DNA from: an uncultured Clostridia bacterium | Lineage (GTDB): Bacteria; Bacillota; Clostridia; Oscillospirales; Acutalibacteraceae | Length of the DNA stretch: 42,360 nt | NCBI GenBank assembly: GCA_947632385.1 | Contig: CANRPD010000016.1 | Span: forward strand, 1 to 42,360 | Direction of reading: 5' to 3' | In this document: piece by piece, positions 1 to 42,360 of the stretch | How positions within the stretch are numbered: the first letter of the stretch is position 1 | Layout: each line of letters starts with the position of its first letter | Translations under genes and position numbers: made by a program | Notes under the pieces: model-generated | What the model saw: only the letters and a program-made list of their open reading frames with translations | Databases searched by the model: none | What the model was told of the DNA's origin: nothing

Positions 1-111
1 GTCCTGGGGCGGGGGCGTGGAGACAAAATGGGGAGGCTTCCCGGCTGCAGCGGGGCGTCTCTCCCCGGCCCGGGCGGGCGCGGCACCGGCGGGGAGCAGG
101 CGCGTTTTTCC

Positions 112-140
112 TTGACAGCGCACCCGTTTCCCCGTACAAT
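112..140 (+). promoter_or_regulatory. sigma-A promoter of the Nim-like gene
   Basis: TTGACA at 112-117, a 17-base spacer, and TACAAT at 135-140. The -35 is perfect and the -10 has one mismatch. It lies about 54 bases before the start codon at 194. The first 110 bases of the window hold no gene that I can support. Confidence 0.8.
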
Positions 141-193
141 GAGAGCAGCCCGGCCGCTCCCGGGCCGCATCTCACCCGAAAGGAGCCTTTTTC

Positions 194-700
194 ATGTCTG
201 AACCCACCCCGTTCCGTCCCCTGCGCCGTGCGGCGCAGGCCCTTTCCCCGGAGGACTGCACCGCCGTGCTGGAACGCGCCTCCTCCGGCGTGCTGGCCCT
301 GCTGGGGGACGGCGAATACCCCTACGCCGTGCCCCTGAATTTCTGCCTGGAGGAGGACGCGCTCTTCTTCCACGGGGCCCTTGCCGGCCACCGGGTGGAC
401 GCCATGGGCGCCTGCGCCAAGGCCTCCTTCTGCGTGGTGGACTGGGAGCAGGTCCAGCCCGACCGCTACGCCACGGATTTCCGCAGCGTCATCGTCTTCG
501 GCACCCTGGCCCCGGTGGAGGACCCCGCCCAGCGCCAGCGGGCCCTGGAGGCCTTCGCCCGGAAATACTGCCCCGACCACCCGGAGGAACGCCGCCTGCG
601 GCAGATCGCCCTGGAGTCCCCCGGCACCCTGGTCGCCCGCCTGGAGATCCATCACGTCTCCGGCAAGGTCAGCCGCTCCCTGGCGGCGCCCCAGCCCTGA
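194..700 (+). CDS. Nim-like / pyridoxamine 5'-phosphate oxidase-fold flavin-binding protein
   Basis: A 168-residue protein of the PPOX split-barrel superfamily, closest in pattern to the NimA (5-nitroimidazole reductase-like) group. The hallmark stretch is YPYAVPLNF followed by LFFHGALAGHR near residues 43-67, where this family binds FMN and places its conserved His. The length is normal. The ATG at 194 follows AAAGGAG at 179-185, and a sigma-A promoter lies directly upstream. No signal peptide is seen, so it is cytoplasmic. Its substrate cannot be read from sequence. Many members are uncharacterised flavin reductases, so nitroimidazole resistance should not be assumed. It stands alone, convergent with ispE. 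Confidence 0.85.
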   Translation: MSEPTPFRPLRRAAQALSPEDCTAVLERASSGVLALLGDGEYPYAVPLNFCLEEDALFFHGALAGHRVDAMGACAKASFCVVDWEQVQPDRYATDFRSVIVFGTLAPVEDPAQRQRALEAFARKYCPDHPEERRLRQIALESPGTLVARLEIHHVSGKVSRSLAAPQP

Positions 701-720
701 CCCCCGGTGCTGGCCGCCGG

Positions 721-770
721 CCCCGCCGTCTCCCCGCCCGCGCTGCCGCGCGGGCGGGGAGACGGCGGGG
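721..770. repeat. Perfect 22-bp GC-rich inverted repeat
   Basis: Arms 721-742 and 749-770 are perfectly complementary, with a 6-base loop CTGCCG. It lies 20 bases after the Nim-like stop codon and has no T-tract, so it is not a typical intrinsic terminator. The stem contains CCGTCTC/GAGACGG, which is also the core of the outer stem of the cloverleaf repeats elsewhere in the window. It may be a collapsed relative of them. Confidence 0.75.
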
Positions 771-791
771 GCCGGTCCACCGCAAAGCCCA

Positions 792-827
792 AAACAGGCG
801 GCCTTCCTGCCGGAAAACCGCCTGTTT
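792..827 (-). terminator. Intrinsic terminator after ispE
   Basis: A 10-bp perfect stem (792-801 with 818-827) starts 10 bases past the ispE stop. On the minus strand it is followed by TTTT. The sequence is nearly symmetric, so it could also stop rightward transcripts from the Nim-like gene. Confidence 0.7.
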
Positions 828-836
828 CTCTCAGAT

Positions 837-1697
837 TCAGTTCAGCCGTTCCACGCCGCACCGCACCGGCCGGGCCCGATAGATCTCCCCTTTGCCTTCC
901 AGCAGCCGGACCGCATTCCCCGCCGCCTCCGCCGAGTCGAAGATCCCGTACACCACCGACCCGCTGCCGGTCATCAGCGTGCCCAGCGCCCCGCCGGAGG
1001 TCATGGCCGCCTTGATCTCCTTCACCTGCATGAGCCGCAGCGCCTCCTCGAACCGGTTGTACAGCCGCCGGGAGATCCCCTCCAGACCCCCCGCCTCCAG
1101 CGCCTCCAGCAGCCGGGGCGTGGCGTGGGTCCGCCCTCCGGGCGCCTGGTCCAGCAGGGCAAAGGCCCGGGGCGTGCTCACCCCGGCGGGGGGCTTGCAC
1201 AGCACCAGCTGGCAGTCCGGCAGCGGCGGCACAGGGGTCAGCTCCTCGCCGATCCCCCCGCAGCGCAGTGTGCCGCCGAACAGGCAGAAGGCTACGTCCG
1301 CCCCCACCCGGGCCCCCAGCAGCCGCAGCTGCTCCCGGTCCAGGGGCTCCCCATACAGCCCGTTGAGCCCCACGAGCACCGCCGCCGCGTCGGCGCTGCC
1401 GCCGCCCAGTCCCGCCCGGCTGGGGATCCGCTTCGTCAGCCGCACGGTGCAGCCGCCGGCGGTCCCCGTGGCCTCAAAAAACGCCTGGGCCGCCTGATAG
1501 GCGCTGTTGCGCCGATCCGTGGGCAGGTATTTGCGGTCGCAGAACACCCGGATCTGCCCCGCCGGCCCCGGCACCACCTCCACCAGGTCGCACAGGGAGA
1601 CGCTCTGCATCACCGTGTCCAGCAGGTGATATCCGTCCGCCCGCCGGCCCACCACGTCCAGCGTCAGGTTGATTTTCCCGTATGCCTTCAACTTCAT
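837..1697 (-). CDS. ispE: 4-diphosphocytidyl-2-C-methyl-D-erythritol kinase
   Basis: IspE is a GHMP kinase that phosphorylates CDP-methylerythritol in the non-mevalonate (MEP) isoprenoid pathway. The 286-residue protein begins MKLKAYGKINLTLDV, typical of the family. It has the ATP-binding glycine loop PSRAGLGGGSADAA, and the C-terminal GSGSVVYGIF stretch corresponds to the third GHMP motif. The frame stays open upstream, but the start at 1697 is chosen because AAGGAGG sits 7 bases before it and the protein aligns from there. The upstream 500 bases are repetitive and non-coding. A terminator follows directly. Confidence 0.95.
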   Translation of the reverse strand: MKLKAYGKINLTLDVVGRRADGYHLLDTVMQSVSLCDLVEVVPGPAGQIRVFCDRKYLPTDRRNSAYQAAQAFFEATGTAGGCTVRLTKRIPSRAGLGGGSADAAAVLVGLNGLYGEPLDREQLRLLGARVGADVAFCLFGGTLRCGGIGEELTPVPPLPDCQLVLCKPPAGVSTPRAFALLDQAPGGRTHATPRLLEALEAGGLEGISRRLYNRFEEALRLMQVKEIKAAMTSGGALGTLMTGSGSVVYGIFDSAEAAGNAVRLLEGKGEIYRARPVRCGVERLN

Positions 1698-1711
1698 ACC
1701 CATTCCTCCTT

Positions 1712-2110
1712 GGTCCGTGCCCGGACGGGCCAATGTCGCGGCCCCTGCCGAGGCGGGGCAATGACGCGGTCCGTGGCCGGACGGGCCTATGCCGCGGGCA
1801 AGCGCCAACAAACCGAAAGTGGGTCATCGCGCCCGCTAGTGTCCTGTAGTCCAAAGTCGCGCACTGGTTTCTTCGGTCAGCCGGCAACCCCTCGCGCCAG
1901 CCGATTTGCGAAACGGGCCAGCGGCCCCACCCGCCTCCCCCGTCTCGCCGCCTGCCTGCGGCAGGCGCTTTTGCTCCGCAAAAGGGGGCGCGGGACAAGT
2001 CCAGTCCCGCGCCCGCGAGACGGCGTCCATGGCCGGACGTGGCAAGTCGCGGCCCCTGCCGGGGCGGGGCAACGTCGCGGACCAGAGCCTACGGGACGAA
2101 AATGGGCCGT
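1712..2110. repeat. Mosaic non-coding repeat block I (between the DUF362 gene and ispE)
   Basis: This gap of more than 500 bases holds no gene. Its reverse complement shares modules with 17.8-18.25 kb and 18.54-18.84 kb. A palindromic module built around GCCCCGCCYCGGCAGGGGCC occurs here twice (about 1712-1790 and 2029-2080). A module of about 80 bases (1844-1930) containing CTGGCGCGAGGGGTTGCC and GCGCGACTTTGGACTAC is shared with 18640-18717. A cloverleaf repeat sits at 1940-2023. The part from 2111 to 2225 is low-complexity C- and A-rich sequence with nothing recognised. Confidence 0.8.
1940..2023 (-). repeat. Cloverleaf repeat, copy I (complete)
   Basis: The outer stem is 1940-1948 with 2015-2023 (9 bp, CCGTCTCGC/GCGAGACGG). 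It closes three consecutive perfect hairpins: 1949-1955/1961-1967 (7 bp), 1968-1974/1978-1984 (7 bp, CTTTTGC arms) and 1986-1996/2004-2014 (11 bp). Only base 1985 is left unpaired at the four-way junction. It is the same element as 17804-17891, in the opposite orientation. The 11-bp arm differs in sequence between the copies but stays paired. Confidence 0.85.
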
Positions 2111-2225
2111 CGCGCCCGCCAGCCTGCTCAATGAGAAAGCAACACTCGCAAAACCCCCAAACCCTGCACGGACCCGGCCGCAACCCCGCCAAAACGCCCC
2201 CGAACCGGTCCCAAACCCCGCCGGA

Positions 2226-3356
2226 TCACAGCTTCAGCAGGCTCAGGCGTTTCACCTGGATGCAGTGCTGGGGGCACATCTCCTGGCAGCAGAAGCACCG
2301 GATGCACCGGCTGGAGTCGATCTGGGCCTTTCGGTCCACCAGGGTGATGGTGTGCTGGGGGCAGCTTTCGGCGCATTTGCCGCAGCCCACGCACCGTTTC
2401 CGGTCGATCTTCGGCCGGGGCGTCACCCATTTTTTGGCCATGGGCCGCAGCGCCCGGGGCAGCCGGTCCACAAAGTCGGTGCTGCTGACCTTCGCCTTGC
2501 GAAAATCCGGGGCGGCCAGGGCGGCAAAGTCGTCGCCGAGGAGCTCCACCTCCCCCAGGGTCCGGGGCCCCAGGCCCCGCTGGGCGCCGATGCGCAGCAT
2601 GTCCACGTTTTCGGGGACCATGCCCAGCAGGGCGGCCACCGCCACGTCGGCGGCAAAGGGATTGCGCCCTGCCGCCACCAGCCCCAGCTCCCGGCGGTCG
2701 CCGCCGGTGGGGCCGTCCCCCTCCATGGCCCAAATGCCGTCCATCACCGTGAACTGCGGAGCCAGGAATTCCGCCAGATCCACCAGCATCTCGCTGAAAT
2801 CCCCCCGCTCCGGGAAACGGCAGTGCAGCTCGGGCTTTTGCAGCCCCGGCACGCAGCCGAACAGGTTCTTCACCGCACCGGAGTACCCCACCATGGAGTG
2901 GGTCTTCACCTTGGGCAGGTCGATGAGGTAATCGGCCCCCAAAAACGGCTCCACGATGGGCGCCTGGCGGCACCGGCGGCCCTGGGGCAGGGCCACCTCC
3001 CGGCTCTGGCAGTCGGTGTACAGCAAAAAGCCGTTGGCCTCGGCCATTTGGGTGTAGCCGCAGCCCTTGAAATGCCCCCGCATCACGCCGGGAGCGTAGG
3101 GCCCGCCGGGGCTCTCGGCGATGAGCACCCGGGCCCCGGTCTTCTGCACGCAGCGGCCCACCGCCTGGACGAACAGCGGGTGGGTGACGGCGGCCGCCGC
3201 CGGGTCCGAGCGGAGGATGAGGTTGGGCTTGAGCACCGCGGTCATGCCGGGGCGCAGGTCGTCGTAGACCCCGAAGGTGCGGAAGATCCGGTCGATGACC
3301 GGCTCCAGGGCATCGGGGTCGTAGGTCCGGAGCTGTTTGAGCAAAACGGTTTCCAT
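2226..3356 (-). CDS. DUF362 protein with C-terminal two-cluster ferredoxin domain
   Basis: 376 residues. Residues of about 1-300 match the DUF362 family (LKPNL near residue 43, DLPKVKTHSMVGYSGAVKNLFG near 145-166), a domain of unknown catalytic role. The C-terminal 60 residues carry two CxxCxxCxxxC motifs (CVGCGKCAESC and CIRCFCCQEMC) for two [4Fe-4S] clusters. There is no membrane segment. It probably transfers electrons in the cytoplasm, with an unknown partner. It starts at an ATG after GGGAGGG, 15 bases downstream of the aminotransferase gene. The operon position suggests a job linked to amino-acid metabolism, but this is inference. Confidence 0.88.
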   Translation of the reverse strand: METVLLKQLRTYDPDALEPVIDRIFRTFGVYDDLRPGMTAVLKPNLILRSDPAAAAVTHPLFVQAVGRCVQKTGARVLIAESPGGPYAPGVMRGHFKGCGYTQMAEANGFLLYTDCQSREVALPQGRRCRQAPIVEPFLGADYLIDLPKVKTHSMVGYSGAVKNLFGCVPGLQKPELHCRFPERGDFSEMLVDLAEFLAPQFTVMDGIWAMEGDGPTGGDRRELGLVAAGRNPFAADVAVAALLGMVPENVDMLRIGAQRGLGPRTLGEVELLGDDFAALAAPDFRKAKVSSTDFVDRLPRALRPMAKKWVTPRPKIDRKRCVGCGKCAESCPQHTITLVDRKAQIDSSRCIRCFCCQEMCPQHCIQVKRLSLLKL

Positions 3357-3371
3357 GGGGTCCCTCCCGGG

Positions 3372-4544
3372 TCAGAGATCGTGTTGGAGAAAGGCGTGGA
3401 TGCGCTCCAAGGCCTCGGCGATGTGGGCGATGGAGTAGGAGTAGGAGATGCGCACATAGCCCTCGCCGCTGGCGCCGAAGGCGTCCCCCGGCACCACGGC
3501 CACCCGCCGGGCGTAGAGGAGCTTTTCGCAGAATGCCTGGGAGGTGAGGCCCGTGGACTGGATGGACGGGAAGACGTAGAAGGCGCCCTCGGGCTCGAAG
3601 CAGGGCAGGCCCATTTTGTTGAGCCCGTCCACGATGAGCCGCCGGCGCAGGTCGTACTGCCGGCGCATGTAGGCCACGTCCTCGTCGCCGTTTTTCAGGG
3701 CCTCGATGGCGGCATACTGGCTGGTGGTGGGGGCGCTCATGATGGCGAACTGGTGCAGCTTGGTCATCAGGGCCAGGATCTCCCGGGGGCCGGCGGCATA
3801 GCCCAGGCGCCAGCCGGTCATGGAATAGGTCTTGGAGAAGCCGTTGATGAGCACGGTGCGCTCCCGCATTCCCGGCAGGGAGGAAAAGGCCACGTGGGCG
3901 GCCCCGCCGTAGGTCAGTTCGGCGTAGATCTCGTCGGAGAGGACCAGCAGCCCGTGGCGCTCCACCACCCGGGCCACGGCCTCCAGGTCCTCCCGGCGCA
4001 TGACGGCCCCGGTGGGGTTGTTGGGATAGGGCAGGATCAGCAGCTTGCTCTTTGCGGTGATCTTCGCTTCCAGCGCCTCCGCCGTGAGGCGAAAGCCGTT
4101 TTCCGCCCGGGTCTCCACGGTGACGGGCACGCCGCCGGCCATGCGGGTGATGGGCACGTAGCAGACGAAGCTGGGCTCCGGGATGAGCACCTCGTCCCCG
4201 GGGTTCAGGAGAGAGCGCACGCACAGGTCGATGGCCTCGGACCCGCCCACGGTGACCAGGATCTCGGTGGCGGGGTCGTAGTCCACGGCGTAGTGGCGGC
4301 TGAGGAACCGGCCGATCTCCTGGCGCAGGGCGGCAAAGCCCCGGTTGGGGGTGTAGCGGGTGCGGCCCTTTTCCAGGGAGGCGATGCCCTCCTCCCGGAT
4401 GTGCCAGGGGGTGTGGAAGTCCGGCTCGCCCACGGAGAGGGAGATGACGTCCTCCATCTCGTTGGCGATGTCGAAAAACCGGCGGATGCCCGACGGGGGC
4501 AGCTGCTGGAGGATCCGGTTGGTCCGCTGGGTATAGTCAATCAC
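3372..4544 (-). CDS. PLP-dependent class I/II aminotransferase
   Basis: A 390-residue fold-type I aminotransferase of the AspC/AraT/PatA-like group. Visible landmarks are YTPNRGFAALR (substrate loop), [10 protein letters not shown] (PLP phosphate/ring region), the PLP lysine in FSKTYSMTGWRLGYAAGP, and the C-terminal carboxylate-binding arginine in YVRISYS. Start is GTG at 4544 with GGGAG 7 bases before it. The start lies inside the end of the Lrp gene (8-base overlap), which indicates translational coupling. Substrate cannot be fixed from sequence; aromatic, branched-chain or aspartate-type are all possible. The Lrp/AsnC partner suggests it responds to amino acids. Confidence 0.9.
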   Translation of the reverse strand: MIDYTQRTNRILQQLPPSGIRRFFDIANEMEDVISLSVGEPDFHTPWHIREEGIASLEKGRTRYTPNRGFAALRQEIGRFLSRHYAVDYDPATEILVTVGGSEAIDLCVRSLLNPGDEVLIPEPSFVCYVPITRMAGGVPVTVETRAENGFRLTAEALEAKITAKSKLLILPYPNNPTGAVMRREDLEAVARVVERHGLLVLSDEIYAELTYGGAAHVAFSSLPGMRERTVLINGFSKTYSMTGWRLGYAAGPREILALMTKLHQFAIMSAPTTSQYAAIEALKNGDEDVAYMRRQYDLRRRLIVDGLNKMGLPCFEPEGAFYVFPSIQSTGLTSQAFCEKLLYARRVAVVPGDAFGASGEGYVRISYSYSIAHIAEALERIHAFLQHDL

Positions 4545-5034
4545 ACAGGTTGCTCCCTCTCTCGTCGATTTCCTCGTACTCGCTGTGGAAGATCACGCCG
4601 CCCTCCTTGTACCGGGTGAGGACGAAGTGGGTGGCGGTGGACAGGACCCCCTCGATGGGGGCCAGGCGGCGGGCCACGAACATGGCGATGTCCGACATGG
4701 TCTTGCCGGCCACGGTGACGGCCAGGTCAAAGCCGCCGGACATGAGGGCCACGGAGCGGACCTCCGGGAAATTCATGATGCGGCCGGCGATCTCGTCGAA
4801 GCCGGTGTCCTTCTTCGGGGTGACCTTCAACTCGATGAGGGCGGTGGCCGCCGGGGCGGAGACCCGCTCCCAGTTCACCAGGGTGCGGTAGCCCTTGATG
4901 ACGCCCTCCTTTTCCAGCCGGGCCACGGCGCTGCGGACCTCCTCCTCGCTGACGCCCAGCATGGCGGAGAGCTGGGCGGGGGTGAGCTTGGCATCTTCCT
5001 CCAAAAGCTCCAAAAGGGATTCGTTTTCCAGCAT
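4537..5034 (-). CDS. Lrp/AsnC family transcriptional regulator
   Basis: 165 residues. An N-terminal winged helix-turn-helix (about residues 15-55, LTPAQLSAMLGVSEEEVRSA) is followed by a RAM/AsnC ligand-binding domain (about 65-150). Family members form octamers or other assemblies that sense amino acids and control transport and transamination genes. The ATG at 5034 follows AAGGAGG. Because it overlaps the aminotransferase gene, it probably controls its own operon according to that enzyme's substrate or product. The C-terminal 15 residues are acidic and longer than in most relatives. Confidence 0.9.
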   Translation of the reverse strand: MLENESLLELLEEDAKLTPAQLSAMLGVSEEEVRSAVARLEKEGVIKGYRTLVNWERVSAPAATALIELKVTPKKDTGFDEIAGRIMNFPEVRSVALMSGGFDLAVTVAGKTMSDIAMFVARRLAPIEGVLSTATHFVLTRYKEGGVIFHSEYEEIDERGSNLCD

Positions 5035-5065
5035 GACAGTACCTCCTTGTTGCCCGCGAACGGGG

Positions 5066-5515
5066 TCAGATCAGTTCCCAGTCCCAGTCCTTGGGGGCCC
5101 GGGGATACCAGAATTCGCCGTACTCCCCCAAAAACACCCGGAGCAGGGGCTGGAAGTCAGCGACCAGGCGATGTTCGGTCAGGGTGGCCAAAGGCGTCCA
5201 GAACACGGCCCCCTCGGCGGAGGAGCGGACCTGGCCGGTGTAGCGGGCGGCGCGGTAGAGCAGCACCACGTACCGGGCGCCGGTGTCGTTGTAAAAATCC
5301 TTGACGCCGCAGAGGACGGGGTCCTCCACGGTGAGGCCGGTCTCCTCCATCACCTCCCGGATCACGGCGGCGGTGAAGGACTCCCCGGGCTCCACGTGGC
5401 CCCCGGGGAACACCACCCCGGGCCAGCCGGGATCGTTGCGGTCCTGGACCAGCACGTTGCCCGCGCCGTCGGTGACCATGCACATGTTGGTGAAGATGAC
5501 ATTTTCCACTGCCAT
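5066..5515 (-). CDS. NUDIX hydrolase (8-oxo-dGTP diphosphatase-like)
   Basis: 149 residues with a complete Nudix box, GGHVEPGES followed by REVMEETGL, at about residues 38-60. The three glutamates of the REVMEE part of the box bind Mg. Family members cleave nucleoside diphosphates linked to another moiety. The short length and WPGVVFPGGHVEPGES context fit MutT/YjhB-like nucleotide-pool enzymes, but the true substrate is open. The RBS AAGGAAGGG lies before the ATG. It sits 21 bases after the PHP phosphatase stop and 31 bases before the Lrp start, so it is co-transcribed. Confidence 0.88.
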   Translation of the reverse strand: MAVENVIFTNMCMVTDGAGNVLVQDRNDPGWPGVVFPGGHVEPGESFTAAVIREVMEETGLTVEDPVLCGVKDFYNDTGARYVVLLYRAARYTGQVRSSAEGAVFWTPLATLTEHRLVADFQPLLRVFLGEYGEFWYPRAPKDWDWELI

Positions 5516-5536
5516 TGGGGGATCCCTTCCTTTCGT

Positions 5537-6343
5537 CTATCGAATGGGCAGCAGCTGGGGCTGCCGGCCGCGGTACAGGGCAAAGTGGGTAAAGCCGCAG
5601 GAGAGGAGCAGCTCCAGGCCGTCGTCGATGCCGAAGCCCAAGTCCTGGGTCCGGTGGGCGTCGCTGCCCAGGGTGACCAGCCGCCCGCCCTTCTCCCGGT
5701 AGCGGCGCAGGAGGGGGCCGTCGGGCAGGGGACGGCCCAGGGTGCGGTAGCCGGAGGTGTTCACCTCCAGGGCCTTGTCCCGGCGGATGAGGGCCTCGAA
5801 GATGGCGTCGATGGCGGGGAGATGGGGGGTGAGGTCCATCTTGAGGCCGCCCAGGCCCTCCAGATACCGGATGGGGTAGGTGAGGTGGCCCAGGGAGTCG
5901 AAATCGGCGGTCTCCGCCAGCGCCAGGAGCTCCTGCCAATAGCGGGCCAGCAGGGCGTGGGCCCGGGGGAGCTCCTCCTGGGTGAAGCGCATGAAGTAAA
6001 AATCCTCCTCCCCCAGGAGGTTGTGCAGGGAGCCGATGACGAAATCGTAGGGACGCTCCAGGACCTCCGCCGCGGCGGCGGGGTCTTCCAGGGGCTGGCC
6101 CACCTCGATGCCCCGGAGGAAGCACAGGCCCTCCGGCGGCTGGGCGGCGGACATTTCCGCCCAGGCCCGGGCGGCGCGGTCCCGGTATTCGGAGGCAAAG
6201 GCCTGGCACTCGCAGTGGTCGGTGAGGGTGAGGGCCCAGAGGCCCAGCTCCCGGGCACGGGCGAGCTTCTGCGCCACGGTGTCGTGGCCGTCGGGGGAGC
6301 AGTGGGAGTGGTTGTGGCAGTCGCAGGCGTATGTAAATCGCAT
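5537..6343 (-). CDS. PHP-domain phosphoesterase, histidinol-phosphatase-like
   Basis: 268 residues of the PHP metallo-hydrolase family, HisK-like group. Metal ligands are visible as DCHNHSHCSPDG (residues 8-19), TDHCE near 41, an E in GIEVGQ, H in GSLHN, H in LGHL, and GSDAHR near residue 227. Family members hydrolyse histidinol phosphate or related phosphomonoesters. No other his gene is present, so histidine synthesis is not proven. It is the first gene of the minus-strand operon, with its own promoter at 6395-6423. The RBS AAAGGAA lies before the ATG at 6343. Confidence 0.87.
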   Translation of the reverse strand: MRFTYACDCHNHSHCSPDGHDTVAQKLARARELGLWALTLTDHCECQAFASEYRDRAARAWAEMSAAQPPEGLCFLRGIEVGQPLEDPAAAAEVLERPYDFVIGSLHNLLGEEDFYFMRFTQEELPRAHALLARYWQELLALAETADFDSLGHLTYPIRYLEGLGGLKMDLTPHLPAIDAIFEALIRRDKALEVNTSGYRTLGRPLPDGPLLRRYREKGGRLVTLGSDAHRTQDLGFGIDDGLELLLSCGFTHFALYRGRQPQLLPIR

Positions 6344-6394
6344 GGAATGGGTTCCTTTCCGGCGTGAGATCCCGGCGGGAGGCCGATCGATATC

Positions 6395-6423
6395 ATTCTA
6401 CCATACTCCCGGCAAAAAGAAAA
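6395..6423 (-). promoter_or_regulatory. Promoter of the PHP-NUDIX-Lrp-aminotransferase operon
   Basis: On the minus strand: TTTTCT (6418-6423), 17 bases, and an extended -10 TGG-TAGAAT with TAGAAT at 6395-6400. The -35 is weak, so the TGn extension probably matters. Confidence 0.6.
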
Positions 6424-6447
6424 GCCCCGGGAAAGTTTCCGGAAAGG

Positions 6448-6476
6448 TTTTCTTTTGGGCGCAAATGTGCTAGAAT
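6448..6476 (+). promoter_or_regulatory. Promoter of the esterase-sulfatase pair
   Basis: TTTTCT (6448-6453), 17 bases, and an extended -10 TGC-TAGAAT with TAGAAT at 6471-6476. It has the same element sequences as the divergent promoter 50 bases away. Confidence 0.65.
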
Positions 6477-6508
6477 GGAGAAAATCCACAAGGCAGGGAG
6501 GCATTTTG

Positions 6509-7810
6509 ATGCAGACGACGGTACAGACCGCGCTGGGCAGGCTGGAGGGCGTGACCAGCGCAGACGGACAGACAGTGATCTTCAAGGGCGTGCCCTACGC
6601 CAAGCCTCCGGTGGGCCCCCGGCGGTTCCGCCGGCCGGAGCCCCCGGAGCCCTGGGACGGGGTGCGGCCGTGCAAGGAATTTTCCGGGCGGTGCCCCCAG
6701 GCGGACCTGAACGGGATGGACTTTTACGGCCGGGAATTCTACGACGTGCCGCTGCCCGCCCACGACGAGGACTGCCTGTACCTCAACGTGTGGACCCCCG
6801 CCAGCGCCACCCCGGAGAGCCGGCTGCCGGTGCTGTTCTGGATCCACGGCGGGGCGTTCCTCCACGGGTGCGGCAGCGAGAAGGAATTTGACGGGGAGGG
6901 CTTTGCCAAAAAGGGCGTGATCCTGGTGACGGTGAACTACCGAGTGAACGTGTTCGGGTTCTTTGCCCACCCCGACCTGGAAAAAGAAAACCCGGAGGGG
7001 GTCTCCGGCAACTACGGCATCCTGGACCAGCTGTGCGCCCTGAACTGGGTGCGCAGCCACATCGGGGCCTTTGGCGGCGACCCGGAGCGGATCACCGTGG
7101 CGGGACAGTCCGCCGGGTGCATGAGCGTGCAGACGCTGATCTCCTCTCCCCTGTCCCGGGGGTTGATGCAGGGGGCCATCCTGCAGAGCGGCGGGGGGAT
7201 CCGGTCCTTTGCCTCCACCGCCACCCGGGAGGACCTGTGGGCCCTCTCCCGGAAGCTGATGGAGCAGCTGGGGGTCCACACGGTGGAGGAGCTGCGGGCA
7301 GTGCCCGCCCTCAGCCTGCGGGACGCGGCCTATGGAGTGCTCTCGGAAGGGCTGGGCTGGCGGCCCCATGTGGACGGCTGGCTGCTGGAGCAGACCACCG
7401 ACGAGGCGGCCCTTTCCGGGAACATCCTGGACATCGCCTACCTGATCGGGTCCACCTCCGGGGACATCGGCGGCGGAGAGCTGCTGCAGACCGCTGGGGC
7501 CGCCTGGTGTGACAATCAGCAGCGGCTGGGCCGGAAGCCCGGGTATCTCTACTACTTCGACCGGGACCTGCCCGGAGACGACGCCGGGGCGTTCCACTCC
7601 AGCGAGCTGTGGTATGAATTCGAGACCCTGGACCGCTGCTGGCGGCCCTGGGAGCCCTGCGACCGGGCCCTGGCCCAGGCGGTGTCCGGCTATTGGGCGA
7701 ATTTTGTGAAGCACGGCGACCCCAACGGGGAGGGCCTGCCCCAGTGGACCCCCTACACCCGGGAGCAGCCCGGCAAAATGTGCCTGGGCAGCACCGTTCG
7801 GATGGCCTGA
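6509..7810 (+). CDS. Type B carboxylesterase (para-nitrobenzyl esterase family)
   Basis: 433 residues, an alpha/beta hydrolase of the carboxylesterase type B family. The oxyanion region is WIHGGAF near residue 111, the nucleophile Ser is in AGQSAGCMSV near residue 203, and the probable catalytic His is in AFHSSELWYEF. The frame is open earlier, but the ATG at 6509 has GGGAGG just before it and family homology begins there (LGRLEGV). It is shorter than the usual 480-550 residues, with a compact middle region. There is no signal peptide. It is followed after 20 bases by the sulfatase, so the two may act on the same imported ester. The substrate is unknown. Confidence 0.88.
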   Translation: MQTTVQTALGRLEGVTSADGQTVIFKGVPYAKPPVGPRRFRRPEPPEPWDGVRPCKEFSGRCPQADLNGMDFYGREFYDVPLPAHDEDCLYLNVWTPASATPESRLPVLFWIHGGAFLHGCGSEKEFDGEGFAKKGVILVTVNYRVNVFGFFAHPDLEKENPEGVSGNYGILDQLCALNWVRSHIGAFGGDPERITVAGQSAGCMSVQTLISSPLSRGLMQGAILQSGGGIRSFASTATREDLWALSRKLMEQLGVHTVEELRAVPALSLRDAAYGVLSEGLGWRPHVDGWLLEQTTDEAALSGNILDIAYLIGSTSGDIGGGELLQTAGAAWCDNQQRLGRKPGYLYYFDRDLPGDDAGAFHSSELWYEFETLDRCWRPWEPCDRALAQAVSGYWANFVKHGDPNGEGLPQWTPYTREQPGKMCLGSTVRMA

Positions 7811-7830
7811 GACGGCCGAAGGAGCACACC

Positions 7831-9285
7831 ATGCGTATTTTGATGATCGATATCGACACCCTGCGGCCGGACCACATGGGCTGCTATGGGTACAGCCGCA
7901 ACACCACCCCCAACCTGGACCGGGTCTGCGCCGAGGGCATCCGGTTCGACCGGTATTACTGCTCCGACGCGCCGTGCCTGCCCTCCCGGGCGGCGCTGGT
8001 CAGCGGGATGTTCGGCATCCGCAACGGGGCGGTGGGCCACGGGGACACCGCCGGGGACCGGCGGCTGACCGGGAAGGGCCGGGGCTTTCGGGACGCGGTG
8101 GACGACAACAACTTCCACAACATCTTCCGCCGGGCGGGGCTGTACACCGCCTCGGTGAGCACCTTTGCGGAGCGGCATTCCTCCTGGTGGTTCAACGCGG
8201 GCTTCAACGAGTGCTATAACGTGGGCCAGCACGGGCTGGAATCCGGCGAGGCGGTGCTGCCCGTGGCGCTGGATTGGCTCACGCGCAACCGGGACCGGGA
8301 CAACTGGTTCCTGCACCTGCACCTGTGGGACCCCCACACGCCCTATCGGGCCCCCCTGGAGCTGGGAGAGCCCTTTGCCCAAGACCCGCTGCCCGCGTGG
8401 ATCGACGAAGAGACCTTTGCCCTGCACAAGCGCCACGTGGGGCCCCACGGCCTCAACGAGATGAACATGTTCGACGACTACGTGAACCCCAAGTATCCCC
8501 GGATGATGGGCAGTGCCCTGGACTGGGCGGGGCTGCGGAAGATCATCGACGGGTACGACACGGGCATCTACTACGCGGACCGGCTGCTGGGGCAGGTGTT
8601 CGACCTGCTGCGGGAGCAGGGCCTGTGGGAGGAGACGGCGGTGATCGTCACCTCCGACCACGGGGAGAACATGGGAGAGCTGGGCATCTACGGCGAGCAC
8701 GGCACCGCCGACGAGGCAACTTGCCACATCCCGTTTTTGCTCAAGTGGCCGGGAGGCCGGAAGGGCGCCGTGGACACCGGCCTCCACTACAGCCTGGACT
8801 TCCTCCCCACGGCGGCCCAGCTGCTGGGGGTGGACCCCTGCGACAACTGGGACGGTCAGAGCTTTGCGGCGGCGGTCACCGGGGAGGTGGAGGCCGGCCG
8901 GGACAGCCTGGTGCTCTCCCAGATGGCCCATGTATGCCAGCGCTCCGTGCGGTTTGGGGACTGGCTGTACATGCGCACCTATCACGACGGCTTCCACCTG
9001 TTCGACCGGGAGATGCTCTTCGACCTGGAGAACGACCCCCACGAGCAGCACGACGTGAAGGACCGCTTTCCGGAGGTCTGCCGCCAGGGGGCGCAGATCC
9101 TGCTGGACTGGCATGACCGGGCCATGCTGCGGTCCTCCAGCCCCATCGATCCCATGTGGACGGTGCTGGCGGAGGGCGGGCCGTATCACACCCAGGGCTG
9201 CCTGGAGGACTACCTAAAGCGGCTGGAGGCCACCGGCCGGGCCGAAGGCGCCCGCAAACTGCGGGAACGGTATCCCAACGGCTGA
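7831..9285 (+). CDS. Cys-type sulfatase
   Basis: 484 residues of the alkaline-phosphatase-like sulfatase family. Metal ligands are DIDTLRPDH at residues 7-15. The sulfatase signature C-L-P-S-R at residues 49-53 carries the cysteine that family enzymes convert to formylglycine; in anaerobes an anSME radical-SAM enzyme does this. None is in this window. SDHGENMGELG near residue 277 supplies further metal ligands. No signal peptide is seen, so it should act in the cytoplasm. GAAGGAG at 7818-7824 sets the start. It is co-transcribed with the esterase. Sulfated glycans or phenolic or steroid sulfates are possible substrates. Confidence 0.88.
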   Translation: MRILMIDIDTLRPDHMGCYGYSRNTTPNLDRVCAEGIRFDRYYCSDAPCLPSRAALVSGMFGIRNGAVGHGDTAGDRRLTGKGRGFRDAVDDNNFHNIFRRAGLYTASVSTFAERHSSWWFNAGFNECYNVGQHGLESGEAVLPVALDWLTRNRDRDNWFLHLHLWDPHTPYRAPLELGEPFAQDPLPAWIDEETFALHKRHVGPHGLNEMNMFDDYVNPKYPRMMGSALDWAGLRKIIDGYDTGIYYADRLLGQVFDLLREQGLWEETAVIVTSDHGENMGELGIYGEHGTADEATCHIPFLLKWPGGRKGAVDTGLHYSLDFLPTAAQLLGVDPCDNWDGQSFAAAVTGEVEAGRDSLVLSQMAHVCQRSVRFGDWLYMRTYHDGFHLFDREMLFDLENDPHEQHDVKDRFPEVCRQGAQILLDWHDRAMLRSSSPIDPMWTVLAEGGPYHTQGCLEDYLKRLEATGRAEGARKLRERYPNG

Positions 9286-9296
9286 GGCAGTTCAAA

Positions 9297-9331
9297 GAAA
9301 AAAACGATCCCCCGGGGAGGCCCGGGGGATC
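9297..9331 (-). terminator. Terminator between the sulfatase and nhaC
   Basis: An 11-bp perfect stem (9306-9316 with 9321-9331) with GAGG loop. On the minus strand it runs into a run of seven T followed by CTTT (9297-9305), ideal for ending nhaC. On the plus strand it is followed by CTTCCTCTCT, so it is a weaker stop for the sulfatase. Confidence 0.85.
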
Positions 9332-9353
9332 TTCCTCTCTGCAAACAGCGCCG

Positions 9354-11015
9354 TCAGGCGGTCTGCTTCTTTTTGACGACCTTCGCCGCCACCACGATCA
9401 CCACCGCCAGCAGCAGCAGGGTGATGGGCGTGGCCACCATGGCCACGGGGCTGTTGGTCTGATAGCCGATGAAGCCCGCCAGGAGATACCCCACGGCGCA
9501 CACCCCGGCGCAGGTGAAGGCGTAGGGGATCTGGGTGGTGACGTGGTTCACGTGGTTGGAATGGGCCCCCGCCGACGCCATGATGGTGGTGTCGGAAATG
9601 GGCGAGCAGTGGTCCCCGCACACCGCGCCGCTGAGGCACGCCGCGATGGCGATGACCAGCATCTCATAGGAATTGCTGAACACGTTGCACACGATGGGGA
9701 TCAGGATGGAGAAGGTGCCCCAGCTGGTGCCCGTGGAGAAGGCCAGGAACACCGCCACCAGGAAGATGACGCTGGGCAGGAAGATGTTCACCGCCCCGGC
9801 GGAGGAGGCCACCAGGTCCCGGATGTACACATCCGCCCCCAGCAGGCCTGTCATGCCGGAAAGGTTCCACGCCATGATGAGGATGATCATGGGCGCGCAC
9901 ATGGAACGGAACCCGGCGGGGAAGCAATCCATGAACTCCTTGAAGGAGAGGACCCCCCGGAACATGTACAGGAAGAAGGTAAAGATCACCGTGATCAGGC
10001 TGCCGAACACCAGGCCCATGGCGGAGTTGGAATCGGCAAAGGCGTCGATGAAGCCCACACCGTCAAAGAACCCGCCGGTGTACACGATGCCGATGATGCA
10101 GGTGACGATGAGCACCACCACGGGCAGCACCAGGTCGATGACCTTGCCCCGGGAGGAGGGCACCTCGTTGTCCGCATCGGCAAAGGGCCGGTCCGGCGTG
10201 GTGAACAGATCCCCCTTCAGGGCGTTCTCCTCGTGGAGCTTCATGGGGCCGTAGTCCAGCTTCAGGGTGACGATGAGCAGCATCATGACGATGGTGCCCA
10301 ACGCATAGAGGTTGTAGGGGATGGTCCGCAGGAACATCTCAAAGCCGTTGATCCCCGAATCCGGCGGCACCGAGTAGGTCACCGCGGCGGCCCAGCTGGA
10401 GATGGGCGCGATGATGCAGATGGGCGCAGCGGTGGCGTCGATGAGATAGGCCAGCTTGGCCCGGGACACCTGGTGCCGGTCCGTCACCGGCCGGATCACC
10501 GAGCCTACGGTCATGCAGTTGAAGCCGTCGTCCACAAAGATCAGCACCCCCAGCAGGATGGTGGCCAGCTGCGCCCCCACCCGGGTCTTGATGTGCTGGG
10601 AAGCCCACCGCCCGAAGGCCGCAGAGCCCCCGGCCTTGTTCATCAGCGCCACCAGGCTGCCCAGCAGCACCACGAACACCAGGATGCTGGCGTTCTGCAC
10701 CGAGGCGATGTTGTTGACGAAGCCCCCCTCTTCGTTGTACAGGATGGTGTTCAGGGCCAGCTCCAGGTTGCCGTTAGCATACAGCAGGCCGCCGGCCAGG
10801 ATCCCCATGAACAGGGAAAAGTAGACCTCTTTGGTGATCAGCGCCAGGGTGATGGCGATGACCGGGGGCAGCAGCGCCCACACGGACTGATACACCCCGG
10901 GGGTGTGCCCCGGGTCTGCCGTACCGGGGGTGTTCGCGGTGACGAACACCAGCGCCACAAGCCCCACCAGGCCCAGCACCAGGAACACGTTCACGAGCTT
11001 TTTCTTCTGGGTCAT
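9354..11015 (-). CDS. nhaC: NhaC family Na+/H+ antiporter
   Basis: A 553-residue inner-membrane protein with about a dozen hydrophobic helices. The family hallmark GDHCSPISDTTIMASAGA lies near residues 445-462, with VDDGFNCMTVGSV (near 165) as another conserved polar membrane stretch. It belongs to the NhaC/ion-transporter superfamily, which exchanges Na+ for H+ or moves amino or organic acids coupled to Na+. Substrate is not certain. It starts at an ATG after GGAGGG. It has its own consensus promoter and terminator, so it is monocistronic. Its location next to the proton-type ATP synthase makes a role in Na+/H+ homeostasis reasonable. Confidence 0.9.
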   Translation of the reverse strand: MTQKKKLVNVFLVLGLVGLVALVFVTANTPGTADPGHTPGVYQSVWALLPPVIAITLALITKEVYFSLFMGILAGGLLYANGNLELALNTILYNEEGGFVNNIASVQNASILVFVVLLGSLVALMNKAGGSAAFGRWASQHIKTRVGAQLATILLGVLIFVDDGFNCMTVGSVIRPVTDRHQVSRAKLAYLIDATAAPICIIAPISSWAAAVTYSVPPDSGINGFEMFLRTIPYNLYALGTIVMMLLIVTLKLDYGPMKLHEENALKGDLFTTPDRPFADADNEVPSSRGKVIDLVLPVVVLIVTCIIGIVYTGGFFDGVGFIDAFADSNSAMGLVFGSLITVIFTFFLYMFRGVLSFKEFMDCFPAGFRSMCAPMIILIMAWNLSGMTGLLGADVYIRDLVASSAGAVNIFLPSVIFLVAVFLAFSTGTSWGTFSILIPIVCNVFSNSYEMLVIAIAACLSGAVCGDHCSPISDTTIMASAGAHSNHVNHVTTQIPYAFTCAGVCAVGYLLAGFIGYQTNSPVAMVATPITLLLLAVVIVVAAKVVKKKQTA

Positions 11016-11056
11016 TTCGCAGGATCCCTCCCATGGATCGAATTCAAATCAATTTT

Positions 11057-11084
11057 ATTATACGCAAATCCCCTGCTTTGTCAA
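11057..11084 (-). promoter_or_regulatory. nhaC promoter
   Basis: Perfect TTGACA (11079-11084) and perfect TATAAT (11057-11062) on the minus strand with a 16-base spacer, 42 bases before the start codon. Confidence 0.85.
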
Positions 11085-11145
11085 TACAGCCCCGCCTTTT
11101 TTCTGCTGTCAAATTGAATTGTATACACTTTAAATCCCGGCAAAC

Positions 11146-11176
11146 AGGCCCCTTCCCGTTTCCCGGAAAAGGGCCT
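11146..11176 (-). terminator. Terminator-like hairpin after atpC
   Basis: A 12-bp stem with two G-T pairs begins 6 bases past the atpC stop, with a 7-base loop and only a short T-run after it. It is the probable end of the ATP synthase operon. Confidence 0.6.
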
Positions 11177-11181
11177 CCCGT

Positions 11182-11445
11182 TCACGTTGTTTCCCCAAAG
11201 GCTTCCACCACGGCGGTCACCCGGTCATCCTCCACGGTGGCGAACCCCGGGCCGCAGGCGCCCTGCACCACCGCCTGGCCTGCCCGCAGGCCGGCCACAG
11301 GGCCGGCGCCCAGGGCCAGCAGGGCCTTGGTGTGCCCCGGCCGGATGCCGTAGCTGCCGTCGCTGGCGGTCAGCCGGATGGAATCCACCTCATAGGGGCC
11401 AAAGGCCCCCGTGGGCGTGACGATGCGCAAGCTCAGTGTCCCCAT
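11182..11445 (-). CDS. atpC: ATP synthase epsilon subunit, short form
   Basis: 87 residues that match only the N-terminal beta-sandwich of epsilon (LRIVTPTGAFGPYEV, YGIRPGHTKALLALG). Most bacterial epsilon subunits have about 130-140 residues with a C-terminal helical hairpin that can rise into F1 and block ATP hydrolysis. Here the stop comes at the end of the beta domain and the next in-frame sequence is a terminator, so the helical domain is absent rather than moved. Short epsilon subunits exist in other lineages. It sits 10 bases after atpD, last in the operon. Confidence 0.88.
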   Translation of the reverse strand: MGTLSLRIVTPTGAFGPYEVDSIRLTASDGSYGIRPGHTKALLALGAGPVAGLRAGQAVVQGACGPGFATVEDDRVTAVVEAFGETT

Positions 11446-11455
11446 ACGGCCGCCC

Positions 11456-12865
<1,410 letters not shown>

Positions 12866-12886
12866 TCAAAATCGTCAAGCTCTCGT

Positions 12887-13705
12887 CTACTCCGCCCGCT
12901 CGGAGGAGGTCTCGATCACATCCGCCGTGACGCTGTTCTGCCGCATCCGGTTGATCTCCCCCTCCAGGGCCTGCACATACTCGGTGGCCGTGTCATAGGC
13001 CGACCGCATGGTCATCAGCGTGGCGGCCTGCGCCCCCAGGGCGGCCTCCAGCACCATCCGGTAAAACATCCCGTGGAACACCGACCGCCCGGTGCGCTCC
13101 AGCACCGCCCCCCGGTCCGGCACCAGCAGGGCCGGGGCCGTGCGGGTGGCCTCGTCGGTGAGGAACAGCTCCCGGATGGCCGGGGTCTGGGTCAGCATGT
13201 TCACATACCGGGCATAGATGAGATACACCCGGGAGACCTTCCCCTCCCGCCGCCACTGGATCAGCTCATCCAGCAGCGCGGCGCTCTGGGCAAAGTCCGG
13301 CACGTCCTCCAAAACCACTTCCCGGGCGGCGGCCACGCCCCGGCTGCGAAAATACGCCACAGCCTTTTTCCCGCAGGGCACCACCCAGGGCTTCTCCAGC
13401 TTTTCCAGCTCCTCCTCGGCAAACCGCAGCAGCTCCGCGTTGTAGCTGCCGCACATGCCCTTGTTGGCGGCCATGACCACCACCGCCGCCGGGGCCTCGG
13501 GGTCCGCGGCGCGCACCAGCTCCCGGTACACCCCGCCGAACTGCTCCACCAGCCGCCGGCACTGCCGGCCGTATTCCCGATACCCCAGGTACATGCTGCT
13601 CAGCCGGGAGAGCTTCACAGTGGCCACCGTGCGCATGGCCTTGGTCAGCTTCTGGGTGGAGCGCACTCCCCGCAGCTGTTTCTTCAGGCTTTGAATGGCA
13701 GGCAT
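12887..13705 (-). CDS. atpG: ATP synthase gamma subunit
   Basis: 272 residues, the central rotor shaft. The N-terminal helix SLKKQLRGVRSTQKLTKAM and a C-terminal helix are recognisable. The C-terminus is more divergent than usual: the conserved Rossmann stretch MAANKGMCGSYN is intact, but the final helix ends INRMRQNSVTADVIETSSERAE rather than the common ITxEIxEIVxGA form. It lies 3 bases after the alpha fusion stop. Divergence of gamma next to a remodelled stator could reflect co-adaptation, but that is speculation. Confidence 0.94.
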   Translation of the reverse strand: MPAIQSLKKQLRGVRSTQKLTKAMRTVATVKLSRLSSMYLGYREYGRQCRRLVEQFGGVYRELVRAADPEAPAAVVVMAANKGMCGSYNAELLRFAEEELEKLEKPWVVPCGKKAVAYFRSRGVAAAREVVLEDVPDFAQSAALLDELIQWRREGKVSRVYLIYARYVNMLTQTPAIRELFLTDEATRTAPALLVPDRGAVLERTGRSVFHGMFYRMVLEAALGAQAATLMTMRSAYDTATEYVQALEGEINRMRQNSVTADVIETSSERAE

Positions 13706-13708
13706 AGG

Positions 13709-15922
13709 CTATGCCCTCGCTTGCCGGAACCGCCCCAGGGCGGCCCGCAGCTGCTCCAGCTCGCTGCCGTCCGCCTTGATGCCGCTCTTCAGGGCGTACA
13801 CCAGGGGCTGTTGGGTCTGTTCAAAGAAATCGTACAGCGCCTGCTCAAAGGCCCCCATGCCGCCGGCGGGCTCGTCGTCGGCATAGCCCTCGCTCACCGC
13901 AAAGAGCAGCAGCGCCTGCTTCCAGTCCTCCAGGGGCTGATACCGCCCCTGCTGCAGCGCCTCCATCAGGTGGGCGCCGGCGTTCAGGGTCTTGCGGGTG
14001 TCCTCGTCCACGTCGCTGCCCAGCTGGGTAAAGTCCTTGAGCTCCCGGTACTGGGCCAAATTGGTCCGCAGGCTGGCCGAGACCTGCTTCATCAGCTTGG
14101 TCTGGGCCGCCCCGCCCACACGGGACACCGACAGCCCCACGTTGATGGCCGGACGCTGCCCCTCATGGAACAGCTCGCTCTCCAAGAAGATCTGCCCGTC
14201 GGTGATGGAGATCACGTTGGTGGGGATGTAGGCCGAAATGTCTCCGGCCAAAGTCTCGATGATGGGCAGCGCCGTGATGGACCCTCCGCCCTGCTCCTCC
14301 GACAGGTGGGCGGAACGCTCCAGCAGCCGGGAGTGCAGGTAGAAGATGTCCCCGGGGTAGGCCTCCCGGCCGGAGGGCCGGTGCAGCAGCAGGGAAAGCT
14401 CCCGATAGGCCACCGCGTGCTTGGACAGGTCGTCATACACGATGAGCACGTCCCGGCCGGCATGCATGAAATACTCCGCCATGGCCGTGCCGGAGAAGGG
14501 CGCGATGTACTGGGTGGCCGCCGAGCCCGAGGCATTGGCCGCCACGATGATGGTGTATTCCATGGCCCCGTACTGGGTCAGCCGGTCTTTGATCTCCGCC
14601 ACGGAGGTCTCCTTCTGGCCGATGGCCACGTAGATGCACACCGTGTCCTTGCCCTTCTGGTTCAAAATGGCGTCCAGGGCGATGGCGGTCTTGCCGGTCT
14701 GCCGGTCGCCGATGATCAGCTCCCGCTGCCCCTTGCCGATGGGCACCAGGGCGTCGATGGCCTTGATGCCGGTGTGCAGGGGCCTATCCACCGGCGCCCG
14801 GTCCAGGATCCCCGGGGCGCGGCACTCGATGGGCCGCCGGTCGGTAACATAGAGGTACCCCTCGCCGTCCACCGGGTTGCCGATGGCGTCCACCACCCGG
14901 CCCAGCAGGGCATCCCCCACCGGCACCGAGGCGATCCGCCCCACACGGCGCACCCGGCTGCCGCTCTCGATGTTCTCATATTCGCCGAAGATCACGCAGC
15001 CGATGCGGTCCCGCTGGATATCCAGCACCATGCCCCGCTCGCCGCATTCGAATTCCACCACTTCGCCGTACATGATGTCCGCCAGGCCGTCCATCCAGCA
15101 GATGCCGTCGGAGACCTGCATCACCCGGCCCAGCTGGTACACGTGGATCTTGGGCTGATACGTCCTCGCCTTCCCCAAAAACTCCGCCAGCACCTCCTGG
15201 GCTTCCTCGTCCGAGGTCACCGGCTCCCGGTTGATGCTCCGCTCGAAGTGGTACAGCTCCTCGGTCACGGTGCCGTCATACACCGTGTCGCCAATGCGCA
15301 GCCGCAGCCCGCCGATGAGCTCCGGGTCCTCCCGCACCCACAGGGAGGTCTTCCCCCCCACGGTGTCCAGCAGGGCGGTGGTGGCGGCGTCCACCCGGTG
15401 CACCAGGTCCTCGCCCAGGGGCCAGGCGGAGGTCAGGGTCACGTACAGCACGTCGTGGTGGCGCAGATACGCCATATCCCCCGGGGTCAGGTGGATCTGC
15501 CCCAGGATCTCCTCCAGCAGCTTGGGCTCCAGGGCCCGCATCCGGCTGAGATACGGCTCCTCCCCAAAGCAGGCCCGCACCGCGTCCTGCATCACGGAGT
15601 AGAACTGCCGCTTGGCCTTCTCGATCATCACCCGGTGCAGCTCCCGGCACTCCCGGGCCTGGGCCTCCCGCACCTGGGCCACTTTCCCCTCCGCCAGGGC
15701 CTGCTCCTCGGCCACGGCGGCGCTGGGCGCCTCCGGGTCCTGGGGGAACTCCGGCTCCACCAGCTCCGGCGGGGTCATCTCCTCCAGGCGCTGGGCCTCG
15801 TCCAGGGCCTCGTTGATGGCTTTTCGGCGGGAAGAAAACAGCTTCACGATGGTCTTGCGGGCAAACAGGACGATCAGCCCCGCCAGCAGCGCAAAGTTGA
15901 TGCAAACATACAGGATCTTCAT
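13709..15922 (-). CDS. Fused ATP synthase b'-like arm, delta C-terminal domain and alpha subunit
   Basis: 737 residues, where alpha alone is about 500. Residues 3-21 form one membrane helix (FALLAGLIVLFARKTIV), as at the N-terminus of a b subunit. Residues 25-118 are charged and helical with a proline-rich break at 50-68. Residues 155-217 match the delta C-terminal domain (VTLTSAWPLG, DPELIGGLRLRIGDTVYDG). From about 244 on it is a complete alpha subunit with Walker A GDRQTGKT at 405-412 and GGAAQTK further on. The six-helix delta N-terminal domain is not visible, and no separate atpH exists. It lies 4 bases after atpF and 3 before atpG. An in-frame GTG at codon 244 (15191-15193), preceded by GAGGAA, could start a free alpha of 494 residues. 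Confidence 0.9.
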   Translation of the reverse strand: MKILYVCINFALLAGLIVLFARKTIVKLFSSRRKAINEALDEAQRLEEMTPPELVEPEFPQDPEAPSAAVAEEQALAEGKVAQVREAQARECRELHRVMIEKAKRQFYSVMQDAVRACFGEEPYLSRMRALEPKLLEEILGQIHLTPGDMAYLRHHDVLYVTLTSAWPLGEDLVHRVDAATTALLDTVGGKTSLWVREDPELIGGLRLRIGDTVYDGTVTEELYHFERSINREPVTSDEEAQEVLAEFLGKARTYQPKIHVYQLGRVMQVSDGICWMDGLADIMYGEVVEFECGERGMVLDIQRDRIGCVIFGEYENIESGSRVRRVGRIASVPVGDALLGRVVDAIGNPVDGEGYLYVTDRRPIECRAPGILDRAPVDRPLHTGIKAIDALVPIGKGQRELIIGDRQTGKTAIALDAILNQKGKDTVCIYVAIGQKETSVAEIKDRLTQYGAMEYTIIVAANASGSAATQYIAPFSGTAMAEYFMHAGRDVLIVYDDLSKHAVAYRELSLLLHRPSGREAYPGDIFYLHSRLLERSAHLSEEQGGGSITALPIIETLAGDISAYIPTNVISITDGQIFLESELFHEGQRPAINVGLSVSRVGGAAQTKLMKQVSASLRTNLAQYRELKDFTQLGSDVDEDTRKTLNAGAHLMEALQQGRYQPLEDWKQALLLFAVSEGYADDEPAGGMGAFEQALYDFFEQTQQPLVYALKSGIKADGSELEQLRAALGRFRQARA

Positions 15923-15926
15923 AGGC

Positions 15927-16346
15927 CTATTTTCCTACCACGCTTTCCGCAAAGGCTTGGGCCAGCTCCTGGGCATGGGCGCCCAGGGTCCGGAGGATCT
16001 CCTCCCGCTCGGCATCGGTCTTCTCCCGAAAGCGGTCCACGGCCTGCACTCGTTCTTCCCGGGCAGCCTCCACCGCCCGGCGGCTCTCGCTGCGGATGGC
16101 CTCCAGGCGCTGGGCCTCGCTCTTCTGCTGGGCGCTGCGGAAGGCCGCTTCCTTTTCAGCCAGCAGGGCCTGGTGCTCCTGCTCCAGCTGGGCGAACCGG
16201 GCCTTTTTGGCCTGTGCTTGGGCGATCTTCTCCTTCCGGGCGTCCATCACCCCCAAAAGGGGCACAAACAGCAGCCGGCGCAGGACCAGCGCCAGCACGC
16301 AGAAGCAGATCACCGTCCACAGGGTCACTGACAGTTGGATGGTCAT
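15927..16346 (-). CDS. atpF: ATP synthase b subunit
   Basis: 139 residues. One N-terminal membrane helix (LWTVICFCVLALVLRRLLFV, residues 9-28) is followed by a long charged coiled coil, the standard peripheral-stalk b subunit, slightly short (155-170 is common). Spacing is 4 bases on each side. Together with the b-like N-terminus of the next gene it gives two different b-type arms, as in b/b' stalks of phototrophs. Confidence 0.92.
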   Translation of the reverse strand: MTIQLSVTLWTVICFCVLALVLRRLLFVPLLGVMDARKEKIAQAQAKKARFAQLEQEHQALLAEKEAAFRSAQQKSEAQRLEAIRSESRRAVEAAREERVQAVDRFREKTDAEREEILRTLGAHAQELAQAFAESVVGK

Positions 16347-16350
16347 GGGC

Positions 16351-16581
16351 TCAGACCTTCGCCACCAGCATGAAGGCGATGAGCAGGCCGTAGATGGTCA
16401 GAGCCTCCATCAGGGCCAGGGAGATGATCAGCGTGGAGCGGATGTCCTTGGCGGCGTCGGGCTGCCGGGCGATGCTCTCCATGGCGGATTTGGCGGTGAG
16501 GCCCTGGGCGATGGCCGGAGCCAGGGTGCTGACGGCGATGGCCAGAGCGGCGGCCAGGGCGATGATTGCGTTGGATGACAT
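16351..16581 (-). CDS. atpE: ATP synthase c subunit
   Basis: 76 residues, two membrane helices joined by the polar loop ARQPDA. The ion-binding carboxylate is Glu59 in MEALTIYG, a context shared with cyanobacterial and chloroplast proton-binding c subunits; the Ser after Glu typical of Na+ rings (EST..Y) is Ala60. Gln26 of the first helix is retained. The usual glycine-packing motif of helix 1 is replaced by alanines: TLAPAIAQG stands where GIGPGVGQG is common. RBS AAGGAG lies before the ATG at 16581. Confidence 0.95.
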
Positions 16582-16626
16582 GATGATTTCTCCTTTTGGA
16601 TTCGATTTCGGGCAAAAATTGCGTAT

Positions 16627-17301
16627 TTACTCCAGCTCAGTGACTTCGTCCAGGTAAATGGACGTGAGCATGGTAAAGACCAGGGCTTGCAGCGCGCAGA
16701 ACAGGATGGACAGCACCATCATCACCACCGGCGCGCCGATGGGCAGCAGGCCGTACAGCTCCTCGGTGACGGTCTCCTCGCCGAAGACGTTGCCGAACAG
16801 CCGCAGGGCCAGGGAGGCGGGCTTCACGAACTCATCCAGCACCAGCAGCGGCAGCATGAAAAACATGGGGCTGACGAACCGCTTGAAGTAGTGCCGGACA
16901 CCGCAGCGCAGCCCGGAGATCTGCAGGAAAAAGAACGTCACCACGCCCAGCCCCGCCGTCACCGACAGGGACGACGTGGGGGCCTTCACGTAGTCCGTCA
17001 GGCCCACCCCGGGGATGAGGCCGGAGTAGTTGGAGACGATGATGAAAATGAACAGCGTGGCCAGAAACGTGAAGTATTTCCGGGACTTTTCCCGGCCCAG
17101 CAGGCCCTCCAGGAAATTGTCCAGGTACTCCACGCCGGTCTCCAGCAGGTTCTGCAAAAAGCCCGGCCGTTCCTTCAGGCGGCTCTTCACCAGCAGGGAC
17201 AGCACCGTGAGCACCGCCACGATGAGCCACATGGCCACCACCTCGCCGGTGACGTCCAGCACGCCGAAGATCGAAAACAGCACCTTGGAACCTTCACCCA
17301 T
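16627..17301 (-). CDS. atpB: ATP synthase a subunit
   Basis: 224 residues, a polytopic membrane protein that forms the ion half-channels against the c-ring. The essential arginine is in SLALRLFGNVFGEE near residues 164-177. Conserved SNYSGLIPG is present in an earlier helix. Length is normal for Firmicutes. The start at 17301 overlaps the previous gene by 8 bases. Ends 45 bases before the c gene. Confidence 0.95.
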   Translation of the reverse strand: MGEGSKVLFSIFGVLDVTGEVVAMWLIVAVLTVLSLLVKSRLKERPGFLQNLLETGVEYLDNFLEGLLGREKSRKYFTFLATLFIFIIVSNYSGLIPGVGLTDYVKAPTSSLSVTAGLGVVTFFFLQISGLRCGVRHYFKRFVSPMFFMLPLLVLDEFVKPASLALRLFGNVFGEETVTEELYGLLPIGAPVVMMVLSILFCALQALVFTMLTSIYLDEVTELE

Positions 17302-17608
17302 TTTTCGGACCTCCTTTCCCGTACCATTCCTCGTTGAGCCGCACCAGCCGGTAGGTGAACCAGATCATGGGCAGCGTCACGCCCAGGACCCCGCCCACCA
17401 GCAGCGGTTTGCGGCCCCAGGGGGTGTATTCGCCCAGGGCAAACAGCGCCACCACGAACAGGATCGTGACGAGCTGGCGCACCACCTGGGCGCTGAGGTA
17501 CCGCTGGGGGTGTTTTTTCAGCACAAAACGGGCAAAAGCATAGCTGGCGGCGGCCAGGCACACGCCCAGACCGAACGCCAGGATGCCGCCCACCCACTCG
17601 TTGGGCAA
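17294..17608 (-). CDS. Small membrane protein at the head of the ATP synthase operon (AtpI-like by position)
   Basis: 104 residues with three to four hydrophobic segments (about 7-28, 46-62, 67-90). Size, topology and position directly before atpB match AtpI, which assists c-ring assembly or Mg uptake in other bacteria. I see no decisive family motif, so the assignment is by context. The start is TTG at 17608 behind AAGGTGG. It overlaps atpB by 8 bases, so it is translationally coupled. Confidence 0.72.
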   Translation of the reverse strand: MPNEWVGGILAFGLGVCLAAASYAFARFVLKKHPQRYLSAQVVRQLVTILFVVALFALGEYTPWGRKPLLVGGVLGVTLPMIWFTYRLVRLNEEWYGKGGPKNG

Positions 17609-17634
17609 ACGACCACCTTCTTTTCCAAGTGCCT

Positions 17635-17663
17635 ATTGTACCACTCGATTTTGATTTTTACAA
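17635..17663 (-). promoter_or_regulatory. Promoter of the ATP synthase operon
   Basis: Minus strand: TTGTAA (17658-17663), 17 bases, extended -10 TGG-TACAAT with TACAAT at 17635-17640, 27 bases before the TTG start. Confidence 0.7.
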
Positions 17664-17803
17664 GCCATTTCGCCACTTTTTAGCCCTCCGTGCAAAATTG
17701 TGCGGACAAACTTGCAAAAAGTTGGAAAAGGGGACAAAAAAGCCGGCAGCGCAGGGGCACGGGCACCTTCCGGCGGGGTTTTTGCGGGGTTCGGGCAGGG
17801 TTG

Positions 17804-17891
17804 CCGTCTCGCAGGGCGTGGGGCCTGATTTTGGGCCCCACGCCCTCTTTTGCGGAGCAAAAGCGCCTGCCGCAGGCAGGCGGCGAGACGG
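17804..17891 (+). repeat. Cloverleaf repeat, copy II (complete)
   Basis: Outer stem 17804-17812 with 17883-17891 (9 bp, CCGTCTCGC/GCGAGACGG). Three hairpins in it: 17813-17825/17834-17846 (13 bp), 17847-17853/17857-17863 (7 bp) and 17864-17870/17876-17882 (7 bp). No unpaired base remains at the junction. The first arm pairs as AGGGCGTGGGGCC/GGCCCCACGCCCT, where copy I has GGGCGCGGGAC/GTCCCGCGCCC, so pairing but not sequence is kept. Confidence 0.87.
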
Positions 17892-18052
17892 GGGAGGTGG
17901 GTGGGCGGGCAAGATGGAACTTTCGGTGGGGCAGTGTCGGGTTCCGGCACGTTCAAAGGGGGAATTGAGCGGGTTGAGGCTGGAAAAGCTGGGGTTTTGG
18001 TGAGAAACGTGCAGGTTGAGGTTTTTGCCAGACTTTGTTTCGCGGTTTGTAC

Positions 18053-18250
18053 GGACCAGTGGGCGCGACCACTCGCCAGTTTCCAGTAGCTATCAGCGCG
18101 GGGACCGCGCGCCCCGCGACTTGCCCTGCCCCGGCAGGGGCCGCGACTTGGCCTGTCCGGCCACCGGTGGGCGCGACTACCCACTGGTTTCCAGTAGGCG
18201 TCAGCGCGGGACGCGCGAGGCGCGACTTAGCCAGTCCGGCTACGGACCCC
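18053..18250 (+). repeat. Mosaic repeat block II
   Basis: Two kinds of module alternate. Module C (GGGCGCGACTACCCACTGG.. GTCAGCGCGGGACGCGCGAGG) occurs at about 18061-18120 and 18168-18232. Module B (GCCCTGCCCCGGCAGGGGCC followed by GCGACTTGGCC and TCCGGCCAC) occurs at 18119-18165, with a partial copy at the right end. The same modules appear in blocks I and III. Confidence 0.78.
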
Positions 18251-18276
18251 TCCATATATCCCCTATTAAAAGGGGT

Positions 18277-18305
18277 AAAGTTTCCCTGGAGAGGGAAACT
18301 TTTTT
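18277..18305 (+). terminator. Strong intrinsic terminator with no upstream gene on its strand
   Basis: An 11-bp perfect stem (18277-18287 with 18292-18302), GGAG loop and TTTTT after it on the plus strand. A smaller CCCC/GGGG hairpin lies just before it (18260-18275). The neighbouring genes are all on the minus strand, so it must end an unannotated plus-strand transcript or be a relic. Confidence 0.8.
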
Positions 18306-18327
18306 GAAAAAAATTTAAAATTTACAG

Positions 18328-18347
18328 TTTGTTCATATTTGAACAAA
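18328..18347. repeat. 8-bp inverted repeat, operator-like
   Basis: TTTGTTCA and TGAACAAA separated by 4 bases. It is in an AT-rich patch just after the terminator. No promoter or gene next to it explains it. Confidence 0.5.
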
Positions 18348-18540
18348 TGTCGCGAACGTGCAAAAACAGGGCCGGAACGATACCGGAAGTGGACCGGAAA
18401 GGACAAAAAATGGGCTGGAACCCGGCGGGAAGGGTTGGAGGGGAGAGGGGACGGAGGGACGGGTTTGCAGGGCGGGTTGAGTTGGGTGAAATTAGAATTA
18501 TGTAAACCAGCGAGTGCGACGCCTCGTTAGAAAAAAGTAG

Positions 18541-18838
18541 GCAGTGGGGCGCGACTTGGCCTGCCGGGCCACCGGCTTGCGGAGCAAAAGCGCCCGCGCC
18601 GAAAGGCGCAGGCGGCGAGACGGGGGAGGCGGGTGGGGCCGCCAGACGGTTTTGCAAACTGCCTGGCGCGAGGGGTTGCCTTTTGTCAGAAGAAACCGAG
18701 GCGCGACTTTGGACTACTGCAAACCAGAGGGCGCGACTACCCACCACTTTTTAGCACGCGTCAGCGCGGAACGCGCGAGGCGCGACATGCCCTGCCCCGG
18801 CAGGGGCCGCGGCTTGGCCTATCCGGCCACGGATTGGC
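18541..18838 (+). repeat. Mosaic repeat block III, running into araD
   Basis: Shares a module of about 80 bases with block I (18640-18717 versus 1844-1930 inverted; common strings CTGGCGCGAGGGGTTGCC and GCGCGACTTTGGACTAC), a module C (18727-18785) and a module B (18784-18832). Module B extends over the last codons and stop of araD, so the repeat supplies the end of that gene. Confidence 0.8.
18576..18623 (+). repeat. Cloverleaf repeat, copy III (right part only)
   Basis: Keeps the TTGC-GGA-GCAA hairpin, a changed but still paired arm (CGCC-GCGCC-GAAA-GGCGC-GGCG, 18591-18614) and the right outer arm GCGAGACGG (18615-18623). The left outer arm and the long first hairpin are absent. Confidence 0.75.
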
Positions 18839-19520
18839 CGTAGTAGGCGCCGGCGCCGTGCTTGCGCAGGAAGTGCTTGTCTAGGAGGGCCTGCTGCATG
18901 GGTGGGAGAGCGGGGTCCAGGGCCAGGCAGTGCCAGGCCATGAAGCAGACCTCCTCCAGCACCACGGCGTTGTGGACGGCGGTCTCCGGGTCCTCGCCCC
19001 AGGTGAAGGGGCCGTGGCTCATCACCAGCACCGCCGGGATGTCCGCCGGGTCCTGGCCTGCGAAGGCCTCCACGATGACCTTGCCGGTCTCCAGCTCGTA
19101 GGAACCGGCGATCTCTGCGTCCGTCATGGGACGGGTGCAGGGGATGGGGCCATAGAAGGTGTCCCCGTGGGTGGTGCCCAGGGCCGGGACCGGACGGCCC
19201 AGCTGGCTCATCACCGTGGCCCAGCGGCTGTGGGTGTGCACCACGCCGCCGATGCCCGGGAAACAGCGGTACAGCTCACAGTGGGTGTCCGTGTCGGAGG
19301 AGGGGTTCAGGGCGCCCTCTACCTTGCGGCCTGTGGCGACGTCCACCAGAACGATGTCCGCCGGGGCAAGGCGTTCGTAGTCCACCCCGCTGGGCTTGAT
19401 GGCCATGAGGCCGGTCTCGGGATCAAAACCGCTGACGTTGCCCCAGGTGAAGGTCACCAGGCCGTGCTTCGGCAGGAGCAGATTGGCCGCGCAGACCTGT
19501 TCTTTCAGTGCTTCCAGCAT
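18819..19520 (-). CDS. araD: L-ribulose-5-phosphate 4-epimerase
   Basis: 233 residues of the class II aldolase/AraD family, which converts L-ribulose 5-phosphate to D-xylulose 5-phosphate by retro-aldol chemistry at a Zn site. Zinc histidines are visible in HTHSRWA (near residue 97) and SHGPFTWG (near 172); IKPSGVDY and NPSSDT bind substrate. The normal family end is ...HGAxAYYGQ; here four residues, SVAG, and the stop follow, all encoded by repeat module B. The ATG at 19520 lies 10 bases after dapL, so it is in one operon with it. No other arabinose gene is in the window. Confidence 0.94.
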
Positions 19521-19530
19521 GGGGTGCGCC

Positions 19531-20715
19531 TCACTTTCCCAGAAATCTCAGGCGGTCCATGGCTTCTTTCGTCTGGGCGGCGTCGCCGAAGGCGGTGAGC
19601 CGGAAGTAGCCCGCGCCGTTTTTGCCGAAGCCCTCGCCGGGGGTGCCCACGATCTCAGCCTGTTCCAGGAGGTAGTCGAAATAGGCCCAGCTGCCCATGC
19701 CGCCGGGACATTTCATCCAGAGGTAGGGGGAGTTCTCCCCGCCGGTGAACCAGATGCCCATTTCCCGGAGGGCCTGGGCCATGGTGCGGGCGTTGGCCTG
19801 GTAGTAGGCCAGGGTCTCACGGATCTGCTGCTGGCCGGCGGGGGTGAAGACCGCTTCGGCGGCGCGCTGGGTGACGTAGCTGACGCCGTTGAATTTGCAG
19901 CCCTGGCGGCGCTCCCACAGGGCGGAGACGGAGACGCCGTCCACCGTGAGCTCCTTGCGGATGACGGTGTAGCCGCAGCGCATGCCGGTGAAGCCGGCGG
20001 TCTTGCTGAGAGAACAGAACTCGATGGCGCACTGCTCCGCGCCGGGGATCTCGAAGATGCTGCGGGGCAGGCCCGCGCCGGTGACGAAGCTCTCGTAGGC
20101 CGCGTCGAACAGGAGGATGGCGTGGTGGGCCAGGGCGTAGTCCACCCACTGCTGCAGCTGCTCCCGGTCATACACCGCGCCGGTGGGGTTGTTGGGGGAG
20201 CACAGATAGACGATGTCCGCGTGGATGGCATCGTCGGGCAGGGGCAGGAAGCCGTTTTCCTCGGTGCCGTCGGCGTAGATCAGCTTTCTGCCGGACAGGA
20301 TGTTGGTGTCCACATAGACCGGGTACACCGGGTCCGGGACGAGAACGGTGTTGTCCACGTCGAACAGGTCGACAATGTTGCCCACGTCGCTCTTGGCGCC
20401 GTCGCCGATGAAAACTTCCTCGGCGGAAAGTTCCACGCCCAGAGATCTGTAATATCCCGCCACGGCCTCCCGCAGGAAGGGGTAGCCGTTGGAATCCGGG
20501 GAATAGCCCCGGAAGGTCTCTTTTTTGGACATCTCCTCCGTGGCCCGGTGCATGGCCTCGATGACCACGGGGGCCAGGGGCAGGGTCACATCGCCGATGC
20601 CCATGCGGATGATGTGATTGTCCGGGTGGGCGGCGGTGTAGGCCGCCACGCGCTTTGCCACGGTGACGAACAGGTAGTTTTGCTCCAGCTTTTGGAAATT
20701 GCCGTTGAGTTTCAT
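19531..20715 (-). CDS. dapL: LL-diaminopimelate aminotransferase
   Basis: 394 residues. DapL converts tetrahydrodipicolinate directly to LL-DAP with glutamate as amino donor, bypassing the acyl pathways. Family landmarks: [10 protein letters not shown] (residues 38-47), [30 protein letters not shown], and the PLP lysine in [15 protein letters not shown]. Length is normal for DapL. The frame is open further upstream, but the ATG at 20715 follows AAGGGGAG and the family starts MKLNxNF. It has its own promoter. DapF, the next enzyme, is encoded 2.4 kb away and again as a CarB fusion. Confidence 0.95.
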
Positions 20716-20745
20716 GCGTTTCTCCCCTTTTGGTTTCTCAGTGGT

Positions 20746-20774
20746 ATTGTACGCCTTTTTCCCGCCCGGCGCAA
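20746..20774 (-). promoter_or_regulatory. dapL-araD promoter
   Basis: Minus strand TTGCGC (20769-20774), 17 bases, TACAAT (20746-20751). It sits immediately after the alkD stop. Confidence 0.75.
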
Positions 20775-20777
20775 GCC

Positions 20778-21451
20778 CTATTCCAGATCCATCAGCCGCC
20801 GGCGGGTCGACGGGTCCAGCTTTTCCAGGGCGTAGCGGAAGGCCACCCGGGGCATGTCCCTGTGATGGGCCTCCAGATAGCGGATCACCGTGTCCGGCTG
20901 CCGCTGGGAAAGGCATTTGAGCATCCAGCCGTACCCCTTGCGCACCAGGTCGTGGGGATCGGTGAGGAGGCGGTCGGCGACCAGTAGCGGCTGGATGCCC
21001 TGCACGTCTCCCGACTGGATGGTGGGGATGAGCACCACCGCCGCGGCCCGGCGCACCCAGAAATCCCGGTGCCCGGTCCAGTCCAGCACCCGGGGGAACA
21101 GGTCCCGGCGCTGCCGCAGCAGCTCCCCAAAGGCGTGGGTACAGAAGTCGTCGCAGTCGCCCCAGGAGCGGACGTAGGTTTCCAGCCAGCGGTCAAAAAC
21201 CTCGTAGGTGGTCCCGTCATAGCGGGCGCGCACCCGGTAGGCCCAGTCGAAGGCGATGACCTCCAGCGGCCAGCTGCGCTGCTGCAAGAGGGCTTCGCAC
21301 TCCTCCAAAACCGCAGGCAGGCTGCGCTCCGGCAGGGTGCGGTAGAGCCGGGCCGAGAGCTTGCGGATGTCCCCCGTTTTCAGGTGTCCCGCTTGCGGAG
21401 CAAAGGCGTTGAGGGCTTCTACCTGTTGGAGGGCCGCCTGGGTCAGCGCGG

Positions 21452-21455
<4 letters not shown>
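20778..21455 (-). CDS. AlkD-like DNA alkylation repair glycosylase
   Basis: 225 residues, all-helical HEAT-like repeats. AlkD-type enzymes remove 3-methyl- and 7-methylpurines by a non-flipping mechanism. The conserved Trp/Asp pair is visible in SWGDCDDF near residue 97-104, and the DNA-contacting arginine region in [13 protein letters not shown] near 132-144. The start is TTG at 21455, overlapping the pyrG stop as TTGA, so it is coupled to pyrG. No functional link to CTP synthesis is known; the pairing probably reflects co-transcription. Confidence 0.85.
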
Positions 21456-23065
<1,610 letters not shown>

Positions 23066-23080
23066 ACTCGATTCCTCCTT

Positions 23081-23923
23081 TTACACCTCGACGTCGCCTT
23101 CAAAGGCGCGCACAGCCTCGCCGGTCATGAGGACGCGCTCCGGGGTGAAGTTTACGGTGAGCTCGCCGCCCCGCAGCAGGACCCGGATATCCTCGCCCGC
23201 CGGGCAGAAGCCCCGGAGCACCGCGGCGGTGACAGCGGCACAGGTGCCGGTGCCGCAGGCCATGGTCTCGCCGCTGCCCCGCTCCCACACCCGCATTTTG
23301 AGGGTATGGGGATCCAGCACCTGGATGAATTCCGTGTTCACCCGGTCGGGGAACAGGGGGTCGTTTTCAAACCGGGGACCGATGCGCTCCAGGTCCAGCG
23401 TATCGGGGTCGGCCCCGAACAGGACGCAGTGGGGATTGCCCATGGAGACGCAGGTGATCTCGTAGACGCCGCCGGCCAGGGAGACCCGCCGGCCCACCAC
23501 CTGCTCTCCGGGGAGATCCACGGGGATCTGGGCGGGGGTCAGCACGGCCCGGCCCATGTCCACGGTGACGGAGACGGCCACGCCGTTTTCCGGGTGGATC
23601 CAGCAGGTCTTGACGCCACTCAGGGTCTCGATGTGCAGCTCTTCCTTCCGGGCCAGGCCGGAGTCGTAGAGGTATTTGGCCACGCAGCGAATGCCGTTGC
23701 CGCACATTTTGCCTTCGCTGCCGTCGGCGTTGAACATGCGCATGCGGCCATCGGCCGTCTCGCTGGGGCAGATGAGGATCACGCCGTCGCCTCCCACCGC
23801 TTTTCGGCGGTCGGAGAGGCGGATAGCCAGCGTCTGGGGATCGTCGACAGGCTGCCGGAAGCAGTCGAAATAGATATAGTCATTGCCGGCGCCGTGCATT
23901 TTGATGAAGTGCAACCTGGGCAT
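23081..23923 (-). CDS. dapF: Diaminopimelate epimerase (free-standing copy)
   Basis: 280 residues. DapF converts LL-DAP to meso-DAP with two catalytic cysteines acting as general acid and base. Both are present: GKMCGNGIRC near residue 78 and TMACGTGTCA near 219. The N-terminal motif KMHGAGNDYIY is canonical. The ATG at 23923 follows AGGAG; upstream in-frame codons overlap the promoter. It is the first gene of a dapF-pyrG-alkD unit. A second DapF domain, fused to CarB, lies just upstream with a less canonical N-terminal motif, so this copy is the more likely true lysine/cell-wall enzyme. Confidence 0.94.
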   Translation of the reverse strand: MPRLHFIKMHGAGNDYIYFDCFRQPVDDPQTLAIRLSDRRKAVGGDGVILICPSETADGRMRMFNADGSEGKMCGNGIRCVAKYLYDSGLARKEELHIETLSGVKTCWIHPENGVAVSVTVDMGRAVLTPAQIPVDLPGEQVVGRRVSLAGGVYEITCVSMGNPHCVLFGADPDTLDLERIGPRFENDPLFPDRVNTEFIQVLDPHTLKMRVWERGSGETMACGTGTCAAVTAAVLRGFCPAGEDIRVLLRGGELTVNFTPERVLMTGEAVRAFEGDVEV

Positions 23924-23970
23924 GGGGGAACGCTCCTTTCTGAGTAACGACACTGAAGACTTTTGACTGT

Positions 23971-23999
23971 ATTGTACCACACATGGACGGGAAGGAAAA
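23971..23999 (-). promoter_or_regulatory. Promoter of dapF-pyrG-alkD
   Basis: Minus strand: weak TTTTCC (23994-23999), 17 bases, extended -10 TGG-TACAAT with TACAAT at 23971-23976. It separates this unit from the carA-carB/dapF unit. Confidence 0.65.
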
Positions 24000-24007
24000 G
24001 GGAATCT

Positions 24008-27000
24008 TTAGACCTCCACCTGGCCGTCGTAGACCTTGGCGGCCCGACCGGTGAGGAAGACGGCTTCGTCGGTGTAGCGAACGACCAGCTCGCCGCCGGG
24101 GAGGATGACCCGGATCTCCCGGCCCTTTTCGCAGAAGCCGTTGAGGGTGGCCGCCACCACCGCGGCGCAGGTGCCGGTGCCGCAGGCCATGGTCTCGCCG
24201 CTGCCCCGCTCCCAGATGCGGGCCTTGAGGGTGGTGCCGTCGATGACCTCCACGAAGCCCACGTTCACCCGGTCCGGGAACAGGGGATCGTTTTCAAACT
24301 GGGGGCCCAGCTCCTCCAGGTCCAGCTTGTCCACCGAGGGGACGAACACCGTGGCGTGGGGGTTGCCCATGGAGCAGCAGGTGATGCTGAAGAGACGGCC
24401 TCCCACGGAGATGGGCTTGGCCACCACCCGTTCGCCCTCCAGCAGCACGGGAATCTGCTTGGGATCCAGCACCGCCCGGCCCATGTCCACGGTGACCTTG
24501 GACACCTGGCCGTTCTTGGTGGTGACCACGCAGTTCCGGACGCCACTGGCGGTGTCGATGCGCAGCAGGTGCTTGCCCTTGCCCTGGGGCACGCCGGTGC
24601 ACCGGCCGGTATCGAACAGGTACTTGGCCACGCAGCGGATGCCGTTGCCGCACATGCGGCCTTCGGAGCCGTCCAGGTTGTACTCCCGCATCTCGGCGTC
24701 GGCCCGGTCGCTGGGACCGATGAGGATCACGCCATCGCCGCCCACGCCGTTGTGCCGGTCGGAGAGGTAGATGGAAAGGAACTCCGGAGAGGGGAACTGG
24801 TTGGCGGGATCGAAGCAGTCGATGTAGATGTAGTCGTTGGAGCAGGTGGTCATCTTGGTGAAGCGGATGGTCTGCCGGTGGGCCCGCAGGTGGTTGATGT
24901 CCACGATCTCGGTGTTGGCCGGGGTGTAGCGGCTCATGAGGGAATCGGCCAGGGCGTTGGCGGTGTCCAGAGCGGTCAGGCAGGGGATGCCCAGGAGACT
25001 GGCCTTGCGGCGGATCTTCACGCTGTCCCGGGCGGGGTCGCGGCCCCGGGCGGAGGTGGAGATGACGTAATCCACCTTGCCGCTTTCCAGCAGGGTGATG
25101 GTGTTCACGGAGCTCTCGTGGATCTTGTCGATGATCTTCACGGAGAGGCCCACCTTGGCCAGCACCAGGGCGGTGCCCGCCGTGGCGTAGAGGGTAAAGC
25201 CCAGGCGGTCGAACTTCTTGGCGATCTCGCCGATCTCGGGCTTGTCCTGGTCCCGGACGGTGATGAACACCCCGCCGCCCTTGCGGTCCAGGTTGTGGTT
25301 GGAGGCGATGAGCCCCTTGTACAGGGCCTCCTCCAGGTTGTTGCCGATACCCAGGACCTCGCCGGTGGATTTCATCTCCGGGCCCAGGTGGGTGTCCACG
25401 TCCTGGAGCTTTTCAAAGGAGAACACGGGGACCTTCACCGCCACGTAGGGAGAGGGCGGATACAGGCCGGTGCCGTAGCCCAGGTCGGTGAGCTTTTCCC
25501 CCAGGCTGACCCGGGTGGCCAGGTCGCACATGGGCACGCCGGTGACCTTGCTGATATAGGGCACGGTGCGGGAGGCCCGGGGATTGACCTCGATGACGTA
25601 GATCTCGCCGCCCATGAGGATGTATTGCAGGTTGATGAGCCCGATGCCGTGGAGCTCCCGACAGAGGGTCTCGGTGGTGGAAATGATCTTGTCCGCCATG
25701 TCGTCATCGATGTCCCCCGCAGGGTACACGGCGATGCTGTCGCCGGAGTGGATGCCCGTGCGCTCCACGTGCTCCATGATGCCGGGGATGAGGATGTTTT
25801 CGCCGTCGCAGATGGCGTCTACCTCGATCTCCATGCCGGAGAGGTACTTGTCGATGAGCACGGGGTTGTCCTGCCGATGGGTGAGGATGATGGCCATGTA
25901 TTCCTGGATGTCCTCGTCGCAATAGGCGATGATCATGTTCTGCCCGCCCAGCACGTAGCTGGGCCGCATGAGCACCGGATAGCCCAGCTCCCGGGCGGCG
26001 TGGAGGGCCTCCTCCTCCGTCATGACGGTGAAGCCCCGAGGCCGTTTGATGCCGGTGCGCTCCAGCAGGGCGTCGAAGCGCTCCCGGTCCTCGGCCATGT
26101 CGATGGTGTCGGCGGAGGAGCCTAAGATCGGGATGTTGTGTGCGGCCAGGGTCTTGGTGAGCTTGATGGCAGTCTGCCCGCCAAAGGCCACCACCACGCC
26201 GATGGGCTTTTCGATGCGCAGGATGTCCAGCACGTCCTCGGGAGACAGGGGCTCGAAATACAGGCGGTCGCCGGTATCGAAGTCAGTGGAAACGGTCTCT
26301 GGGTTGTTGTTGATGAGCACCACCTGATAGCCTAGGCGCTGCAGGGACATGACGCAGTGGACGCTGGCGTAGTCAAACTCGATGCCTTGGCCGATGCGGA
26401 TGGGGCCGGAGCCGATGACCACCACCGTGGGTTTGTCCTGCTTTTCCCGGATGAACGCCAGGGCCTCGTCCTCGCCGCCGGCGCTCTCCAGATCGTAGGT
26501 GGCGTAAAAGTAGGGGGTATGGGCGGCGAATTCGCCGGCACAGGTGTCCACCATGCGGAACGTGGGCTTGCGCTCAAAGGCGACCGGGCAGCCGGAGATC
26601 CGTTCGATGGCGGCGTCGGGGTAGCCCAGCTGCTTGCCCCGGGTGTAGAGGGCCTCGGTGAGGGGACCTTTCGCCAGGTCCCGTTCGTAGTCGATGAGGT
26701 GGGTGAGCTTGGAGAGGAACCAGCAGTCGATCATGGTGCGCTGGTGGAGCTGGGCCACCGAAACGCCCCGCTTGAGGAGCTCGTACACGGCGAAGAGGCG
26801 CTCATCTGTGGCGTGGACGGCGATGTGCCAGAGGGTCTCCTCTTGCTCTTCCGCGAACTTGGGCAGGTTCAGGGTGTCCAGGCCGATCTCCGCGCCCCGG
26901 ACCGCTTTCATCAGGGCCATCTCAAAGGTGTCGGCGATGCTCATGACCTCGCCGGTGGCCTTCATCTGGGTGCCCAGCTCCCGCCGGGCGTACACGAACT

Positions 27001-28090
27001 TGTCAAAGGGCCATTTGGGGAACTTCACCGCCACGTAGTCCAGGGCCGGCTCAAAGGCGGCGTAGGTCTTGCCGGTGACGGCGTTCTGGATCTCGTCCAG
27101 GGTGTAGCCGATGGCGATCTTGGTGGCCACCTTGGCGATGGGATACCCCGTGGCCTTGCTGGCCAGAGCGGAGGACCGGGACACCCGGGGATTCACCTCG
27201 ATGACGGCATATTCAAAGGAGGTGGGATGCAGGGCGAACTGACAGTTGCAGCCGCCCTCCACGCCCAGCTCGTTGATGATCTTCAACGCCGCCGAGCGGA
27301 GCATCTGGTATTCCTTGTCGGAGAGGGTGACGGTGGGGGCGATGACGATGGAATCCCCGGTGTGCACCCCCACGGGGTCCAGGTTCTCCATGGAGCAGAC
27401 GGTGATGGTGTTGCCCGCGTGGTCCCGCATGACCTCGAACTCGATCTCCTTCCACCCGGCGATGCTCTTTTCCACCAGCACCTGGGTGATGGGAGACAGA
27501 GCCAGCCCGTTGGCGGCAGTCTCCCGGAGCTCCTCCACATTGTTGACGATGCCGCCGCCGGAGCCGCCCAGGGTAAAGGCCGGGCGAATGATCACCGGAT
27601 AGCCGATCTCCGCCGCGAAAGCCTCGGCATCCGCCACGGTGTTGACCACCTGGCTGGGGATACAGGGCTGGCCGATGCGCTCCATGGCGTCCTTGAAGAG
27701 CTGCCGGTCCTCGGCCTTGTCGATGGTCTCCGGAGAAGCGCCCAGCAACCGGACATGATGCTTCTCCAGAAAGCCCTCCTTGGCCAGCTGCATGGAGAGC
27801 GTCAGGCCGGTCTGACCGCCGAAACCGGACAGGATGCTGTCCGGCTTTTCCTTTTCGATGATGCGCTTGACGGTGGTAAGGTCCAGCGGCTCGATATAGA
27901 TGCGGTCCGCCATGGCCCGGTCGGTCATGATGGTGGCGGGGTTGGAATTGACCAGCACGATCTCCACGCCGTCCTCCCGCAGCGCCCGGCAGGCCTGGGT
28001 GCCCGCATAGTCGAACTCCGCAGCCTGGCCGATGACGATGGGGCCGGAGCCGATCACCAGCACCTTTTTGATAGCACGATTGAATGGCAT
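24008..28090 (-). CDS. carB: Carbamoyl-phosphate synthase large subunit fused to a diaminopimelate epimerase domain
   Basis: 1360 residues, about 290 more than CarB alone. Residues 1 to about 1065 are a full CarB: two ATP-grasp halves (KVLVIGSGPIVIGQAAEFDY at the start; VVVIGSGPIRIGQGIEFDYA about 550 on) and the MGS-like regulatory domain (LYATAGTAL, STSARGRDPARD). CarB normally ends at about ENTEIVDIN. Here VDINHL is followed after 6 residues by a DapF domain (1075-1360) with both catalytic Cys, 1147 in MCGNGIRC and 1303 in ACGTGTCA. There is no stop, RBS or Met at the junction (about 24868). The DapF N-terminal motif is KMTTCSNDYIY instead of KMHGxGNDY. RBS GGGAG before the ATG at 28090, 40 bases after carA. 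Confidence 0.93.
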   Translation of the reverse strand: MPFNRAIKKVLVIGSGPIVIGQAAEFDYAGTQACRALREDGVEIVLVNSNPATIMTDRAMADRIYIEPLDLTTVKRIIEKEKPDSILSGFGGQTGLTLSMQLAKEGFLEKHHVRLLGASPETIDKAEDRQLFKDAMERIGQPCIPSQVVNTVADAEAFAAEIGYPVIIRPAFTLGGSGGGIVNNVEELRETAANGLALSPITQVLVEKSIAGWKEIEFEVMRDHAGNTITVCSMENLDPVGVHTGDSIVIAPTVTLSDKEYQMLRSAALKIINELGVEGGCNCQFALHPTSFEYAVIEVNPRVSRSSALASKATGYPIAKVATKIAIGYTLDEIQNAVTGKTYAAFEPALDYVAVKFPKWPFDKFVYARRELGTQMKATGEVMSIADTFEMALMKAVRGAEIGLDTLNLPKFAEEQEETLWHIAVHATDERLFAVYELLKRGVSVAQLHQRTMIDCWFLSKLTHLIDYERDLAKGPLTEALYTRGKQLGYPDAAIERISGCPVAFERKPTFRMVDTCAGEFAAHTPYFYATYDLESAGGEDEALAFIREKQDKPTVVVIGSGPIRIGQGIEFDYASVHCVMSLQRLGYQVVLINNNPETVSTDFDTGDRLYFEPLSPEDVLDILRIEKPIGVVVAFGGQTAIKLTKTLAAHNIPILGSSADTIDMAEDRERFDALLERTGIKRPRGFTVMTEEEALHAARELGYPVLMRPSYVLGGQNMIIAYCDEDIQEYMAIILTHRQDNPVLIDKYLSGMEIEVDAICDGENILIPGIMEHVERTGIHSGDSIAVYPAGDIDDDMADKIISTTETLCRELHGIGLINLQYILMGGEIYVIEVNPRASRTVPYISKVTGVPMCDLATRVSLGEKLTDLGYGTGLYPPSPYVAVKVPVFSFEKLQDVDTHLGPEMKSTGEVLGIGNNLEEALYKGLIASNHNLDRKGGGVFITVRDQDKPEIGEIAKKFDRLGFTLYATAGTALVLAKVGLSVKIIDKIHESSVNTITLLESGKVDYVISTSARGRDPARDSVKIRRKASLLGIPCLTALDTANALADSLMSRYTPANTEIVDINHLRAHRQTIRFTKMTTCSNDYIYIDCFDPANQFPSPEFLSIYLSDRHNGVGGDGVILIGPSDRADAEMREYNLDGSEGRMCGNGIRCVAKYLFDTGRCTGVPQGKGKHLLRIDTASGVRNCVVTTKNGQVSKVTVDMGRAVLDPKQIPVLLEGERVVAKPISVGGRLFSITCCSMGNPHATVFVPSVDKLDLEELGPQFENDPLFPDRVNVGFVEVIDGTTLKARIWERGSGETMACGTGTCAAVVAATLNGFCEKGREIRVILPGGELVVRYTDEAVFLTGRAAKVYDGQVEV

Positions 28091-28130
28091 ACAAAAAACA
28101 TCTCCCTTTTTTGGCCTGGATGATCTGCGC

Positions 28131-29201
28131 CTAGCGGCCCATCAGCGCGAAAAACCGGTCGAACAGCGCCTGGGTGTCCAAGGGCCCGGCACAGGCTTCT
28201 GGGTGGAACTGCACCGTGAACGCCGGGAAGGCGGTGTAGCGAATGCCCTCACAGGTGCCGTCGTTTACATTGACAAAGAGCTCCCGGCCCACCGCCGGAT
28301 CCAGGCTCGCCCCCTCCACGGCGTACCCGTGGTTCTGGCTGGTGATGTACACCCGGCCGGTCTCCAAGTCCTTGACCGGCTGATTGGTGCCCCTGTGGCC
28401 GTATTTCAGCTTGGAGGTGCGGGCGCCGTTGGCCAGGGCAAGCAGCTGATGGCCCAGGCAGATCCCGAAGATCGGCAGGCCCAGCCGGCAGATCTCCCGG
28501 AGGTTTGCAATGATCTCCGTGTTGTCCGCCGGGTCCCCGGGGCCGTTGGACAGCATGATCCCATCCACCTGCAGGGCGGAGATGTCCGCAGCGGTGGTGT
28601 CGTGGGGGCAGACCGTGACGGCTGCGCCCCGGGCGACCAGCTCCCGCCAGATGTTCTTTTTCAGGCCGAAATCCATGAGGGCGATCCGGCATATGGGCTC
28701 CCCTTCCGGCTCGACGGTGTAGCGCTCCCGGGTGGAGCACTGGGCTACGGCATCCCGGACCCGATAGGCCCGCAGGGCATCCAGATCCACCTGATCCGGG
28801 TGATCGGTGATGATCCCGTTCATCACGCCCTTTTCCCGGATCAGACGGGTAAGGGCCCGGGTGTCGATACCGGACAAGCCCACCACGCCCCGGGCCTGAA
28901 AAAAGGTGTCAAGATCGCCCTCCGCACGGAAATTGGAAGGCTCCTGGCACCACTGCTTGACGATATATGCTTTCGGTCCGATCCGGTCGCTTTCAAAATC
29001 GGCGGGGATCACCCCGTAATTGCCGATGAGGGGGAAGGTCTGGGTCACGATCTGCCCAAAATAACTGGGGTCGGAGAGGGTCTCCAAATACCCCGTCATG
29101 CCGGTGGCGAACACCACCTCGGCGGTCACCTCGCCCGGCGCGCCGAAGCGCTCCCCCTGAAAGACCTTCCCGTTTTCCAATACAAGATATCCGGTTCCCA
29201 T
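28131..29201 (-). CDS. carA: Carbamoyl-phosphate synthase small (glutaminase) subunit
   Basis: 356 residues. It hydrolyses glutamine and channels ammonia to CarB. N-terminal CarA domain (FGAPGEVTAEVVFATGMTGY, then TLSDPSYFGQIVTQTFPLIG), then a class I glutaminase with SNGPGDP, nucleophile Cys in FGICLGHQL near 236 and His/Glu in VQFHPEACAGP near 328. The ATG at 29201 is chosen because family homology begins MGTGYLVLENGK; a longer open frame upstream would run through the promoter. First gene of carA-carB/dapF. Confidence 0.95.
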   Translation of the reverse strand: MGTGYLVLENGKVFQGERFGAPGEVTAEVVFATGMTGYLETLSDPSYFGQIVTQTFPLIGNYGVIPADFESDRIGPKAYIVKQWCQEPSNFRAEGDLDTFFQARGVVGLSGIDTRALTRLIREKGVMNGIITDHPDQVDLDALRAYRVRDAVAQCSTRERYTVEPEGEPICRIALMDFGLKKNIWRELVARGAAVTVCPHDTTAADISALQVDGIMLSNGPGDPADNTEIIANLREICRLGLPIFGICLGHQLLALANGARTSKLKYGHRGTNQPVKDLETGRVYITSQNHGYAVEGASLDPAVGRELFVNVNDGTCEGIRYTAFPAFTVQFHPEACAGPLDTQALFDRFFALMGR

Positions 29202-29242
29202 CTTGCCCGTCCTTTCTGGGGCCCCACAGGCCCCAACGATGT

Positions 29243-29271
29243 ATGATACCGCAAACCCGCCCATTTCGCAA
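29243..29271 (-). promoter_or_regulatory. carA promoter
   Basis: Minus strand TTGCGA (29266-29271), 17 bases, TATCAT (29243-29248). No hairpin attenuator or PyrR-type leader is visible in the 40-base leader. Confidence 0.6.
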
Positions 29272-29323
29272 GGGAAAATTCCGGGTGTTTTTTTCTCGCT
29301 TTTTGTGGATTTTTTCTCCCTGT

Positions 29324-30760
29324 TCACACCTGCTCCAGGGAATCCTTGGCGGCATCCCCGGTGGCAGAATTGTATTTCCCGGTAAAGCACCCGGTGCAAA
29401 AGCCCAGCCGGGAGCCTTTACAGGCCTCCAACAGACCCTCGACGCTGATGTACCCCAGGGTGTCCGCCCCCAGCTGCCGGGCGATCTGAGAAAGCTCCAG
29501 CCGATTGGCCAGCAGAGTGCTCTCGTCGCCGATGTCCGTCCCGAAATAGCAGGTGTGCACAAAGGGCGGGGCGGAGACGCGCATGTGCACCTCTTTGGCG
29601 CCCGCCCGGCGCATGGCGGCGATGGTCCTGGGGCTGGTGGTGCCCCGCACGATGGAATCTTCCACCAGCACCACCCGTTTGCCCTCCACCGCGGCCCTTA
29701 ACGGCGCCAGCTTCATGTTCACGGCATTTTCCCGCTGCTGCTGGGTGGGAAAGATGAAGCTCCGGCCAATGTACGGGTTCTTCACGAACCCGGTGCCCAG
29801 CGGGATCCCGCTCTCCATGGCGTAGCCCACGGCGGCGTCCAGGCCGCTGTCCGGCACCCCGCAGACCATATCCGCCTCCACGGGATGTTCCCGGGCCAGC
29901 ACCCGGCCCATGTTGACCCGGGCCTCATAGACGCTGAGCCCCTCCAGCACGGAATCCGGCCGGGCAAAGTAGATGTACTCGAAGATGCACATGCTCTGCT
30001 TCTGGGGGGTGAGCACCTGTTCGCTCCGCACGATCCGTCCGTTCTCGATGAGCACCGCCTCGCCGGGCGCCACATCCCGCACAAACGAAAACCCGCAGTT
30101 GTCCAAAGCGCAGGACTCCGACGCCACGGCCACGCCCCGGTCGTTTTCCCCCAGGCACAGAGGCCGGTACCCCCAGGGATCCCGGATGGCCACCAGCCGG
30201 TGGTCGCTGCCCAGGACGATCAGCGAGAACGCGCCCTCCAGCAGCCGGCAGGCCTGGGCCACCCCGGTGAACAGGCTCCGGGTCTGGATGATCGTATAGG
30301 CGATGAGGGAGGAGACCACCTCCGTGTCGCTGGAAGCGGAAAAATCCAACCCGATGGGAGACAGCCGGTCCTTGATGGCCCGGGCGTTGGTCACGTTGCC
30401 GTTGTGGGCCGTAGCGATGCGGCCGGTCAGGTATTCGGTGACGAAGGGCTGCACGTTCTGCAGGGTGTTGGAGCCCGTGGTGGAATACCGGGCGTGGCCC
30501 ACGGCCACCGTGCTTTTGGGGAATCGCTCCATCGCCTGGGAGGTAAAGACCTCCCCCACCAGACCCACGTCCTTGATGCAGGTGATCCGGCTGCCCGAGG
30601 CCACGGCGATCCCCGCGCCCTCCTGGCCCCGGTGCTGCATGGAGAGCAGCGCATTGCAGGCGATCCCTGCGGCCTCCTCCGGCCCCTGCCGAAGGCTCAC
30701 GCCGAAAACGGCACACTCCTCGTGAAGCTTATCCAAGAGCTCCTCCCCCATCCTTTTCAC
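29324..30760 (-). CDS. purF: Amidophosphoribosyltransferase
   Basis: 478 residues. First enzyme of purine synthesis: PRPP plus glutamine to phosphoribosylamine. Class II glutaminase with catalytic Cys16 (LHEECAVFGV) exposed after loss of a short propeptide, and a phosphoribosyltransferase site VVLVEDSIVRGTT near residue 357. Cysteines in CIFEYIYFARPDS, HTCYFGTD and FCTGCF are those of the [4Fe-4S] Bacillus-type enzyme. The start is GTG at 30760 with CAGGA before it; ATG at 30751 is an alternative. It overlaps the ANTAR gene by 32 bases, so it is translationally coupled and last in the nitrogen operon. No other pur genes lie nearby. Confidence 0.95.
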   Translation of the reverse strand: MKRMGEELLDKLHEECAVFGVSLRQGPEEAAGIACNALLSMQHRGQEGAGIAVASGSRITCIKDVGLVGEVFTSQAMERFPKSTVAVGHARYSTTGSNTLQNVQPFVTEYLTGRIATAHNGNVTNARAIKDRLSPIGLDFSASSDTEVVSSLIAYTIIQTRSLFTGVAQACRLLEGAFSLIVLGSDHRLVAIRDPWGYRPLCLGENDRGVAVASESCALDNCGFSFVRDVAPGEAVLIENGRIVRSEQVLTPQKQSMCIFEYIYFARPDSVLEGLSVYEARVNMGRVLAREHPVEADMVCGVPDSGLDAAVGYAMESGIPLGTGFVKNPYIGRSFIFPTQQQRENAVNMKLAPLRAAVEGKRVVLVEDSIVRGTTSPRTIAAMRRAGAKEVHMRVSAPPFVHTCYFGTDIGDESTLLANRLELSQIARQLGADTLGYISVEGLLEACKGSRLGFCTGCFTGKYNSATGDAAKDSLEQV

Positions 30761-31370
30761 TGAATTCCTGAAAAACCGCCTGGGCGATGGCCCGACGGGT
30801 GGTGCGGCGATCCATGGCGGTCTTCTCGATCCACCGGTGGGCCTCGTTTTCGGAAAGCCCCTGCCGCTCCATCAGCAGACATTTGGCCCGGTCCACCGCC
30901 TTGATCTCCTCCAGCTTGGCCCGCAGCCGGTCGTTTTCCTCCCGCAGCCGCCTCACCCGCTGGTCGGAGGCATCCAAAAAGGCCAACGCCTGGGCAAAAC
31001 TGCTGCGGGAGAAGGGTTTGCCCACCGTGAAGACGCCCTCGGCTGCGGCCTGCGCGGCCACCCCGTCTAGCAGCGTGTCCCGGACCGCCAGCAGCACCCC
31101 CAGGCCCTGTTCTGCGGCAAAAGCCGCCAGCTCCAGACCGAATTCATCAGGCAGCGGCGCGCTGATGAGCACCGCGTCAAAATCCATGGAGAGCAGCAGC
31201 CGTCTGGCCTCTCCCGAACCGGCTGCCAAGGCGGCAGGCCGGAAGACCGTGCCCTCCAGCAAAAGCTTCAGAGTGTCCCGGCCCTTTTCGTTTCCGGCAA
31301 CGATCAGCGCCCCCCGGGAGACGGTCCGGGGGACCCGGCCGTGCCCGTTAATTCCCCCCGGCATAGGCAC
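30729..31370 (-). CDS. ANTAR-domain transcription antiterminator with pseudo-receiver domain
   Basis: 213 residues. Residues 18-132 resemble a response-regulator receiver, but the phospho-acceptor Asp is replaced by Ser70 (AVLISAPLPDEFG, where LLDxxMP is usual); Lys118 in VGKPF is kept. A coiled coil (134-158) leads into an ANTAR RNA-binding domain (about 153-205, VDRAKCLLMERQGLSENEAH). ANTAR proteins bind paired hexaloop hairpins and stop terminator formation. It is like AmiR or clostridial NitR beside glnA. It should not need phosphorylation. Overlaps the GS homologue by 23 bases and purF by 32. The start (31370 or 31364) is uncertain because no strong RBS is seen. Confidence 0.9.
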   Translation of the reverse strand: MPMPGGINGHGRVPRTVSRGALIVAGNEKGRDTLKLLLEGTVFRPAALAAGSGEARRLLLSMDFDAVLISAPLPDEFGLELAAFAAEQGLGVLLAVRDTLLDGVAAQAAAEGVFTVGKPFSRSSFAQALAFLDASDQRVRRLREENDRLRAKLEEIKAVDRAKCLLMERQGLSENEAHRWIEKTAMDRRTTRRAIAQAVFQEFSEKDGGGALG

Positions 31371-32517
31371 GCAGGACCTCAGCGGGCAGCAGACGCTTCA
31401 AAAAGGCGCTCTCCCGGCACAGAGCGCGGGCTTCCTGCAGGCTGCGGGGCAGCGGATTCCGCTGGGCAGCAGGGGGCTGAGGCGGCAGCGGCAGGTCCTC
31501 CTCCACGCCCTCCACACCGGCATACAGCAACAGCGCAAAGGCCAGGTAGGGGTTGGCGGTCCCGTCCGGCGAGGAGATCTCGATGCGTCCGTCCTTCTTC
31601 CGGCGCAGCAGCGAGGCCCGGCCCGTGTCCGCCCAGGAGACTTCTCCCGGGGCACCGAACTGGCCCAGCCGCTCGTAGGATTCTTCCGAACTGCCAAAGA
31701 ACACGGACATTTCCCGCGCCCGGCGGTAGATCCCCGCCAGGAAGGCATCGGCACAGCTGTCGGAACCCTTTTTGGGCCGCATGGCGATCCGGAACCCGCT
31801 GCCCGCCTGATCCGGGATGGGCTTGGGAGCAAAGCTGGCCCACAGGCCGTTGCGTACCGCCATCATTTTCACCACCGAGCGGAAGGTCACCACATTGTCC
31901 GCGCACTCCAGGGCCAGACCCGGCTCGAAATCGATGCGGTTCTGCCCGGGCCCGCTGATGTGGTGGGAAGACAACGGCTCGATGCCCATATCCTCCAGCG
32001 TCAGGCAGATGTCCCGGCGCACGTCTTCGCCTCGGTCCTCCGGGGCTTCGTCCATGTACCCCGCCCCGTCAAAGGGCACGTCGGTGGGGTTGCCCTCCTC
32101 ATCCGTGCGGAACAGATAGAAATCGTTTTCCGCACCAAAGCTCACGTACACATGCCGCTGCCGGGCATATTCCACCGCGTCCCGCAGCAGCTTGCGGCTG
32201 TCCTGGGCATACTGCTGTCCGTCCTCCCCCCGAATGTCGCAGTAAAACCGCGCCACTCGCCCGTGAGAGGGCCGCCAGGGCAGCAGCGACAGGGTGGCGG
32301 TGTCCGGGAACAGGAAGATCTCGCTGTCCCCCGGTCGATAGAAGCCATCGATCCGCGCGGCATCCACCGCGATGCCGTCACTGAACGCTTTGGGCAGCAG
32401 AGACGGCAGGACAGAAAGGATCTTCTGCCTGCCGAATACGTCGCAGAAGGCGAATTTCACGAACTTCACGTCGTGATCCGCCATGAATTCAAACACATCC
32501 TGTTGACGATGATCCAT
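31348..32517 (-). CDS. Glutamine synthetase homologue lacking most metal-site residues (probable pseudoenzyme)
   Basis: 389 residues, against about 440 for GSI-alpha. The GSI beta-grasp and catalytic folds are clear (VKFVKFAFCDVFGR near 18-30, FGAENDFYLF near 128-136, DGTANPYLAFALLLYAG near 318-334). By motif alignment with E. coli GS, the metal ligands E131, E212, E220 and H269 are D132, I187 (SSHHISGPGQ), R194 (QNRIDF) and R243 (GSGFRIA); the glutamate-binding R359 is S315. Only the E129 and E357 equivalents (E130, E313) remain. It therefore probably cannot make glutamine. Position between glutamate synthase and the ANTAR gene suggests a sensor. Start at ATG 32517 behind AAGGGGAG. Confidence 0.85.
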   Translation of the reverse strand: MDHRQQDVFEFMADHDVKFVKFAFCDVFGRQKILSVLPSLLPKAFSDGIAVDAARIDGFYRPGDSEIFLFPDTATLSLLPWRPSHGRVARFYCDIRGEDGQQYAQDSRKLLRDAVEYARQRHVYVSFGAENDFYLFRTDEEGNPTDVPFDGAGYMDEAPEDRGEDVRRDICLTLEDMGIEPLSSHHISGPGQNRIDFEPGLALECADNVVTFRSVVKMMAVRNGLWASFAPKPIPDQAGSGFRIAMRPKKGSDSCADAFLAGIYRRAREMSVFFGSSEESYERLGQFGAPGEVSWADTGRASLLRRKKDGRIEISSPDGTANPYLAFALLLYAGVEGVEEDLPLPPQPPAAQRNPLPRSLQEARALCRESAFLKRLLPAEVLRAYAGGN

Positions 32518-32605
32518 TTGATCTCTCCCCTTCGATCGGCGATTTCCGCCTCTCAGTATACCGCGCGCCGCGTCTCGGCGCAACCTTTTTTCTCCCTCCC
32601 AAGGC

Positions 32606-33262
32606 TCAGTTGTTCACATACAGCTGGTGATAGGGGTTGCTGGTGTTGGGCGTCAGCACGAAGAAATGCCCTGCCAGCAGCGATTCCGGGTCTCCGCCGA
32701 ACTTTTCGCAGAAGCGCCCCACCAGCGGCCGGATGCGTTCCAGGTCCGCACTTTGGGGCTCAGCCACCGCCACCTGCTCGGGCAGATTGGGCGGCAGGAA
32801 CCGGGTCCGCAGATAGATCCGGCCGCCGTGCATCCCTGTGCCGCAGAAATTGCCCACCGGCGCCCGATCTTCGCAGCCGATCCCCAGCACCAGAATGGTG
32901 CCTCCGGCCTGATATTCCCCCAAAAAGCTCCCGCAGCTGCCGCCCACCACCAGCACCGGCACCTTGTCCCGGTATTCCTTCATATGGATGCCGCAGCGAT
33001 AGCCGCCGTTGTCCCGCACGTAAATGGCTCCTCCCCGCATGGCATATCCGGTGGCGTCCCCTGCGCTGCCGTGCACCACGATCTCCCCCGCGTTCATGGT
33101 ATCCCCGGTGGCGTCCTGTGCACTGCACAGCACCTCGATCTCCCCGCCGTCCAAATACGCGCCCAGGGCGTTGCCCGGCACCTGAGTCACGGTGATCTTC
33201 CCCCACTGGGCCCCGCAGCCGATGTACCGCTGCCCCAGGGCGTACGTCTCCTGTACTGCCAT
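32606..33262 (-). CDS. Glutamate synthase alpha, domain 3 (GXGXG) protein
   Basis: 218 residues made of the right-handed beta-helix with repeating GxxxGxxxxGG motifs (AYLDGGEIEVLCSAQDATGD, NAGEIVVHGSAGDATG, MRGGAIYVRDNGGY). In ordinary glutamate synthase this is the C-terminal structural domain of GltB that couples glutaminase and synthase sites; here it is a separate polypeptide, as in archaeal-type split GOGAT. The ATG at 33262 follows AAGGAG; the frame is open further up but homology begins AVQETYALG. It lies 35 bases after the FMN subunit and 88 before the GS homologue. Confidence 0.92.
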   Translation of the reverse strand: MAVQETYALGQRYIGCGAQWGKITVTQVPGNALGAYLDGGEIEVLCSAQDATGDTMNAGEIVVHGSAGDATGYAMRGGAIYVRDNGGYRCGIHMKEYRDKVPVLVVGGSCGSFLGEYQAGGTILVLGIGCEDRAPVGNFCGTGMHGGRIYLRTRFLPPNLPEQVAVAEPQSADLERIRPLVGRFCEKFGGDPESLLAGHFFVLTPNTSNPYHQLYVNN

Positions 33263-33297
33263 ACGTTCTCCTTCCCCGTGTGTGCAGACCCAAAAAC

Positions 33298-34803
33298 TCA
33301 CTGTCCGGCGTGCTTCACGCCCAAAATACCCAGCTCGATCTCATTGAGGCCCACGCCCCGCAGCATCATCCGGTTGCCCCGGGCCGCCTCGATGGAGTTG
33401 ATCCCCATGCCGCCCATCATCTCTTTGATCTCATGGGTCCAGGCCGTCACCAGGTTCACCAACCGCTGGGCCCCTTCGTCGGGGTCCAGCCGCGCCACCA
33501 GCTCCGGCCGCTGGGTGGCGATGCCCCAGTTGCACCGGCCGCTGTGACAGCTCCGGCACAGGTGACACCCCAGGGCCAGCAGTGCCGCCGTGGCGATGTA
33601 CACCGCATCCGCCCCCAGCAGGATCGCCTTGAGGGCGTCCGCAGAGGACCGGATGGATCCTCCGGCGATCAGCGATACGCTGCTTCGGATCCCTTCGTCC
33701 CGCAGCCGCTGGTCCACCGCGGCCAGGGCCAGCTCTATGGGAATCCCCACGTTGTCCCGGATCCGCGTGGGCGCGGCGCCGGTGCCGCCCCGAAAGCCGT
33801 CGATGGCGATGATGTCTGCGCCGCTGCGGGCCACGCCCGAGGCGATGGCCGCCACATTGTGCACGGCGGCGATCTTCACGATCACCGGCTTTTCGCCCCG
33901 GGTGACCTCCTTGAGGGAATACACCAGCTGGCGCAGGTCCTCGATGGAATAGATGTCGTGATGCGGCGCCGGGGAAATGGCATCCGAACCTTCGGGGATC
34001 ATCCGCGTGGCCGACACGTCCCCCACGATCTTCGCCCCGGGCAGGTGCCCGCCGATGCCCGGCTTAGCCCCCTGGCCTATCTTGATCTCAATGGCGGCCC
34101 CCGCCTCCAGATAGTCCCGGTGCACGCCGAACCGCCCGGAAGCCACCTGGACGATGGTATTGGCCCCGTACCGGTAAAAATCCCGGTGCAGGCCGCCTTC
34201 CCCGGTGTTATAGCAGGTGCCCAGCGCCTGGGCGGCGCGGGCCAGGCTCTCGTGGGCGTTGTAGCTGATGGACCCGTAGCTCATGGCGGAAAACAAAATG
34301 GGCGTGTCCAGCTCCAGCTGGGGCGGCAGCTCCGGCACCAGCCGCCCGGCAGCATCCCGGCGCAGGGTGTCCGGCTTTTTCCCCAGGAAGGTCTTGGTCT
34401 CCATGGGTTCCCTCAGGGGGTCGATGGACGGGTTCGTCACCTGAGAGGCGTTGATGAGCAGCCGGTCCCAGTAGACGGGATATTCCTTGGCATTCCCCAT
34501 GGAGGACAGCAGCACGCCGCCGCTGGCCGCCTGCCGGTAGATCTCCCGGATGGCGTCCCCCGACCAGTTGTCGTTTTCCCGAAAGCACTGCCGGTCCTTC
34601 ACGATCTTCAGCGCCCGCTCCGGGCAAAAGGCCACGCACCGGTGGCAGTTGACGCACCGCGTCTCGTCCGAGACCATCTGCCCCCGGTCTGCGTCGTACC
34701 GGTGGACCCCATTGGCGCACTGGGCCGCGCAGGCCCGGCAGCCGGTGCAGCGGCTCAGGTCCCGCACCACCTGAAATTCGGGATACAGATATTCCTGTGC
34801 CAT
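33298..34803 (-). CDS. Glutamate synthase alpha, FMN synthase-domain protein with N-terminal ferredoxin domain
   Basis: 501 residues. Residues 18-65 hold two CxxCxxCxxxC motifs (CTGCRACAAQC, CVNCHRCVAFC) for two [4Fe-4S] clusters. Residues of about 165-450 are the FMN-binding TIM barrel of glutamate synthase (SAMSYGSIS, GEGGLHRD, KIGQGAKPGIGG, IDGFRGGTGAAP). The final Cys cluster C-x5-C-x4-C (CHLCRSCHSGRCNWGIATQ) is the [3Fe-4S] site. It makes glutamate from 2-oxoglutarate and ammonia delivered by the separate glutaminase. No GltD is present, so electrons may come from ferredoxin or an unlinked partner. Start ATG 34803 behind AAGGAAG; a GTG at 34809 is possible. Confidence 0.94.
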   Translation of the reverse strand: MAQEYLYPEFQVVRDLSRCTGCRACAAQCANGVHRYDADRGQMVSDETRCVNCHRCVAFCPERALKIVKDRQCFRENDNWSGDAIREIYRQAASGGVLLSSMGNAKEYPVYWDRLLINASQVTNPSIDPLREPMETKTFLGKKPDTLRRDAAGRLVPELPPQLELDTPILFSAMSYGSISYNAHESLARAAQALGTCYNTGEGGLHRDFYRYGANTIVQVASGRFGVHRDYLEAGAAIEIKIGQGAKPGIGGHLPGAKIVGDVSATRMIPEGSDAISPAPHHDIYSIEDLRQLVYSLKEVTRGEKPVIVKIAAVHNVAAIASGVARSGADIIAIDGFRGGTGAAPTRIRDNVGIPIELALAAVDQRLRDEGIRSSVSLIAGGSIRSSADALKAILLGADAVYIATAALLALGCHLCRSCHSGRCNWGIATQRPELVARLDPDEGAQRLVNLVTAWTHEIKEMMGGMGINSIEAARGNRMMLRGVGLNEIELGILGVKHAGQ

Positions 34804-34805
34804 GT

Positions 34806-35915
34806 TCACCCTTCCTTCTCCCCAGCCGTTGGATGCAGCCGGATCACCACCGGCTCGCCGCCCCGGGGCGCCCAGACCCGCTCCAGCTCCGGCTGGATGA
34901 CCCGGATGGCCGCTTCCTCGCTGGCGATATAGACCGTCTCGTCCTTCTCGCCCACCACCATGCTCCGCAGCTTCAGCCGGTCGTTCAGGGCCATGATCCC
35001 CCCGGTAAAGCCCACGATGATGGAAAACGGCCCGGTGATCAGCAGCCCGGAAAACACGTTGCGCAGATAGGTCAACCGGCGCTTTTCCGCCTCCTCCTGG
35101 GCGGCAATGGTGCTCCAGAAGGGCGCGGCGATGACATTGGCGGCCTCCTCATAGCTCAGGCCCCGCCGCCGCACCAGAAAATCCAGGATATAGGTGATGA
35201 CCTCGGTATCGGTGAGCAGATTGCACCGATAGCCGTACATTTCGATGTTGCGCCGGTTGGCGTCATAGGAGGAGATCTCTCCGTTGTGCACCACCGCCCG
35301 GTCCAGCAGCGCAAAGGGATGTGCCCCGCCCCACCAGCCCGGGGTGTTGGTGGGGTACCGTCCGTGGGCGATCCAGCAGTACCCCTTGTACTCCTCCAGC
35401 CGGTAGAACGCGCCCACGTCTTCGGGAAAGCCCACCGCCTTGAACACGCCCATGTCCTTCCCGCTGGAGAAGATATACGCCCCATCGATGCCGCTGTTCA
35501 CCCGGATCACACACCGGCTCACAAAGGTGTCGGGGTCCAGCTGGCTTTCGGAGAGCTTGGTGTGCAGCGGCTCCACGAAGTACCGCCAGATCAGCGGTTC
35601 GTCCTGGATGGCCGGGCTCTTGCGGGTGGGGATCTTGGACAGGTTCACCACGTCGAAATGCTCGAACAAAAACGCCTCGCACTGTTCCTTGCTGTACTTT
35701 CCCTCATAGAACACGTGCAGCGCATACAGCTCCTTGTATTCGGGATAGATCCCATAGGCCGCGAAGCCGCCGCCCAGTCCGTTGGACCGTTCGTGCATCA
35801 TGGCGATGGACCGGATGATCTCCTCGCCGCTGCGCCGGGTCCCCTCCTTGGAGAAAATGGCCGATACCGCGCACCCGGACGGGATGCGGAACCCGTTTTG
35901 CCCCTCTCTGTCCAT
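34806..35915 (-). CDS. Glutamate synthase alpha, glutaminase-domain protein (class II amidotransferase)
   Basis: 369 residues. An Ntn-type glutaminase with the catalytic Cys15 in IPSGCAVSAIF that must be exposed by removing the N-terminal 14 residues; further conserved parts are HGRYPTNTPGWWGGAHP and VHNGEISSYDANRR. It is the separate amidotransferase component of split GOGAT. A longer open frame reaches 36104, but it would cross this operon's own promoter and leader, and MDREGQNGF at 35915 has GGGGGAGAG before it, so 35915 is used. First gene of the operon glutaminase-FMN-GXGXG-GS homologue-ANTAR-purF. Confidence 0.93.
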   Translation of the reverse strand: MDREGQNGFRIPSGCAVSAIFSKEGTRRSGEEIIRSIAMMHERSNGLGGGFAAYGIYPEYKELYALHVFYEGKYSKEQCEAFLFEHFDVVNLSKIPTRKSPAIQDEPLIWRYFVEPLHTKLSESQLDPDTFVSRCVIRVNSGIDGAYIFSSGKDMGVFKAVGFPEDVGAFYRLEEYKGYCWIAHGRYPTNTPGWWGGAHPFALLDRAVVHNGEISSYDANRRNIEMYGYRCNLLTDTEVITYILDFLVRRRGLSYEEAANVIAAPFWSTIAAQEEAEKRRLTYLRNVFSGLLITGPFSIIVGFTGGIMALNDRLKLRSMVVGEKDETVYIASEEAAIRVIQPELERVWAPRGGEPVVIRLHPTAGEKEG

Positions 35916-35950
35916 GTGCTCTCCCCCGTCTCCGAAAATCCACGCATATG

Positions 35951-36055
35951 AAAAAGACGCCCACTTCCGGAGGGAGGATCGATCCCCGGAAGCCAGGACG
36001 CCTTTGTCCGATAGCAAACCCGCGCTTCCCAAAACGATGTACCCTTCTCGCGCGG
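35951..36055 (-). promoter_or_regulatory. Antitermination leader of the glutamate-synthase operon (ANTAR-type hairpin overlapping a terminator)
   Basis: In the minus-strand leader RNA, a hairpin GGAC-AAAGGC-GTCC (35996-36009) has a hexaloop with A at position 1 and G at position 4, the ANTAR-target pattern. The bases AAAGGCGTCC are also the 5' arm of a long terminator (36005 down to 35951): AAAGGCG.CCTG.CTTCCGG pairs with CCGGAAGTGGGCGTCTTT with two single-base bulges, then T residues. The two structures exclude each other. A 6-bp 5' hairpin (CCGCGC/GCGCGG, 36020-36055) comes first. A candidate partner hairpin AGCG-CGGGTT-TGCT (36013-36026) overlaps it and lacks the loop A. Confidence 0.75.
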
Positions 36056-36062
36056 CAGGACC

Positions 36063-36091
36063 ATTATAGCACCGCTGCCCGCCGTTGTCAA
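36063..36091 (-). promoter_or_regulatory. Promoter of the glutamate-synthase operon
   Basis: Minus strand perfect TTGACA (36086-36091), 17 bases, perfect TATAAT (36063-36068). Transcription should start near 36056, giving a leader of about 140 bases. Confidence 0.9.
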
Positions 36092-36225
36092 CGCTATTTT
36101 GCATGTTTTTTCAAATTTAATTTCATTTTTCAAACGTCAAAAGGAAAAATTTCCCTATTTTTTTCTTCCACACGCAAGTCGAAAATATACAACTTGCAAA
36201 ATCTGAGATTTTTTTGGAAAACCCG

Positions 36226-36254
36226 TTGACAAATCCAGCCCGGGGCGTTACAAT
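36226..36254 (+). promoter_or_regulatory. glnN promoter P1 (attenuated)
   Basis: TTGACA (36226-36231), 17 bases, TACAAT (36249-36254). Its transcript begins near 36261 and immediately enters the hairpin/terminator at 36266-36300. Confidence 0.85.
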
Positions 36255-36265
36255 ATCCACCGTAA

Positions 36266-36300
36266 CAGCAAAGGCGCTGGGCTTGTACCCGGCGCCTTTT
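36266..36300 (+). promoter_or_regulatory. ANTAR-type hairpin and attenuator in the glnN leader
   Basis: CAGC-AAAGGC-GCTG (36266-36279) has the same hexaloop AAAGGC as the glutamate-synthase leader. AAGGCGCTGGG (36271-36281) is also the 5' arm of an 11-bp terminator stem with CCCGGCGCCTT (36288-36298; one G-T pair), 6-base loop and TTTT ending at 36300. Forming the first hairpin would prevent the second. Confidence 0.78.
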
Positions 36301-36334
36301 CCCTTACAGCCCCGGATGAACTGCAAATCCGGTA

Positions 36335-36363
36335 TTGCACAAAAGGGCTCCCGCCCTTATAAT
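36335..36363 (+). promoter_or_regulatory. glnN promoter P2 (downstream of the attenuator)
   Basis: TTGCAC (36335-36340), 17 bases, perfect TATAAT (36358-36363). Starts beyond the terminator, so transcription from here would escape antitermination control. Confidence 0.75.
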
Positions 36364-36417
36364 ATGGGAAACGGGCAATGCCCAGACCGTCCAATCGGAA
36401 TAAGGAGTGGTTTCATT

Positions 36418-38529
<2,112 letters not shown>

Positions 38530-38560
38530 TCTTCGCGTACAAGTTTTCTCCCCATATTGG

Positions 38561-38597
38561 AAAGCTCCCGGACCCCTCTCCGGGGGCTTTCCCTTTT
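38561..38597 (+). terminator. glnN terminator
   Basis: A 12-bp stem with one G-T pair (38561-38572 with 38579-38590) and then CCCTTTT, 31 bases after the stop codon. Confidence 0.85.
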
Positions 38598-38603
38598 CCC
38601 GGG

Positions 38604-38639
38604 CAAAAAAGGGCCCGGAGCTGTCTCCGGGTCCTTTTT
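38604..38639. terminator. Bidirectional terminator between glnN and ppk2
   Basis: A 10-bp stem with one G-T pair (38611-38620 with 38625-38634), preceded by AAAAAA and followed by TTTTT, so it works in both directions; it is the main stop for ppk2. Confidence 0.87.
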
Positions 38640-38661
38640 CGGTCCGTACCGAACACTCTGC

Positions 38662-40131
38662 TTAATCCAGCGCCTTCTCCAGCGCGTCGATGACGATCTT
38701 CAGCGCCTTGATCCGGGCGTACTTCTTGTCCACCGATTCCAAAATGTGCCAGGGGGCATAGGTGGTGCTGGTCTTCTGCAGCATCTCGTCCACCGCCACC
38801 TCGTACTGGTCCCACTTTTCCCGGTTGCGCCAGTCCTCGTCGGTGATCTTCCACTGCTTGGACGGCGTGTTCTGCCGGTCGGTGAACCGCTCCAGCTGGG
38901 TGTCCTTGTCGATCTGCACCCAGAACTTGATGATCACCGCGCCCCAGTTGTGCAGCTCCTGCTCGAACTCGTTCATCTCGTAATAGGCCCGCTGCCACTC
39001 GTTTTCGGTGCAGAAGCCCTCCAGCCGTTCCACCATGACCCGCCCGTACCAGCTGCGGTCAAAGATAGTGATGTGCCCGGTCTTGGGCAGCCGCGTCCAG
39101 AACCGCCACAGATAGTGCCGCGCCTTCTCGTGGGGCTCCGGGCTGGCGATGGGCATCACCTCATAGCCTCTCGGGTCCAGTGCCCCGGTCAGCCGCTTGA
39201 TGTTCCCGCCCTTGCCGGCGGCGTCCTGTCCTTCGTACACGATGATCACCGGCACCCGCTTGCGGTACAGCCGGTAGTGCAGGGCGCTGAGCTTCTTCTG
39301 CAGCCGCTCCAGCTCCTCCCGGTACTCCTCCTCGCTGATGGACTTGCTCAGGTCCACGTCCTTGAGCTTGGGCATCTGCTTCAGCGGGAAGTTGTTGGGC
39401 AGCAGCGGCACCGCCAGGCTGCCGTTCTTCAGGGCGGTGTCGATGCCCGTGGCCAGGGTCTCCAGCACCTGCATCTCGGCAAACTTCCGGTTCTCCGAGT
39501 CGATGAGATACCAGGGCGCGCTGGGCACGTTGGTGTCGTCCAGATACTGGTCGAAGGCCTCTTCGCACTGCTTATAGTGATTGTTCTGCCACACGTCGTT
39601 GTCGCTGACCCGCCAGGCGGTGTCCTTGCTGGCCAGCAGGCTCTCGATGCGCTGCTTCTGCTCCTTCTTCCCGATGTGGAAGAAGAACTTCACCAGCAGA
39701 TACCCGTTGTCGGTCAGCCCCCGCTCGAACCGGCGGATGCTCTCCACCCGGCCGGCATAGGCCTTCTCGTCCAGCTGGCCGTTGAGCTTGTCCCGGACCA
39801 CCTCATCCATCCAGCCGGAATCCAGCAGGGTGAACTTCCCGGCCTCGGGGATCTTCTCAAAGTACCGGCACAAAAACGGCTTGCGCCGCTCCTCCTCGGT
39901 GGGCGCGGCCATGGTGTAGACCTTGAAAAATCTGGGGTCGATGTTGCGGATGATCTGCCCGATGGCGCTGCCCTTCCCGGCGGCGCCCCAGCCCTCCACC
40001 AGCACGATGACCGGCAGCTTCCGCTCCTTGAGCAGCATCTGCTGCTCCCCCAGCCGTTCTCTGGCCGCCCGGATCCGGGCCTTCATCTCGTCCTTTTCCG
40101 GCTTCTCCGGCCGGTTCCAATCCTTCAGCAT
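38662..40131 (-). CDS. Two-domain PPK2 family polyphosphate phosphotransferase (class II, PAP-like)
   Basis: 489 residues, two PPK2 domains in tandem, the layout of class II PPK2 enzymes such as polyphosphate:AMP phosphotransferase, which makes ADP from AMP with polyphosphate as donor. Domain 1 (about 40-240) has a changed Walker A, EGWGAAGKGSA, lacking the Asp of GxDAAGKG; domain 2 (about 285-489) has the full EGQDAAGKGGNIKRL and FDRSWYGRVMVERLEGF, so it should be the catalytic one. The ATG at 40131 has AAGGGGGAG before it; the longer open frame crosses the promoter. Cytoplasmic. Single gene with its own promoter and terminator. Confidence 0.9.
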   Translation of the reverse strand: MLKDWNRPEKPEKDEMKARIRAARERLGEQQMLLKERKLPVIVLVEGWGAAGKGSAIGQIIRNIDPRFFKVYTMAAPTEEERRKPFLCRYFEKIPEAGKFTLLDSGWMDEVVRDKLNGQLDEKAYAGRVESIRRFERGLTDNGYLLVKFFFHIGKKEQKQRIESLLASKDTAWRVSDNDVWQNNHYKQCEEAFDQYLDDTNVPSAPWYLIDSENRKFAEMQVLETLATGIDTALKNGSLAVPLLPNNFPLKQMPKLKDVDLSKSISEEEYREELERLQKKLSALHYRLYRKRVPVIIVYEGQDAAGKGGNIKRLTGALDPRGYEVMPIASPEPHEKARHYLWRFWTRLPKTGHITIFDRSWYGRVMVERLEGFCTENEWQRAYYEMNEFEQELHNWGAVIIKFWVQIDKDTQLERFTDRQNTPSKQWKITDEDWRNREKWDQYEVAVDEMLQKTSTTYAPWHILESVDKKYARIKALKIVIDALEKALD

Positions 40132-40181
40132 GTGGGCTCCCCCTTTGGGCGGATGTAAAACTTTTCCGCGATATTGGAAAA

Positions 40182-40210
40182 ATTTTAGCACATATTCCAC
40201 CAAAACGCAA
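40182..40210 (-). promoter_or_regulatory. ppk2 promoter
   Basis: Minus strand TTGCGT (40205-40210), 17 bases, extended -10 TGC-TAAAAT with TAAAAT at 40182-40187. Confidence 0.7.
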
Positions 40211-40256
40211 GGGGTTTTCCCATTCCGGGCACTTTTTTCTCCACCCATCCCCTCTC

Positions 40257-40285
40257 TTGCGTTTTCCCGTGGAAAGGAGTATACT
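40257..40285 (+). promoter_or_regulatory. LtaS-like gene promoter
   Basis: TTGCGT (40257-40262), 17 bases, TATACT (40280-40285), 54 bases before the start codon; divergent from the ppk2 promoter. Confidence 0.75.
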
Positions 40286-40339
40286 ACATGGTGTCCGTTG
40301 GTGTCCGTCATCCCCGCTGCTGCCCCTAAGGAGGCCCCT

Positions 40340-42178
40340 ATGAGATCCCTCGCCCCACTGATCCGCTCCCTGCGCGAAAAGCTCTGGCTGACCCTGACCC
40401 TGCTGGTCCTTGCCGGCATGGGCATCGGCCTCGTCTCCCTGCTCTTCGCCGCCGCCGACCGCCGCTGGGAGCTGTTTGCCGGCTACCTGTCCCAGCCCCT
40501 GCTGATCGTCCTCAACCTGCTGCCGCCGGTGGTCCTCTGCCTGTTTTTGTATTTTCTGTTCCACCGCGCCTGGCTGGCCTATGCCGTCACCGCGGCGGTG
40601 GTCTACGTGCTCAGCCTGGCCAACTGGTTCAAGCTCACCTTCCGGGACGACCCCGTGATGTTCGGGGACCTGTTCCTGGTGCAGGAGGCCGGCAACATGC
40701 TGGGCCGGTATTCCCTCTTCGTCACCACCACCATGGTCCTCAGCGCCCTGCTCCTGATTCTGGGGGGCGTGGTGCTCTTCTTCTTCGCCCGGGGCCGCAT
40801 CCGGCGCATGCCCCTGCGCCTGGGCCTGGCGGCGCTGGTGCTGGTGCTGTGCCTGCCCCTTTCCCGCCTCTACACCAGCGAGGACCTCTACAACGATCGC
40901 ACCGAGAACCCCGCCCTGCTCAACCGCTGGGCGGCCACCCAGCTCTACACCTCCAAGGGCCTCCTCTACCCCTTCCTCCACAGCGTGGCCTCCACCGTGG
41001 ACACCCCGCCCGACGGCTACCGCAAGGAGGCCGTGGAGGCCCAGCTTGCCGCCTACACCGACGCCGACATCCCCGCGGACAAGAAGGTGGACGTGCTGGG
41101 CGTGATGCTGGAGGCCTTCAACGACTTCTCCAAGTTCGACCAGATCCAGTTCGCCCAGGACGTCTACGCCGACTTCCACGCCCTGGAGGCGGAATCCTAC
41201 ACCGGCAACCTGGTCACCAGCATCTTTGCCGGGGGCACCGTGGCCACCGAGCGCGCCTTCCTCACCGGCATGTCGGACCTGGGCTCCCTGCGGGGCCGCA
41301 CCAACTCCTACGCCTGGTACTTTGCGGACCAGGGCTACACCGTCACCGGCAGCCACCCCTGCTACCAGTGGTTCTACAACCGGGAAAACGTGAACCGCTT
41401 CCTGGGCTTCTCCTCCTACCTCTTCTCCGAGAACCACTACGCCGCCCTGGCCGCCGACGGCCACATCGCCATGGACGACGTGTTCTTCCCGGAGCTCATC
41501 CGCCTGTACGACGCCCACCTGGAAGAGGACGGCAGCCCCTATTTCTCCTTCTCCGTCACCTACCAGGGCCACGGCCCCTATGCCACGGACACCAACCAGT
41601 GGGGCGAGGATTTCGTCGTCCCCGGGGTCTACACGCCGGAATCCCAAAACATCCTGAACAACTACTTCGGCTCCGTGCGGTCCACCACACGGCAGCTCTC
41701 CGCCTTCGTGGACCATTTCCGCGCCTCCCAGCGCCCCGTGGTGCTGGTGATCTTCGGCGACCACAACCCCTGGCTGGGGGACAACAGCTCCGTCTACAAG
41801 GAGCTGGGCATCGACCTGGACTGGTCCGACAAGGCCTCCTTCATGAACTACTATGCCACCCGGTACCTCATCTGGGCCAACGACGCCGCCAAGCGCGTCC
41901 TGGGCAACGATTTCACCGGCTCCGGCCCGGACCTCTCCCCCAATTTCCTCATGAACCAGGTCTTTGCCCTGTGCGGCTTTACCGGCGACGCCTACATGCA
42001 GTACACCACCCACCTGATGCAGTCCCTGCCGGTGCGCACCTCCCTGGGCATCAGCTATGCCGCCCCGGGGGTCACCCTCTCCCCGGAGGAGCAGGCCGCC
42101 CTGGTGCAGGAGGATCGCTGGGCGGAGTACTACCGCCGCACCCAGTTCCAGTACGGGGACCTCTGGGACGCGCGGTGA
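40340..42178 (+). CDS. LtaS-like membrane sulfatase-fold phosphoglycerol transferase
   Basis: 612 residues. Five membrane helices (about 14-36, 53-74, 76-96, 125-150, 159-176) and then an extracellular sulfatase-fold domain, the LtaS plan for transferring glycerol phosphate from phosphatidylglycerol to a glycolipid or glycan. Metal/active-site parts: VMLEAFNDF (Glu), nucleophile Thr in FAGGTVATERAFLTG, FSVTYQGHGPY, and VIFGDHNPW. The ATG at 40340 follows AAGGAGG at 40328-40334. Whether it makes lipoteichoic acid or modifies another polymer cannot be told. Monocistronic. Its stop is 10 bases before a cloverleaf repeat. Confidence 0.9.
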   Translation: MRSLAPLIRSLREKLWLTLTLLVLAGMGIGLVSLLFAAADRRWELFAGYLSQPLLIVLNLLPPVVLCLFLYFLFHRAWLAYAVTAAVVYVLSLANWFKLTFRDDPVMFGDLFLVQEAGNMLGRYSLFVTTTMVLSALLLILGGVVLFFFARGRIRRMPLRLGLAALVLVLCLPLSRLYTSEDLYNDRTENPALLNRWAATQLYTSKGLLYPFLHSVASTVDTPPDGYRKEAVEAQLAAYTDADIPADKKVDVLGVMLEAFNDFSKFDQIQFAQDVYADFHALEAESYTGNLVTSIFAGGTVATERAFLTGMSDLGSLRGRTNSYAWYFADQGYTVTGSHPCYQWFYNRENVNRFLGFSSYLFSENHYAALAADGHIAMDDVFFPELIRLYDAHLEEDGSPYFSFSVTYQGHGPYATDTNQWGEDFVVPGVYTPESQNILNNYFGSVRSTTRQLSAFVDHFRASQRPVVLVIFGDHNPWLGDNSSVYKELGIDLDWSDKASFMNYYATRYLIWANDAAKRVLGNDFTGSGPDLSPNFLMNQVFALCGFTGDAYMQYTTHLMQSLPVRTSLGISYAAPGVTLSPEEQAALVQEDRWAEYYRRTQFQYGDLWDAR

Positions 42179-42188
42179 CCGCCGGCAC

Positions 42189-42265
42189 GCCGCCTCGCGC
42201 CGTGCTGCGCACGGCCGCCCCGCCTGCGGCGGGGCCCCGGCCTGCGGCCGGGGCGGCGAGGCGGC
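42189..42265 (+). repeat. Cloverleaf repeat, copy IV (divergent sequence, same fold)
   Basis: Outer stem 42189-42198 with 42256-42265 (10 bp, GCCGCCTCGC/GCGAGGCGGC). It closes three hairpins, each with a TGC loop: 42199-42205/42209-42215, 42217-42224/42228-42235 and 42236-42242/42246-42252. The outer arm differs from copies I and II by a T-A to C-G change on both sides, so pairing is kept. It could also serve as an LtaS-gene terminator, but there is no T-tract. Confidence 0.82.
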
Positions 42266-42360
42266 GGCCGGCTCCTTCCGCTCCCCCTTGTAGGTTTGTC
42301 AATGATATTGGACAGTGGAAGGGAAAGGATTAGAGAAGAAAGAGAGGAGTTTCTCACGAG
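42266..42360. other. Window edge, nothing assigned
   Basis: G/A-rich sequence with a GAGAGGAG ribosome-site-like stretch close to the end, which may precede a plus-strand gene beyond the window. No reading frame can be supported here. Confidence 0.3.

Follow-up and report, generated by a model that had tools for sequence, protein, structure and literature searches.

The alpha subunit of the F-type ATP synthase described here, from an uncultured Clostridia bacterium, is encoded as the last part of a longer gene: a single frame (13709..15922, minus strand) joins a transmembrane b'-type arm and the C-terminal domain (CTD) of the delta/OSCP subunit to a complete alpha, and the delta N-terminal domain (NTD) is absent. 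This composition is confirmed by the open reading frame, by Pfam and NCBIfam matches, and by 28 further intact homologues. The frame lies in a stretch of 42,360 nucleotides (contig CANRPD010000016.1), hereafter the window. From the gene content we hypothesize that its product belongs to a working F-type ATP synthase in which each alpha would carry its own half-stalk, most likely giving up to three b/b' stalks, a reading to which we assign a probability of about 0.6.

The fused gene starts with ATG and comprises 737 codons without internal stops. Its b' arm has a single transmembrane segment at residues 3-21 (15860..15916, minus strand; hydropathy window 2.59 from residue 3), followed at residues 22-145 (15488..15859, minus strand) by a charged arm that is presumably helical and includes a poorly conserved proline-rich and acidic stretch at about residues 48-72. 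An N-terminal transmembrane helix and a match to ATP-synt_B together mark the arm as b/b'-like, the window's own Pfam match lying under the cut-off of 28 bits (24.0 bits over residues 3-106 of the fusion, 25.7 bits for the N-terminal part alone). OSCP and ATP-synt_B are both matched at E of at most 0.01 in all 16 members of an alignment of such N-terminal parts (A1, window included), and the A1 profile aligned by hhalign to the Parageobacillus b subunit with a probability of 90.2 (residues 3-47 on 23-67, that is, membrane segment and tether). The delta CTD occupies residues 153-229 (15236..15466, minus strand), where OSCP scores 38.1 bits (cut-off 22.3) with only positions 97-171 of its 172 covered; columns 156-231 of the A1 profile fall on residues 103-176 of Parageobacillus delta with a probability of 97.8. 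Residues 232-261 (15140..15229, minus strand) form a linker and the N-terminal stretch of alpha, and a complete alpha follows at residues 262-737 (13712..15139, minus strand): ATP-synt_ab_N, ATP-synt_ab and ATP-synt_ab_C are all matched within residues 265-730 (Pfam), and the F-type model TIGR00962 (atpA) scores 707.4 bits over residues 248-735 (cut-off 484.45). GC content is 67.3% in the arm part and 66.7% in the alpha part, so near equal that composition shows no seam. The earlier note on this DNA had described one frame with a membrane helix, an arm, a delta region and a full alpha, and the open reading frame, Pfam and TIGR00962 agree with it; its further claim, of a covalent bond between stator and F1, follows from the single open frame.

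The gene order on the minus strand is I-a-c-b-[fusion]-gamma-beta-epsilon, so that the fused gene is the fifth. It is preceded by an atpI-like gene (17294..17608), assigned by position and length with an ATP-synt_I score of 14.1 bits (below the cut-off of 25.1), and by genes for the a subunit (16627..17301), a c subunit of 76 amino acids (16351..16581) whose site motif, EALTIY, we take to be of the H+ type, and a separate short b subunit of 139 amino acids (15927..16346), the likely partner of b'. It is followed by gamma (12887..13705), beta (11456..12847; Pfam and NCBIfam) and an epsilon of 87 amino acids that consists of the N-terminal domain only (11182..11445); the a, c, b, gamma and epsilon genes were recognized by Pfam. 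Genes for a, c, b, alpha, gamma, beta and epsilon thus stand together, in the window and in its relatives, as expected of an F-type operon. Directly downstream of the operon is a gene for a Na+/H+ antiporter family protein (PF03553; 9354..11015, minus strand). The window also holds a second apparent gene fusion (24008..28090, minus strand), in which a carbamoyl-phosphate synthase large chain (residues 7-1039) is followed by a diaminopimelate epimerase domain (residues 1238-1352 and an earlier stretch); a separate DapF-like open reading frame (23081..23980) and a CTP synthase gene (21452..23065) adjoin it.

We assembled 29 fusion genes: the window's, eight from named records and 20 from other genomes (L056 was excluded, being on the same contig as L225). 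Their pairwise identities range from 51 to 99%, with values of at least 97% only for L226 and L227, and in all 29 the frame is intact, b lies upstream, and gamma and beta lie downstream. The a and c genes are present in 28 of the operons (L057 starts too late), epsilon likewise in 28 (L055 ends too early), and an atpI-like gene was recognized in 22. Each of the 29 arms has one hydrophobic segment in its first 140 residues, near the N-terminus. The separate b is short in these operons, with a median of 141 amino acids and putative lengths of 130 in L057 and 168 in L062, compared with 157-170 in seven operons whose alpha carries the delta CTD and no b' (deltaCTD-alpha). Epsilon, where a b'-delta-alpha operon includes it (28 cases: L211-L230, L057-L063 and the window), measures 81-121 amino acids; elsewhere it measures 137-145 amino acids (L064, L067, L069, L070, L099) or 87 (L127). 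The length of the delta-alpha linker is nearly constant, with changes of one or two residues in L028, L059, L062 and L063. Median dN/dS was 0.17 for the membrane segment and tether, 0.56 for the proline-rich and acidic hinge, 0.19 for the b' helix, 0.11 for the delta CTD, 0.21 for the linker and 0.07 for alpha, with maxima above 1 in the hinge and the linker; these values come from 36 pairs with identities of 70-97%, 16-27 of them usable per region, and are rough because dS, at 1.4-1.9, is near saturation. The arm is under purifying selection.

The genome that contains the window (1.96 Mb, 97.8% complete) was searched for OSCP and for F-type alpha. No delta was found outside the fused frame and hence no atpH, no F-type alpha besides the fused gene, and no separate full-length delta with an NTD, the mark of the canonical one-stalk enzyme. 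Among 25 fusion-bearing genomes a second F-type alpha is absent in 21 (in 13 of 17 if only genomes with a completeness of 90% or more are considered), a count that includes one genome with the fusion split on two contigs (G022) and one with it cut by a contig end (G458), and is present in four (G175, G277, G411, G664). The delta match inside the fusion is restricted to profile positions 95-172 in all 25. Three of the four genomes with a second alpha (G277, G411, G664) have a full-length delta beside it; G175 has, at its second alpha, a second delta match (profile 34-172, with stops spanned), and a further delta match in G585 is under the cut-off. In most hosts, therefore, the fused gene has to supply the alphas for all three positions. 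The earlier note had pointed to the lack of atpH in the operon and had named two signs that would speak against its reading, a separate atpH together with only a ~54-kDa alpha in cells, and a stop or frameshift between the delta and alpha parts: the only OSCP match of the genome lies inside the fused frame, and the 28 further homologues are uninterrupted. It had also posed three arms, unless free alpha is made as well, as the alternative, rightly so given the 21 genomes without a second alpha and the lack of a conserved start in the linker (see below). The window's genome also encodes RnfC (457 bits), and two rotary-ATPase-like frames on its contig C4 (478 and 592 amino acids) have the sizes of V-type B and A; the ATP synthase may plausibly help an Rnf-based fermenter to exploit its small proton-motive force.

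The b'-delta-alpha chain has a patchy distribution. Of 394 genomes in the window's order, 18 have a fusion with the complete b'-delta part (17 and the window's own; G458 is counted though cut by a contig end), three of the 21 matches being delta or b alone and not counted. Sparse samples of the class (391 genomes) and the phylum (398 genomes) yielded no b'-delta-alpha besides the window's own; the remaining matches in these samples consist of a delta or b part only, including a delta CTD within a 612-amino-acid frame that is perhaps a deltaCTD-alpha (G1073). The fusions fall in four families of one order (f1, f19, f20, f21). The full chain is found in eight of 300 genomes of the window's family, and among 29 genomes of its genus two have the full chain (the window's and G022), 15 a deltaCTD-alpha, six a separate alpha and six no match at the threshold; G342 has no match though its genus (g153) has fusions. 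Among named records, nine of 80 loci kept (L055-L063) carry the fusion. Five of their record titles name gut or faecal samples (sheep, goat, roe deer, horse and water buffalo); one record is titled Chloroflexi (L063), the others Bacillota or parts of it. Fusion types without b' are uncounted among the 31 of these 80 loci that are absent from our P-loop table, whose pattern these loci lack (L057 and L060 were added by hand).

Phylogenetic analysis suggests that delta was probably joined to alpha on two or more occasions. We built a tree from 95 alpha domains without their arms, in which all 15 b'-delta-alpha rows group together (SH-aLRT 100) and L064 is the next to join this clade (SH-aLRT 99); copies (L001, L002, L034, L056), a sequence cut by a contig end (L028) and one that was too short (L006) were omitted. 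A second clade (SH-aLRT 98) consists of 24 deltaCTD-alphas, classed by length and N-terminal sequence, four full delta-alphas, and L043. A single origin of all delta-alpha fusions was rejected (p-AU 0.005; 53 of the 95 rows, quick tree), in a test weakened by the fact that the fused-alpha group was named after the tree was seen. Two separate origins would in turn suggest that the fusion is useful. Adjoining a deltaCTD-alpha gene, L064 encodes a separate b' of 319 amino acids (3958-4917, plus strand) with two tandem delta-CTD-like repeats that are 32% identical to each other (E 2e-14), Pfam detecting only the b part. We infer from this arrangement that L064 may represent an intermediate step toward the full b'-delta-alpha chain; no similar intermediate was found in the 394 genomes of the window's order, where the sole match of the search (G585) is itself a b'-delta-alpha fusion. 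Full-length delta can also precede alpha, as in L067, where Pfam matches include the NTD; L040, L044 and L051 are placed with it by length and sequence, the four alphas measuring 668-675 amino acids. Such chains imply that fusion alone neither requires loss of the NTD nor proves multiple stalks. The alpha of L043 (922-3270, plus strand; 782 amino acids) has a full delta with a second copy of the delta NTD in front of it, seen as two OSCP stretches.

We propose the following structure for the enzyme. The N-terminal b' helix would anchor in the membrane and pair with one separate short b; the b' arm would extend alongside F1 as far as the delta CTD, which would pass through the linker of about 30 residues into the N-terminus of alpha at the top of F1. 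In ordinary enzymes the NTD of the single delta is located on the three-fold axis of F1, an arrangement that has been argued to limit stalks to one (PMC12229609). This domain is missing here, and its absence would be what allows multiple stalks. As there is one alpha gene, each enzyme is expected to have three arms unless free alpha is also made, and if the product of the fused gene fills all three alpha positions, up to three b/b' stalks would result. Each of these would be a potential site for an a subunit, so that more than one a and a raised H+/ATP ratio may be predicted: an a subunit on each stalk would mean more H+ per ATP, and ATP made at low proton-motive force. In the fullest version, which is possible and which we put forward only tentatively, three covalent b'-deltaCTD-alpha chains, three b and three a subunits would surround one c-ring as a natural three-fold stator. 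If this were true, H+ per ATP would equal the number of c subunits, above the ratios known from other F-type enzymes, and gut anaerobes could synthesize ATP even when the proton-motive force is very low, or pump large numbers of H+ for each ATP. A lineage with a built-in stalk and without the presumed stalk-limiting delta domain would make the one-stalk rule directly testable in nature.

Other readings of the same genes have to be weighed against a multi-stalk enzyme, and it counts against this enzyme that most particles of the engineered one discussed below had no stalk or one (15 and 51%; PMC12229609). An artefact of assembly or annotation, or a gene in decay, has in its favour that the named relatives are nearly all MAGs; against 29 intact homologues that are 51-99% identical, purifying selection on the arm, and a complete alpha with the other subunits, this explanation is negligible, and a frameshift or lost stop as the cause of the fusion is rejected because the intact homologues include genes from other assemblies. 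It is conceivable, though improbable, that all three alphas are tethered while a single b/b' pair holds the one a subunit, the two remaining arms serving as passive tethers. Each operon has one a gene (operons only were considered), and nothing requires more than one a; in the engineered enzyme discussed below, however, an a subunit lies beside every observed stalk (PMC12229609).

A single stalk could also be retained if internal initiation or proteolysis of the linker freed alpha, F1 then containing two plain alphas and one b'-deltaCTD-alpha. This reading, which we consider unlikely, keeps the classical geometry. The linker ranks with the less conserved regions of the chain (mean majority frequency 0.40), some ATG occurs at residues 232-268 in 20 of the 29 genes, and an in-frame GTG preceded by a Shine-Dalgarno (SD)-like GAGGA is found just before alpha in the window, L028 and L029. 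Against it, the 29 genes have no start codon at a conserved place in the linker, the commonest position being residue 244 (ATG, GTG or TTG in eight). Linker starts with at least five of six SD matches occur in only two of the 29, the window and L223 (the same gene as L029), in each case at residue 244. In-frame starts at this level have a frequency of 0.0022 per residue per gene at residues 232-262, a background rate given that the four remaining regions have 0.0021, 0.0016, 0 and 0.0017, in a test of low power: native starts have weak SD sequences (three or four of six matches in 16 of 17), and a weak internal start could therefore be missed. ATG is present at residues 284 and 298 in all 29 genes and at 277 in 18, all within the beta-barrel of alpha.

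The nearest counterpart to the proposed multi-stalk enzyme is an engineered one. Ueno et al. 2025 report a Bacillus PS3 FoF1 with the delta NTD deleted and the CTD fused to alpha (PMC12229609; PDB 9JC1), and this chain is the best PDB match of the window protein (E 7e-184, residues 188-713 on 30-555), with a net equal delta-to-alpha spacing. That enzyme forms as many as three stalks, every one with an a subunit beside it, and has an H+/ATP ratio of 5.8 compared with 3.0; its cryo-EM particles with 0, 1, 2 and 3 stalks made up 15, 51, 26 and 8%, and its authors hold dissociation of stalks on the grid to be likely (PMC12229609). By their account every ATP synthase so far has just one a subunit, and what is needed is a multi-stalk enzyme whose stalks stay firmly bound, theirs seeming to dissociate (PMC12229609); the covalent b'-delta-alpha chain is such a design, since b' in the same chain means that the stalk cannot dissociate from F1. 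In both enzymes the delta NTD is missing, the delta CTD is fused to the N-terminus of alpha, and the epsilon CTD is missing, and the window's genome has no other alpha. The window chain differs in being natural and in including b', whose partner is a short b, whereas PS3 has a b2 homodimer. Ueno et al. also name natural deltaCTD-alpha chains, from Acidaminococcus fermentans and as UniProt G4Q3K6 and A0A1I2C5T3 (PMC12229609). These resemble the window chain in having the delta CTD on alpha and lacking the delta NTD, but in the six deltaCTD-alpha operons that we read (L064 aside) the chain lacks b', and one longer b is encoded separately. The deltaCTD-alphas of the second clade, to which the Acidaminococcus sequences may belong, have, by tree and AU test, an origin separate from that of b'-delta-alpha.

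Several other rotary ATPases share single features with the window enzyme. The operon of the N-ATPase (alternate F1F0) has no atpH gene. In this it resembles the window's operon, from which its gene order differs; the order given for it in one source is without delta (PMC5709465). An N-ATPase is rejected, the window alpha scoring 599.3 bits where TIGR03324 requires 750.5 and passing the ordinary atpA model. Fusions of b and delta are described from mycobacteria and Gordonia (PMC8617483, PMC5709465), and that of Mycobacterium smegmatis likewise joins delta to a b-type arm, a separate b' being the partner there (PMC8617483); it differs in having a full delta with an extra helical bundle, a separate alpha, and one copy per enzyme (PMC8617483). 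A mycobacterial-type b-delta is rejected, as the window chain lacks the delta NTD and includes alpha. F-type ATP synthases have been classed by their one peripheral stalk, and V- and A-type ATPases by three and two (PMC6131620). More than one stalk round a three-fold head, as described for V- and A-type enzymes, is what we propose here; V-ATPase stalks are separate EG heterodimers (PMC6131620), whereas those of the window enzyme would be built of F-type subunits. In a search of open-access papers we found no report of a b'-delta-alpha chain. The deltaCTD-alpha fusion is already in print, and the b'-containing chain appears to be the new part.
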